Shown here piece after piece: positions 1 through 64,000 of a stretch of 64,000 bases of DNA; the first letter of the stretch is position 1; each line of letters opens with the position of its first letter. The notes under the pieces were generated by a model. The model was given only the letters and a program-made list of their open reading frames with translations, was not told where the DNA came from and made no database searches. The stretch is from Heliocidaris erythrogramma (Eukaryota > Echinodermata > Echinoidea > Camarodonta > Echinometridae). The position numbers and the translations under genes were made by a program. Location of the stretch: positions 25,897,501 to 25,961,500 of the forward strand of contig CM046870.1 in assembly GCA_025617745.1 (NCBI GenBank), read 5' to 3'.

Positions 1-816
1 TTATTCCAGAAGCTCACACCTTGGCTCATGCACTGTACCAATGAAGATGATTTCATGAGGGTGATCGATTGCATTAATTTCTCTTTTATGTCTGCTCTGC
101 AGCTGATGAAGATTGGATCAACGGATGTCATCAAGCGCGTCCTCAAAAGCAATCCGCGTTTTCTGGTCCGTACGTACGAGCAACACGCCCTCTTTCGTGA
201 GGCGTCTACTGCTGAGTTTTCCATCTCTACATCACAGCCCAGGCTGTACCTTCGGCCGCCATTCGAATCCACATCGGATCACAGAAGAAATGTAAAAACA
301 GACAAAGAAGGATTCCATGAAATTCAAACACACTGCGAGATATCCATAGGAAATGTCCTACAGGAAGTCCAAATCAGCACAAGAATTAAAACCCATTATG
401 AATATGAGCGTAGAAGTTGGTACGCAACTGCTCGAATATCTCCTGTCTATGGCGATGCTCATTTCCTAGGACATGTAAGAAACAGGAATGAGCTAGAAAT
501 AAACGTATTCAGGAGAAACACGGCAAGTAAAGGGCGCACTGATCATGATTCGATGGAGGAGAAAGAACAGATTGCAGAGGTTGCAGTCCAGATTCTAACT
601 GACGCTGGCACTACGGAGCTTTTCGTTTCCAAAAAGCCTCTTCCTCCTAGAAATCCCAAAGACAAAAGAACCGACCCCTTCCGATACGGATACGACTCAA
701 GGGGTACAAAAATATTCAATTTTAAGATACATTTTGAGGCTACCACCAGAGAGATGCCTTGCAAAGTGAAAGCCAGGATGGCACTTGTTGTTCACAATGA
801 CAGTGCAGGTGTTTGA
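1..816 (+). CDS. BTB-BACK (BTBD17-like) protein, 3' part of gene
   Basis: The reading frame is open from base 1 to a TGA at 814-816, so the gene starts left of the window. The first ~45 residues resemble the end of a BACK domain (a PWL...FMRVIDCINFSFMSA stretch) and align with PWLENC...FMKVISLIRFPYMSA in the gene at 56870-58135. Next come an RTYEQHALFRE linker, a QPRLYLRPPF segment matching PRPRLYLNNN in that gene, and a C-terminal beta-rich region. Proteins of this class use BTB for dimerisation or Cullin-3 contact, and BACK follows it; the BTB part is outside the window. Paralogy with the right-hand gene is seen in the sequence. The name BTBD17-like is inferred from domain order and is not certain. 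Confidence 0.72.
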   Translation, partial: LFQKLTPWLMHCTNEDDFMRVIDCINFSFMSALQLMKIGSTDVIKRVLKSNPRFLVRTYEQHALFREASTAEFSISTSQPRLYLRPPFESTSDHRRNVKTDKEGFHEIQTHCEISIGNVLQEVQISTRIKTHYEYERRSWYATARISPVYGDAHFLGHVRNRNELEINVFRRNTASKGRTDHDSMEEKEQIAEVAVQILTDAGTTELFVSKKPLPPRNPKDKRTDPFRYGYDSRGTKIFNFKIHFEATTREMPCKVKARMALVVHNDSAGV

Positions 817-944
817 TTTGCGAGGCTGAAGAATGTAATTGATATTTTGCCGGATTTAATATACATGTATGTTCATGAACAACACTGCTAGATGTTGCCT
901 TGTCAACCAACAGACAGGGGTGTGAAGTATGACCCTGTAGAGCC

Positions 945-1065
945 CACAAATGTAAAAATCTATCACAAATGTAAAACTAACGACAAATGTAAAAACAATG
1001 CACCCGCAAATGCCCAAATAACCACAAATGTCATAACATGTCAACCGCAAATGCAAAAAAACTCA
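945..1065 (+). repeat. Degenerate short repeat, ACAAATGTAAAA type
   Basis: About five imperfect copies of a 12-16 base A-rich word (ACAAATGTAAAA and variants such as GCAAATGCAAAA) lie just 3' of the first BTB-BACK copy. They may be part of its 3' untranslated region. No coding potential is seen. Confidence 0.5.
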
Positions 1066-1584
1066 TTGCTTGCATAATGCACCTATGTTAGATCAGTTCT
1101 TATGAGATGTATGTGTGTGTTCGTGTGTATGAATGTGTGTGAGCTTTTCCTGAACATTAAAATCCCTAAAATATTAAAGACCCTTTACTGTCACCCTCAA
1201 ATGTAAAAATGTATTAAACTAGTGTTTATCTAGTGGTTTCCCTTTTTATGATATGATTAGTTTACAGGGACGGAGGGGTGAATTTTCAAAGTTCATATTC
1301 AGGCTAGTGTGCAAGCACATACCCTAATTTGACACTTTATCATGAAATAATTGTGTCTTGAGAGAAGCCTATATCAGCTAGCGACTGGTTGTGTCAGGAG
1401 CAGCTACAGTACTTGGCCTAAGGTGCTTACAGTGCAAACACTATTTTACGACTGACCAGGGTTTGTGCCTGCAAACTATATTTAGGCAGCAAGATGTGGA
1501 ATTTTGATGATGATATTCCATAAAGTGCCTACTTTTTCGCTCGCACCAGAAGTTAGATTGTAAAACTGCAAAGTTGATATTTTA

Positions 1585-2130
1585 AAGTTGACATGTAAGT
1601 CAGATCATACAAGAGATGTAAATTCAGACAAAAAAGGATTCAGTGAAATTCAAACACACTGCGAGATATCCGTAGCAAATGTCCTACAGGAAGTCCAGAT
1701 CAGCACAAGAATTAAAACCCATTATAAATATGAGCGTGGAAGTTGGTATGCAAGTGCTCGAATGGCTAATATCTATGACGAGGGCCTGCTATATGAGCTA
1801 GAAATTAACATATTTAAGGGAACACGTCGTTAAATAAAGAACGAACTGATCATGATTCGATTGAGGAGACAGACCAGATTGCAGAAGTTGCAGTACTGAT
1901 CCTCGATAAGGACGGCACTACGAAGCTTTTCGTTTCCAAAAAGCTTCCACCACCAAGAAATCCCCAAAGAACCGGCGTATACGGATACGACTCAAGGAAG
2001 ACAAACTTATTTCACTTTAAAGTGCCTTTTGTGGATACAAATAGGTATCTGCATGATACACTGCTGAAAGCCAGGATAGCACTTGTCATTCACAATGGTG
2101 GTGCAGCTAGGATAATACATTTTGAGTGAT
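1585..2130 (+). pseudogene. Decayed tandem copy of the last exon of the BTB-BACK gene
   Basis: From about 1585 the sequence repeats bases ~265-816 and continues into the copied 3' flank (to ~2245 against ~925), an offset of about 1.32 kb. Shared peptide blocks include EIQTHCEIS, NVLQEVQISTRIKTHY and later LFVSKK and YGYDSR. The frame breaks after the segment ending FKGTRR (stop near 1833), and the remainder continues in other frames, with blocks deleted relative to copy one. No BTB or BACK core is present. It is best read as a partial duplication that has decayed. Use as an alternative last exon is possible but the frameshifts argue against it. Confidence 0.75.
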
Positions 2131-2696
2131 GAGGGTGAAGAGTATAAGATGGGGCCTCGAATGTAATTGGCATTTTGCCGGATTCAATATAAAGACGAAG
2201 TTCATGAACAACACTGCAATTTGTTGCCTTGTCAACTCACAGAGGTATGAGTTTTGAAGCCCCCTCCGTCAAAAACAAAAACAAAACAAAACAAAAACTC
2301 GCCTCCACACACACGCACACATACTCACACACGCACACAGACACTAGACGGCAAATCTATTGTTCTCAGCAAATTTGTAAATTTCGGGCACTCTTCTTGC
2401 CCTTGAGTACTAAGTAGTCAGCAAATTAAGTTATCCTAAAAGACACCATTTTACATTTTCAAGTCTCTTTGTATTCTGAACTATCAGACCATCTAAGTCT
2501 TATATATGTAGGCCATGTCTTGTCCATCGCATTTCCTTTCAAAAGAACAAGACGTATCTGAAGAATCATGGCACATTTGATTTTTGATATTTTTAGGCAT
2601 GTCATGTGGAAGCAAATGCCCTCTAACACTTCCTACTCTTTTAAGTTTTCAGTGTTTTATTTTTCATTCAAAGTTTTTATCAGTCGTGTATCAATA

Positions 2697-3940
2697 CAGT
2701 GTGTCCCAGAAAAAAAGTTAACAGTTCATAAAAAGTCTCTCCAAATAAATGTTTCAAAATATTTTAAGGGGGATTTTCATACTTGTGGACAGCTTGGGGT
2801 CTCTTCTATCAAATGACACTAAAATATGTAACAATATTCTATTATTGAGTGCGCAAAAGCTAATTTTGTGAAAGGGTGCAAAATCCAGACTTGACAAAAC
2901 TTGATATTGGCTCTGGCCGGTATCAGCCAAGCTGAGAGTCATGAAAAGGCATATAAATTTCCATTTTCTGAACAATAAAAGAAAATTTATGAAATAGCAA
3001 GCTTTGTTCTCTGTATATCCTTACACTTTCCATCAACATCTTATGCTTCAGTGAGCTATTAGCTGCTTTGTTGAGTGGATCAAAATGTTACTCTTGGTGA
3101 GTCTTTTAATTTCACCTGCTTACTCACCCAACCATAAAGTTTTGATGGGATATATCAGGACATGCAGTGAACAAAAATCTGTTCTTTCATAAATTGTCTT
3201 TTAATGATCAGAATAAGACAATGTCTAAGCCTTTTCATGACTGTCAATTTCGCGGATACCAGCTAGAATGGACAAACATCAAGTATGGAGTTAGCATCCT
3301 TTCACAATAGTGGCTTTTGCTCACTCAAGCGTAAAATATTGTGAGATATTTTGGTGTCATTTGGTAGAAGAGACTCTAAGCTGTCCACGGGTATGACAAT
3401 TTCCTGAAAACATTTTGAAATACTTAATAGACCGCTTCGGTAATGTATGCACATTTTATACATACCTTTCAAACAAAGGTTGTTCTTGACAACCTGAAAA
3501 CTTGCCGGAGGCTTGCCGGACATAGCAATAAATAATGAATGCAAACTGGATTCCAAGCATTGAGGCTCATTTATAACAGCAGGTTAATGGAATAGCTCGT
3601 CACTAGGTGCTCAGAGAATATATTTGCATAAATTTGTATACATTACAGAAGCGGTCTATTGAGGAGACTTTTTTTCAACTGTCAATTCTAAAACAGTACT
3701 CAAGTTTGTTGATACCAGCCAGAACAAATACCAATTCTTGTCAAGTCTGAATTGTGCACCTTTTTCAAAAAAGTAGCTTTCGATCACTCAAGCGTAATGA
3801 CTAGTCAGATGTGTAAGTGAGATTACATATGAGAGACCCTCAGCTCTCTATAAGATTAGAATGGATATCTCTTGAAAATATTCTGAAATATTTATTTTGG
3901 GAGACTTTTTCCAACTGTTAACTTTTGGGGGGACGCACTG
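2697..3940. mobile_element. Mariner-like inverted-repeat element with TA target site
   Basis: The left end CAGTGTGTCCC and the right end GGGACGCACTG are near-perfect inverted repeats, each directly flanked by TA (2695-2696 and 3941-3942). Homology between the arms continues inward for ~200 bp (AGTTAACAG against CTGTTAACT, the AGTCTCTCC block, and the GGTATCAGCC block). CAGTG(T/C)GTCCC with TA duplication is typical of Tc1/mariner ends. No transposase reading frame is visible. The right half holds two partial copies of the arm, split by the insertion at 3430-3656, so this is a non-autonomous, rearranged copy. Confidence 0.72.
3430..3656. mobile_element. 227-bp miniature element, GACC-ended, copy 1 (nested)
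   Basis: Inverted ends read GACCGCTTC...GAAGCGGTC with TA on both sides (3428-3429, 3657-3658). The interior, in reverse orientation, matches the elements at 6373-6599 and 62875-63091 (shared GTTGTCAAGAACAACCTTTG and a Gly/Cys-rich-looking GGCAAG block). It sits inside the mariner-like element at 2697-3940, so it is younger than that element. Confidence 0.75.
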
Positions 3941-4034
3941 TAGAATGAAAGATTACAAATATGTGTATTGTGACCCATGTATATTTAAACTAAAATTGTA
4001 TAATCATTCTGTATATTAATTGTATCATTGTATA

Positions 4035-4416
4035 CAGGCGCGGATCCAGGATTGAGTAAGAGAGGGGGCACAAAAATGAAAGTTTGTGAAAAGGTAGACC
4101 CGTATTTTTTTGGTCTCGCCAGCTTCTCGAAAAGTCGCTCAGTGGGGGGGGGGGGGGGGGGGGGGGGGGTAGGGAAGAAAAAAAAATTTTCGCCAAACCT
4201 TCAAAAATCGCTCAGTAGGGGTTATGGGGTTCATTTTCCCTCCATAATTCCCTGACAAGCAAAAAAAAAAAAAAAAAAAAAGGTTTTCATTCTAAAAGGG
4301 GGGGCACAATCGAGGAAATGGGCTATCGTCTATGGTAAAAATTCATACTTCTCTTACAAAAGGGGGGGCACGGGCCGGCTGTGCCCCCCCCCCCCCCCCC
4401 CCTGGATCCGCGCCTG
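4035..4416. mobile_element. hAT-like miniature element with 8-bp target duplication
   Basis: Perfect 16-bp inverted ends CAGGCGCGGATCCAGG and CCTGGATCCGCGCCTG are flanked by a perfect 8-bp direct repeat ATTGTATA (4027-4034 and 4417-4424). The interior carries long G and C runs and an A run. It shares a segment (around 4180-4310) with 60060-60180 in reverse orientation, so the same family occurs there. An 8-bp duplication suggests a hAT-type transposase acting in trans. No coding sequence is present. Confidence 0.8.
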
Positions 4417-4424
4417 ATTGTATA

Positions 4425-6372
4425 AACCATTCGAAAATCAATTTGAAATATTAAAGGAAAACAAATGCTATAAATACTAAGCGCTTTCACATCCAGGTTT
4501 TGCGACAGAATGCATTATCATAATGCGGATCCAGGATTTGGTATAGGGGGGGGGGGGCACAAATGCTTGTATTATGATCAACTTAATGAAGAGCAGCGTA
4601 ATAACAAAAGATTTCTTTATACCCTCCTGTAAATACATTTATCATTTTCTTCTTTTTTTTCGTGTTTTCCTTTACAATGTTTATATCATACCAATTGCTT
4701 TATCAATGTAAATCATACCCAAGTCTGTTCAATTATGATCTGTTATATCACTGTCTTTGTATGTAGTTGTGGTGTTCTTGCTCATAATTTTGATACGGTA
4801 CTGTTTAAAAAAAATGTAAAAGACACACGTGGAAAATCAATTAACTTTGAAACTTTGACACCATGTGCTATCTTCAGGCCCGTAACTAGGCCCGTAACAA
4901 GTTTTATGAAACGGGGCCCTGATCTTGTCCTTCATAGGCTTGTACTTTGGCGTTTTGATGGGGTCATGGTTAGATTTAGGTTTAGGATTAACACGGCAAA
5001 GTTAGACCGGAGCAAACGTCACGGAACCATTGTGATGCCCTTAGTTTCACATGAAAAAAAGCCCATGCAGAAAAGAAAGAGTATTATTATTGGGTATCAT
5101 GTAAGATTCTCTTTTTTCGTTCATTGTATAAAGCAATACAGGACTTGTTACTGGTGACATCACAAACTGCCTATATGGGGGTCGGTGTGACCTCAACAAA
5201 GTCTTGTGTTTACTATATGAAAAGTAATCAGGATATAATCTCAATTTTTCAAATATTTAAAATAACACGTATATATAGGTTCTTTTGATAATTATGTGAA
5301 TTGAAAATTTAAAATTATGACTTCGTCCATTTCAAGCCGAGTATACAAACAATAAAGCACAATGATTTCCATGTACTTATCAAAACTTAAATTTTACTAA
5401 CATAAAATGTGTGTTTATCAGAACTAATTTAATATATTATCATTGACACTCGACATGATTATTAAACACGTTAAGGATTGTGGGACGTCCTTTTTGATAA
5501 AACCGTATATATGAAATAACAATAAAATTAATGGCAAACACAAGATAAACACCACTGTATTTTGTTTTCTCTAAAGTTGTTGATGTCTGTATTATTAAAG
5601 CAGGATCCAAGGTTCTCGAGTCTCGAGCGGGGAGGAAGCAGGGGGGAGGGGCACAGTTTAAATGTTATAGTAATATTCCAAATAAGATTCAGCTCTTCGG
5701 GACTCAGTATTTGAAATAACAATAAAATGCCTAAAGATTTGTTTACAAATTAAAAAGGACTCAGTATTGTTTGTGTAAATTATAATTGTTGTAAATTACC
5801 TTGTGCTCTTTATCCTTAGCGTATAATTAAAAGCTTTCATGCGAAGTAAGTTGTTAAGTTACATTTTCCTCAATGTCATCCTGATCCATTGTTTATTCAA
5901 TTTTTTTACGTTCAAGTCCAGGAGCACTCTTGGTAAAGGTCATCAAGTCGATAAAAAGCTAACCTAATCTGTTTTCTCAGCTTTGAAAGATCTAAGAGTA
6001 AAACTTCCGTCAGCCGGGGTATAATCATAATGTCCGGCCTGACAATCCATTATCCCCTAAATATAACTGTCCTCATTCGGGAGTTCTTAATTATTAAATA
6101 TTTCGAACGTTATCCATATAAGGGTGCGTTTGTACTTTCTTTGCGATATTTTATTTACAAAAATTTTATTTTGTGGACTCAGCTTTTTGTGACCGAATAT
6201 CATCTCCAAAATGGAGAATGTACTTGTAAATCAGTTATTATTTGCACATTGAAGGTTAATCATCTGTTTTATTCCAAGTGCCCATTTAAAGAAAAATCAC
6301 GAATATGGCAAATAATGTATCAGGAGAACTAGTAAGCTAGCAGATGGCAATCGTACAAGTTTCTGGGCAATA
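4425..6372. other. Non-coding stretch with solo element ends
   Basis: AT-rich sequence with no recognisable gene. A solo end GCGGATCCAGG followed by a G run lies at ~4526-4560, with no matching right end found. A 140-codon open frame at 4735-5157 has low-complexity composition and no recognisable domain, and is not called. Confidence 0.5.
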
Positions 6373-6599
6373 GACCTGTTTACTAAGTGTTCAAATTTAT
6401 GGATGTTTCTTTCCTGGTGACCTAGTAACGAGGTATTCCATTAACCTGTTATTAATGAATGAACTACAATACTTGGAATCCAGTTTGCATACATTACTTG
6501 TTGCTATGTTTGACAAGCCTCTGGCAAGCTTTCAGGTTGTCAAGAACAACCTTTGTTTCAAAAGTATGCATAAAATTTGAATCACTTAGTAAACAGGTC
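6373..6599. mobile_element. 227-bp miniature element, GACC-ended, copy 2
   Basis: Ends GACCTGTTTACTAAG and CTTAGTAAACAGGTC are perfect inverted repeats flanked by TA (6371-6372, 6600-6601). Its length is identical to copy 1, and the interior matches in reverse orientation. The TA flank and ends suggest a Tc1/mariner-type source. Confidence 0.82.
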
Positions 6600-7048
6600 T
6601 ATTACGTATGATTACGTGATTTAAACAAATTACAAATAAAACCACCTCCCTGCATCGGGGATATAAGAGCGATTCGCCAGAAAAATAACGATGTTTGAAT
6701 GACGTCAGCGAATGCACCAATCCCGCCCAAGCAGACGACATCCCATAAAGAATGAACATAACTGCAATGTAATAATTTCTCAAATTATAATGAGTTTAGT
6801 GTATTTAAACGTGACCGCATTTCTCACCATTCGAAAAAGGAATTGAAACCGATTCTCAGAACTAAAATGTTGTGGTTTTTTTTTTGTATATAAACATGAT
6901 AAGGGTTAAGGAACAATCAAAATAATGAACCACACTTTCATATTGAAAAGCCCGCGGAATGATAGCATGTACGGTATTCATTCTCTGTTGAAACGCGGAA
7001 CATACCACGGTGTATTTTTTTTTTTTTTTTTTTTTGATTTTTTTTTTT

Positions 7049-7880
7049 GAATAATATTTTATTGCTTCCTCTCAAGAACAATATTACATTTCAAGAAACA
7101 ATCATGCTAAGTCACATATAAAATAATTTGCATATACAAGGAAACTTAATGAAATACATTAATACCAGTAAAAATTATAAAATTCTCTGAAATTATCCAT
7201 AATTATTTTTCGATGAAAAGAAAAATACAATGCATCAATCGTTGGACATAGATATATAAATATTTTCTTTCATATAATACTTTATAGTAATAATAAAGAG
7301 CTTTTTGTTTCAAGTAATATATTATTCCTTCGTCTTGAAAGATACATTAATATCACATTAAATCATAATACAGTGTATATAATATTCAGACAAACAGGAA
7401 CTAACGAACAAAGTTTACATATACCAATTATACTTTTAAACAATATAAGGTCTTCTTAAAAAAAAATTTTTTTTTAAGTTTGTTTTGAATGATATTTTAT
7501 TGCTCCTTCTCAAGATCAATATTACCTTTCAAGAAACAATCATAAGTCACATATAAAATAATTTGCATATACAAGGAAACTTAATGAAATGCACTAATAT
7601 CAGTAGAATTCTCTGACCTTATCCATGATTAAACAAGATTATTTTTTCGATGAAAGGAAAAAAAAATACAATACATCAACCATTAGACATAGTTTATATA
7701 ACTATTTTCCTTCATGTAATACTTTATAGTAATAATAAAAAGAACTTTTGTTCCAAATAATCGTCTTGAGAAAGATACATTAATATCACATTAAATCATA
7801 ACATATAATATTCAGACAAAAGAAATTAAAGAACAAAGATTACAAATACCAATTATACTTTTAAACAATATAAGGTCTTC
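7049..7880. repeat. Tandem pair of ~430-bp AT-rich units
   Basis: Two imperfect copies, roughly 7049-7480 and 7488-7880, share blocks such as CACATATAAAATAATTTGCA, GATACATTAATATCACATTA and AACAATATAAGGTCTTC. A further fragment follows to ~8000. No coding potential. T runs and A runs mark the joints. Confidence 0.7.
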
Positions 7881-8039
7881 CAAAATATATGGAATAACGA
7901 AACAAAGGCTCTTTTTAGAAAGAAAAAAAATACATATATATCGATCATTGAACATACATTTAGAAAAAATATCAAATTATACATTATTTCTTGAAACGAT
8001 TCTTTATAAGATAAAAAAAAAGACTTAGAGGAAGATATA

Positions 8040-9029
8040 CATGGCCCACCCGAACCCACCCTTAGACACTCATTTCATCCCCCCCCCCCCCTCCCCCCTC
8101 CCCCTCACCATTCTCCTACCAATCACAACTCACTCGTTCTCACTCCCACTTCTTGCGTATGCTACTGAAAATACAATGGCGTCTTATTTTGTTAACAAGC
8201 TACTGATTCCTTTATTCCTTTATCGCTGCAGTTTTTAATCAAAATAATATCACGCTCGGGGTTTAGAGTGAGGTAACAGAATAAACATTTAGACTGATGC
8301 TAGTTAAATAAAGAGAAATAACTGAAGAGAAGATGACAAAACAGGCCTTGAAAATATGTAAGATGTTATGGGACATCGTCTGCTTAGGCAGGATTGGCCC
8401 TAACACTGACGTCACACATCTCAGCGGAGTTTGGAGAGCTCTTCAGGTGCTATGTCGGGGCTGTATTTTACCGTTTTATAATTGATAATAATCATTACTT
8501 CGAATGTTTCCAAGCATTGAAATTTGATAACCTTGTCCAATCAAAGCTTCACCTATGACATAATGAAAATAAAGTCAGGTGTTAAAATCAATGAGTGAAC
8601 TTTAATTATTGATCCAGATGAAAGCCGCGTGTATCCCAGAACGTGTCGCGAAGTACATGATTAAAGTACTACATAAGAAATTTAGGATAGGCCTATAATT
8701 CCCGAAAACATGCTCACTTTTTTGTTTTAAGTATACTTTTATTCATTTTCATTTCAGTGAAATCAACAGATAGGCCTTTACAAAAATAGAACATTACAAT
8801 CATGAATAAAGTATAAACAGAGAATTATACAATTTACAAATAAATATATATATATATATATATGGGAAAAAGGATTGCATGATGGAAGAACAAAGAATTT
8901 ACACATATATGTACTTGTAATTCACCTAAAATCTCAGCTTACTGGAAATTATACAGATGTACAACTGAAAATATACCTTTGCGTTATCTACAAAAATGTA
9001 TACACATGGTAAAAATTAACGTCCGGAAA
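8040..9029. other. Non-coding stretch with C-rich tract and (TA)n
   Basis: Holds a C/T-rich tract at 8079-8110 and a TA microsatellite at ~8847-8863. The block at ~8366-8430 resembles the reverse complement of 6670-6755 (shared ATCGTCTGCTT, GGATTGG and TGACGTCA words), a weak inverted pair around the tandem units. No gene recognised. Confidence 0.4.
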
Positions 9030-9892
9030 AAAATTCGCCCCCTCCCCTAATGATAATTATGACAATTCGAAACCAACCCAATCTGAACTCCAAGATAGCT
9101 CCGCACAAGAAGGCCGGTCGGGAGGTGCAAAGCCGACCCCCAACGTCTTGCCCGTTCAAAAACGCTCGAATGCAACCACGGTAGACGAGTCTTTTATACC
9201 CGGCCCTTCAAAAGCACCTCCCTCTGCCAATGCTGGCCTAACTAACTAGCCCCACAAACCAGTCACCCTGGGGCTCACCACCTCATCCTACTAGACTATT
9301 TTCTGATGTTGTTGCGAGTAAAAGAAAACAAACGTCTGTCTCATCTCCTAAACAGACACTTACTCCCCTTCTTTCTCAAAGAGTCTCTACTCCTGTCAAC
9401 TCGAGTCCGTGTTCTCCATTAATAGCATCACATCCACCTACATCAACCCAATCCACACAAGCTATACACACCCACCAACACCAACCCAATCCACACAAAC
9501 CATGCTCTCACTGTCACCAACCTTGTCTACGCCAGTCTCACACCTATACATTCGCCAAATCAATCCACCCCAGCTTCCACTGTAGATACGACTGAGACCG
9601 ATGTGCTGATGTGGGAGGACACTGATGATGAATCAGCTGACTGGCTTTCGTCCTTTCCATCAAGTAAGGGTCCCCTCTCTGACAAAGAGATCATTAAATT
9701 CCTTAAAACGGTTAAAGCTTCAAGAAACCCATAGGCCTATTGATTGCAAAGAAGTTTACCCCTAACATACCTGGACTTGTCCGTCAATTACGACCTTTGC
9801 GAAACAGTCCACTGTTTAAGAAAAGCACTCAACAAAGAATACAAAAAATAATCCGAAAACTGGAAGATTGTTTGTAATTATTCACTTTCGTC

Positions 9893-11306
9893 ATGGATAA
9901 TATTATTTTAGTGCATTTTTTTACTCTACTAATTATGACACTATCATTTCTTACACTTAACACAGGAGGTTGCTCATCTGCAATGAAAAATGCCTCAATA
10001 TTTACTTACGTTGAGAATATTGCTTTAATGCCTGATATTATCTTCCTTCAAGAAACGAATAATTTATCAAATAGTTCCACTTGTTGGAATGTTTGGTCAT
10101 CTTATAATGCTTTTTGTTCTCCAAGCCTTGCTCGCGGTTCTGGAGTAACCACTTTAGTTAAAAATACTAATAAATATGTGCATCATAGATAATTCTGTCA
10201 TTATTGATGGTCATGTTTTGTACGTTAAGATTGATTTTAATAGTGTCATATACCATTTATACTATATTTTAATCCCTCAAGATGATAATTTTGCTATTGC
10301 AGTAATAAATTCATTTTCTTCTCATTTAGCTTCACGCACAGAAGGCATTATATTAATTGGAGGTGATTTTAACTGCACACTAAATCCCTCTCTTGATCGT
10401 TTTCACATGTCTACTGAACATAGAGTAAGAGTCTCTAATGCGCTCAAGCATGCCATTCATCAAGCTCAGGTGTGTGATGTCTGGCGCAGAATACACCCTT
10501 TTGAAAAACAGTTTTCTTGGCAAAGGAAGAACCCTCATAGCACTTACAAAGTTTCGAAGGCTAGACTTGATCGCTTTTATCTACCCATTAATATAATGCC
10601 TTCCATTGCTTCTTGTTCAATTATACCTTGCTCCCTTTCTGATCATTCTGCCATTCTCTTGAAAATTAAACTCCCTTCATCAAAACAAAGAGGAAGCACC
10701 TATTGGCATTTCAATAACTCCCTATTAGAAAATGAAAATTTTATAAGTATTATCACATATTTTTGGTATGATTGGCAAAAACAAAAAGCCTGCTTTCCTG
10801 ACCTTCTTTCGTGGTGGGATTTCGGCAAATCCCATATTAGATCCCTCAGTCAAAATAAAATGTATGGCTCAAAAATAGCTCATGAGAGAAGAGAATGTCT
10901 TTTGAATATTAACAAAATTATCAATGAACTGTATTCTGCTCCAGACCTCACACATGACATTCAACAAACACTTGCTGAACATAGAGATGAACTCAATATT
11001 CTTATAAAAAATCAAGCCAAAGAAGCCTTAATCAGATCGCGATTCAAATATGTCAATGAAAGTGATACAAGTTCTAGCTTCTTTTATAATCTTGAGAAAT
11101 CAAACTCCACATCCAAATTTTTGTCTAGACTACGATTACCCTCGGGTACTATTACAGAAGATCAAAGTGATATTAAGAAGCACGTTCGACAATTTTATAA
11201 AAATCTCTATGATCACACTCCTATTTATGAAAAATCTCTTAATATAATTCTGCAAGATCTTAATAAACTTGACCCAGAAGTTTCGAAAAATCTCGATGCA
11301 GATTAA
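9893..11306 (+). pseudogene. LINE ORF2, endonuclease part (frameshifted)
   Basis: Two overlapping frames (9893-10192 and 10176-11306) together give an AP-type endonuclease: LNTGG at the start, LPDIIFLQET-like (MPDIIFLQET) with the catalytic Glu, GGDFNCTLNPSLDR, a KARLDRFYLP block, and SDHSAILLKI with the catalytic Asp-His near the end (~10620-10665). After this comes the linker toward RT, with NFFYNLEKSN-type wording. The frame is broken at ~10180 and again at ~11305. This domain nicks target DNA for target-primed reverse transcription in intact relatives. Here it cannot be read as one protein. Confidence 0.8.
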
Positions 11307-12803
11307 CAATTCAGGAGATTACTACTGCTGTTAAAGAGCTTGGTTCTAACAAATCGCCTGGTTTAGATGGCTTATCAACCGACTTTTTGGCCCCTCTTGA
11401 AACATGATTTTCTATCTGTTATAAAATTTGCCATTACTTTTGGAACTCTCCCACGATTTTTTTTCCAGGGCTGTTATTACTCTCATTCCAAAGAAAGGAG
11501 ACCTGTCAGACATTGCCAATTGGCGACCAGTCTCCCTTCTTAATAATGATTACAAAATATTTGCAAAAGTACTTGCTAATCGACTAAAACTTTGTGTAGA
11601 TGATTTAATTCATGAAGACCAAACATATTGCGTACCAGGTCGAATAATTTATGATAATGTAATTTTGATTCGAGATGTAATTAGTTTTGGTAATAACAAT
11701 AATTTACCTCTTGCTGTTGTTAGTCTTGATCAGACGAAGGCGTTTGATAATGTTATCCACAATTATTTTTTCAATACTATGAAAGTCATGGGCTTTGGTG
11801 ATTTATTCTTATCTTGTATCAAATTATTGTATATAAATGCTGAAAGCCTTATCAAAGTATGTGGCTCTTTGACTGCACCTTTTTCTTTTAAAAAAGGTAT
11901 TCGCCAAGGTTGCCCTCTATCGGGTCTCCTTTATTCTATAGCTATTGAACCTTTCCTCAATTGTTTAAGACGAAATCTTCAAACCTCTGGCGTTACCCTA
12001 CCGAATACAAACAAAGTTTGTTCTGTTTCAGCTTATGCTGACGATATCTCTATATTTGTCACCAATGATTCAGGGTTTAATATTATTCAAACTGTGTATA
12101 ACTTATTTAGTAGTGCTTCTAATGCCTGTCTTAATTATAATAAATCTAAAGGTTTGTGGGTCGGATCTTGGTCCAGACGAAGTGACAAATCACTAAATTT
12201 TCAATGGAACAATGAAGGGCTCGTTCTCTTGGGAGTTCACATTGGTATAAGTAACACTTTTATGAATCAAAATTGGATAAAATGTAAAGATAAATTGAGC
12301 ACAACTCTTTCGCGATGGATGTCTCTTGCGAACATACTTTCTTTTAAAGGCAAAATACTAGTTGCTAATCAGTTAGCTGCTTCCAAAGTTTTTCATTGTC
12401 TTGCAACTCTCTCTCCGCCTAAACATATTATAAATGAATTCCAAAATCTACTAGTCAATTTCGTCTGGTCCAACAAAAGACCCTTTCTTAAAAAACAAAT
12501 TCTGTATCAAGAATTTGAAAAAGGTGGACTTGGTCTGGTGTGCCTCCAAGCACGAGTTTTGTCATTTCGTTTTAGATTTCTCCAACGTTTCCTCAATCCC
12601 TGCACACACCCTGCATATGTGTTCTGTTCTTACAATTTAAAAAAATAATGGGATTTGATTTTCAGTTGTTTCTCATTAATCTTCTCCCAAACTACTTTAC
12701 TAGTTTATCATGTTTTTACTCTGAAATACTGAGTGCTTGGTTATCCTCCGGAGCTCAAATAGAAAGTACGTATTTTACACTCAACCATGTGTTAAACATT
12801 CCG
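11306..12803 (+). pseudogene. LINE ORF2, reverse transcriptase part (frameshifted)
   Basis: After a short frame with SNKSPGLDGLSTDF (11310-11405), the main frame 11428-12648 has VITLIPKKGD, NWRPVSLLN, LDQTKAFDNV (~11725-11755), GIRQGCPLSGLLYSIAIEP (~11900-11955) and the catalytic AYADD (YADD at 12033-12044). The Asp of LDQTKAFDN and the two Asp of YADD are all present. The frame shifts at an A-run near 12640, and a third frame continues to 12803, where the TTAA element interrupts. Family and role are clear. Activity is not possible in this copy. Confidence 0.85.
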
Positions 12804-12807
12804 TTAA

Positions 12808-13700
12808 AGGAGAATTCACCTCAAACAATAAAGACGATAGTGGTGTTAATTATTCCTACTTGTTAGACTATATGGCTATGCGTCAAAATATACGAGATCG
12901 ATATGAATCAAGATTTTCTGAGCAAAATTTATCATCTGCTAGCAATATGTATCGTCTGCTAGCAATACATGGGGGCTGCCATTTTTTTTATGTGTACAAG
13001 AAGATTTTCTTAATCCAACGCCCAATTGCCTTTTTCAAAATTAAAAACCCTTTTGAGATTAATAATATAGAATAGATATGTCAATTTATTTTTAAACTGA
13101 AGATTTCCTTATATATTTCTGTTGAAAATCTATATTCGCTTAATAGAAATCTATTTTCTCGATACTGGACGTATGGGAAGGAGCAAATTAATTCAAATTT
13201 TATGGATGCTTCTTCCCTGAGCATCTATAGCGGCAAACTATGCATTCACCTGCTTTCGGATAATCATGGACTTGAAAAGTCAGAATGTGCATATATTATG
13301 TTCCGCTCTGTTTGGCAAACCCAAGAAAATAGATTTTTGTTAAGCAAAACCAGACAATTTAAAAGTATCATTATAAAGATTTAATTTTTATAATACATGT
13401 AAACACCCACTTTATATTTTTCGTCACATATGGGATTTTAGGTAATGAAGAAAATCAATTTAGGTCTTGGATTCAAAATATCTTCCTGACTGGAACATTT
13501 CTCAATGGTTCATGTACAACTCCAAATCAGCAAGAAAATGGCAGCCCCCATGTAAATGAGTAGGAGACGATACCGGGTGTTGGAATATCTTTATTTATAC
13601 CCTTTTCTGATATCTTATTAGAAAATGATTTAGGCCAATAAGTAGGAATATATTACACCTTCCAATATAAGTAAATTTGTAATCAGGGGTTAATTCTCCT
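12808..13700. mobile_element. TTAA-flanked miniature element inside the LINE, copy 1
   Basis: The ends AGGAGAATTCACC and GGTTAATTCTCCT are inverted repeats (one mismatch) and are flanked by TTAA (12804-12807, 13701-13704). Sub-terminal homology continues (GGTGTTAATTATTCCTACTT against its counterpart near 13650, and TGGGGGCTGCCATTTT at 12970 and 13537, inverted). Removing the element plus one TTAA leaves the LINE frame open across the junction. The TTAA target points to a piggyBac-type source. A related copy lies at 53746-54391. Confidence 0.88.
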
Positions 13701-13704
13701 TTAA

Positions 13705-14990
13705 TAAGCTATCCTCCTTTGGTATCACATAAGTTAGAGGGCGCTGCGGCTTTCCCTGCTAGACTTTTCGCTCGTGGAACCAAACTTATCAAACACCTTG
13801 TCAACCTCAACAATGGTATTTGGCTTCCAGCTGAAGACTTCGTCCACTCTTATTCTCTTCTTCAACGCTCATCTCTCCGCCTCATCGAACTTGATCTCTC
13901 TCGCTTTCACAAATCACTCTCCAGCATCTTCCCCATGTTTTCTGTGCAGACGGACTCCGACATTCTAGCCTCAACCTTCATGAACTTGCTGCTAACATCA
14001 TTTATCCGTTTTCTGTCATGAACAATGACAATATGAACATGCTTATTGCTTCCTCCAAGTCACTATACCGTATCTTCAATCGTTCTATTAACTGTCTGTC
14101 TTCATCACTTACTACTCCTTGGCATGACAACGGTACACTTAAACCTTCAACCTTTGTTAACTGGACTGCGGTCTACCATCTACCTTCACTCAAAAAAGAT
14201 GGAGACATACAGTACAAACTGTTTCATAACTAAACGTAATACCTTCACTTCCAGTTCTTCATCACCTGAATCCCAACATCGCGCCTAACTGTGGAAGTTG
14301 TGGCAAAAGAGGAACAATACTTCACGTCGTCAGGTGTCCGTCAATCCAGCCATCTCTGAATCTTCTTCATCGACTCCTATCCCGTCTCCTTCTCACAGTT
14401 ACCCTTGACTTTGCTTTATATTGGACTTTGGTTCCTCATGTGCGAAGTTGCTGCAGAGATGCTGTGCGCCTCTCACTGTAAAAACTCAAATGTTAAATCT
14501 ACATTTAAAAGGTTGGAGGAATGACAACATTTTTAAAATGGTAAATTAACACTTTTAACGTGCTGGATCTAATAGTTTAAAGGTTGGATGCAGCATGTTA
14601 AAAGTGTTCATTTACCATTTTGAAAATGTTGTTTATTTGTTTGTTTATTTATGTTTTCAGGCGCTTATCATTCAAGAGTGAATATTTGCGCCTAATAATA
14701 TTATTTGTCACTCCTCCAACCTTTTAAATGTAGATTTATCATTTTAGTTTTTAGAGTGCTCTAACTATCTCATTATTAGTCTGAAAAGCAGTTTTTATTG
14801 GTTATACCGCACTTCTCGGTTTGTCGATCCTACGCCCATTTGGACACTTCGAATAAAAAATAAAGTTGTCCATGACTATGAATTTTACAAACTTCAAAAT
14901 AATTTGCGTGCTTTCAAAAAGCGGTGGTCAATAAACGATACACTTTTTGTTATGAATGATAACAGTGTGTCACTCACATAACTTTCCTTT
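13705..14990 (+). pseudogene. LINE ORF2, C-terminal part
   Basis: Continues the LINE reading after the TTAA element. Peptide blocks SHKLEGAAAFPARLFARG, LNNGIWLPAEDF, TFVNWTAVYHLPSL and a Cys-rich CGKRGT...HVVRCPS stretch are typical of the region downstream of RT in Tx1-like elements. After the element at 14474-14758, the frame resumes with YWLYRT...WTLRIKNKVV. The frame changes at ~14015, ~14235 and around the insertion. No catalytic motif is expected here. Confidence 0.65.
14474..14758. mobile_element. 285-bp hAT-like foldback element in the LINE 3' part
   Basis: The ends CACTGTAAAAACT and AGTTTTTAGAGTG are imperfect inverted repeats, followed inward by AAATCTACATTTAAAAGGTT and its inverse. 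A second internal inverted pair (AATGGTAAATTAACACTTTT against its inverse, ~14535-14625) makes nearly the whole element fold on itself. Only a 4-base match (CTCT) could be found for a target duplication. Confidence 0.7.
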
Positions 14991-15330
14991 ATTATCTTGA
15001 CTATAATTAGCATGTTATGAATTGTTTACTTCATGTAAAGTCATTTTATTGTGTTTGCGTTCTTGTTTATGAATACCGTTTTGAAGTTCATATGAAGTTC
15101 ATATTTATTGTTCCTTCAAATTAATTTCATTTTCTTTTTGAAGTGCATATTGCAAAATCGGTCTTCTTTGGGATTGTAGAAGTCATATTTTCCCTTTTCA
15201 GTCTAGCTTTATCGTATTTGTAAATTCACAGTCTTTATCCTTTGTCTGTTTTCTTCATGTTTATATTGTTAATTATATATATGTATAGTTTGTATAAAGC
15301 CTGTAAATAAAGTTCTATTTCGAAAAGTCA

Positions 15331-15525
15331 AAAAAGTCTTCTTCAGTTCTTCTTCTTCTTCTTCTTCTTTGTTTCTTCGCCTTTTTTGTTTCTTTGTTTC
15401 TTTATTTCTTTATTATTTTTCTTTCTTTCTTTCTTTTCTTTCTTCTTTTCTTTTTTCTTTCTTTCATTAGTTCTTTCTTTCGTTCTTTTCTTTCTTCTTT
15501 TCTTGTTTCTTTCTTGCATTCGTTC
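15331..15525 (+). repeat. Polypyrimidine (CTT)n/(TTTC)n tract
   Basis: Almost pure T/C on the + strand, moving from CTT repeats to TTTC repeats. It follows directly on the LINE tail. The Lys/Glu-rich peptide encoded on the minus strand is a by-product of the repeat and is not a gene. Confidence 0.9.
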
Positions 15526-15672
15526 TGATTTAACCGTAGAGTTACACATAGTATGCACTGAACTTTTGTTCGGTGTTCTGTAACACTGGTACCCGGTTTT
15601 CTGCCCGGTTTGGTTAAGCGCCATCTAGTGCCGGCTCTTGATTTATTTTTAAGCTTTTTCGTTAACGTTGTT

Positions 15673-16365
15673 ACGAAGACCTGGAAGGGCCAAACTGACG
15701 ACGTAAAAAAATAAAAAATATTACGTACGTACGTAATAATACTACGTACGTACGTAATAAATACTACGTACGTACGTGATAATATTACGTACGTACGTGA
15801 TAATTACTACGTACGTACGTGATATTTATTACGTACGTACGTAATAATACTACGTACGTACGTAATAAATAATACATGAAAAAGATTGAAATCACACAGC
15901 TGCCTTATTATTTATCCGTCGATTCCCGTTGATTTGCCACAATGTTGTTAGCCTGTGGGCTCTAGCTTGTCAAGTGTGAAGAATTCTCAACATTTGTGTG
16001 ATGTGTGTGTGTGACGTGTGTTGGTGGATGTGTGAGTGCACGTGTGTGTCGCTTCATTTTCCCAGCGGCAAGTCCGGTCCCAGACAAATCAAAACAGAAT
16101 AAAGCAGTTCGACTCTGTTCGGGTAAAATCGAACAAAATGAAGTTATGAATCTTTATAACACTAAAAACTATCTGACAACTGTATAGTCTGAAAGTTTAT
16201 GAATCACACTGAAAACTATTGAAAACAAAGAAAATCACTAGACAAATTGGCCACTTTGTCATGAATTTGTAACGACAGATATCCTCATCACAATCATTTT
16301 CTTTCATATCCTAAATTTATGTCCCGTAATAAGATTTCCTCATAACTTGAATCTAATTATAGACT
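15673..16365 (+). repeat. Left terminal inverted repeat of the 5.0-kb element
   Basis: The reverse complement matches 19998-20683. After the palindrome array both arms read through TTGATTTGCCACAAT, TCCGGTCCCAGACAAATC, TCGAACAAAATGAAGTTATG and AAAATCACTAGACAAATTGG. Homology fades just inside CCTCATAACTTGAA. The microsatellite length differs between arms. Confidence 0.87.
15721..15865. repeat. Phased palindrome array, left arm (7 units)
   Basis: Seven copies of the perfect palindrome TACGTACGTACGTA (outer base variable) start at 15721, 15742, 15764, 15785, 15808, 15829 and 15850. The spacing is 21-23 bp, close to two turns of B-DNA, with AT-rich spacers. Confidence 0.92.
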
Positions 16366-16514
16366 ATCGGGGAAAATCAGGCACTTATCTGAAGGGGGAA
16401 ATGTGCACTTATTGGGGAAAAGGGGAGTCCAGTAGTAAAAAGGGCACATTTTAAAAAGCGTGGGGGCACTGTGCCCCCTGCCCCGGGTGCGCCACTTCTG
16501 ATTTTAAAAAATTG

Positions 16515-17140
16515 TTTCTCGGAACGAACTTGAATTTTACATCTTGACGCTGCATGGAGCCCCAAAGATTAATTTTTGAATTGGGCCTAAGGAGATTGTA
16601 CTGTTTTGTTTTGCAAAATACATGTAGCAGACATGAAAATATTTACATAATTAAGTGTCAGGCTGAGCCTGACATTGATGGTTTTCTTCGAAATAATGCA
16701 AGGCCTTTTAAAACACGCTTTAGGGTTCTGTGGCTTTTGACTATTCTATGCTTGGAAATTAAATAATACAGTATTTCCCTCTGAGTAAAACCAATTTCAA
16801 AGTACAAACGCACGAGTCTGTCCCTCTCGATCGCCGGGCGCAGCCATTGATCGTCATCAATACTACGTACGTACGTACTGTACGTAATGATACTATGTAC
16901 GTACGTAAATAACGTAATAATACTACGTACGTACGTACGTAATAATTACTACGTACGTACGTAATAATAATACGTACGTACGTAGTATTTATTACGTACG
17001 TACGTAATAACTTAATTGTGTAAATATTTCCATGTCTGCTACATGTATTTTGTAAGATAAAACAGTACAATCTCATTAGGCCCAATCGTTGGGGCTCCAG
17101 GGTCAATAAGTAAAAGTCAAGTTTGTTCCGAGCCCCCACT
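16515..17140. repeat. Internal inverted repeat around a central palindrome array
   Basis: Arms at ~16515-16650 and ~17010-17140 are inverted copies (TCGGAACGAACTTGA, GGAGCCCCAA, TACATGTAGCAGACATG and counterparts). Between them, after ~200 bp of other sequence, lies the palindrome array at 16863-17006. It looks like a smaller version of the same design nested within the 5.0-kb element. Confidence 0.75.
16863..17006. repeat. Central palindrome array (about 6 units)
   Basis: About six ACGTACGTACGT units start near 16863, 16893, 16923, 16948, 16970 and 16991. Two are altered (one expanded by ACGT, one followed by an extra TGTACG). Spacing is less regular than in the terminal arms. Confidence 0.85.
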
Positions 17141-17859
17141 TTTTTCAGTAAACACGTGCAAACGTATGGTAGCGCAAAAATGTGGTTATACACGCAGCCC
17201 CCCCCCCCCCCCCCCCACTCAGCCCTCCACTTTCCAAGACGTTCCGCGGCCCCTGCATTAACCCTGCGGATTTTTGGGTGCGTAATCCGTATAAAGATTT
17301 CTTTCTGCCCCCCTCCCCTAGATACGCCACTGAGCGAAGCGACCAAGCGGGGGAGGGTGTGGGAGGGGGTATCCCCCCTCCCACACCAGGGACTTTTTCG
17401 AAAATCTGTCTATAAAACTTCCATTTTAGAGCATCCCAAAATGTTTTTTAATGAATAAAAGGAATGCACGGATCTACGCCATTGGACGGAACCCCTCAAA
17501 TGAGAATGACAATGCGAGCGAACGAATTTTCTTCCATATTTTCGAATTGAAATTATGGCATTTCTTATTTCCTTACTTCTAATAATCAAAGAATGTGATG
17601 GTATTTCAAGGTACAAACATAATGAGTTTGGATAATTATTAGTTTTAAGTTAATGTATCATAATTATATGGGGTGATGATAATAGTATACAGGCCACCCC
17701 CCCCCCCCCCCGGGATCGACACCCATGGGGGGCCAGACGTGAAGGATCAAACCGCATAGCCAGGATTTCATTTTAGGGGGGGCGGTTGTAAGCACGCGAA
17801 GAGTGCGAAAATTGTGATGAGCACGCAAAGCTGCCCAGGGGCGGGCCCAGGGGGTGGAT

Positions 17860-18196
17860 GCAGGGAGGGGGAATGTTTTCCCCCTCCCGCGCAAAGCGCG
17901 AAATCTGTGACGTTTTATAGCAAATATGCGGAAAGTTATTTCGAGGTCCGGACTGCTTTTCAGTTATTTGGACGTGATACTGCACTGTAACAGGGTTGGG
18001 TGCAGGGAGGGAGAAGTTTCCCCCTTCCCGCACGAAGCGCGAAAGTTCTGACGTTTTAGCAACTTCGAGAGAAAGACAACGGCTTGTAGCAAATAAACTT
18101 TTAGGCGGAAAGTTATAGTTCGACGCCCTGACTGCTTTTCAATTACTTGAACGCAAGATTGCACTGTATGTATCAGGGGTGGATGCAGGAACTGGT

Positions 18197-18241
<45 letters not shown>

Positions 18242-18600
18242 CGCGAAGAACGAAAGCTCTATGTTTTACAGCAAATTTAAGATAAAGTAACGGCTCGTAA
18301 CACTTTTTTTTAGGCGGAAAGTTAGTTTGACGCCCTGGCCGCTTTTCAGTTATTTTGGACGTGATATACTGCACTGTAACAGGGATGGGTGAAGGGAGGG
18401 GGAGTTTCCCCCTTCCCGCGCGAAGCGCAAAAGCTCTGACGTTTTAGCAAATTTGAGAGAAAGAAAACGGCTTGTAGCATCTACATTTCACTGTATGTAA
18501 CAGTGGGTGCAGGGAGAGGAGAGTTATTTACCCCTTCCCGCGCGAAGCGCGAAAGCTTTGACGTTTTAGCAAATTTTTAGAGAAAGATAACGGCTTGTAT
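17860..18600. repeat. Degenerate tandem units with C-rich centres
   Basis: Five imperfect units share CCCGCGCGAAGCGCGAAAG, then GACGTTTTAGCAAATTTGAG and AACGGCTTGTAGC, starting near 17880, 18025, 18235, 18415 and 18535. A C run of about 40 bases lies at 18200-18240. Nothing coding is seen. Confidence 0.75.
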
Positions 18601-18793
18601 AGCGATGGGCCTTTTTCTCTCACTTCCCCCGCTTTTTCGCTGTCGCTTTTTTTAGTGGCTGAATAGGGGGGCATGGCCCCCTTGTGCCCCCTGTCTACGC
18701 CAGTGATAATGACCCTTTTCACCTCTCATAAGCGCACTTTCCTCATCTAAATGTGTACCCTTATCCCTATAATTTCCCTTTGTTTCTTACAAA

Positions 18794-19067
18794 AAGTGCC
18801 ATATCTATAGCCAGAATCAGTGCGGCTTTATGTAGCAACATGACTGTATACCTACCCATATTACTACAACTGCAATGTAAGCCAACGGAGCTGGAGGCAG
18901 AGTGGCACAATGCTCCCCCCCCCCCCCCCCAAGTGCCATATCTATAGCCAGAATCAGTGCGGCTTTATGTAGCAACATGACTGTATACCTACCCATATTA
19001 CTACAACTGCAATGTAAGCCAACGGAGCTGGAGGCAGAGTGGCACAATGCTCCCCCCCCCCCCCCCA
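18794..19067. repeat. Direct duplication, 137-bp unit
   Basis: Two almost identical 137-bp units (starting 18794 and 18931), each ending in a C run. They share AGTGCCATATCTATAGCC and GGAGCTGGAGGCAGAGTGG. The near-identity suggests a recent duplication or an assembly artefact at the C runs. Confidence 0.9.
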
Positions 19068-19997
19068 CCAGCAAAGGAATTCATATTCCAATAGCTCGAA
19101 TGTGCCCATAACTTACACAATTTAATAAGGTCAATATTTTCAGAAAATGTCCTAAGACTAGCTTGTTAGCAGGCCTATGAAATCAAGCAGATACCATAAT
19201 AATGTTGATATCTCCGGAAGAAAAACCACAGGGTTAATGTAAGAAATGAAAGATCATTCGACATTTCACCCAAATTAATTTGTTGTCATTTTCACTATCG
19301 GTGTAAATAATGCATAATATATAACAACATGAACATTAGAAAAATTCTTAAGATTTTTGCTGGCTCGCACGTGCATCATTAGACAATTGCACACAACTGC
19401 TAATTGTGGAAGCTGAAGCTGAAGCAGAACCACCATAAGAATGTGCTTCATAATAATATATGCACCCCTTGCAGGTGCCCTCAGGTGTCTTTTTTGTTGG
19501 TACCCCCCCCCCCCCCCCCCCCCCTCACACACACACACTTTGAAAGACGCTCCGCCGCCCCTGGCGCAGACTTTAAAAATTAGGTGGAGAAAGCAGATTT
19601 TGTTTTAAAAAGGGATAGACGAAAGTCGGGTCATGTGAATTTTTTCAAAGACATGAATAAATATGAACAAAAATTAAAATCACTAGACAATTTAGTCACG
19701 AGTTTTGACGTCATTCCCTCACGACCTCTCGGTGATCTCTATACACCTTAAAAAATCTTATTTAAAGATCAGTGCTGACGAAAAAAGCAATTATCTGTTT
19801 CCTACAGGCCTATTAATAAAACATTTTACGTTTTGTCCAAGAATAGGCCTATGATTTCGTCAGAAATTGAATGTAATTATACTGTATTTTATTTTAATAG
19901 CATGAAGATATTTTTTGTAAAAAATAAACAATGACTAGGAATATGTAATATTTTGAAAGCGGCCTCACTGACTTTTTTCCCGGATACATGTAAAAAC

Positions 19998-20683
19998 ATA
20001 ACTATAATCGTCTGATCATAGGTTCAAGTTATGAGGAAATCATATTCTGGGAAAATCATTGACGGCTTGTGATGAGGATATGGGACGTTACAAATTCATG
20101 ACAAAGTGGCCAATTTGTCTAGTGATTTTCTTTGTTTTCATTAGCTTTCAGTGTCATAAAGATTCATAACTTCATTTTGTTCAATTTTACTCGAACAGAG
20201 TCGAACTGCTTTATTCTGTTTTGATTTGTCTGGGACCGGACTTGCCGCTGGGAAAATGAAGCGGCACACACACACACACACGTCACACACCACACAAATG
20301 TTGATGTTTCTTCACACTAGACAAGCAAAAGCCCACAGGCTCACAATATTGTGGCAAATCAACGGGAATCGACGGATAATAATAAGGCAGCTGTGTAATT
20401 TCAACCTTTTTCACGTGTGATTTATTACGTACGTACGTAATAAATATCACGTACGTACGTAATAAATATCACGTACGTACGTAATAATTATCACGTACGT
20501 ACGTAGTAATTATCACGTACGTACGTAATATTATCACGTACGTACGTAGTAATTATCACGTACGTACGTAATATTATCACGTACGTACGTAGTAATTATC
20601 ACGTACGTACGTAGTATTATTACGTACGTACGTAATATTTTTTATTTTTTTACGTCGTCAGTTTGGCCCTTCCAGGTCTTCGT
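19998..20683 (-). repeat. Right terminal inverted repeat of the 5.0-kb element
   Basis: Inverse of 15673-16365, ending GGCCCTTCCAGGTCTTCGT. It carries ten palindrome units where the left arm has seven, so the arrays have changed copy number independently. Confidence 0.87.
20425..20635. repeat. Phased palindrome array, right arm (10 units)
   Basis: Ten ACGTACGTACGT units start at 20425, 20447, 20469, 20491, 20513, 20534, 20556, 20577, 20599 and 20620. Every step is 21 or 22 bp. Spacers are TAATAATTAT-like. Confidence 0.93.
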
Positions 20684-20754
20684 ACGTTGTCATCCGAAGA
20701 CCGAAATTGCGACCGAAGATTAGTTCCTAATCCTACGAAATTGGGCTACTTTTA

Positions 20755-20797
20755 GCGACCAATAAGACTTCCGGTCCGCGACCAATAAGACTTCCGG
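20755..20797 (+). promoter_or_regulatory. Repeated CCAAT + ETS-type promoter element
   Basis: The 20-mer GCGACCAATAAGACTTCCGG occurs twice, at 20755 and 20778, joining a CCAAT box to a CTTCCGG (ETS-type) core. It lies ~80-120 bp upstream of the ATG at 20875. Its first 12 bases recur in reverse complement twice in front of CIR1 (38144 and 38159). The promoter role is inferred. Confidence 0.5.
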
Positions 20798-20874
20798 TGT
20801 CTGCTAGCGCGGAAAACAATAGGATTTGGCGGTATGGTGTCTTCAAAAGTTCCAATCGAAAATGAAAGTGTAAC

Positions 20875-20934
20875 ATGGGTGATAGAGATGATAAAATTGA
20901 CATAAAAAATATTACTCGACATTTTGATGTGAAG
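20875..20934 (+). CDS. Possible short first coding exon (20 codons)
   Basis: An ATG at 20875 follows an in-frame TGA, and opens a 20-codon frame starting MGDRDDKIDI that ends on a good donor (AAG|GTAAGC) at 20935. It sits just behind a CCAAT/ETS-type promoter element and just ahead of the satellite. The product is not recognised and no second exon was found. It may be a true first exon with a very long intron, a leftover of a disrupted gene, or chance. Confidence 0.28.
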
Positions 20935-21044
20935 GTAAGCTAAGTCATATTATAGCAGAAAACATTTCCTATAAGATGTTATAATTTCAGAGCTGAAAAC
21001 TTTCGATTTCAATTTTTAAGTTGAGATTGTTTTTTTGATTGATA

Positions 21045-22945
21045 CATCCCAAATGCACGCAAATTGTTTTAACTTTGAAGCCTTTTAAAACTATCGTATG
21101 ACATTTTAACTAAATAATGACTTATATCAGATGAAAGCTGAATAGTTGCTCTTTACTCTCATATAGGTCACATGCCGAAACTTTTTGTCTGGGTCTTACT
21201 GTTTTAAATTGAATCCAAAGCTGTAACCGGCATACGGGAGGTCTTATCCGCACAATATAGTGGAAATGTACAGAATTCGTTTTTAACTTTAAAGCCTTTT
21301 AAAACTATCGTATGACATTTTAACTAATTAATGACCTATATGAGATAAAAGCTGAATAGTTGCTCTTTACTCTCATATAGGTCACATGCCGAAACTTTTT
21401 GTCTGGGTCTTACTGTTTTAAATTGAAATCAGGGCTCAAAACGTCATACCGGAGGTCTTATCCGCATAATATAGCGGAAATGTACAGAATTCGTTTTTAA
21501 TTTTCAGGGCTTTTAAAACTATCGTATGACATTTTAACTAAATAATGCCCTATATGAGATGGAAGCTGAATAGTTGCTCTTTACTCTCATATAGGTCACA
21601 TGCCGAAACTTTTTGTCTGGGTCTTACTGTTTTAAATTGAAAATCAGGGCTCAAAACGTCATACCGGAGGTCTTATCCGCACAATATAGCGGAAATGTAC
21701 AGAATTCGTTTTTAACTTTCAGGGCTTTTAAAACTATCGTATGACATTTTAACTAAATAATGACCTATATGAGATGGAAGCTAAATAGTTGCTCTTTACT
21801 CTCATATAGGTCACATGCCGAAACTTTTTGTCTGGGTCTTACTGTTTTAAATTGAAATCAGGGCTCAAAACGTCATACCGGAGGTCTTATCCGCACAATA
21901 TAGCGGAAATGTACAGAATTCGTTTTTAACTTTCAGGGCTTTTAAAACTATCGTATGACATTTTAACTAAATAATGACCTATATGAGATAAAAGCTGAAT
22001 AGTTGCTCTTTACTCTCATATAGGTCACATGCCGAAACTTTTTGTCTGGGTCTTACTGTTTTAAATTGAATCCAAGGCTGTAACCGGCATACGGGAGGCC
22101 TCATCCGCACAGTACACACGGAAATGGACGAAATGCGTTATTATATTTTAATGCTTTTTAAAACTATCGTATGACATTTTAACTAAATAATGACTTATAT
22201 GAGATGAAAGCTGAATAGTTGCTCTTTACTCTCATATAGGTCACATGCCGAAACTTTTTGTCTGGGTCTTACTGTTTTAAATTGAATCCAAAGCTGTAAC
22301 CGGCATACGGGAGGTCTTATCCGCACAATATAGTGGAAATGTACAGAATTCGTTTTTAATTTTAAAGCCTTTTAAAACTATCGTATGACATTTTAACTAA
22401 ATAATGACCTATATGAGATAAAAGCTGAATAGTTGCTCTTTACTCTCATATAGGTCACATGCCGAAACTTTTTGTCTGGGTCTTACTGTTTTAAATTGAA
22501 ATCAGGGCTCAAAACGTCATACCGGAGGTCTTATCCGCACAGTACACACGGAAATGGACGGAATGCGTTTTTAACTTTCAGGGCTTTTAAAACTATCGTA
22601 TGACATTTTAACTAAATAATGACCTATATGAGATGAAAGCTGAATAGTTGCTCTTTACTCTCATATAGGTCACATGCCGAAGCTTTTTGTCTGGGTCTTA
22701 CTGTTTTAAAGTGAAATCAGGGCTCAAAACGTCATACCGGAGGTCTTATCCGCACAATATAGCGGAAATGTACAGAATTCGTTTTTAATTTAAAGCCTTT
22801 TAAAACTATCGTATGACATTTTAACTAAATAATGATCTATATGAGATGAAAGCTGAATAGTTGCTCTTTACTCTCATATAGGTCACATGCCGAAACTTTT
22901 TGTCTGGGCTTAACTGTTTTAAAATGAAATCAGGGCTGAAACCTG
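21045..22945 (+). repeat. 214-bp satellite, left array (about 9 units)
   Basis: Units recur with the landmark AAAACTATCGTATGAC at 21087, 21301, 21515, 21730, 21944, 22160, 22374, 22589 and 22802 (steps 213-216). Other fixed words are CTCATATAGGTCACATGCCG and AACTTTTTGTCTGGGTC. There are two main variants between AAATTGAA and CCGCAC: one with TGTAACCGGCATACGGGAGG and one with CAAAACGTCATACCGGAGG. It is in opposite orientation to the array at 27075-38015. Confidence 0.95.
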
Positions 22946-22949
22946 CGTT

Positions 22950-24178
22950 TTCTCCCTTTTCTTGTCATTCCTGGACACAAATCGTTTTTTGTTTGTTTGT
23001 TGAGTGCTTGATCTGGGCATGCAAAGGCGTTGCAGGAATGCAAAGATTTTATAGGGGGATGTCAAATCTTCTTTTGAGGGGAATATGCCCCCATCGATCC
23101 TTACGTCGGATCACTACGTTCCCTGGTGACAAGAAACGCCACTCTAGCATTAGCTCTTTATTTTTGCCCCCAGATGTCAGGAATATCGAGAACATGATTC
23201 CCACTATATGGCATTTTGGAATTTGATATAAAGTAATTAAACATATATAGACATTTTACTAGATATAGAGCAGCAATAGTTTATTTAATAGGGACATGAT
23301 TTTAAATGCAATATTGCGCGGGAAGGGGATATATAAAAAGGTAAAAATTGAGAAATCCGAAACACAAGTGGCGAAAATGAGAAATGTTTTTTAGCGAGGG
23401 GAGGGGCTATACAAAAGGGACAGAAAAACATAAGTGGTAAGGGGGAGGAGCAAAAGCACTGCTCCTAAGAAGGGATCGGTGTGGACATAAATCATTATCG
23501 CCAGTAGAAGCCAAATTAAATTATGACGATAGTATAAGAAACTGGTCTACTGGGGGGGGGGGGGGGGGGGGGGGGCTTCTCTTTTAAATCAATACTCTTA
23601 ACAATTTTTCAAAAATCTAATTGTTTACAAATAATTAAAAAAATTGAATAAAATTAGCATAAATTAGAAAATCTATGAACACTGTTTTTAACATATAATA
23701 TAGGTCATCACAAATAATCAAATCGTTTGCTCAATCTGTTTTTCAAACTATTTTAACTACTTATTTACATAATATGAATTTCATATACTATTTCCCAATG
23801 GATGACTTTCAGAAGTCATTCCGTAAAGCTGTTTCATTTCATATTTTGCATCATATTTCAAATAGATTTCCACGAACATGACATATCAAAGCTAAAATGC
23901 CACGGCATTCTTGAAAACTGGATACATATTCAAAGTTCACAGTTTGAGCAATGCTTATTCTGGTTGAAAAGTCATTTTGCGTTTTCTGTAAAGAATCAAT
24001 AATTAAAATACTTAATATGTCATATATCTAATGATGAATGATTGACATGAAACTCAACAGTTGTGAAAGTACCTCGTATTTGTTTATTTATCAATTTGTA
24101 AAAAAATAATTACGATATTAATAATATTCTTCTCTTAAACTTGAAAATGTCATTCCATAACGCTTGGAATTACAGCAA
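22950..24178. other. Non-coding spacer between satellite arrays
   Basis: AT-rich, with a G run at ~23552-23574 and no recognisable gene. An open frame near 22900-23226 overlaps the last satellite unit and has no domain. Confidence 0.5.
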
Positions 24179-24185
24179 AATAAAA

Positions 24186-26340
24186 CGGGGGTCATACCTA
24201 TAGCTAGAAGGTCCGATAGTTAGCGGGTCCGATAGACCGACACCAATAGATGGTTCGATAGACTGAATGTACGAGAGGGTCCAATATAGTCCGAAGGTTC
24301 TATAGATCGAATGACCAACGGGTCCGATAGTCAGAAGGTCCGATAGATATAAGGTTCGATAGTCCGAATGTACATGGGGGTCAAATAGACAGAAGGTTCT
24401 TTAGACCGAATCGGCAAAAGGGTCCGAATCGTCCGATAGTCCGAAGATTCAGTAGGGGTCCAATAGTTAGAAGGTCCGATAGACCGACAATAAATACGTA
24501 AAAATGGTAAAAAGTGGATAAAATGATAAGTGGGTAGAAAATAAGTGGTTAAAATAAGTGGGGGCGTTATGTTTTCAAATCGTCAGCCCGTACCGTCCGT
24601 CCGTCCCCTATTTGCGCTCTCGGGATAACTTGGGAAACATTCGACGGATCAGCTTCAAACTTGGCTCATCTAGAGGAATGACTATTATCTGATTTATATT
24701 TTGGGGTCACAGGGTCAAAGGTAACAAAGGTTTTTGTGTTCATAATGTCATGAGAAGCTTTGGAGATCACTTTAAACACAGCCCATGCACGTGTATGCAC
24801 AGAGAAGTGACAATGCTTTTATTAATTTAATAGGACCCGGACCCTCAGTAATTTCAGATAATAATTGCAGTGACAAAAGTATTTTTTTAGCTCATTACAT
24901 AGAGTGAAATAAATTGTAAAATATCAGGGGCGTATCCAGGATTTCCTAATAGGGGGGGCGCCAGGCATTATTGATCGCCGTCCTGGGGGAGGGGTCTAAG
25001 TGGAGGGGTGCCCCTCCCCTTTGGAAAATTTTTGCTTCTGAAGAAGGGCTGAGATGCAAAATAATCCTATATGTGACCAACTTTGAAGCCTAGCCTATTT
25101 AATAAACAACTTTTTTTTTGCTAGTCCTTTTTTTTACGACGGCCAATAGGGGGGGGGGGGGCGCCTGTTGGGTCACCCTCTGGATACACCACTGAATATG
25201 AATATGCGATTTGTTTCTTATCCTTTATATGTATAAACTTATTTTGTTATTGCCAATCGGTCTCGTTGGCTGCCCATCTGGGGCCTGGTGGCCTTAAGTG
25301 CTAGAGCTCCTGCATGCGAGTGATGTGCCGACTGGGCTTGTACCTTAAATTGTCGGTGAACGGAGCAGCAAGAGGGTACCAGGCCTAACTGGGTGAGCTA
25401 AGTATTCCAACTGGGTGATGCGAAATGGAATTTGATTTAGGTAATAAACCTCCATTAAAATCATCACAATTATCATCATTATGCAGCAAAGGCATTTAAG
25501 AGGTCTTTAACTCAGTGGAATATATAGAAATAGTTTCTGCGCTTATAAATGTTTTATTATTATTATCAGTCCATGCTCACTCGACTCATCATCTTTTTAG
25601 GTTGTCCGCTTGGGGAGGACCTTATGCGTTTGTGTGACTCTCTGGGCGTAGGCCTGTTTGTCTGTTTGTGCCTGACGTCAACAAATATTATACACATATT
25701 TTTCTTTACAAAATGTATTCTTTCTTTCATTGTCATTTCTATCCGTCAGAATCTTTTGTTGTCAGAATCTTATCTTTTGTTACTTTTAATGAAATTTTAA
25801 CTATAAAGTGTGCACCCCGTAAGATTTCTTTGTTTAAAATATAACACTTGTGTTAGAAGGGACGCCCTTTCCTCAGTTTGCTCCACTAGAAAAGAAATGC
25901 TTCGGGCATGATGGGCCTCGGGGCTTTAGTGTGCACCATATAATTAGATTTCCATATTATTTTCAAAAAATGGTCAGCGATCATGATGCTCTGATTAAAA
26001 TACTTTTAACATGTTGAAAATGTATAAAACAAAACTTTAAGATAAGTTCCACATTTTTGTATTTTTTTTGGGGGGGGGGGTAGGCCTACAGACCTAGTGC
26101 ATCGGTTTATTACAATACACATAGAAGAAGATAAGGCATTAACCTTTTCCTTTTATGAGATAAAACTATTAACAACTTATTGTATCCACTTATTTTACCT
26201 TCTTTACGTTATTGTCGGTCTATCGGACCTTCTAAATATCGGACCCCTACTGAACCTTCGGTCGATCGAACCTTCTATCTATTGGGTGTCGGTCTATTGG
26301 ACCCGCTAACTATCGGTCCTCTAGCTATAGGGCTGTAACC
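24186..26340. mobile_element. 2.15-kb inverted-repeat element between the satellite arrays
   Basis: Both ends carry inverted copies of a segment with CTATAGCTAGA, GTCCGATAGTTAGCGGGTCC and ATAGACCGACACC. The left end expands into many short GGTCCGATAG-type units up to 24490. The 7-mer AATAAAA flanks both sides (24179-24185 and 26341-26347), a candidate target duplication, though AT-rich. The interior has a GTCCGTCCGTCC...GGATCAGCTTCAAACTTGG block (24595-24720) of a kind often dispersed in invertebrate genomes, plus a nested G/C element. No transposase is seen. Confidence 0.68.
24925..25194. mobile_element. G/C-rich miniature element, nested
   Basis: The ends CAGGGGCGTATCCAGG and CTCTGGATACACCACTG are imperfect inverted repeats of the same style as 4035-4416, with G-runs just inside. 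AATAT flanks both ends, too short and AT-rich to be a firm target duplication. Confidence 0.6.
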
Positions 26341-26354
26341 AATAAAATGAGTGA

Positions 26355-27060
26355 GAATGGCGGGGTGTGCCCCCTCGACTCCTTTGTGGCCCAAAACTCT
26401 TAACCCCCCCCCCCCCCCCCCGGTGTCCGGTTATATGCCTTGAAGGTTAAACTTTCTTTCTCGGCGGCTTAATTCCCTGACTACCCCCCCCCCCCCTCCC
26501 CTCACACGTAAAACAAGATTCCCTGGAAGAAAAGTATGCATTTTGACCATAGAGGATCCGCCCTTTTTCTGATTTGGATTTTGAAAATTCAAATCCCTTT
26601 CTTATCATTTCGATTTACCTCAACTTCTAAGATTTTTAGGATTTATCTACTCAACACAAAACTGCCAATATGCTATAGTTTAAAGCCAGATTTCAATTTG
26701 CTACAGTAAGAAGCAGGGAAAAAAAGCCTTCGGTACCTGACATATATACATACAGCCCCTCTCCCCCCCGCCCCTCCTCCCCACTTTTTGGAGTAGACAC
26801 GATTCATAAAACCTCGACAAAAAGGTTCGAAAATTGTCATTTTATAATGAGTGAAATCAAATGAGCTCCCCCCCCCCCCCCCCCCCCCCCCCCACCCCCA
26901 ACTTTCAAAAGCCGCTCCGCGGCCCATGATTTTTGAGAGTGTAAGAGGTTAAATTAATTTTGTTCATGTTCTGAGTACATGAAGTTGTAAAGAGTATGCC
27001 ATTATTTATTTATAATTTCATACAATGCTCTTCACGACAATCAAAGTTATAAAACAATTT
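26355..27060. other. C-run-rich non-coding stretch
   Basis: Holds C homopolymers at ~26405-26420, 26484-26500 and 26868-26893, and an AAAGCCGCTCCGCGGCCC segment also seen in related form near 17240 and 19545. These look like fragments of G/C-rich element families. No gene seen. Confidence 0.45.
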
Positions 27061-27074
27061 ATGTCCAACTTGAT

Positions 27075-30000
27075 TTTACTTTCGATTCAACACTGTGCGG
27101 AAAACAGCGAATATGCCGGTTTCCATGTGCACTGTGCGGATAAGACCTCCGGTATGCCGGTTACTGCCCTGAATTCAATTTAAAACAGTAAGGCCCAGAC
27201 AAAAAGTTTCGGCATGTGACATATATGAGAGTAAAGAGCAACTATTCAGCTTTAACCTCATATGAATCATTCTTGAGTTAAAATGTCATACGATAGTTTT
27301 AAAAGGCTTTAAAATTAAAAACGAATTTCGTCCATTTCCGCTATATTGTGCGGATAAGACCTCCGGTATGCCGGTTACAGCCTTGGATTCAATTTAAAAC
27401 AGTAAGACCCAGACAAAAAGTTTCGGCATGTGACCTATATGAGAGTAAAGAGCAACTATTCAGCTTTTATCTCATAGAAGTCATTATTTAGTTAAAATGT
27501 CATACGATAGTTTTAAAAGCCCTGAAAGTTAAAAACGCATTCCGTCCATTTCCGTGTGTACTGTGCGGATAAGACCACCGGTATGCCGGTTACAGCCTTG
27601 GATTCAATTTAAAACAGTAAGACCCAGACAAAAAGTTTCGGCATGTGACCTACATGAGAGTAAAGAACAACTATTCAGCTTTCATCTCATATAAGTCATT
27701 ATTTAGTTAAAATGTCATACGATAGTTTTAAAAGGCTTTAAATTTAAAAACGAATTCTGTACATTTCCGCTCTATTGTGCGGATAAGACCTCCGGTATGA
27801 CGTTTCGAGCCCTAATTTCAATTTAAAACAGTAAGACCCAGACAAAAAGTTTCGGCATGTGACCTATATGAGAGTAAAGAGCAACTATTCAGCTTTGATC
27901 TCATGTAGGTCATTATTTAGTTAAAATGTCATACGATAGCTTTAAAAGCCCTGAAAGTTAAAAACGAATTCTGTACATTTCCGCTATATTGTGCGGATAA
28001 GACCTCCCGTATGCCAGTTACAGCCTTGGATTCAATTTAAAACAGAAGACCCAGACAAAAAGTTTCGGCACGTGACCTATATGAGAGTAAAGAACAACTA
28101 TTCAGCTTTCATCTCATATAGGTCATTATTTAGTTAAAATGTCATACGATAGTTTTAAAAGCCCTGAAAGTTAAAAACGAATTCTGTACATTTCCGCTAT
28201 ATTACGCGGATAAGACCTCCGGTATGACGTTTCGAGCCCTAATTTCAATTTAAAACAAAGACCCAGACAAAAAGTTTCGGCATGTGACCTATATGAGAGT
28301 AAAGAGCAACTATTTAGCTTCTATGTCATATAGGTCATTATTTAGTTAAAATGGCATACGATAGTTTTAAAAGGCTTTAAAGTTAAAAACGAATTCTGTA
28401 GATTTCCGCTATATTGTGCGGATAAGACCTCCGGTATGACGTTTTGAGCCCTGATTTCAATTTAAAACAGTAAGACCCAGACAAAAAGTTTCGGCATGTG
28501 ACCTATATGAGAGTAAAGAACAACTATTCAGCTTTCATCTCATATAGGTCATTATTTAGTTAAAATGTCATACGATAGTTTTAAAAGGCTTTAAAATTAA
28601 AAACGAATTTCGTCCATTTCCGCTATATTGTGCGGATAAGACCACCGGTATGCCGGTTACAGCCTTGGATTCAATTTAAAACAGTAAGACCCAGACAAAA
28701 AGTTTCGGCATGTGACCTACATGAGAGTAAAGAACAACTATTCAGCTTTTATCTCATAGAAGTCATTATTTAGTTAAAATGTCATACGATAGTTTTAAAA
28801 GCCCTGAAAGTTAAAAACGCATTCCGTCCATTTCCGTGTGTACTGTGCGGATAAGACCACCGGTATGCCGGTTACAGCCTTGGATTCAATTTAAAACAGT
28901 AAGACCCAGACAAAAAGTTTCGGCATGTGACCTACATGAGAGTAAAGAACAACTATTCAGCTTTCATCTCATATAAGTCATTATTTAGTTAAAATGTCAT
29001 ACGATAGTTTTAAAAGCCCTGAAAGTTAAAAACGAATTCTGTACATTTCCGCTATATTGTGCGGATAAGACCTCCGGTATGACGTTTCGAGCCCTAATTT
29101 CAATTTAAAACAGTAAGACCCAGACAAAAAGTTTCGGCATGTGACCTATATGAGAGTAAAGAGCAACTATTCAGCTTTGATCTCATGTAGGTCATTATTT
29201 AGTTAAAATGTCATACGATAGTTTTAAAAGCCCTGAAAGTTAAAAACGAATTCCGTCCATTTCCGTGTGTACTGTGCGGATAAGACCACCGGTATGCCGG
29301 TTACAGCCTTGGATTCAATTTAAAACAGTAAGACCCAGACAAAAAGTTTCGGCACGTGACCTATATGAGAGTAAAGAACAACTATTCAGCTTTTATCTCA
29401 TATAGGTCATTATTTAGTTAAAATGTCATAAGATAGTTTTAAAAGGCTTTAAAGTTAAAAACGAATTTCGTCCATTTCCGCTATATTGTGCGGATAAGAC
29501 CACCGGTATGCCGGTTACAGCCTTGGATTCAATTTAAAACAGTAAGACCCAGACAAAAAGTTTCGGCACGTGACCTATATGAGAGTAAAGAACAACTATT
29601 CAGCTTTCATCTCATAGAAGTCATTATTTAGTTAAAATGTCATACGATAGTTTTAAAAGCCCTGAAAGTTAAAAACGCATTCCGTCCATTTCCGTGTGTA
29701 CTGTGCGGATAAGACCACCGGTATGCCGGTTACAGCCTTGGATTCAATTTAAAACAGTAAGACCCAGACAAAAAGTTTCGGCATGTGACCTATATGAGAG
29801 TAAAGAGCAACTATTCAGCTTTGATCTCATGTAGGTCATTATTTAGTTAAAATGTCATACGATAGTTTTAAAAGCCCTGAAAGTTAAAAACGCATTCCGT
29901 CCATTTCCGTGTGTACTGTGCGGATAAGACCGCCCGTATGCCGGTTACAGCCTTAGATTCAATTTAAAACAGTAAGACCCAGACAAAAAGTTTCGGCATG

Positions 30001-33000
30001 TGACCTATATGAGAGTAAAGAACAACTATTCAGCTTTTATCTCATAGAAGTCATTATTTAGTTAAAATGTCATACGATAGTTTTAAAAGCCCTGAAAGTT
30101 AAAAACGCATTCCGTCCATTTCCGTGTGTACTGTGCGGATAAGACCACCGGTATGCCGGTTACAGCCTTGGATTCAATTTAAAACAGTAAGACCCAGACA
30201 AAAAGTTTCGGCATGTGACCTACATGAGAGTAAAGAACAACTATTCAGCTTTCATCTCATATAAGTCATTATTTAGTTAAAATGTCATACGATAGTTTTA
30301 AAAGGCTTTAAAGTTAAAAACGAATTCTGTACATTTCCGCTATATTGTGCGGATAAGACCTCCGGTATGACGTTTTGAGCCCTGATTTCAATTTAAAACA
30401 GTAAGACCCAGACAAAAAGTTTCGGCACGTGACCTATATGAGAGTAAAGAACAACTATTCAGCTTTGATCTCATATAGGTCATTATTTAGTTAAAATGTC
30501 ATACGATAGTTTTAAAAGGCTTTAAAATTAAAAACGAATTTCGTCCATTTCCGCTATATTGTGCGGATAAGACCACCGGTATGCCGGTTACAGCCTTGGA
30601 TTCAATTTAAAACAGTAAGACCCAGACAAAAAGTTTCGGCATGTGACCTATATGAGAGTAAAGAGCAACTATTCAGATTTGATCTCATGTAGGTCATTAT
30701 TTAGTTAAAATGTCATACGATAGCTTTTAAATCCTTGAAAATTAAAAACGAATTCTGTACATTACCGCTATATTATGCGGATAAGACCTCCGGTATGACG
30801 TTTTAAGCCCTAATTTCACTTTAAAACAGTAACACCCAGACAAAAAGTTTCGGCATGTGACCTATATGAGAGTAAAGAGCAACTATTCAGCTTTGATCTC
30901 ATATAGGTCATTATTTAGTTAAAATGTCATACGATAGTTTTAAAAGCCCCGAAAGTTAAAAACGAATTCTGTACATTTCCGCTATATTATGTGGATAAAC
31001 CTCCGGTATGAGGATTCGAGCCCTAATTTCAATTTAAAACAGTAAGACCCAGACAAAAAGTTTCGGCATGTGACCTATATGAGAGTAAAGAGCAACTATT
31101 CAGCTTCAATATCATATAAGTCATTATCTAGTTAAAATGTCATACGATAGCTTTAAAAGCCCTGAAAGTTAAAAACGCATTTCGTCCATTTCCGCGTGTA
31201 CTCTGCGGATAAGACCTCCCGTATGCCAGTTACAGCCTTGGATTAAACTTAAAACAGTAAGACCCAGACAAAAAGTTTCGGCATGTGACCTATATGAGAT
31301 TACAGATCAACTATTCAGCTTTGATCTCATATAGGTCATTACTTAGTTAAAATGTCATACGATAGTTTTAAAAGGCTTTAAATTTAAAAACGAATTCTGT
31401 ACATTTCCGCTCTATTGTGCGGATAAGACCTCCGGTATGACGTTTCGAGCCCTAATTTCAATTTAAAACAGTAAGACCCAGACAACAAGTTTCGGCACGT
31501 GACCTATATGAGAGTAAAGAACAACTATTCAGCTTTTATCTCATAGAAGTCATTATTTAGTTAAAATGTCATACGATAGTTTTAAAAGCCCTGAAAGTTA
31601 AAAACGCATTCCGTCCATTTCCGTGTGTACTGTGCGGATAAGACCACCGGTATGCCGGTTACAGCCTTGGATTCAATTTAAAACAGTAAGACCCAGACAA
31701 AAAGTTTCGGCATGTGACCTACATGAGAGTAAAGAACAACTATTCAGCTTTCATCTCATATAAGTCATTATTTAGTTAAAATGTCATACGATAGTTTTAA
31801 AAGCCCTGAAAGTTAAAAACGAATTCTGTACATTTCCGCTATATTGTGCGGATAAGACCTCCGGTATGACGTTTCGAGCCCTAATTTCAATTTAAAACAG
31901 TAAGACCCAGACAAAAAGTTTCGGCATGTGACCTATATGAGAGTAAAGAGCAACTATTCAGCTTTGATCTCATGTAGGTCATTATTTAGTTAAAATGTCA
32001 TACGATAGTTTTAAAAGCCCTGAAAGTTAAAAACGAATTCTGTACATTTCCGCTATATTGTGCGGATAAGACCTCCCGTATGCCAGTTACAGCCTTGGAT
32101 TCAATTTAAAACAGTAAGACCCAGACAAAAAGTTTCGGCATGTGACCTATATGAGAGTAAAGAGCAACTATTCAGCTTTGATCTCATGTAGGTCATTATT
32201 TAGTTAAAATGTCATACGATAGTTTTAAAAGCCCTGAAAGTTAAAAACGCATTCCGTCCATTTCCGTGTGTACTGTGCGGATAAGACCACCGGTATGCCG
32301 GTTACAGCCTTGGATTCAATTTAAAACAGTAAGACCCAGACAAAAAGTTTCGGCATGTGACCTATATGAGAGTAAAGAGCAACTATTCAGCTTTGATCTC
32401 ATGTAGGTCATTATTTAGTTAAAATGTCATACGATAGTTTTAAAAGCCCTGAAAGTTAAAAACGCATTCCGTCCATTTCCGTGTGTACTGTGCGGATAAG
32501 ACCACCGGTATGCCGGTTACAGCCTTAGATTCAATTTAAAACAGTAAGACCCAGACAAAAAGTTTCGGCATGTGACCTATATGAGAGTAAAGAGCAACTA
32601 TTCAGCTTTTATCTCATAGAAGTCATTATTTAGTTAAAATGTCATACGATAGTTTTAAAAGCCCTGAAAGTTAAAAACGCATTCCGTCCATTTCCGTGTG
32701 TACTGTGCGGATAAGACCACCGGTATGCCGGTTACAGCCTTGGATTCAATTTAAAACAGTAAGACCCAGACAAAAAGTTTCGGCATGTGACCTACATGAG
32801 AGTAAAGAACAACTATTCAGCTTTCATCTCATATAAGTCATTATTTAGTTAAAATGTCATACGATAGTTTTAAAAGGCTTTAAAGTTAAAAACGAATTCT
32901 GTACATTTCCGCTATATTGTGCGGATAAGACCTCCGGTATGACGTTTTGAGCCCTGATTTCAATTTAAAACAGTAAGACCCAGACAAAAAGTTTCGGCAG

Positions 33001-36000
33001 GTGACCTATATGAGAGTAAAGAGCAACTATTCAGCTTTGATCTCATATAGGTCATTATTTAGTTAAAATGTCATACGATAGTTTTAAAAGGCTTTAAAAT
33101 TAAAAACGAATTTCGTCCATTTCCGCTATATTGTGCGGATAAGACCACCGGTATGCCGGTTACAGCCTTGGATTCAATTTAAAACAGTAAGACCCAGACA
33201 AAAAGTTTCGGCATGTGACCTATATGAGAGTAAAGAGCAACTATTCAGATTTGATCTCATGTAGGTCATTATTTAGTTAAAATGTCATACGATAGCTTTT
33301 AAATCCTTGAAAATTAAAAACGAATTCTGTACATTACCGCTATATTATGCGGATAAGACCTCCGGTATGACGTTTTAAGCCCTAATTTCACTTTAAAACA
33401 GTAACACCCAGACAAAAAGTTTCGGCATGTGACCTATATGAGAGTAAAGAGCAACTATTCAGCTTTGATCTCATGTAGGTCATTATTTAGTTAAAATGTC
33501 ATACGATAGTTTTAAAAGCCCTGAAAGTTAAAAACGAATTCTGTACATTTCCGCTATATTATGCGGATAAACCTCCGGTATGAGGATTCGAGCCCTAATT
33601 TCAATTTAAAACAGTAAGACCCAGACAAAAAGTTTCGGCATGTGACCTATATGAGAGTAAAGAGCAACTATTCAGCTTCAATATCATATAAGTCATTATC
33701 TAGTTAAAATGTCATACGATAGCTTTAAAAGCCCTGAAAGTTAAAAACGCATTTCGTCCATTTCCGCGTGTACTCTGCGGATAAGACCTCCCGTATGCCA
33801 GTTACAGCCTTGGATTAAACTTAAAACAGTAAGACCCAGACAAAAAGTTTCGGCATGTGACCTATATGAGATTACAGATCAACTATTCAGCTTTGATCTC
33901 ATATAGGTCATTACTTAGTTAAAATCTCATACGATAGTTTTAAAAGGCTTTAAAGTTAAAAACGAATTCTGTACATTTCCGCTCTATTGTGCGGATAAGA
34001 CCTCCGGTATGACGTTTTGAGCCCTAATTTCAATTTAAAACAGTAAGACCCAGACAAAAAGTTTCGGCATGTGACCTATATGAGAGTAAAGAGCAACTAT
34101 TCAGCTTTTATCTCATAGAAGTCATTATTTAGTTAAAATGTCATACGATAGTTTTAAAAGCCCTGAAAGTTAAAAACGCATTCCGTCCATTTCCGTGTGT
34201 ACTGTGCGGATAAGACCACCGGTATGCCGGTTACAGCCTTGGATTCAATTTAAAACAGTAAGACCCAGACAAAAAGTTTCGGCATGTGACCTACATGAGA
34301 GTAAAGAACAACTATTCAGCTTTCATCTCATATAAGTCATTATTTAGTTAAAATGTCATACGATAGTTTTAAAAGCCCTGAAAGTTAAAAACGAATTCTG
34401 TACATTTCCGCTATATTGTGCGGATAAGACCTCCGGTATGACGTTTCGAGCCCTAATTTCAATTTAAAACAGTAAGACCCAGACAAAAAGTTTCGGCATG
34501 TGACCTATATGAGAGTAAAGAGCAACTATTCAGCTTTGATCTCATGTAGGTCATTATTTAGTTAAAATGTCATACGATAGTTTTAAAAGCCCTGAAAGTT
34601 AAAAACGAATTCTGTACATTTCCGCTATATTGTGCGGATAAGACCTCCCGTATGCCAGTTACAGCCTTGGATTCAATTTAAAACAGGAAGACCCAGACAA
34701 AAAGTTTCGGCATGTGACCTATATGAGAGTAAAGAGCAACTATTCAGCTTTCATCTCATATAGGTCATTATTTAGTTAAAATGTCATACGATAGTTTTAA
34801 AAGGCTTTAAAATTAAAAACGAATTTCGTCCATTTCCGCTATATTGTGCGGATAAGACCACCGGTATGCCGGTTACAGCCTTGGATTCAATTTAAAACAG
34901 TAAGACCCAGACAAAAAGTTTCGGCACGTGACCTATATGAGAGTAAAGAACAACTATTCAGCTTTTATCTCATATAGGTCATTATTTAGTTAAAATGTCA
35001 TACGATAGTTTTAAAAGCCCTGAAAGTTAAAAACGCATTCCGTCCATTTCCGTGTGTACTGTGCGGATAAGACCACCGGTATGCCGGTTACAGCCTTGGA
35101 TTCAATTTAAAACAGTAAGACCCAGACAAAAAGTTTCGGCACGTGACCTATATGAGAGTAAAGAACAACTATTCAGCTTTTATCTCATAGAAGTCATTAT
35201 TTAGTTAAAATGTCATACGATAGTTTTAAAAGCCCTGAAAGTTAAAAACGCATTCCGTCCATTTCCGTGTGTACTGTGCGGATAAGACCACCGGTATGCC
35301 GGTTACAGCCTTGGATTCAATTTAAAACAGTAAGACCCAGACAAAAAGTTTCGGCATGTGACCTACATGAGAGTAAAGAACAGCTATTCAGGTTTCATCT
35401 CATATAAGTCATTATTTAGTTAAAATGTCATACGATAGGTTTAAAAGCCCTTAAAGTTAAAAACGAATTCTGTACATTTCCGCTATATTGGGCGGATAAG
35501 ACCTCCGGTATGACGTTTCGAGCCCTAATTTCAATTTAAAACAGTAAGACCCAGACAAAAAGTTTCGGCATGTGACCTATATGAGAGTAAAGAGCAACTA
35601 TTCAGCTTTGATCTCATGTAGGTCATTATTTAGTTAAAATGTCATACGATAGTTTTAAAAGCCCTGAAAGTTAAAAACGAATTCTGTACATTTCCGCTAT
35701 ATTGTGCGGATAAGACCTCCCGTATGCCAGTTACAGCCTTGGATTCAATTTAAAACAGTAAGACCCAGACAAAAAGTTTCGGCATGTGACCTATATGAGA
35801 GTAAAGAGCAACTATTCAGCTTTAATCTCATAGAAGTCATTATTTAGTTAAAATGTCATACGATAGTTTTAAAAGCCCTGAAAGTTAAAAACGCATTCCG
35901 TCCATTTCCGTGTGTACTGTGCGGATAAGACCACCGGTATGCCGGTTACAGCCTTGGATTCAATTTAAAACAGTAAGACCCAGACAAAAAGTTTCGGCAT

Positions 36001-38015
36001 GTGACCTACATGAGAGTAAAGAACAACTATTCAGCTTTCATCTCATAGAAGTCATTATTTAGTTAAAATGTCATACGATAGTTTTAAAAGCCCTGAAAGT
36101 TAAAAACGAATTCTGTACATTTCCGCTATATTGTGCGGATAAGACCTCCGGTATGACGTTTCGAGCCCTAATTTCAATTTAAAACAGTAAGACCCAGACA
36201 AAAAGTTTCGGCATGTGACCTATATGAGAGTAAAGAGCAACTATTCAGCTTTGATCTCATGTAGGTCATTATTTAGTTAAAATGTCATACGATAGCTTTT
36301 AAATCCTTGAAAGTTAAAAACGAATTCTGTACATTTCCGCTATATTATGCGGATAAGACCTCCGGTATGACGTTTTAAGCCCTAATTTCACTTTAAAACA
36401 GTAAGACCCAGACAAAAAGTTTCGGCATGTGACCTATATGAGATTACAGATCAACTATTCAGCTTTGATCTCATGTAGGTCATTATTTAGTTAAAATGTC
36501 ATACGATAGTTTTAAAAGCCCTGAAAGTTAAAAACGAATTCTGTACATTTCCGCTATATTATGCGGATAAACCTCCGGTATGAGGTTTCGAGCCCTAATT
36601 TCAATTTAAAACAGTAAGACCCAGACAAAAAGTTTCGGCATGTGACCTATATGAGAGTAAAGAGCAACTATTCAGCTTCAATATCATATAAGTCATTATC
36701 TAGTTAAAATGTCATACGATAGCTTTAAAAGCCTTGAAAGTTAAAAACGCATTTCGTCCATTTCCGCGTGTACTCTGCGGATAAGACCTCCCGTATGCCA
36801 GTTACAGCCTTGGATTAAACTTAAAACAGTAAGACCCAGACAAAAAGTTTCGGCATGTGACCTATATGAGATTACAGATCAACTATTCAGCTTTGATCTC
36901 ATATAGGTCATTACTTAGTTAAAATGTCATACGATAGTTTTAAAAGGCTTTAAAGTTAAAAACGAATTCTGTACATTTCCGCTCTATTGTGCGGATAAGA
37001 CCTCCGGTATGACGTTTCGAGCCCTAATTTCAATTTAAAACAGTAAGACCCAGACAAAAAGTTTCGGCATGTGACCTATATGAGAGTAAAGAGCAACTAT
37101 TCAGCTTTGATCTCATGTAGGTCATTTTTTAGTTAAAATGTCATACGATAGTTTAAAAAGCCCTGAAAGTTAAAAACGAATTCTGTACATTTCCGCTATA
37201 TTGTGCGGATAAGACCTCCCGTATGCCAGTTACAGCCTTGGATTCAATTTAAAACAGTAAGACCCAGACAAAAAGTTTCGGCATGTGACCTATATGAGAG
37301 TAAAGAACAACTATTCAGCTTTGATCTCATATAGGTCATTATTTAGTTAAAATGTCATACGATAGTTTTAAAAGGCTTTAAAATTAAAAACGAATTTCGT
37401 CCATTTCCGCTATATTGTGCGGATAAGACCGCCCGTATGCCGGTTACAGCCTTGGATTCAATTTAAAACAGTAAGACCCAGACAAAAAGTTTCGGCATGT
37501 GACCTATATGAGAGTAAAGAACAACTATTCAGCTTTTATCTCATAGAAGTCATTATTTAGTTAAAATGTCATACGATAGTTTTAAAAGCCCTGAAAGTTA
37601 AAAACGCATTCCGTCCATTTCCGTGTGTACTGTGCGGATAAGACCACCGGTATGCCGGTTACAGCCTTGGATTCAATTTAAAACAGTAAGACCCAGACAA
37701 AAAGTTTCGGCATGTAACCTACATGAGAGTAAAGAGCAACTATTCAGCTTTCATCTCATATAGGTCATTACTTAGTTAAAATGTCATACGATAGTTTTAA
37801 AAGGCTTTAAATTTAAAAACGAATTCTGTACATTTCCGCTCTATTGTGCGGATAAGACCTCCGGTATGACGTTTCGAGCCCTAATTTCAATTTAAAACAG
37901 TAAGACCCAGACAAAAAGTTTCGGCATGTGACCTATATGAGAGTAAAGAGCAACTATTCAGCTTTCATCTCATATAAGTCATTGTTTAATTAAAATGTTA
38001 TACGATAGTTTTAAA
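27075..38015 (-). repeat. 214-bp satellite, right array (about 51 units, inverted)
   Basis: About 10.9 kb of the same satellite in reverse orientation. Landmarks per unit are TTCGGCATGTGACCTATATG, GAGTAAAGA(G/A)CAACTATTC and GTCATACGATAGTTTTAAAA. Two families alternate in blocks: GGTATGCCGGTTACAGCC with a GTGTGTACTGTGCGG segment, and GGTATGACGTTTCGAGCC with a GCTATATTGTGCGG segment. Rare variants recur at set distances (30721, 33293, 36293), showing higher-order repeats of ~12 and ~14 units. No coding potential. Confidence 0.96.
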
Positions 38016-38119
38016 AGCATTCCAATCTAGTCTTTCATTCCCATTGACGTTATCGCCAACCGAGATCCGCAAAATTTTCTTTTTCTTTTTTGATTTGAGA
38101 TTTTGACGACACTATAAAC

Positions 38120-38234
38120 TCTTTTATTGGTCCGCTGGCTTCCCTTATTGGTCGCTGGCTTATTGGTCGCCAGTTTCAAGGAGCGTCCTACGAATTGCAG
38201 ATTTTTGGTTGGCAAGACAGGCAAAGCTGTTACC
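38120..38234 (+). promoter_or_regulatory. CIR1 promoter region with three inverted CCAAT boxes
   Basis: ATTGG (CCAAT on the minus strand) occurs at 38126, 38147 and 38162, 70-110 bp before the CIR1 ATG. Two of them lie in CTTATTGGTCGC, the exact reverse complement of the 12-mer at 20755 and 20778. The promoter lies only ~100 bp from the satellite edge. The role is inferred from position and motifs. Confidence 0.5.
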
Positions 38235-38305
38235 ATGGGGAAGTCTTTTGCCAATTTCATGTGCAAAAAGTTCTTTCATCCTGCGTCATATGCTAATATA
38301 AAAGG
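38235..38305 (+). CDS. CIR1: CIR1 exon 1 (start codon)
   Basis: ACC ATG G is a good initiation context. It encodes [18 protein letters not shown] and then YANIK, almost the family N-terminus. The donor GTAAGT at 38306 leaves phase 2 (AAA GG|), but exon 2 must be entered at phase 0 to read VWMAEQ. The family normally has two Lys before VWM, so one base appears missing from the A-run. Possible causes are a sequencing or assembly error, a true mutation, or another donor. Confidence 0.85.
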
Positions 38306-41300
38306 GTAAGTTTGTGATACAATTATTTAGTAATATATTTGTCATTATGACTTTGAGTCTTCTTTTCTAATATGTTGAACCAGTCATACACTCAGTCCCA
38401 CTCGCAATGATCTGTGCCCTGTGGTCGCCTGAATTAGCATGGTCAGGCTTTTAGTTTTACTGCGGCAGCCCGAACACGTAGTGTTCGGGCTGCGATCAGC
38501 AGGGGATCAGCTAGCCTTTTGACAAGGCCTCGTGACTTGGCCATTTTCTTCGTCATGCTGTGCCTGAGATGAGACTAGCCGGCGACAAAAAGAATCAACA
38601 CGGCCCGGGTGAACGCGCGATCGAGCACTCACGGGTACATTCCTGTAAAATAGTTGGTATTTTCTGTCGCATGTACTGAAGGTGTGGGGGAAAAATAAGA
38701 TAAATATTTTAAATACCTTGCTTTCAAATTCAGCCCTTAAAAATCTCACTCCTACATCAAATGGCCGTTAGGAAGAACTTTTGATATTTTCAGCAAAATC
38801 CAAAGTCAAAATCTTGTCCAAAACCGGAGAAATCCCCGCCGATTTGTTTCGCGATCGCGTATTGTTTACATACTGCCGATGTCTTAGACTAAAATCGGCC
38901 AATAAATTTTTTGTCCACGAAAAACTCGGGATCGCAAGCGCACATCGATCTTTACGATCGCGCACACAGAAAATCTGGACTTTTCCGTGTACGCCATATA
39001 GGGACCGAATTTTTAAGGACAAAACTCTTTTGGGGAGATGTCAGCGCCCGCGGCGACAAGGAAATGTACACAATGACTCCGATAGCTCGTTTCGCGAGAA
39101 TCGAGAGTAAATTACGGATTTCATTTTTTGAAATAATTTTTCCAACATCGGTGAGTTGAATTTATTGTATTTCTTGAATATTTTGGGGTCGGTTTTTGTA
39201 AATTAAATGCCGATTTTGAGTGAATGTTTTTTTACTTTTGTGCAGTGGTGTTTTAAAAAGTTGAGGTGTATGACTGCCTACATTATACACACGAAGTATA
39301 GGAATGTAGCTATGAGTGGCGGCGACCAGGAAATGTACACAATGATAGCTCGTTTCGCGAGAATCAACAGTAAATTACGGATTTCATTTTTGGAAATATC
39401 TTTTCCAACATCGGTGAGTTGAATTTATTGTATTTCTTGGATATTTTGGGGTCGGTTTTTGTAAATTAAATGCTGATTTTGAGTGAATGTTGGTGACTTT
39501 TGTGCAGTGGTGTTTTAAAAAGTTGAGGTGTATGACTGCCTACATTATACACACGAAGTATAGGAATGTAGCTATGAGTGCGATCGAGCGACGCCTTCTG
39601 GAACCTGGGTTTCCATCGTCCGATATGAATTATTCACGAGTTGACATTCGTATGCTAACACGCCTACACCGAGGATTATCGACCAATCACAACGGTCTCT
39701 GCGGGGCTTGCTTTCCATGTGATTCGTTCATGATGATTGATGTAGCTTGCGCCGGGTGCAGTACGTGCCGAGCGAGCCAGCGCTCGAGCTGTTGAAGGCG
39801 ATTTTCATACCAAATTTATGCTGACGTCATGCGAATATACGTTCGCTGATTGGCTCCTACCAAAAAGGTAGCAGATCCTCGCTACGAACAAAGGATAACA
39901 TAAGAAATACAAGCCAGGTTCCAAAGGTCGATCGCGACACGTCGCTCGATAGCGCATTCACCGGGCTGGGCGGCTAGTCTTGTTATGCAGCCACTAGGGT
40001 GCGCGCCCCATCAAAAGAACCGCAAAATTGTCCTTTAAATAATTATCAAAATAATTTAAAACATGGAAACTTACCCCAAAAAATATCGCCGACAGAAGAA
40101 GGAGAAGTTTTCCGCCCAGTATTCGGTCGGCGCCGCCCACAATTCGGTCGCGCTGCATCTCGGGAGAGCTATATAACCATTTTTGTCATATTTCTGCGTT
40201 TTTAGGCATTTTCTGTGGCTTCTATATATTCATACTTAAATGTATGAGAATTTTTATCCATTAAAATCCACAAATCGAAGATCTAGGGTCAGAAATAATG
40301 AACAAAATGTATTTCTAAAAAGAGCAAAGCGCTTCAGCAAAGCGCAAAGCGCGTCGGCGAAGCGCAAAGCGACAAGTTGCACACAAAGCACGTTGGCGCA
40401 AGGCACTCAATGTTGCCTGACCGAATACTGGAAGAGCGCCATCTCACTGGCAGGGGTGAGGTATATATTCTCTTGCTCATCGCTGAGATCGCCATTTGCA
40501 AATTCGCTGCGATAGAGGGAAGACCCGGAAGCTCCTCTTCACACACATACTAAATTCATTGCACCTGCACACATAGTTATTTCACCATAGGCGTCTACAT
40601 ATGGCTATGCGTGTTAACTCACGGCACGCGCTAACGGAACCCGGAAGTGCGGAAACTTGGGTAACACTGACCAGTTTTGAGGGTATTTGGAGATCTTTTC
40701 CAGGGCGTCCGACCTGAATTGCTTTCAACATTAGAGGTACCTTGTTCATGTGTCTGTTATGTACAGGTTTCGAGCCTCAAAAATTATGAGTTCTTCACAG
40801 CTGTTCAAAGAGCTGCGTGACCGAATTCTGGAACATGACCGAATACCGGGTCGCGCATCCTACTAGCTTACTTGCCAAGAAAAATAGCCAAGTCACGAGG
40901 GCCTTGTCAAAAGGCTAGGGATCAGCAGTCCTTTGATTGCTTGGATGTCTCTTAATTACAAGGTCGTTTGTCAAAATGAAAACCATGAAACATGACATTA
41001 GTTGATTTTAGGCTATTTTAGGTAGGCCTACTTACAAAACTTTACGATTGACTGTCGTCTTTCTTTTCAATGAGGATGATACAAAAAAATTAAAAAGGCA
41101 TAGGCCTAGGCCTATTTATCTCCAAGAGCCTGTACTAAAAATTTCTGTAGGTCGGTGTTTTGCTTGCAATGCGCATGCGTCAGCAGCTCCACGACAAGAA
41201 GGGAGGATTATGAATATTCATTAGACGAGTGGGCTCGAGAGATCAGCGGATCACGGATATATGAATATTCATTATTCCTGTGACGAAAACTATGGCGTCA

Positions 41301-44300
41301 TTGTAAATATTCATAGGCGCATGCGCAAGTGCCTATTTTCGTTTCTGCTTCAACAACATGGCGAATGGGACTGATTTCGAAAATTAAATTGAGAGTAAAA
41401 AGTGACATTTATCGATTCTACACATTTTTTAGGTAAAGGTACATCTAGACCGAAAAATCAGTCTATTTCGTTCGTGGCTATGCTCCGCTGAGACTACGTC
41501 TGGCTTCACGGAATCCCTCTCCTACATAGACCGAAGTCTGCCCTATGTAGCGTAGTCCTAGTCAGCTAGTAGTAGTAGTACTAGTCAGAGTTCTACGTAC
41601 AAAAGTTACGATAACCACGTCCACGATAGTCGATAACCCCAATTTTATGAATTTGTATATGGTACCATCATTCCCGCTAATCATTCCCATCAAACTGGTA
41701 CTAGTGGTAGTGGTAGACATCCATGAAAAAAAAAAATTCTACAACATAATTTCAACTTTACCACATTACACGATGGAAATATTCACTGAAGATCACGGAA
41801 ATCTTTATCCATCTCGCGACATCGTCTTTCCTCTAAGTCGCCATTAATTATGTGTTTACGAAGGTTTACAGACCCCGTATACACTTGCTCTGATTGGCCG
41901 ACGGACAATTTCCGTCGCTCGATCAATATGAATAAGTCAATATGCAAATAAGCAACTATGAATATAATTAGGCCTATATCAGTATATGCAAATAAAATGG
42001 AAATCGATAGCGAAATTGGGTCAAAATAGTACGCTACATACGTTAGTGAATATTTATGAGTATTTAATACTATGAATATTAATGAGCAGTGGAAACCTCA
42101 AATTTGTACATTGAATGTGATTGGCTAACGGATTCACTTGCCGAGGATTAGTTCAGTAACGCGTCGACGAGCTGTAAACTGTGTATTTCCTTGAAAATTT
42201 CACCCATATCTAGGATATTTCAAAGAGCTGTGCGTTGTGGCGTGCGCCTGTAATCCAGCTACCAGTGGAAGTTATAAACTGATTCAGCGGACCCAGGTTC
42301 GAGACTGAGTCACGTCTTTCGGATGGTGACGTTAAAGGTCGGTCCCAGACGTAAATAATCATATCTGTGTGTGTGTGTGTGTGTAATTGGGTTTTTACAG
42401 ACGTGTATCAATCAGATATGATTATTTACGTCTGGGACCGACCTTTAACGTCACCATCCGAAAGACGTGACTCAGTCTCGAACCTGGGTCCGCTGAATCA
42501 GTTTATAACTTCCACTGGTAGCTGGATTACAGGCGCACGCCACAACGCCCAGTATCTGATTGATACACGTCTGTAAAACCCAATTACACACACACACGCT
42601 GGAGGTTGTGGCGTGCGCCTGTAATCCAGCTACCAGTGGAAGTTATAAACTGATTCAGCGGACCCAAGTTCGAGACTGAGTCACGTCTTTCGGATGGTGA
42701 CGTTAAAGGTCGGTCCCAGACGTAAATAATAAAAAAAGAAGATTTCTAGACCGAGGATGGTGAGAGTTAGAATGAAATCGATCAAAGAATAAAGTTATGA
42801 TTGTTTGAAAAATGACATAATTAAATCTTCCTTTGTTGACAAAAATTTTAGTGGCCAAGTTTAGTCTAAAACATCGGCGGAATGAAAACATGCGATCACA
42901 AAAAAAAATGGCTGGATTTCTTTGGTTTTGGACATGATTTTTATTCGAAATATCAGAAGTTCTTTGAAGTGTCCATTTAAGGTTTTAAGGTAAGTGTGAG
43001 ATTTTTAAGAGCTGAATTTGAAAGGAATAATTTGAAATATTTATCTTATTTTTCCCCCTATACATTTAGTACAGTGTACATGCTGTAGAAAATGAGTAGT
43101 ATTTTTTTAATTCGCCGAGCTTAGTGAAGGAGCACCCAAAGCCATGTAAGCAGGAAGTGAGTTTATTTACATTTATTGCATGACTTGATTTATTAACTTG
43201 TTCCAAGCATTCAAAATTCCACCCCTCCGAATGGACAAATAATAAATATAATAATTATTTCTATTCACCACAGGTATGGATGGCAGAACAGAGAACAGAT
43301 GCAGAGAAGAAGAAACAAGAAGCACTAAGAGCTGAATATGAGAGAGAACAAGATACTTACAATAACAGGTATATATTTCTCATACATGTACATGTGGTAA
43401 TGACAATAATGATCATAGTAATAACAAAACAATGATTGTGATGGTAATAGTAATAATAATAATAATAATATTAATAATAATAATAATTACCCTTTATTGA
43501 GTTGAACATTACATTAATGTCGAACATTTAATGATATAACTTAACTTTAAATTTCTTCTTTTTTTTGCTGTGCTAATTTGGGTAGGTAATGTCACAAAAT
43601 GCTTGACCAGATTTGCCTAACCTTAGCAACTGGGCCATCAGGAAAATGCCTAGATGTAGTCCCACAAACTGATTTCCATGTTGTTTTTTTCCCTGGTCTG
43701 CCTCCATCAATCTACAGGCAGCTGATGGGAGGCTTCAGAGTTCGAATCATTCAATATTGGTTTCGGGTACAGGTGAGTCATAATTATTAATGATAAAAGT
43801 TATGGAAGAAACATAACCAGTCATTGTAATCCCACAAATTGATTTCCATGTTCCTGTTGTTCCTTTTCTTTCTATGCCATTCTACAGACAGCTAATGGGA
43901 GATGTTAGGGTGAAGCATGGCCTGAACTTCATGTACGAGCCGCCCAAGGGCATGAAGCAGGAGGAGAAGGAGGATGGTGAGCAGGAGTATAAGTTTGAAT
44001 GGCAGCGTGGGGCTCCTAGAGAAGGATATGCCAAAGACATGGAAGTCACGGATCAACCCTTTGGCATCGCCGTCCGCAACGTCAAGTGCATTAGGTGCCA
44101 TAAGTGGGGCCATGTCAACACCGATAGAGAGGTAGGAATATCAGTTTCTTTTATTTCTTTGATAGTTATTTGACCTACACTAAAGTACCAAGTGCTTGAA
44201 GGTATACAGCTTTAAATCATCCATGTACATGTATCATAGGAATTGCACATTGGCTACCGTGGGTAAAATTTAATAACTTACAAGGGCTGGGGGGGGGACT

Positions 44301-44501
44301 AATTCCACCCCCCCCCCCTGACATTCGCGGCGATATGTTCGAGGATAATTTTTGTTTGTGCCACAAGCTTTCATGACTTTATCCTACAGTCTTATGCAGT
44401 GTGCGTTAACATTGTGTGGGTTATGATGGTTAACAATGGATTTTATTATAGATAAGTTCAGCTCCCAGTGTTTTGGTTTACAATTAACTAAACGGATAAT
44501 G

Positions 44502-44533
<32 letters not shown>

Positions 44534-46624
44534 GAGCAAGAGATACATGTACATACTGTACATGTGTGTGTCTCTGTTGATAATTAAACAATCATTTTGG
44601 ATGTAAAGTTTCCAGCATATGTCTTCATGCACTAAAGAATGATTCATGCTCAGTTGATGATTTTGATTTCACTAGATAATGTTAAATAGTAAAGGTTCAA
44701 GAAGAATAACCTGATTGAGTCAACAGAGGAACAAGAAAGATGTTAGAAAAAAACATGGTAATGACATACATGTTCTTTTTATTTCCATCGACAGTGTCCA
44801 ATGTTTGACCAGACGAAGGATGATGAGATCGCTGGACCGAGCACGGACAAGTCTGATCTGATGGATGACATGAGGCGAGATGGACTGGCTCTCAAACAGA
44901 ACGTCCTTGGAAGGAAGGTCAACGGAGAGGCTAAAAATCAGGTGAGATGTCCCTAAAACATTTATATATTTTTTCTTTTGGGGGGGGGGGGGAATTGAGA
45001 GGAAAAGGGTGGACGGATCTCTAGCTTTACATCTTTATTCTTAACGTTTTTGCTCTCTCTCTCTCTCTCTTTCTCTCTCTTTTCTATCTCTTTCTCTCGC
45101 TTTTCTCACTCTACGCTCTGTTACTCTGTAATTGTCTGTCACAATCTTCCTTTTTTGTCATTGCAACTATATCAATCTGATTCTCGCTAGATCTTGACTC
45201 TTGCAAAGAATATAGAAATTTCACCAGTATAAACACTTGTTTTTCTCTTTTTTACAGCGAAGTTATTTTCCTTACTAACCCTGATTTTCTTGTGATTGCA
45301 GAAATATGTTGGTAGCAGCGATGAGGAAGAGGAGGATCTGGAACCAGAAGAGGCATTCCTGAAATCTCTTTCTATGAAAGAAAAGATGAAATTACTCAAG
45401 TAAGTACATGTATGCCCATGTTTATTCAGTAAACGTACCTCGAGGCCTGGATTCATATTCTGCGTCCAAGTCTCCGTTCAGAATTTGTGTTTTGAATTCT
45501 TCAACGGCTATTTTGGCACATGTATTTCACCCTTATCGAAAATGATTATAATAGTAATAAAACTTTTGACTTATCCACAAGATCACAACACCTGTAAGAA
45601 AGGGATAGTAACCGGTAATATGAAATGACTTGATATAAGTCAAAATGTGTATAGTATTACAATAGACATGTGCATGTATATAAACACATGTATCTTGTTT
45701 TATACCCAAATGTACAGCAAGTCCTTCTTTAGCAAACCCATGAATTTTAATATTTGTGTTTTTTTCGTGAGCAAATATCTTGTTAACACTGAATGATAAT
45801 CATAGTAATGATCTCAGTCCTCCATTTTATTTCTTCAATATGCATATGCATATGCATATGCATTCAACCCTAACTAGGCCGGGGTATTTTGGGAGTTCTT
45901 ATGGCCGGGGGGTGGGGGGGGGGGGGGGGTCAACGGTTAACTCTGCGCGCATGAAATTTGGCACAGATGTAGATTAACTTGTGTAGAACACAATCCCAGT
46001 GTAATTTTTTCAATATTCTTGTTCGTTTTTTTTTATTAATTATTTTATTACATAATATGCAAATTTTTTTTCTCAAAATGGTAAATTTTGCTATATGAAG
46101 ATGAAAATGGATTGAATATTGGCTGTAACTGGACCTCTAAGACTCACAAATACATAAAAAGAAAGAAAATTGGGTAAAACAGTGTTTTATTAAATTTGTA
46201 TAACTCATTAATATGCAAATTAGCTGTGTCATGTGTATTACAAGCCAATAATGTATTTCTTTGTTTTTATTCTTATGTATTTCTTTGTTTTTAATCTTAT
46301 GTATTTTTTTGTTTTTGAATTTTAATGTATTCCATTGTTTGCCAACCATAATGAATATTGTGATAATAAACAAGAAATTGTAATGATTACTAGGAATGGT
46401 TACTTTTTTGCCATAGGCTAATACACACATGAATGGAGAATTTGATCATTTTGCTTGACAATGTGATCAATAATTGTAATCTGACACCAGAACCGTATGA
46501 CCGATCCACATAAATGAGGTATCAAAATGTGTGTGAAACATCAGGGAAAAAAGTCATGAAATTTGAGCGCGAAAGATTCAGCCGTCGTGAGGCCACGTAC
46601 AAAATTCGGGAGGGGGGCCTCCCA

Positions 46625-46672
<48 letters not shown>

Positions 46673-47637
46673 CCTAGTTAGGGTTAAAATATTTTCGAGT
46701 CTAAAAAAGAGTGTAGTTTGCATGAAACTACATACAGTAGATGGTATTTTTCAAAAGTTTTTCTTTTCTTGAAATTGCAGGAAATTGGATAAGATGGAGA
46801 AGAAGCAGAAACGTCTGGATTCCAAGAGCTCGAAGAAAAGAAGAGACAAGAAGAAGATGAAGAAGGGGAGGAAACCTTCCCATTCATCGGATGACAGTGA
46901 TAGCAGCCCAGATGAGCGTGATCAGAGAGACAGAAGAAGGGGAAAAGAAAAAGGGCACAGTGGAAAATCAAGAAGAAGGCGGTATTCTGACTCTTCCTCG
47001 GAGAGCGATTCAGAGCAGGACCGGAATAAGAAAAGTTCAAAGCACCGCGATGAGAGGAGGACGATCAAGAAGGAACCAGAGAGTGATGACCAAAGTAGGA
47101 AGAGGGGAAGAAAAGAGGAAAGAAGGAACATGGACAGAATGATAAAGAGAGAACCCAGAAGTGATAGTGAGGAGAGAAGACACAAGAAAAGCCACAGGAA
47201 AGAGGACAATGACAGCCACAGGAAAGAGGACAATGACAGCCACAGGGATAGGAAAATGAAAATCAAGGTTGAAAGGAGAAGTAGGGAGCAGGAGTCCCGA
47301 TTCTCCACGTCATGGTAGACATGATAGGAATGGGAGAGACAGGAAGATGAAGGAGCGGAGAGAAGAGGAAAGGATGGACAGGAGGAGAAGAGATGAAAGA
47401 TCTCAGTCTCCCAGCAGACAACGTGAAGACAGAAACAGAGAAAAGACTTCAAGGAACCATAGGGATGATATGAGTACTCATAACGAACGCAGACGGGATA
47501 GAGATAGAGATGAGGGTAACAGGGAAAGGGAGAAGAAGAAGGAGTACAGAGGACATCATCACCGTGGTGACCGTGATGGACGATACCATGAGGGAGGGAA
47601 GGCAATAGAGAGATGTTTAGCATTCCTTATTGAATGA
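38235..47637 (+). CDS. CIR1: CIR1, CBF1/RBPJ-interacting corepressor (gene span, 6 exons)
   Basis: CIR1 is a nuclear adaptor. In vertebrates it links the Notch effector RBPJ to SIN3/HDAC repression and also associates with splicing factors. Exons: 38235-38305, 43274-43368, 43888-44131, 44795-44941, 45302-45399 and 46781-47318 (or to 47637 in a shifted frame). The N-terminal Cir_N region ([35 protein letters not shown]) and a zinc-knuckle-like [16 protein letters not shown] are well conserved. The C-terminus is a charged Arg/Ser/Lys/Asp region. Phases agree from exon 2 to 6; exon 1 to exon 2 does not (see exon 1). Intron 1 (~5 kb) and intron 5 are filled by transposons. Confidence 0.93.
38465..38493. 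repeat. Perfect 13-bp hairpin
   Basis: GCAGCCCGAACAC and GTGTTCGGGCTGC form a perfect stem with a 3-base loop (GTA). It lies 17 bases before the end of the element at 38511. Confidence 0.85.
39049..39578. repeat. Tandem duplication, ~265-bp unit
   Basis: Two copies, starting at ~39049 and ~39320, share GGAAATGTACACAATGA, ATAGCTCGTTTCGCGAGAAT, AACATCGGTGAGTTG and CGAAGTATAGGAATGTAGC. Each contains a GGTGAGTTG that resembles a splice donor, but no continuing gene is visible. Confidence 0.85.
39578..39962. mobile_element. 385-bp miniature element nested in the 2.4-kb element
   Basis: The ends TGCGATCGAGCGACG...GGAACCTGG and CCAGGTTCC...CGTCGCTCGATAGCGCA are imperfect inverted repeats. It interrupts directly after the second 265-bp unit. 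A target duplication could not be fixed. Confidence 0.6.
40926..42225. other. CIR1 intron 1, AT-rich stretch with palindromes and octamer words
   Basis: Between the 2.4-kb element and the SINE cluster there is no recognised gene. ATGAATATTCAT-type palindromes recur (41211, 41260, 41306). There are TATGCAAAT octamer-like words (41951, 41986) and a GCGCATGCGC word (NRF1-like) near 41327. A short ATG frame at 41358 stops after a few codons. An unannotated alternative first exon cannot be excluded. Confidence 0.4.
42230..42360 (+). mobile_element. SINE copy A (Pol III type)
   Basis: GTTGTGGCGTGCGCCTGTAA resembles the A-box region of 7SL/tRNA-like promoters, and GGTTCGAGACTG resembles a B box ~60 bp later. 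The tail GATGGTGACGTTAAAGGTCG is of the GGNGACGTTAAA type seen in several invertebrate SINE tails. It is the first of three alternating copies. Confidence 0.65.
42416..42550 (-). mobile_element. SINE copy B (inverted)
   Basis: Almost exact reverse complement of copy A. It is bounded on both sides by an inverted pair containing AATTGGG..TTTACAGACGTG and TATCAATCAGATA (42382-42418 against 42552-42588). Confidence 0.7.
42600..42729 (+). mobile_element. SINE copy C
   Basis: Same orientation as copy A and nearly identical, ending in GACGTAAATAAT and a short A-rich tail. Confidence 0.65.
42838..43105 (-). repeat. Inverted fragment of the 2.4-kb element family
   Basis: Diverged reverse complement of 38640-38910: shared GTGAGATTTTTAAG(G/A)GCTGAATTTGAAAG, TTATCTTATTTTTCCCCC and GATTTTAGTCTAAGACATCGGC-type words. 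It lies ~170 bp before CIR1 exon 2. Confidence 0.7.
43274..43368 (+). CDS. CIR1: CIR1 exon 2
   Basis: Acceptor CACCACAG, donor AG|GTATAT. Reads [20 protein letters not shown], then [11 protein letters not shown] plus two bases of Arg. This is the coiled, charged part of the Cir_N domain. Confidence 0.93.
43440..43490. repeat. (AAT)n microsatellite
   Basis: AATAAT repeats with a few interruptions, in CIR1 intron 2. Confidence 0.85.
43718..43772 (+). other. Possible cryptic (poison) exon of CIR1
   Basis: The acceptor and start of exon 3 are duplicated 170 bp upstream (CCCACAAACTGATTTCCATG, then CTACAG|GCAGCTGATGGGAGG). This copy then diverges and ends on a good donor, CAG|GTGAGT. It is 55 nt long and reads [19 protein letters not shown]. 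Since 55 is not a multiple of 3, splicing it between exons 2 and 3 would shift exon 3 out of frame. Confidence 0.5.
43888..44131 (+). CDS. CIR1: CIR1 exon 3
   Basis: Acceptor TTCTACAG, donor GAG|GTAGGA. Encodes [20 protein letters not shown], then an acidic stretch, [31 protein letters not shown] and [14 protein letters not shown]. The Cys that completes the zinc-knuckle-like motif is the first residue of exon 4. Confidence 0.95.
44498..44532. repeat. G homopolymer (about 30 bases)
   Basis: Long G run in CIR1 intron 3, interrupted only at its ends. Its length is likely unreliable in assembly. Confidence 0.85.
44795..44941 (+). CDS. CIR1: CIR1 exon 4
   Basis: Acceptor TCGACAG, donor CAG|GTGAGA; 49 codons, phase 0 on both sides. 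Reads CPMF, a variable linker, then [20 protein letters not shown]. The ALK(R/Q)NVLGR motif is conserved in CIR1 proteins. Confidence 0.94.
45302..45399 (+). CDS. CIR1: CIR1 exon 5
   Basis: Acceptor TGATTGCAG, donor AA|GTAAGT. Reads [20 protein letters not shown] and [13 protein letters not shown] (last codon split). The EEAFLKSL...KLL(R/K)KLD block is shared with vertebrate CIR1. Confidence 0.94.
45866..46685. mobile_element. 0.82-kb inverted-repeat element in CIR1 intron 5
   Basis: Perfect 19-bp inverted ends AACCCTAACTAGGCCGGGG and CCCCGGCCTAGTTAGGGTT, with G and C runs just inside. The right end has a C run of ~45 bases. The interior is AT-rich with TATGCAAATT-type words. No target duplication could be identified and no coding sequence is seen. 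Confidence 0.75.
46781..47318 (+). CDS. CIR1: CIR1 exon 6 (last exon, RS/KE-rich)
   Basis: Acceptor GAAATTGCAG. Starts [20 protein letters not shown] and continues as a Lys/Arg/Ser/Asp/Glu-rich tail with a short duplication (SHRKEDND twice). The frame stops at 47316-47318 after FSTSW. A second frame, open from ~47269 to 47637, continues in the same style ([18 protein letters not shown]). The true end may therefore be 47637, reached through a one-base difference or an unseen splice. Vertebrate CIR1 also ends in a long RS-like tail. Confidence 0.88.
47269..47637 (+). CDS. CIR1: Continuation of the CIR1 RS-like tail in a shifted frame
   Basis: This frame (+1 relative to exon 6) shows the Arg/Asp/Glu/Ser composition expected of the CIR1 tail, including [11 protein letters not shown] and [11 protein letters not shown], and ends [10 protein letters not shown]. 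The composition switches from one frame to the other near 47265-47318, which is the mark of an indel or an alternative splice. Confidence 0.6.
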   Translation: MKGEVGSRSPDSPRHGRHDRNGRDRKMKERREEERMDRRRRDERSQSPSRQREDRNREKTSRNHRDDMSTHNERRRDRDRDEGNREREKKKEYRGHHHRGDRDGRYHEGGKAIERCLAFLIE

Positions 47638-48013
47638 ACATTGTATGATAGGTACTCCCACACAGGTTTTTCAATTGCCTTTACAAAGAGTACTTGCATA
47701 CAAGATTTTGGCTCCTGAAGTCGAGAGCTGTACCAGCTATCAATAACACTAAAACATCATATTACTACTTGACTTTCCTATGAAGAAAAAAATGGCACTG
47801 GGGAACTGAAAGTTCTACTTTGGAAATCGTCATTCAAAATTTATATTATGAGATATGCAGAAATAGTATTCCTTCCAGTCATATGTACTCTTATCTCCCA
47901 CACATACATGTACTCAAACACACACTCTCTCTCATTTTCTCACTCTGTATAGTTTTGTTGTTGATAAATCAGTAAGCATTACCTGATTATGCTAGTTGCA
48001 GCCAGTACATTTA

Positions 48014-48156
48014 CAGGGATGCCACTTTTCAGACAAAAGTAGGAATTCCTACTTTTTCAACATATTTTTAGCCATAGAAAACTACTTTTTATGTACACAA
48101 GGGCCCATTCTAGATGATTTTTCCTACTTTTTTGTCAATTCTAAGTGGCATCCCTG
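48014..48156. mobile_element. 143-bp hAT-like miniature element
   Basis: The ends CAGGGATGCCACTT and AAGTGGCATCCCTG are perfect inverted repeats. CATTTA is repeated on both sides (48008-48013 and 48157-48162), part of a likely target duplication. CAGGGATGCC is a hAT-style end. Located 3' of CIR1. Confidence 0.75.
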
Positions 48157-48305
48157 CATTTACTAAAGTTTCAAACATAAGTCCAACCATATTGACCCAG
48201 TTAGTATATTTAGATCACGTCCACTAAACTGCATTATTACACATTGTCATATAACTTTTAGAGAAGTATTTCTAGTTGAACTCCTTCTAGCAGTTTGTTT
48301 TACAA

Positions 48306-48805
48306 NNNNNNNNNNNNNNNNNNNNNNNNNNNNNNNNNNNNNNNNNNNNNNNNNNNNNNNNNNNNNNNNNNNNNNNNNNNNNNNNNNNNNNNNNNNNNNN
48401 NNNNNNNNNNNNNNNNNNNNNNNNNNNNNNNNNNNNNNNNNNNNNNNNNNNNNNNNNNNNNNNNNNNNNNNNNNNNNNNNNNNNNNNNNNNNNNNNNNNN
48501 NNNNNNNNNNNNNNNNNNNNNNNNNNNNNNNNNNNNNNNNNNNNNNNNNNNNNNNNNNNNNNNNNNNNNNNNNNNNNNNNNNNNNNNNNNNNNNNNNNNN
48601 NNNNNNNNNNNNNNNNNNNNNNNNNNNNNNNNNNNNNNNNNNNNNNNNNNNNNNNNNNNNNNNNNNNNNNNNNNNNNNNNNNNNNNNNNNNNNNNNNNNN
48701 NNNNNNNNNNNNNNNNNNNNNNNNNNNNNNNNNNNNNNNNNNNNNNNNNNNNNNNNNNNNNNNNNNNNNNNNNNNNNNNNNNNNNNNNNNNNNNNNNNNN
48801 NNNNN
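48306..48805. other. Assembly gap (500 N)
   Basis: Exactly 500 unknown bases, most likely a gap of unspecified size. Open frames through it are meaningless. The Penelope-like fragment to its right probably continues into it. Confidence 0.99.
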
Positions 48806-49614
48806 GCCCACGATGCAAGACATGCTCCGTCTTTCTACAGAACGTAACATCAGTGGCCCCAAGGGCAATTTCACCATCCATGATAATTTCACCTGCACGA
48901 CGGAGAATGTAATCTACGTGATTTGTTGCAAGGCCTGCAATCTACTGTACGTGGGCGAAACCAAGCGGCGTCTAGCGGACCGGGTTACTGAACATCTACG
49001 TTCCATACGTCTGAACACAAGTGGCTTGCCTGTTGCACGCCATTTCAACTCCCCGGCCACTCGGTTGAAGACTTCAAAGTGATCGGCGCCATCAAGTGCA
49101 ATGGCGATGATCTATCCAGGAAGAGAAGGGAGGAAAGACTGATTTTCCACCTGGGAACCCTTCATCCTCGTGGGATGAATGTAACATTTCGATCATTTCG
49201 TACGAATTGAATGTTTTCTTTTTGTCCTTTCCACCTTTCTCTTCCATTCTTCGTTCTGCTTTTCTTCTACTTTTTTTTTTCCTCTCTCTCCCTCTCTTCC
49301 TTTTGCTCTTTACTCTCTTTCTTCACTACTTCCTCCTTTTCCCCCTTTTCTTCTTTTTTTTCTTTCCGTTGTGCTTCATCTTCCTCTCTTTATTTTCTTT
49401 GTTCCTCTCCCTCTCTCTCTCTCTCCCTCTTCCCCCCCCCCCTTTTTTTTTCCTCTCTTCTTTTCCCTTCCCCCTCTCTCTCCCCCCTTCCACCACCCCT
49501 TTCTCTCTTTCTTTTTCCCTTGTTTCTTTATGACTTTTTACTCCGACATCCCCTCTCCCTTTCCTTCCTTCTCGCTTTTGTGTTTTCTCTTGTTTCCCTT
49601 CTTTCTTTGTGACG

Positions 49615-49651
<37 letters not shown>

Positions 49652-50110
49652 AACTTTCTTTACCATGGTTGCGCGAGTTTCCATGGAGCTTTGTCCCTTT
49701 TAGCGCTTCTCCTTTTTTGTTTTCTTTTTCTCTTCTTTTATGACGTTTTATTACGCCTCTATCTCTATTTCTTTCTCTCTCTCTCTCTCCTCTTTAACTT
49801 CTTTTACCATGGTTGCGCGAGTTTCCATGGAGCTTTCTCCCTTTCTGCGCTTCTGCTCTATTACGCCTCTATATCTTTCTCTTTCTCTCTCTCTCTCCCT
49901 CTCCTCTCCTTCCTGATCTCTACCATGGTTGCGCTGGTATCCATGGAGCTTTTGCGTTGTTTTTTTTTTTTTTTTTTTTTTTTTGCGCTTCACGCTCTTT
50001 TGTGTACCTATCTAATAAATTTTCATCATTTCCTGATGAAGGCCTATGGCCGAAAATTCGAATTTTTTCATCGTATACGGACTTTTCATTCCTATTTTGT
50101 CTATAACTTT
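48806..50110 (+). mobile_element. Penelope-like element remnant with GIY-YIG domain
   Basis: Bases 48813-49082 encode a GIY-YIG type endonuclease core: GNFTIHDNFTCTTENVIYVI, CCKACNLLYVGETKRRLADR and VTEHLRSIRLN...PVARHFN. After a frame change near 49080 the wording continues (VIGAIKCNGDD-like, then ERLIFHLGTLHPRGMN) to ~49185. A long pyrimidine-rich tract follows. At 50033 CTGATGA...GAAA with a GGCC stem looks like the remnant of the hammerhead motif found in such elements, but its outer stem does not pair. The RT part is absent or in the gap. Confidence 0.75.
49207..49982 (+). repeat. Pyrimidine-rich tract with three CCATGG-bounded units
   Basis: Mostly T/C. Three copies of CCATGGTTGCGCGAGTTTCC-ATGGAGCTTT lie near 49662, 49807 and 49923, followed by GCGCTTC and TTACGCCTCTAT words, with spacing ~145 and ~116 bp. 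Peptides read from it are low complexity and are not called as genes. Confidence 0.8.
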
Positions 50111-50139
50111 GCAAGTCCGAAGCAGAACTATATATTTTT

Positions 50140-50150
50140 TATATAATATT

Positions 50151-50189
<39 letters not shown>

Positions 50190-50190
50190 C
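50140..50190. repeat. (TA)n microsatellite
   Basis: TA repeats with few interruptions. Confidence 0.85.
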
Positions 50191-52019
50191 AGCCTTTAGT
50201 TATCAAATTGGCACCAATTATTCTTTAATTACAAAAATCAATCATACATACAATGTAATGTAGTTTAAGACAGATCAAATGTATATGAAATGAATGGATG
50301 TGAGTTTAAAAAGATTACGACACGGAACATAGAAATGGCCAATTTTACGCTTAAGTAGTGATAATAAATTCCACACTGCGTTGCCAATTTAAGGACTTAT
50401 TTTAAGGCTTATTATCAGTTATGTCGTCTTATTCATAGACAGCACGATGTACTGAAACAGAAGTGGACTCTAAAATTTTCAGTGATTTTTTGCTCTTTCT
50501 GCAAGTAATTCATAACATTCTGGATCAAAAGATAATGCAAGCCCACGTCTCTAAAGCGGACATCTATGAGAGATGTTAGGCCTATATAAGGGAATCTATG
50601 AGGGCCTTTTCGGACGTTTGAAGACCTTGGGGGAGGGGGTATGATGCCGCCCCAAAGGCTACAGCCGACGAGACGGACAGCATACTAACCCACGAGAATG
50701 ATAATCCTCGAGACCGACACAGTCTGTATTTATAACTTTTCCAATAAATTTCTTTGGTGTTTTCCTTCCTTATTCTTCTTCTCTCCATTCTTTTCTTACC
50801 GTATTATTTTTTTTCTTCTATATTTTCTTATATATATTTCTATATTTTTTCTATGACTATCCTCTTCTAGCTCTTTCCATTTTCTCAAGTTTTTCCCCAT
50901 TCTTTACTCTTTTCTGTTTCGGTATCTCCTCACTCATTTATTTACTTTTCCTTTGTCGAATGAATAGATGGACGGATAAATAAGAGTTCATTCATAAATT
51001 ACAACTTTTCACGTATAAGTGGCCATCTTGTGAGTGCTTTATACAGGAAAGCTCGTAAATCTGTTCTCAGCATGGCGAGGGGGGGGGGGGGGGGGGTGAT
51101 AGAACCAAAAGTATTATATTTATTTTTTTCGCCGGTTTTCGCCCCAAAAATGTTCATAATATTTATACAGTTTTTTTGTTACACACATTTATCTGAAATA
51201 TAGTCTGATAGTATAAATGATCTGTAAAAGGAATTGACCAATATGACTTTATTCCGAAGTTTTGATGCATAATAAAGATATTTTTATGTAATATGTATAT
51301 GGATTAAACCGATTAAAGCTCAGTTTCCTTACATACACAATCAGTAACCGGAGTGAACTGGGACAAAGTGGAGCCACCTCAGAGGCAACATGCGATCCCA
51401 TCACGGAGCTACACGGTGGCACTGCGGTTGCTGTCGGAGGCTCCGTATCGATTCCGCAGCTTTCCGGGGATGCTCCGTGGCTTTCCCCCAAATTCGGCGT
51501 TACTGCCGTGTTAATCTGCGTTGGCCCCGTCTCCTCAACGCGTTGAGAGCGTAATCACACCGCGTTAAAGGCCCACTAAAGAGTCCAACAGTCAACGCGA
51601 CCGTTAGCCTTCTTGTCATTTTAGGGGGTTCATGACTGTTCCTATGAATTTCCCTATGGATTTCTTATTTTTTTCTTTCATCTTCACTTCTTTCTTTCCT
51701 TATGTATTTTCTATGTACTACATAGGCCTAATAGGCCTATTTCTATTTCTGTCAGGTTTTTTTTATCCTTAATAACACGATCAAAACTACTTTCGAAAAA
51801 TAAACTCAATGACAATTTCAAAGGCCTATTGTTCTGCCAATAGAAATGAGGTCCGGATTACGTAATAGGCGATTGTAATGTTCGCACATTTCTAAAGGTG
51901 ATAGACAGGGCTAGTTGATTTTTCGAAAGTACTTTTTATCGTGTTTTATTTGTTTCTTTGTTTTACCCTTCTTTCAATTCTTTCAATTTCTATGTGTTTC
52001 CTTTTCTATCCTCTTCTCT
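50191..52019. other. Non-coding stretch, nothing recognised
   Basis: AT-rich, with a G run at ~51079-51097 and a somewhat more GC-rich segment at 51340-51600. That segment has no domain in any frame. Confidence 0.45.
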
Positions 52020-52023
52020 TTAA

Positions 52024-52315
52024 GGGATACGCCACCAGGCGGCCGTGGGGATAGTCAGGATTGCGAAAGCCTTATTCACTCGTACACAAAGTTTGTGCGT
52101 CGAACGCGTCCGTCGGACTGCTGGGATAATATTTCGGACTGCACGAAGCCGACCGAATCTCGCACGAGAGCTCGAGCTCAGGCGGAGCGTGCATGTTGCG
52201 CGGCGACCAGTCTGTCCGAGGTTTACTCCCTGCGGGGCAACGGCATGAATCGGGTAACGATCACGGTGCCCTCTCGCGGCATAAAAACGCCCACAATCTG
52301 CGGTTGAGTATCCCT
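52024..52315. mobile_element. TTAA-flanked miniature element, GGGATAC type, copy A
   Basis: The ends GGGATAC(GCC) and (GA)GTATCCC are inverted and flanked by TTAA (52020-52023, 52316-52319). The interior shares TCACTCGTACACAA, GTCGGACTGC, GCGGAGCGTGCATG, GCGCGGCGACCAGTCTGTC and CTCGCGGCATAAAAACG with 62728-63176. Copy A lacks the element inserted in copy B. Confidence 0.82.
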
Positions 52316-52613
52316 TTAATATATTTCGTGATGTATTCCTCTCAGTTTCCTTCTTCCATCTTCTTTTTTTTCCTTTTATCTGTTTTATGCATTTCGTTTT
52401 TCTTATGTTTTGTTCCTTGTTCCTTGTTTTGTCGGTCTCATGGACTGTCGGTCATCTGGAGCGTCTGCCGTAGGCTTATGTGGATCTATTCTCGGATTAC
52501 CTCGATGGCCCCAATCTTTTTATCGCGTATGTTACAGGTTGTATGCCAATTAAAATTCAGATTTTCTATCCAATTACCAAGCAGACAGACTGTCACAGAA
52601 AAACCTCTGCAGG

Positions 52614-52718
52614 ATGTGGGATTCCGACTCTGGTCGTGAACCGTACGATGACTGTTATGATGATTACGATGACGAATACGATGAGGAAGCAGACCAAAAA
52701 AATCGTGAAAACTTTGAG
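52614..52718 (+). CDS. BTB-BACK gene, exon 1 (acidic N-terminus)
   Basis: An ATG at 52614 opens 35 codons that end on GAG|GTAAGA: MWDSDSGREP, then a strongly acidic Asp/Tyr/Glu stretch, then QKNRENFE. Phase 0 matches exon 2. CTCTGCAG just before could also act as an acceptor, so an upstream non-coding exon is possible. No signal peptide is seen. Confidence 0.6.
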
Positions 52719-55700
52719 GTAAGAGCATGAAGAACCGAACAGTGATTTCACGTTATGGTGTTGGTGTTTGGTTTGGTGTTTAGAGCAAAATTTTTCCTAA
52801 ATTCAAGCTCCAGCACCGCTGTTCAGATTTAACTCTTTATATGCCACTCAGATAATATCCTTGTGCCACCTTTTTTTTTCAAGCGGTAGTTTTACCAACA
52901 TCTCCTAGTATATTTTACAACTTCCGGTAAAATGATTACAACATAGGCCTACAGGTGATGAAGGGATTATCATTAAGCCAATTATGATCCCGAAGTGGGT
53001 TATTTTTCATTTTTCATTTATTTTCATATTTCTCATGTTACATTTACATTTCAAAAATAAATACATACATAAATAACATAAAGGTAAATGGTCAAAAATA
53101 TGATGGAAAGCAAGCTTGTAAAGCTGTAGGCCTCGGTGAAATCATTTGTGGTAATGAATGGAGGACGGATATGAATGAATACGACCAATCAAAATACATC
53201 CGAAAAATAAAAAAAAGGAAAGAAAAAAGATAACATGCAGTGGTGTATTTTATTTCCTTTTCTTACAATGCAGACAAATGTACTTAAATTATTGTACAAT
53301 TATGGGTGTTCAGCTGGTAAACAAGCATTACGGATAATAAAAAATGACTTGATCTGCATATACATATACATATAAATATAAATAACGGAATGAAACCAAG
53401 CGCATTGTCCGTCGAACTCTCGGATATAAAAAAGTAAGGACGATTTATAATTTTTAGACGCATTTCCCAGAGCATGACAGCCAAACCCAGTACGCTTGGG
53501 CGTAAAAGTTATACATTTGACATCAATATATGTTTTAAACAGCAGTTCCTTCAGTTTATGTTTGAAAGAATATAAAGAGGGACTTTCGATTAACTCTAAC
53601 GGGCGGGCATTCCAGTAACTGGGTCCTGTAAACATAATTGTTTTGGGGCAAAAATAGTTCGGGTACGTGGATGATATACATTGCTCTGACGTGCAGGATA
53701 AGCATGTAGGGATCAATTTTTCGAAACATTTGTAAAAATATTTAAAGGACAATTAACCCCACGTGATATTCTAGATGCACCTATTGTCTGCTACGTCTTT
53801 CCATGGAGGCTGCCATTTTGTGCATGACACGGATCATTAGGTACCATATGCATTGATAATAGCCTACCTTTACAACAGATACGTCGCTTTGTTCTGATTG
53901 TATTACGATTGTTATTGGCCATGGGCCTAGATAATTGACGACCCATGAGTTCTAATAGCCATCCTGTAAAGCAGATTCCTCGCTTTGTTTTGGTATTGTT
54001 ACGATTGTCTCCGTCCTTGACGTCAATTCTCCGTCCTTGACGTATATTTTTTATGAAGTATATTTTTTATGAACAAATTAAGACCTTTTAAAAAATATAT
54101 AAAACTAAACTTACATTTCAGAATATGTGACTTTATCTAATATATATTTGTCCTCTAAAAATCAATTACAAGTTAACGATGAAGGAAATTTTACTTGGGA
54201 TGAAAAATATGTTCGTGTACACATAAAGTAATGGCAGCCCCCTTATTATTGCTAGCAGACGATAACTTGGCTGGAAAATAGTGATTTATATCTATATCCT
54301 GTGTTTTTACATGAAATTGCATGTATCAAATAAGAGGCATATACTACACCATTCAAAATAAGCTAATTCATACGCTGAGGTTAATTTCCCTTTAACAGAT
54401 AAATAAATTAGCAGATAAATAAATTATACATGAAAATACATTGTAAACGTTGTAATAGAATAGGTCTGATACTTTTAGGATCTTGTTTGCATGGAACAGG
54501 TCGTGTGTGACAAGTATCCTACGTGATTAACATTTCTAGTAGCACGTTTTTGAATGCGAGAATGTATATTTACCAATTTTCCACAAGCGTTACCCTAGGC
54601 GAGAATTCCATTGCTGAGGTATGGAGTCATTAAAGTATAATAAACTGATAATAAAATTTTACTGGGAAAGAAGTGTTTAAGTCTATTAAGTATTCCGGTA
54701 TTTCTTGAAAGGACCTTACTCAGATAACTAATGTGGATTTCCAAGATAAATCACTATCAATATAAATTCCCAGAAATTTAGTGCAGTCGACTTGTTTTAG
54801 TTCATTATTATTAAAATTGACATGATTAGGAACTATATTGAATGAATTAATAAATAGCATAATAAGAGTTTTATCTATATTTAGTGATAACTTTTTGCAT
54901 AAATCCAGAACTGAACACAGGTTCTTTAGTTATAGTGTCAACTAGAGTTTAAGAGTCTCGATATGTAAAGAATAATAGTATCATCCGCAAAACAAATGAA
55001 TGAAAGTAACTGTGAAGAATTTCTGAGATCATTAATATATAAAATAAACAATAGCGGGCCAAGTAGGGAACCTTGGGGACGCCACATGTAACCAATTTCA
55101 AGTGAGAATCATGACCGTTGACACTGACAAACTGTTTTCTATTAGATAGTCTATGAACCAATCTAGAGGCACTCCACGTACACCATAGTGACTAACTTGC
55201 AGGCCCTAAATTAAAATATCGTGGTTAATCGTGTCAAAGGCTTTTGAAATGTCTAGAAAAACCCCAATAGTGTGCGAAACGTTATCAATTTCGTGGGCTA
55301 TTTTTTTCTATGAAAGCCAATAAAGCATGAGTTGTACTGTGATTCTTCGAAAACCAAACTCAGCGTCAAATAGAATTTTGTTATTGACAAAAAAATTGAC
55401 TGTTCGGGAATATTGAAATGGATGTTAAAAGTGAATCGGACGGTAATTGGTAAATGTGGGCGCGCGCAAAATTTGAAAATTGTCAAAATGGTATAAAATC
55501 AATTTTTGGCATGTTGCAGGCCATTTTTAAGCATTTGATAATTTTTCCGCGCGCATCAATGACTTTTATGACCGTTCCACAGCCCACCTCCATAGTTGTA
55601 CTTGTTCATCTCTAGTTTAATTTGTGTTTAATACTGTAGGAAGACTAAACATTCCAGTTTTTAAGTTGTCGATTCTGTTCTTACCTTATACCAATTAACT

Positions 55701-58135
55701 ATCGACACATTGGTACAATAGGCTACAGTCCTAGAGGCCGATGGCCTATATCGACTTTCGAGCATACAAATCAAACAGGCCGTTCTCTCTCTCTCTCTGC
55801 ACGTGGTAGTATACTGTTAATACATGGTTGGAAGTGCGTTGGTGCGATCTGGCAACACGAAGGTTTTTATCGTGGTGTACTATACGCACGAGGCGCAAGC
55901 CGAGTGTGTTTGACACCACAGAGAGAGAGAGAGACAGAGAACGGCCTGTTTGATTTGTATGCTCGAAAGTCGATATAGGCCATCGGCCTCTAGGACTGTA
56001 GCCTATTGTTGATTTGTTGTTTTTGTTGACATTGTTTTTGTTGACATTAGCACGACGATCGATATCGCGATATTGATAGCGTGTACCGTATAGCGTGCAA
56101 AAACATATAGCAAAATCGAGTCGTATTGTCATGTTTACAGGTTTACAGGTGTGCAATAGACCCCTTTTTCCGTATGTTATCACTTTTTTTGCACAGTCAC
56201 GTGGTGTTATTTGACCAATCAGGATGGCTACATTCTTGAACCCGTTTTATAACATTTTATTAACAGATACATTTTATCATAGGCTTGATTAGCGTAGGGA
56301 CTAACACATTCAAAATGACGTTTCGTGTGCAGCAGGTTATTAATACCAATCCTTCGGACTTCCGAAACCTTGCCCAAGGCCCTAATACCCCCGTTTCAAG
56401 AAGTTGCGTCTGTGCCTATATTGACAGCGTCTGGCCCTGCAATATGCAAGTATTCCTAAATGTCCTTGATTGGCTCACTATAATTGACTCCCTGTGTGTA
56501 GCCTATAACCCGTTGAAAACTAGGAATCATTCCACTGTACAAATGATTTCATTCATTACAAAGAAATTCATGCAATAGTCTATGTATATTACATATTTCA
56601 CGCCAGTGTATACGGTCGACGCCGATTTAGTGTCATAAAATTCGAATCTTGCGCTAAGCCGTTACGTTGCACCTCCCCGTCAAAGACTTGCGTCTTTGTC
56701 TAGAGACTGCGTCCGGACCTTCTTGAACGGCGCAATGGAATTGACACCTCGTGTGAAACGGGCATAATAACCTCGTACGTCATTTATATCGAATATTTTC
56801 CTGGTTCAGGTATTTCACATACATGTACACTTGTTTATCTCATTTTGTCTTTTTTTTTTCTTGCGATAGGCTGCGCAAACGGACTTACTGAAAGGAGTAC
56901 ACGATAAAGCAGGTTGCAGGACAACTAGAAACATGCACCCATTGTACAACAACAACCTCTTCAGTGACATAACTTTGAAAGTAGGCGAGCGCATTTTCTA
57001 CGCACACCGTTTAATTCTTAGTGCCTGGAGTGACGTCTTTAAGACGATGCTGTGTAATCCTACGTGGCAAGCCCAAAACGCATCATCGACGACACACCAG
57101 GACCTCGTCGAGGAGGAGCATTGTGAAAAGGTATTTGATGATTTCCTCAAGTTCCTTTATACATCAGGAGTCAGCTTGTCTGGAGATAATGTGTTGTCAT
57201 TGATTCGATTGGCAGATAAATACCTTGTACCGGAGCTGCGGACATTATGCGAAAGGTTTATCTCAGAGAATCGCAGCAATGTCAAGGTGACAATACCTCT
57301 TCTTCGGTCTGCGTCCGAACTTGCAATGCCAGAAATGGCAGAACTTTGCTCTCGAAATCTCGCAAGTCATTTCAATTTGTTGACCAATGAAATTATTACC
57401 CGCATTGACGAGGACACCATGGTATCTCTCTTGGACAGCAAGCATGAACTGATAGTGGATGATGAATACTCTGTTTTCGAAACGATTGAACCGTGGTTGG
57501 AAAATTGTCAGGACAATAATATCTTCATGAAAGTTATCTCGCTAATCCGATTTCCTTACATGAGCGCATCCCAACTAAAGCAAGCAACCGATACTAAGGT
57601 TTTTAGCAGGGTGGAGGCCTTGTCGCCTGACTTCTGTCTCACTATCTGGCAACTACAGTCATTGTACAACGAGAGAAACCTAGAGGACCTGCCAGAAGAC
57701 TTTCCTCGGCCGAGGTTGTACCTCAATAATAACAAAACAGTTTGGATGCTATGCAATAGTATCTCTGGCATGGAAGAAAAAATATTTGTCAATATCATCC
57801 CGTTCATGGGAAAACGCATCAATGCCAAAGTGATTTTCGTGCAAGAGGCAGCGTGCCAACTTGAAGCGAAAAGCATATCTAACTCTGCGAACACTCTTCT
57901 TGTGATCTCGTTAGAGCGTACCTGTAAGGTGAAAATTGGGGTTGAAGTTACATGTACTGGAGGAGTGAGGCAGTATTTCACGGAAGCAGACCAGATACAT
58001 CATCAGTCATTTTCTGAATCGTTCGTGTTCGATGTCACCACCTTTCTGAAGGCTTCTACTAGTAGTCAGAAAATACAGATCCGACTATCAGCAATTATGG
58101 AAGAAGAAGTAGAAAAAGAATGTCGACAGGAATAG
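52614..58135 (+). CDS. BTB-BACK domain protein, BTBD17-like (gene span, 2 exons)
   Basis: Exons 52614-52718 and 56870-58135 give 456 residues. Order: acidic N-terminus (1-35), BTB domain (~57-165; LFSDITLKVG, FYAHRLILSAWSDVFKTML, FLKFLYTSGVSLSGDNV, LIRLADKYLVPELR), BACK domain (~172-270; ending PWLENC...RFPYMSASQL), then a C-terminal beta-rich region starting RPRLYLNNN. BTB mediates dimerisation and often binds Cullin-3, so a substrate-adaptor or scaffold role is possible. It is a paralog of the partial gene at 1-816. The intron (~4.15 kb) is filled by a CR1-like LINE on the opposite strand. The name BTBD17-like rests on architecture only. Confidence 0.82.
53290..55380 (-). mobile_element. 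CR1-like LINE, dead copy, in the BTB gene intron
   Basis: On the minus strand from ~55380 to ~53290: FGFR...THALLAFIEK-like wording, FLDISKAFDTINHD (55200-55260), LSNRKQFVSVNG and CGVP(K/Q) (55060-55160), then FADDT (54977-54991). At the 3' end, NYFCPKTIMFTGPSYWNARP and LYSFKHKLKELL (53540-53660) form the usual end of CR1/Jockey-type ORF2. Several frameshifts and stops lie between motifs. A TTAA-type element splits it at 53746-54391. It is inactive, and antisense to the host gene. Confidence 0.78.
53746..54391. mobile_element. TTAA-flanked miniature element in the CR1-like LINE, copy 2
   Basis: The ends AGGACAATTAACC and GGTTAATTTCCCT are inverted and flanked by TTAA (53742-53745, 54392-54395). 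It shares GGCTGCCATTTT and GCTAGCAGACGATA words with 12808-13700, so both belong to one family. Confidence 0.82.
55715..56009. repeat. Near-perfect hairpin with ~85-90-bp arms
   Basis: Arms 55715-55799 and 55919-56009 are inverted copies differing only in the (CT)n part (shared ACAATAGGCTACAGTCCTAG, GGCCGATGGCCTATATCG and ACAAATCAAACAGGCCGTTC). The loop is ~120 bases with its own weaker inverted pair. It lies in the BTB gene intron. Confidence 0.9.
56010..56869. other. BTB gene intron, non-coding
   Basis: Contains a GACGTTTCGTGTGC segment near 56320 resembling the inverted-repeat element at 58313-58520, and ends in the T-rich tract and acceptor TTGCGATAG of exon 2. No other gene is seen. Confidence 0.45.
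56870..58135 (+). CDS. BTB-BACK gene, exon 2
   Basis: Acceptor after a long T tract (CTTGCGATAG|GCT). It opens AAQTDLLKGVHDKAGC, 21 codons in frame ahead of the internal Met at 56933, and runs to TAG at 58133-58135. BTB and BACK are both here. The internal ATG could serve as an alternative start, but the conserved LLKGVHDKA lead-in argues for the exon junction. Confidence 0.86.
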   Translation, partial: AAQTDLLKGVHDKAGCRTTRNMHPLYNNNLFSDITLKVGERIFYAHRLILSAWSDVFKTMLCNPTWQAQNASSTTHQDLVEEEHCEKVFDDFLKFLYTSGVSLSGDNVLSLIRLADKYLVPELRTLCERFISENRSNVKVTIPLLRSASELAMPEMAELCSRNLASHFNLLTNEIITRIDEDTMVSLLDSKHELIVDDEYSVFETIEPWLENCQDNNIFMKVISLIRFPYMSASQLKQATDTKVFSRVEALSPDFCLTIWQLQSLYNERNLEDLPEDFPRPRLYLNNNKTVWMLCNSISGMEEKIFVNIIPFMGKRINAKVIFVQEAACQLEAKSISNSANTLLVISLERTCKVKIGVEVTCTGGVRQYFTEADQIHHQSFSESFVFDVTTFLKASTSSQKIQIRLSAIMEEEVEKECRQE

Positions 58136-58162
58136 CACCTCGTTTGATGCATAATCATCCCA

Positions 58163-58299
58163 GGGGGCGTTTCATGAAAGGACTTGTCAGATATTTTATC
58201 CGACAAATGTGCTCTCAGCCAATCAGATGCAAGGATTTCAGTAGCTTATAACAGTTGTCGGATGAAATATCCGACAACTTCCTTTCATGAAACGCTCCC
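58163..58299. mobile_element. 137-bp miniature element (GGCGTTTCATGAAAGG ends)
   Basis: The ends GGGGCGTTTCATGAAAGG and CCTTTCATGAAACGCTCC are inverted. An inner pair, ATATTTTATCCGACAA against TTGTCGGATGAAATAT, follows. Almost the whole element folds on itself. Located in the 3' flank (possibly 3' UTR) of the BTB gene. Confidence 0.75.
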
Positions 58300-58312
58300 G
58301 AGGATAGCTAGA

Positions 58313-58520
58313 GCCCGGCTCACACGAGGCGTCATTTGCTGGCGTTCGGACCGTGTCAGCGAAATGTACGGTATCATGAAATAATATCGTTTGAAACGTG
58401 ATTCCAAAATGAACTGTGCTAACAATATGTGTTATACCTGGCGCATGTGTTAATTACCCTTACATGCTCAATTAGCGCAGGCACTGACGCAATCGAAATG
58501 ACGCCTCGTGCGAGCCGGAC
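58313..58520. mobile_element. 208-bp inverted-repeat element
   Basis: The ends GCCCGGCTCACACGAGGCGT and its inverse (ACGCCTCGTGCGAGCCGG) at 58500-58519, with GTCATTTGC/GCAATCGAAATGAC just inside. The interior is AT-rich. Confidence 0.65.
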
Positions 58521-58669
58521 TTTAAAGGAGCCGGTGAAAGTGATTTTCGCTTCAAGGTTCAAGATTAGTTAGAAAAACGTGGCAGTATAATATTTGAATG
58601 GCATGCAAGGATAGAGTGAACAATAATGGAGGTAGTCCATATTAAAATCCATGAATATCCATGAATATA

Positions 58670-58687
58670 AATAAATATATATATTTA

Positions 58688-58725
<38 letters not shown>
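58670..58725. repeat. (TA)n microsatellite
   Basis: ATATAT runs of ~50 bases just beyond the 3' end of the Penelope-like element. Confidence 0.85.
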
Positions 58726-58727
<2 letters not shown>

Positions 58728-58751
58728 GAAAAGGTGGATAAACCCTTATTT

Positions 58752-58795
58752 ATCAGCTACTGCCAGTTTCATACCGAAGCAATCATCAGGCTGAT
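58752..58795 (-). ncRNA. Hammerhead ribozyme (type I) of the Penelope-like element
   Basis: On the minus strand, 58795 to 58752: ATCAGC (stem I, 5'), CTGATGA core (58789-58783), TTGC-TTCG-GTAT stem II with a UUCG loop (58782-58771), GAAA core (58770-58767), ACT-GGC-AGT stem III (58767-58759), cleavage-site A (58758), then GCTGAT (stem I, 3'; 58757-58752), the exact partner of ATCAGC. All conserved core bases and an NUH (GUA) cleavage site are present. Stem II is weak (one wobble, one terminal mismatch). Hammerheads are known from Penelope-like elements. Confidence 0.85.
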
Positions 58796-59031
58796 GAGTT
58801 TCATTCGTTGAAGAAAATATCATTAATAATCCGAAAGACGCAAAATAAACAGTTACTAAAGAAAATCTACGTTTATAATCGATTGCAGAGTTTAAGAAAT
58901 AGTAGCTAACTTCAGTTGACAAAAGCAAAGGAACAATGAATCGATTAACTACGAAAAAATTACGAAAAATTATTAAGTTATTAAATGAGGAAACAGTGCA
59001 ATGCGTGTGTGGAAAAACACTAGACTTATAT

Positions 59032-59628
59032 TTATCTCTTCGGGCGGTTGAGAAAGAGCTTTAACTTGAACTTATTTCTGTGTCTACATGTAGACACAAG
59101 CTCTGTTCTGTTGTTGAGTGATGTTTCTGGGTCCGCACACGCAATGCACAGTTTCTCAGCAAGGCATAGATGACACTTTTTAGTTGAGTTGCTGTAAGGC
59201 CGGGCGTGTTGGACAACGCTCCAATCGATGTCAAAGTTCGTCTTGGTGTCATTGAGTTGCCATACGTACTTAGACAGTTTGGTTGCATTGGCATTGGACC
59301 TGTGAGGTAGTGAGTGCTTGTGGTTTGTGTATCTGGTTTTGAACGTGCCTTCGGTGAGGCCAATGTATTCCATCTGCTTATCAGTTGTAGAAACGGTTGC
59401 TTTGTAAATGATTGATGTACTCAGGCATTTACCGTTGAGGGGGCATTCAGGTTTACGGCGGCAGTTGCATTCTTTATTGGGTGTTTCAGATGGGGGTGTC
59501 AGGATCTTCTTGTTGTGCTGAGAGATGATGGAGCGCATGTTCGGCATACAGGAGTAACTTAGCTTGATGGTGTTTCTGTTAAATATATTGTGAAGTGGTG
59601 ATCGCTTGTGGAAGTGCTTGTTGAGCAA
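59032..59628 (-). pseudogene. Penelope-like GIY-YIG endonuclease region
   Basis: 198 codons. CNCRRKPECPLNGKC, then IIYKATVSTTDKQMEYIGLT, EGTFKTRYTNHKHS and SKYVWQLND match the GIY-YIG nuclease of Penelope-like elements: the IY and YIG strands, the Arg in FKTRY and the following His are present. A CHLCLAEKLCI segment follows. The endonuclease cuts target DNA during insertion. It belongs to a different lineage from the fragment at 48813-49082, whose wording differs strongly. Confidence 0.82.
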
Positions 59629-59933
59629 CTGGAGGAAAGTTCGGCCGATGTTAGTGGTGGTGTTTTTGCTGAATGGGGGGTTGAACCAAATTATGTTCCT
59701 TTGGCGTCTTCGTTTGGGCTCTTGGGGTGTTTCGGTGTAAGAGAAGGTGGGTGTGTGGCCGCTGGCTCTGAGTGCGTCTTCATAATCTGGATAGGCAGTT
59801 TCAAATGTTGGTTTGGAATTGGACAGGTCATTGATTCGTCTGTTGATGGCAGAAGGTTGGAACTGTAGTTGATGTACATGGGGGAATCATTAGGCTTCCT
59901 GTACGGTCTGAAAGATCCATCTATGAGTGATAG

Positions 59934-61474
59934 CAGTGGCGGATCCAGGGGGGGGGGCACAGCCGGCCCGTCCCCCCCCCCCCCCTTTTGGAAGCTAAAT
60001 ATGAATTTTGACCAGAGACGATCCTCCATTTTCTCGATTGTGCCCCCCTTTTAGACTTTTTTTTGGTGTTTTTTTTTGCTTGTCAGGGAATCATGGAGGG
60101 AAACTGGGCCCCCATAACCCCTTACTGAGCGATTTTTGAAGGTTTGGCGAAATCTTTTTTGGGGTCCCTACTATATGCGTTGTGTAAAAAAATACATGTA
60201 TCTTAATACAATGAGAGTGTTTAGTATGCTAAAAACTCATATTCTGGATAATAAAAAATTCTGGATTACTAAAAAAAATTAAAGACTTTTTCATAAAAGG
60301 AAGTGTATATTTTGCTCAAACGAATTGAAGTACAAAGGCAAAATTTAGTGTGTTAAAGAATTCTTGATATGAGAGTATTCTTTCCAAGATGACCCCTATT
60401 CAAATTGGCTGTCGAAATAATATACTTCTTTTGCATTTTATATTTAAAATGGCTGCACGTGTGCTCAAGATGTGGCTATTTACGTCTTGTTTTAAAAGTA
60501 TATATAAGTGACCAGGCACCACAAAACCACCAAAACGTCGCGCTGTGTGATTTTCAGTTTAATAGAGCTCAATCAATGTATTTTTGCTTGCCATGGTCAA
60601 ATTTTAGTTTGGGGTATTTCCTGAAAGTGTATACTTTTTTCTAAGTTATCTAAAAATTTCGAGGCAACAAACAATCTAAAAGTGGTATTTTTGACAGTTT
60701 TTTTATTAGACTAAGTGTGTCTTCTCTGGATGTTGTAGTATTACTTTTCTTTTTTACGACCCTGAATACTTGTCTCATTTTGATCTCCCATAACTTTTAA
60801 ACAGAGTAACTTCTTGCCTTGATACTTGGGCACTATGATGAACAGGATATGACTAATTAGTATGAAAGTTTTAGGACAATCTGATAATCCCTTCATTGAA
60901 ATTTTCATTGAGTTCTAATCCTCCTTTTGTCATCTTAGCACAACACCTTGCAAGTCAGGTTGCTTCAGTAGACTTAAGAGTTAAGTATGTTAAATGATTC
61001 TTGAAATAGATCCGCTCGTGTTTTTTCTTTGTTGTTGTTTTTTGTGTGTTTAAAATGGCCGTCAAATTCAAAATGTCCACCAAAACATTCCATTATATTT
61101 TTTTTCCTTTTTAGGGTGGTAGATATAAAGAACACGAGAACAGTTTGGTTTAAACGCATCAATATTGATTTAAAGGGTAAAGTTTAATATGAAGAATAAT
61201 TCTGGATAGAAGTACATTTTTCCAAGATGGTCGCAGAATAACAACTGCCGAAAGTATAATTGTTTTGCGTCTGATAATTTTTCGCTTTAATGTTTCAAAA
61301 TTAGCAAAGCGGAAGAATTTTACTTGCATGGTATCTTTAATACCGTATTTCAGCAGTGCCGGATCTGTTTTGCGATTTTTACCTTGGGATGGGGAAAGCC
61401 CTTCCCACACCCTCTTCTTACTCGCCGCTTGCGCCCCCCCCCCCCCGTATTTCAAATTCCTGGATCCGCCACTG
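59934..61474. mobile_element. G/C-rich element ends facing each other (one element or two)
   Basis: CAGTGGCGGATCCAGG (59934-59949) and CCTGGATCCGCCACTG (61459-61474) are perfect inverted ends. The first ~250 bp is a reverse copy of part of 4035-4416 (CCCCTTACTGAGCGATTTTT, GAAGGTTTGGCGAAA). No target duplication joins the two ends, so these may be ends of two separate copies with unrelated sequence between (60180-61340 holds nothing recognised). Confidence 0.5.
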
Positions 61475-62205
61475 ATTTCAGGATTGCTGTCGATGTGTTA
61501 GGATGTAGCTATTTGCATCTAAAACGCTTGCATCGTACCGTAAAAACGTATCATTAATAATACGATGTTTAAAAAAATTAATCAGTTTGAAAATAAGTTC
61601 GAAATGACCAACTGTGTCAAAACACCTTTAGTCATTTTGCATCTGATTATTGAGCACTTTTCAAAGTAGACTTTTATATGCATGATTCTACAGAATACAT
61701 TGTTTTAAATGTTTCGCTTTTTATTGCATATTAATCGGACTTATATATAACATGTATAATGTAACCCTATTCGGAGCCTAATCATTTTTTAGACTCCCCA
61801 CATTTATTTTTTTTTTCTCCTGTCATATACTGATATCTCTCGAATCTTTCTCCCTTTATTTACCATACTTTATACTTGATTTGAGTTCTTGTATTGTAAC
61901 CGACTCTTATATATGTTTGTGAAATCTAAATCAGTATCTCATGGTTAAGAAAAATATTGCACAAGAAGGAGCTTTTCCTTTGTATCTTCGATATGTGCTT
62001 ATAATACGTACTAGAAATTAAAATAGGACTTGTACTGATAAGTACTTATATGGAGTTTTCTGCTATCAATCTATAACCAGCTTCATTTGACCATGATCAT
62101 TTTTTAATTATTATAGCCTTAGTTGTTGTTAATGTTGAGTATTATGTAAATAAACTCAAATTCGAAATTGAAACACAAGCCTATCGATTCGATTATTGTA
62201 GGCGT
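61475..62205. other. Non-coding stretch, nothing recognised
   Basis: AT-rich sequence without a gene or clear repeat. Confidence 0.45.
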
Positions 62206-62279
62206 AAAGGTACCCCCCCCCCCTCCACCCTCTCCTTTTCCTCCTATCAATGGCCCGAGAGAAAATAACTTTGAAGAAA

Positions 62280-62362
62280 AAAATTTGTTCGATCCCCGGC
62301 ATGGCACTTAGGTCCTTGAGGAAGGCATTTTTCTATACATTGCTCTTTTATCGTACATTAAA
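62280..62362 (+). mobile_element. SINE 3' fragment
   Basis: GTTCGATCCCCGGCATGGC looks like a B box and the GTCCTTGAGGAAGGCATTTT tail matches the GTCCTTG(G/A)GNAAGGCA style of tRNA-derived SINE tails. The A-box half is missing or too diverged to see. Confidence 0.45.
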
Positions 62363-62389
62363 TAAATGATGTTTGCCATAATAATACTC

Positions 62390-62435
62390 TGTGCGTGTGT
62401 GTGTGTGTGTGTGTGTGTGCACGCGCGCGCACACA
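62390..62435. repeat. (GT)n / (GC)n microsatellite
   Basis: GT repeats followed by GCGCGCGCAC. Confidence 0.85.
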
Positions 62436-62727
62436 TATGTGTGTTTCTTTTTTTTTAAGTGAGTGTGTGCGTGCATGTGGGTGCGTGGTGTGTGTGCGTA
62501 GAGAGAGAAAGAGATGGTAGGATGGGGGTGTGGATGTATGAGGCCGTAGGGGTGGGTGCCTGTTTGTACGTGTGTGTCTATGTGAGAAAGAGAAAGAGAG
62601 GGAGAGTGATAGAGAGATGAACTCTTTCCCCCTAATATTTTCTCTTACTGTACAGAAGAGTATATCCCGGTCTTGGCTTTAGAGGGCACAGAGGGATCGC
62701 TAAATATTGAAAAAAGGGGGGTCTTAA

Positions 62728-63176
62728 AGGGATACAGCACCAGGCGGTCGTGGAGAAAGTCAGGATTGCGTAAGCCCCATTCACTCGTACACAAGGTTTG
62801 TTTTTCGAGCGCACCCGTCGGACTGCACGTCGGGCGGAGCGTGCATGATGCGCGGCGACCAGTCTGTCTGAATAGACCTGTTTACTAATTTACTGCACTT
62901 TATGCATGTTTCTCTCCAGAATCCTTAGTTACCAACTATTTGGTGCACCTGCTATGCATAATGACATCTCTATAGATGGAATCCATTTTGCAAACTTTAG
63001 TTGTTGCTATGTCGGGCAAGCTCTGGCAAGCTTTTGAGTCGTCAAGAGAAATTTTTGTTCAAAAAGTATGCATAAAATTAGTAAACAGGTCTATTTTGCG
63101 CCCCGCGGGCAACGGGTAACGGTCATGGTGCCTCTCGCGGCATAAAAACGTCCACAATATGCGGTTGAGTATCCCT
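62728..63176. mobile_element. TTAA-flanked miniature element, GGGATAC type, copy B
   Basis: The ends AGGGATACAGC and GAGTATCCCT are inverted and flanked by TTAA (62724-62727, 63177-63180). It matches 52024-52315 except for the nested element at 62875-63091. Confidence 0.85.
62875..63091. mobile_element. 217-bp miniature element, GACC-ended, copy 3 (nested)
   Basis: The ends GACCTGTTTACTAA and TTAGTAAACAGGTC are perfect inverted repeats, flanked by TA (62873-62874, 63092-63093). It interrupts copy B between CAGTCTGTCTGAA and TTTTGCGC; copy A at 52024-52315 shows the uninterrupted arrangement. Confidence 0.87.
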
Positions 63177-63180
63177 TTAA

Positions 63181-63903
63181 AGGTCAATGCAAACTTTTTA
63201 ACATGTTAAGCACACAAAGCAAGTATTGGACAGTTTGATAACAAGTAGAGAATGCATCGGTTCTCACGAGGCGATATTTCGATTACGTCAGTAGCACCGT
63301 TAATTGAGCCTGTTAGAGCAATTAACCCATACGCCAGGTATAATCTTTTACACTAGAGTAGTTTACACACTGTACCTTTATTTTGACTTAAAAACTTCCT
63401 TTAACAGAATTAATATAATTATATCAATAGAAAACCTAAAACACTCTGGGCATATTTGTCAGTGCTTGGTCCCCTTTAAACCCCTTTAATATCCGAGAAA
63501 ATTCATAGGCCTATTTGACAAAAAAATAACATTTTCCCCGTGTTAATCGGTGGAAAATAAAAGATAACTGTAGTGTTCTGGGGAGCGCGCATTGCATTGT
63601 GGTAAGGTCTGAAACCTAAGGGCTCAAACCTGTATAAAATGAAGATAGGTATCCCTGAAGATTATTTAAAATCGGAAACTATGACTTTATAAGGGGAGCA
63701 TGTCTGCATAGAATTATCCACTACCCTTGCCCAGTTACAGAACTAATTAAATTGCTGCAAGCAAACTATTAAAATGAATAAATAGGCATACATAATATTA
63801 ATTCATTCTCATTATTCCTTCGTTAAACTCTGACCGAACACCTATCAAACTCATGACACCGGTTTTCACTTCCTGTTCTTACTATGCTTCTGTATCTTTT
63901 CAG
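63181..63903. other. Non-coding stretch, probably intron
   Basis: Nothing recognised. It ends in CTTCTGTATCTTTTCAG, a good acceptor for the exon at 63904. Confidence 0.45.
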
Positions 63904-64000
63904 GAAACAGTCCATGTCAAAGCAGTGGAGATGAAGTCCACGCCAACTCCTAACATGCCTAAGGAGCCACCTAAGCTCGCCCCATATCTGAAGGCTTCAA
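63904..64000 (+). CDS. Partial exon of an unrecognised gene
   Basis: After a strong polypyrimidine-AG acceptor, one frame stays open to the window end: ETVHVKAVEMKSTPTPNMPK and then EPPKLAPYLKAS. Codon use looks coding (many G/C third positions), unlike the AT-rich flank. The Pro/Lys-rich peptide gives no domain. The gene is on the + strand and its other exons are outside the window. Confidence 0.5.

Follow-up and report, generated by a model that had tools for sequence, protein, structure and literature searches.

Arrays of a short palindrome stand in both long arms of an inverted-repeat element at this locus, at steps close to two helical turns. We asked what kind of element carries them, and whether they serve as protein-binding sites used in transposition or are passive tandem repeats.

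Ends, target duplications and genomic copies

The element occupies positions 15672–20684 (5,013 bp) of the window, the whole 64-kb stretch of DNA analyzed. Arm alignment places its terminal inverted repeats (TIRs) at 15672–16355 (left, forward strand) and 20019–20684 (right, reverse strand). The first 50 bp of the left arm, TACGAAGACC.., precede palindrome 1, and the right arm terminates in ..GGTCTTCGTA. The outer 84 bp of the arms are 100% identical; inward of the arrays, 360 of 401 aligned positions are identical, with 85 gap columns.

Flank comparison reveals CGTTGT directly outside each terminus (15666–15671 and 20685–20690). The initial annotation had read ACGTTGT on both sides; the duplication is real but 6 bp long rather than 7, because the extra A on the right is the final base of the symmetric TACGAAG..CTTCGTA end. 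Its suggestion of real transposition is upheld by this target duplication together with many genomic copies that have the same ends. The element is a real transposon, one of a family with TACGAAG..CTTCGTA ends, long arms, 6-bp duplications and numerous copies.

Across the 1.06-Gb genome, the exact 14-bp site occurs 4,027 times, and the end sequence TACGAAGACCTGGAAGGGCC, with up to one mismatch allowed, is found 1878 times forward and 1878 times reverse (reversed control, 0). Exact ends not preceded by C, a criterion that filters out the flanks typical of the short-palindrome carriers described below, number 82, and 12 pairs among them bracket 2.8–7.7 kb. Forty long-arm matches, scored from 180 candidates and including the window, show 93–100% identity. 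Both flanks were read for 10 copies, of which 7 have exact 6-bp duplications, 2 have one mismatch and 1 has no match; for the 8 copies beyond the window and a copy designated C2, the respective counts are 5, 2 and 1. The C2 copy is flanked by CTTTAC and has the termini TACGAAG..CTTCGTA, and TACGAAG also stands at the ends of further copies read.

The family has spread recently. In 12 same-register copies, selected for exact cores and too young for divergence to show site constraint, 2 of 2,400 letters differ across the first 200 bp. When 26 copies are compared without regard to register, variability in the outer 50 bp is no lower than in the inner arm.

Another superfamily with 6-bp duplications, such as Polinton/Maverick or Dada, is an improbable source of the element. 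Polintons likewise have long terminal repeats. Their ends are of the form AG..TC, whereas the termini here are TA..TA and no polymerase or integrase domain was detected in 11 of 12 ORFs scanned. The 6-bp duplications themselves would suit Polintons, which likewise make 6 bp (PMC10045372). Dada targets multicopy small RNA genes (PMC3706591), whereas every target duplication read here is a different hexamer.

The same ends also define a short two-site palindrome of about 136 bp, which is abundant inside a separate transposon family of about 810 bp. These carriers have ends of their own, and the short unit persists in them; exact carrier junctions number 829 + 809 in a count that covers the A side. 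The short palindrome suggests a route by which the end of one transposon is multiplied in large numbers by another.

Palindrome arrays and their spacing

A motif scan locates the left array at 15722–15864 (forward strand), with 7 palindromes at steps of 21, 22, 21, 22, 22 and 21 bp, and the right array at 20426–20634 (reverse strand), three units longer, with 10 palindromes at steps of 22, 22, 22, 22, 21, 22, 21, 22 and 21 bp. These site counts agree with the initial annotation; of its step of 21–23 bp, the values 21 and 22 are seen in the window arms but 23 never. Each array fills only part of its arm, and the first palindrome lies 50 bp from the end at both ends. The palindrome TACGTACGTACGTA, with up to two mismatches, matches 25 times in the window against 0.04 expected, a number reached in 0 of 100 shuffles of the window. 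What had been described as a 14-bp palindrome is invariant over its inner 12-mer core, ACGTACGTACGT, which is identical at all 17 arm sites, but the full 14-mer is perfect at only 6 (4 of 7 left, 2 of 10 right), the remaining 11 being off at one outer base. The core has perfect dyad symmetry, contains CpGs and is surrounded by AT-rich spacers, of which the window arms have at least six types.

A third array (16864–17006, forward strand) lies between the halves of an internal inverted repeat (16518–16656, forward strand; 17010–17132, reverse strand) as the initial annotation had placed it, and adjoins the right half; its steps of 60, 4, 22, 21 and 22 bp are less regular. In genomic copies, cores are exact at 188 of 202 sites in outer arrays versus 83 of 134 in 24 third arrays. 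The interior (17146–20018), in which ORF scanning and repeat analysis recognized no transposase, contains repeated GC-rich blocks around 17851–18600 and an exact 137-bp tandem duplication at 18794–19066.

Array spacing was also scored across copies, as had been proposed at the outset. Arrays differ in site number yet hold the 21/22-bp step: of the 163 steps in 29 outer arrays (those of the window among them), 152 measure 21 or 22 bp, while exact sites range from 4 to 9 per array, and site number per arm varies from 4 to 10 among copies including the window. Neither outcome that the initial annotation had named as contrary to its reading, a lack of other copies with these ends or spacing in other copies that ignores the step, was seen. 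Five of 34 end matches were left out of this set: L039 and L042, each a repeat reading of a doubled end; L038, which is a carrier unit; the degenerate nested end L044; and one overlap (L025/L029). L031 yielded no end.

The earlier proposal that all sites lie on one DNA face is true of neighbors but not along a full array: with a helical repeat of 10.5 bp, the drift from first to last site reaches 103 degrees in the left array and 206 degrees in the right. The best-fitting helical repeat over the 29 arrays is 10.75–10.8 bp. Roughly 9% of periods between 15 and 60 bp match an integral number of turns to a tolerance of 0.5 bp; the mean step of the left array (21.5 bp) lies within this tolerance and that of the right (21.7 bp) outside it. 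The period alone is weak evidence. Moreover, a duplicated unit of 43 bp (22+21) describes the right array better than one of 22 bp, with a self-match of 95% versus 91%, and regular spacing can therefore arise without selection. The left array has no dimer preference (87% at 43 bp versus 88% at 21 bp).

The better fit of the dimer unit is one of several features that suit a passive origin, in which slippage, unequal exchange and arm conversion multiply a 21–22-bp or 43-bp unit that has no role in transposition. The three-unit difference between left and right arrays, the 4–9 exact sites across 29 arrays, the 4-bp slips of a TACG repeat present among copies and the retention of the short unit in carriers with their own ends all point the same way. 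We nevertheless regard this origin as rather unlikely: in the window arms the 12-bp core is constant over 17 units despite its CpGs while the spacers vary, a rough estimate puts the probability that five changes all miss the core at ~0.02, and the third arrays of the same elements are less intact.

The core's perfect symmetry amid AT-rich spacers might suit a host protein, such as a chromatin protein or a transcription factor acting as a dimer, in a promoter, enhancer or insulator role. Such a role is hard to credit for an element that has no recognized gene to regulate (11 of 12 ORFs of at least 80 aa scanned) and whose arrays start 50 bp inside both ends, the position expected of transposase sites.

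We consider it probable that the element is a foldback-type DNA transposon of the non-autonomous, cut-and-paste kind, in which the arrays represent tandem duplicates of a putative binding site, most plausibly for the transposase. Palindrome 1, which lies 50 bp inside either terminus, would then be a site for the transposase or a cofactor, as would the tandem copies derived from it; additional sites would raise occupancy and could help in pairing the ends. Array length may shift through unit duplication, on the right apparently of 43-bp pairs, and also through exchange between the two arms.

Search for a transposase and an autonomous partner

Termini and duplication length suggest mobilization by an IS3EU/GingerRoot-type integrase-like transposase, a superfamily assignment that relies on the termini since no transposase domain or autonomous partner was found. 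The domain scan, which covered 11 of the 12 ORFs of at least 80 aa overlapping the element (all except ORF 15402–15803), detected no transposase domain and returned one weak match, below cut-off.

The autonomous relative that the initial annotation had suggested seeking did not emerge from genome searches with profiles NF033516 and rva_4 or from ORF scans. For the IS3 profile NF033516, 73 of 2,682 genomic candidates were scored, none over the cut-off, and they were set aside as partners, the 12 loci read looking by eye like Gypsy-type frames. The rva_4 profile, a candidate IS3EU marker, gave 116 matches in the genome, all of them at least 69.9 kb away from each of the 82 ends and at least 161 kb from the 40 arm matches, and none was taken as the partner. 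Three rva_4 loci, one per group, were read over stretches of 3.4–4.4 kb in which the elements may be partial. HTH_21 is present in one of the three. Palindrome arrays were absent from these possibly incomplete stretches, as was any pair of TA..TA ends bounded by a 6-bp duplication.

In a 7.7-kb bracketed element (C14), a 3.5-kb inner stretch has no ORF longer than 86 aa. A DDE_Tnp_IS1595 frame in the C2 copy (L052) belongs to a nested insert bounded by inverted ends of its own (28 bp), on both sides of which the host element resumes, and Merlin was accordingly dismissed as the driver. Membership in Merlin was rejected as well, an 8-bp duplication being expected (PMC10045372) versus 6 bp in the host element. 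Twelve regions at exact ends that seemed unpaired or far apart, chosen as possible coding copies, all have carrier flanks; the short unit is present in 10 of them, while L055 has a version of 2.3 kb and L064 consists of a lone end.

Relation to known transposons

IS3EU elements have TA..TA termini and usually 6-bp target site duplications (PMC10045372), and fungal IS3EU/GingerRoot members end in TAYGG..CCRTA with TIRs longer than 30 bp (PMC12730594). The present element shares the TA..TA termini (TACGA..TCGTA here) and the 6-bp duplications. It differs in that no transposase was found in it and in its ~680-bp arms with palindrome arrays, which the available portions of those accounts do not mention for IS3EU/GingerRoot.

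Its long inverted arms holding tandem repeats place it in the foldback-type structural class. The layout, called unfamiliar in the initial annotation, has precedents in this class, with Tetris and Galileo described as bearing tandem repeats in long arms. Sea urchin TU elements have long inverted repeats in which a tandem-repeat domain lies outermost and a unique domain farther in, with a 15-bp repeat unit and an 8-bp duplication; compared by this general description, they resemble the present element in arm architecture and differ in repeat unit and duplication length. Galileo, of the P superfamily in Drosophila, differs in its P-type transposase, and duplications in the P superfamily are 8 bp. 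Membership in Galileo or the P superfamily was rejected, the duplications here being 6 bp, not 7 or 8; the ORF scan (11 of 12) gave no THAP match, which says little for a non-autonomous element. The arm tandem repeats of Galileo contain transposase sites, the first of them at ~70 bp compared with 50 bp for the first site here (PMC3688188). Its 7-bp bounding sequences and F-group repeat of ~210 bp (PMC3573991) contrast with the 21/22-bp palindrome.

Tetris/DAIBAM, foldback elements of Drosophila virilis, are alike in having long TIRs composed of outer flanking, tandem-repeat and inner domains, a variable non-coding middle, a short relative that shares the TIRs and an autonomous partner that was not found; they differ in a 220-bp repeat unit, 8–10-bp duplications and a suggested Mutator affiliation (PMC4079207, which also cites sea urchin foldbacks). 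The literature searched, judged by titles, gave no related account of the palindrome or the end sequence. Other transposons show the general design; the present combination was not met in that literature.

We tentatively propose a first foldback-type member of IS3EU/GingerRoot, whose transposase would read arrays of perfect 12–14-bp palindromes at two-turn steps. As part of the same tentative proposal, its end unit would have been fused into a 136-bp palindrome at the center of an unrelated transposon family, spreading with it and occasionally rearranging the carrier halves. For Foldback and Phantom, whether the arm tandem repeats are functional transposase sites or passive is described as untested (PMC3688188). 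In the present element a short perfect palindrome is repeated at a fixed step, and young copies vary in site number, which makes the effects of dose and spacing directly testable.

Palindrome arrays and borders of the element

The initial annotation assigned to the transposon at window positions 15672-20684 (5,013 bp) a 14-bp palindrome in both arms, repeated at steps of 21-23 bp. Allowing up to two mismatches, TACGTACGTACGTA has 25 matches in the window against 0.04 expected, a count reached by 0/100 shuffles, and all 25 are confined to 15722-17006 and 20426-20634. Seven sites in the left array (15722-15864) and ten in the right (20426-20634) were recovered, but the exact 14-mer is rarer, occurring in 4/7 and 2/10 of them, respectively; the inner 12-mer, ACGTACGTACGT, is unchanged in 17/17 arm copies. 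The spacing is indeed regular, but the steps in the arm arrays are exclusively 21 or 22 bp. The third array (16864-17006) and the internal inverted repeat around it were both confirmed in the window sequence. When the left arm (15672-16355) was aligned with the right arm (20019-20684), the outermost 84 bp were 100% identical and the portion internal to the arrays 90% identical (360/401, with 85 gap columns), the left array being shorter by three units. An exact 137-bp tandem duplication at 18794-19066, with a run of C at the end of each copy, could be an assembly effect.

The borders read CGTTGT + TACGAAG on the left and CTTCGTA + CGTTGT on the right. A target duplication is thus present, as proposed from the flanking ACGTTGT, but it measures 6 bp under a symmetric parse, the right-hand seventh base being the element's own final base. 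On contig C2, a complete copy is flanked by CTTTAC on both sides. Among eight further copies whose second end was fetched, the 6-bp duplication is exact in five, where the match is 6 bp long and stops there, has one mismatch in two and is absent from one, giving exact duplications in 7/10 copies overall.

Elsewhere in the window, a 214-bp satellite lies near the right flank of the element in two blocks, apparently of opposite orientation (21067-22941 and 27133-38018, about 9 and 51 copies). Metazoan SRP RNA matches of 90 and 82 bits fall on both strands of nearly one stretch (42227-42553), hinting at either an inverted pair or a repeat derived from SRP RNA, and the reverse transcriptase frame (RVT_1) of a LINE-like element occupies 11425-12645.

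Genomic copies, spacing and divergence

Across 1,064,227,859 bases in 26 contigs, the search suggested by the initial annotation found many copies with common ends. The exact palindrome occurs 4,027 times, versus 316 for the reversed motif. The 20-bp end, with at most one mismatch, was printed as 1878 forward and 1878 reverse matches, an equality that is unexplained; the reversed control gave 0. Exact ends not preceded by C number 82 (31 and 51), a filter that drops the usual flanks of a separate carrier repeat as well as free copies with a preceding C; at least one of these ends (C1:20346760) still comes from a short unit, with its partner about 140 bp away. Neighboring plus and minus ends form twelve pairs spanning 2.8 to 7.7 kb, the window among them, and four spanning 10 to 17 kb. 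An inner-arm search gave 40 scored matches of 180 candidates, all at 93-100% identity and including the window, and 30 of the 40 were cut out as loci (L024 being the window). Two of the copies (L025 and L029, C18:21853439-21855052) are in tandem, the start of one closely following palindrome-array sequence of the next.

The 34 end hits in these 30 loci were narrowed to 29 outer arrays, each with 4 to 9 exact sites. The regular step recurs in them: 152/163 steps between exact sites are 21 or 22 bp, and with mismatched sites allowed the figure is 167/173, with cores exact in 188/202; all such counts describe related copies, not independent events. In 24 third arrays, where some inexact hits may be chance, 61/96 steps are 21 or 22 bp and 83/134 cores are exact.

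A seven-site register is common to 13/29 copies, 12 of which were scored against the majority letter (L042, with an insertion, was omitted). The first 200 bp deviate at 2/2,400 letters, although these copies were picked for exact cores, which biases array divergence downward and affects the outermost 50 bp (1/600) less. Farther in, deviating letters amount to 43/5,287 over the next 450 bp, 40/2,171 at 650-850 bp and 122/1,622 at 850-1000 bp. Judged by such divergence, the family moved recently, and the inner differences would be those of older subfamilies. In a set of 26 copies that spans all registers, variation in the outermost 50 bp (19/1,300) is no lower than in the inner arm (59/4,175 and 68/6,112), so the ends are generally not unusually conserved.

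The short palindrome unit and its carrier

Within 21 contig-1 loci around the first exact palindromes among the matches listed, 27 units bear the two ends of the element, and 21 have lengths between 134 and 137 bp. Such a unit is both ends of the long element fused, with everything in between missing; it typically holds two sites 22 bp apart, and fold-back over the full length was seen for one. Together with ten more, the sampled units (L001-L023 and L055-L066, contig C1) are flanked by an approximately 810-bp repeat, CACTCATAGG..GCTGATGTG, whose own duplications are exact over 8 or 9 bp in 11/16; no 6-bp duplication surrounds the short unit within this carrier in the sampled units. Because the junction with one carrier flank (A) alone occurs 829 + 809 times genome-wide, most ends in the genome probably belong to carrier-borne short units. 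The carrier may have captured an end unit and then spread it. Flank A is paired with the other flank, B, in 34/37 units, with A in two and with B in one; the two A + A units, which share outer flanks, are probably one event. We infer that the palindrome sometimes rearranges the carrier halves. One locus (L064, C1:27446550-27449150) has a lone end with a B-side flank, no exact core and no paired end within the 2.6 kb read. Another (L055, C1:10610100-10612600) holds a 2.3-kb version of the unit between A and B flanks, its ends far apart and its frames recurring in several other loci.

Helical phase, candidate superfamily and comparable elements

The initial annotation placed all sites on one DNA face, which fits neighboring sites but not whole arrays, unless the helix is unwound a little. 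With 10.5 bp per turn, the window's arrays drift from first to last site by 103 degrees (left) and 206 degrees (right), and the resultant length (left/right) rises from 0.77/0.46 at 10.5 bp to 0.98/0.93 at 10.75 bp; the best-fitting period for the 29 arrays is 10.75-10.8. Among periods from 15 to 60 bp, about 9% differ from a multiple of 10.5 by no more than 0.5 bp, as does the mean step on the left (21.5) but not on the right (21.7). Since a 43-bp unit fits the right array better than a 22-bp unit (95% versus 91% matches), the step seems to have been inherited by duplication, there at least; the left array gains nothing from it (87% at 43 bp, 88% at 21 bp). As spacing, the phasing is real; as proof of function, it is weak. 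A modest argument in favor of function would be the CpG-holding core without any variation amid spacers of at least six types (roughly P = 0.02 under uniform change).

Twelve ORFs of at least 80 aa overlap the element, and a Pfam scan of 11 of them found no transposase, with one weak hit under the cut-off; the element therefore looks non-autonomous. An IS1595-type transposase frame in the C2 copy (L052/L054) sits inside an insert bounded by separate 28-bp inverted ends; we take this insert as a nested Merlin-like element. The rva_4 integrase core, our guess at an IS3EU marker, has 116 genomic matches, some with open frames, and an IS3-like HTH_21 domain accompanies it in one of three loci read. 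All 116 lie at least 69.9 kb from the 82 ends and at least 161 kb from the 40 arm matches. Among them are several groups whose members score identically and have open frames, perhaps transposons that were active recently.

According to one published comparison, every complete IS3EU family ends in TA..TA and usually makes 6-bp duplications, while for the related GingerRoot the duplications are also 6 bp long and the ends are mostly TA..TA (PMC10045372); both features are found in the window's element. Fungal members end in TAYGG..CCRTA (PMC12730594). A search of open-licence full-text papers turned up no combination of a 21/22-bp palindromic unit and IS3EU-like ends. In the proposed mechanism, a protein, probably the transposase, would bind at the palindromes, and array copy number would shift through unit duplication and inter-arm exchange, the processes described for Galileo arrays (PMC3573991). 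The layout itself is already known: Tetris likewise has arms in three parts and a short relative with the same ends, and no autonomous partner is known for it, but it differs in its 220-bp repeats and 8-10-bp duplications (PMC4079207).
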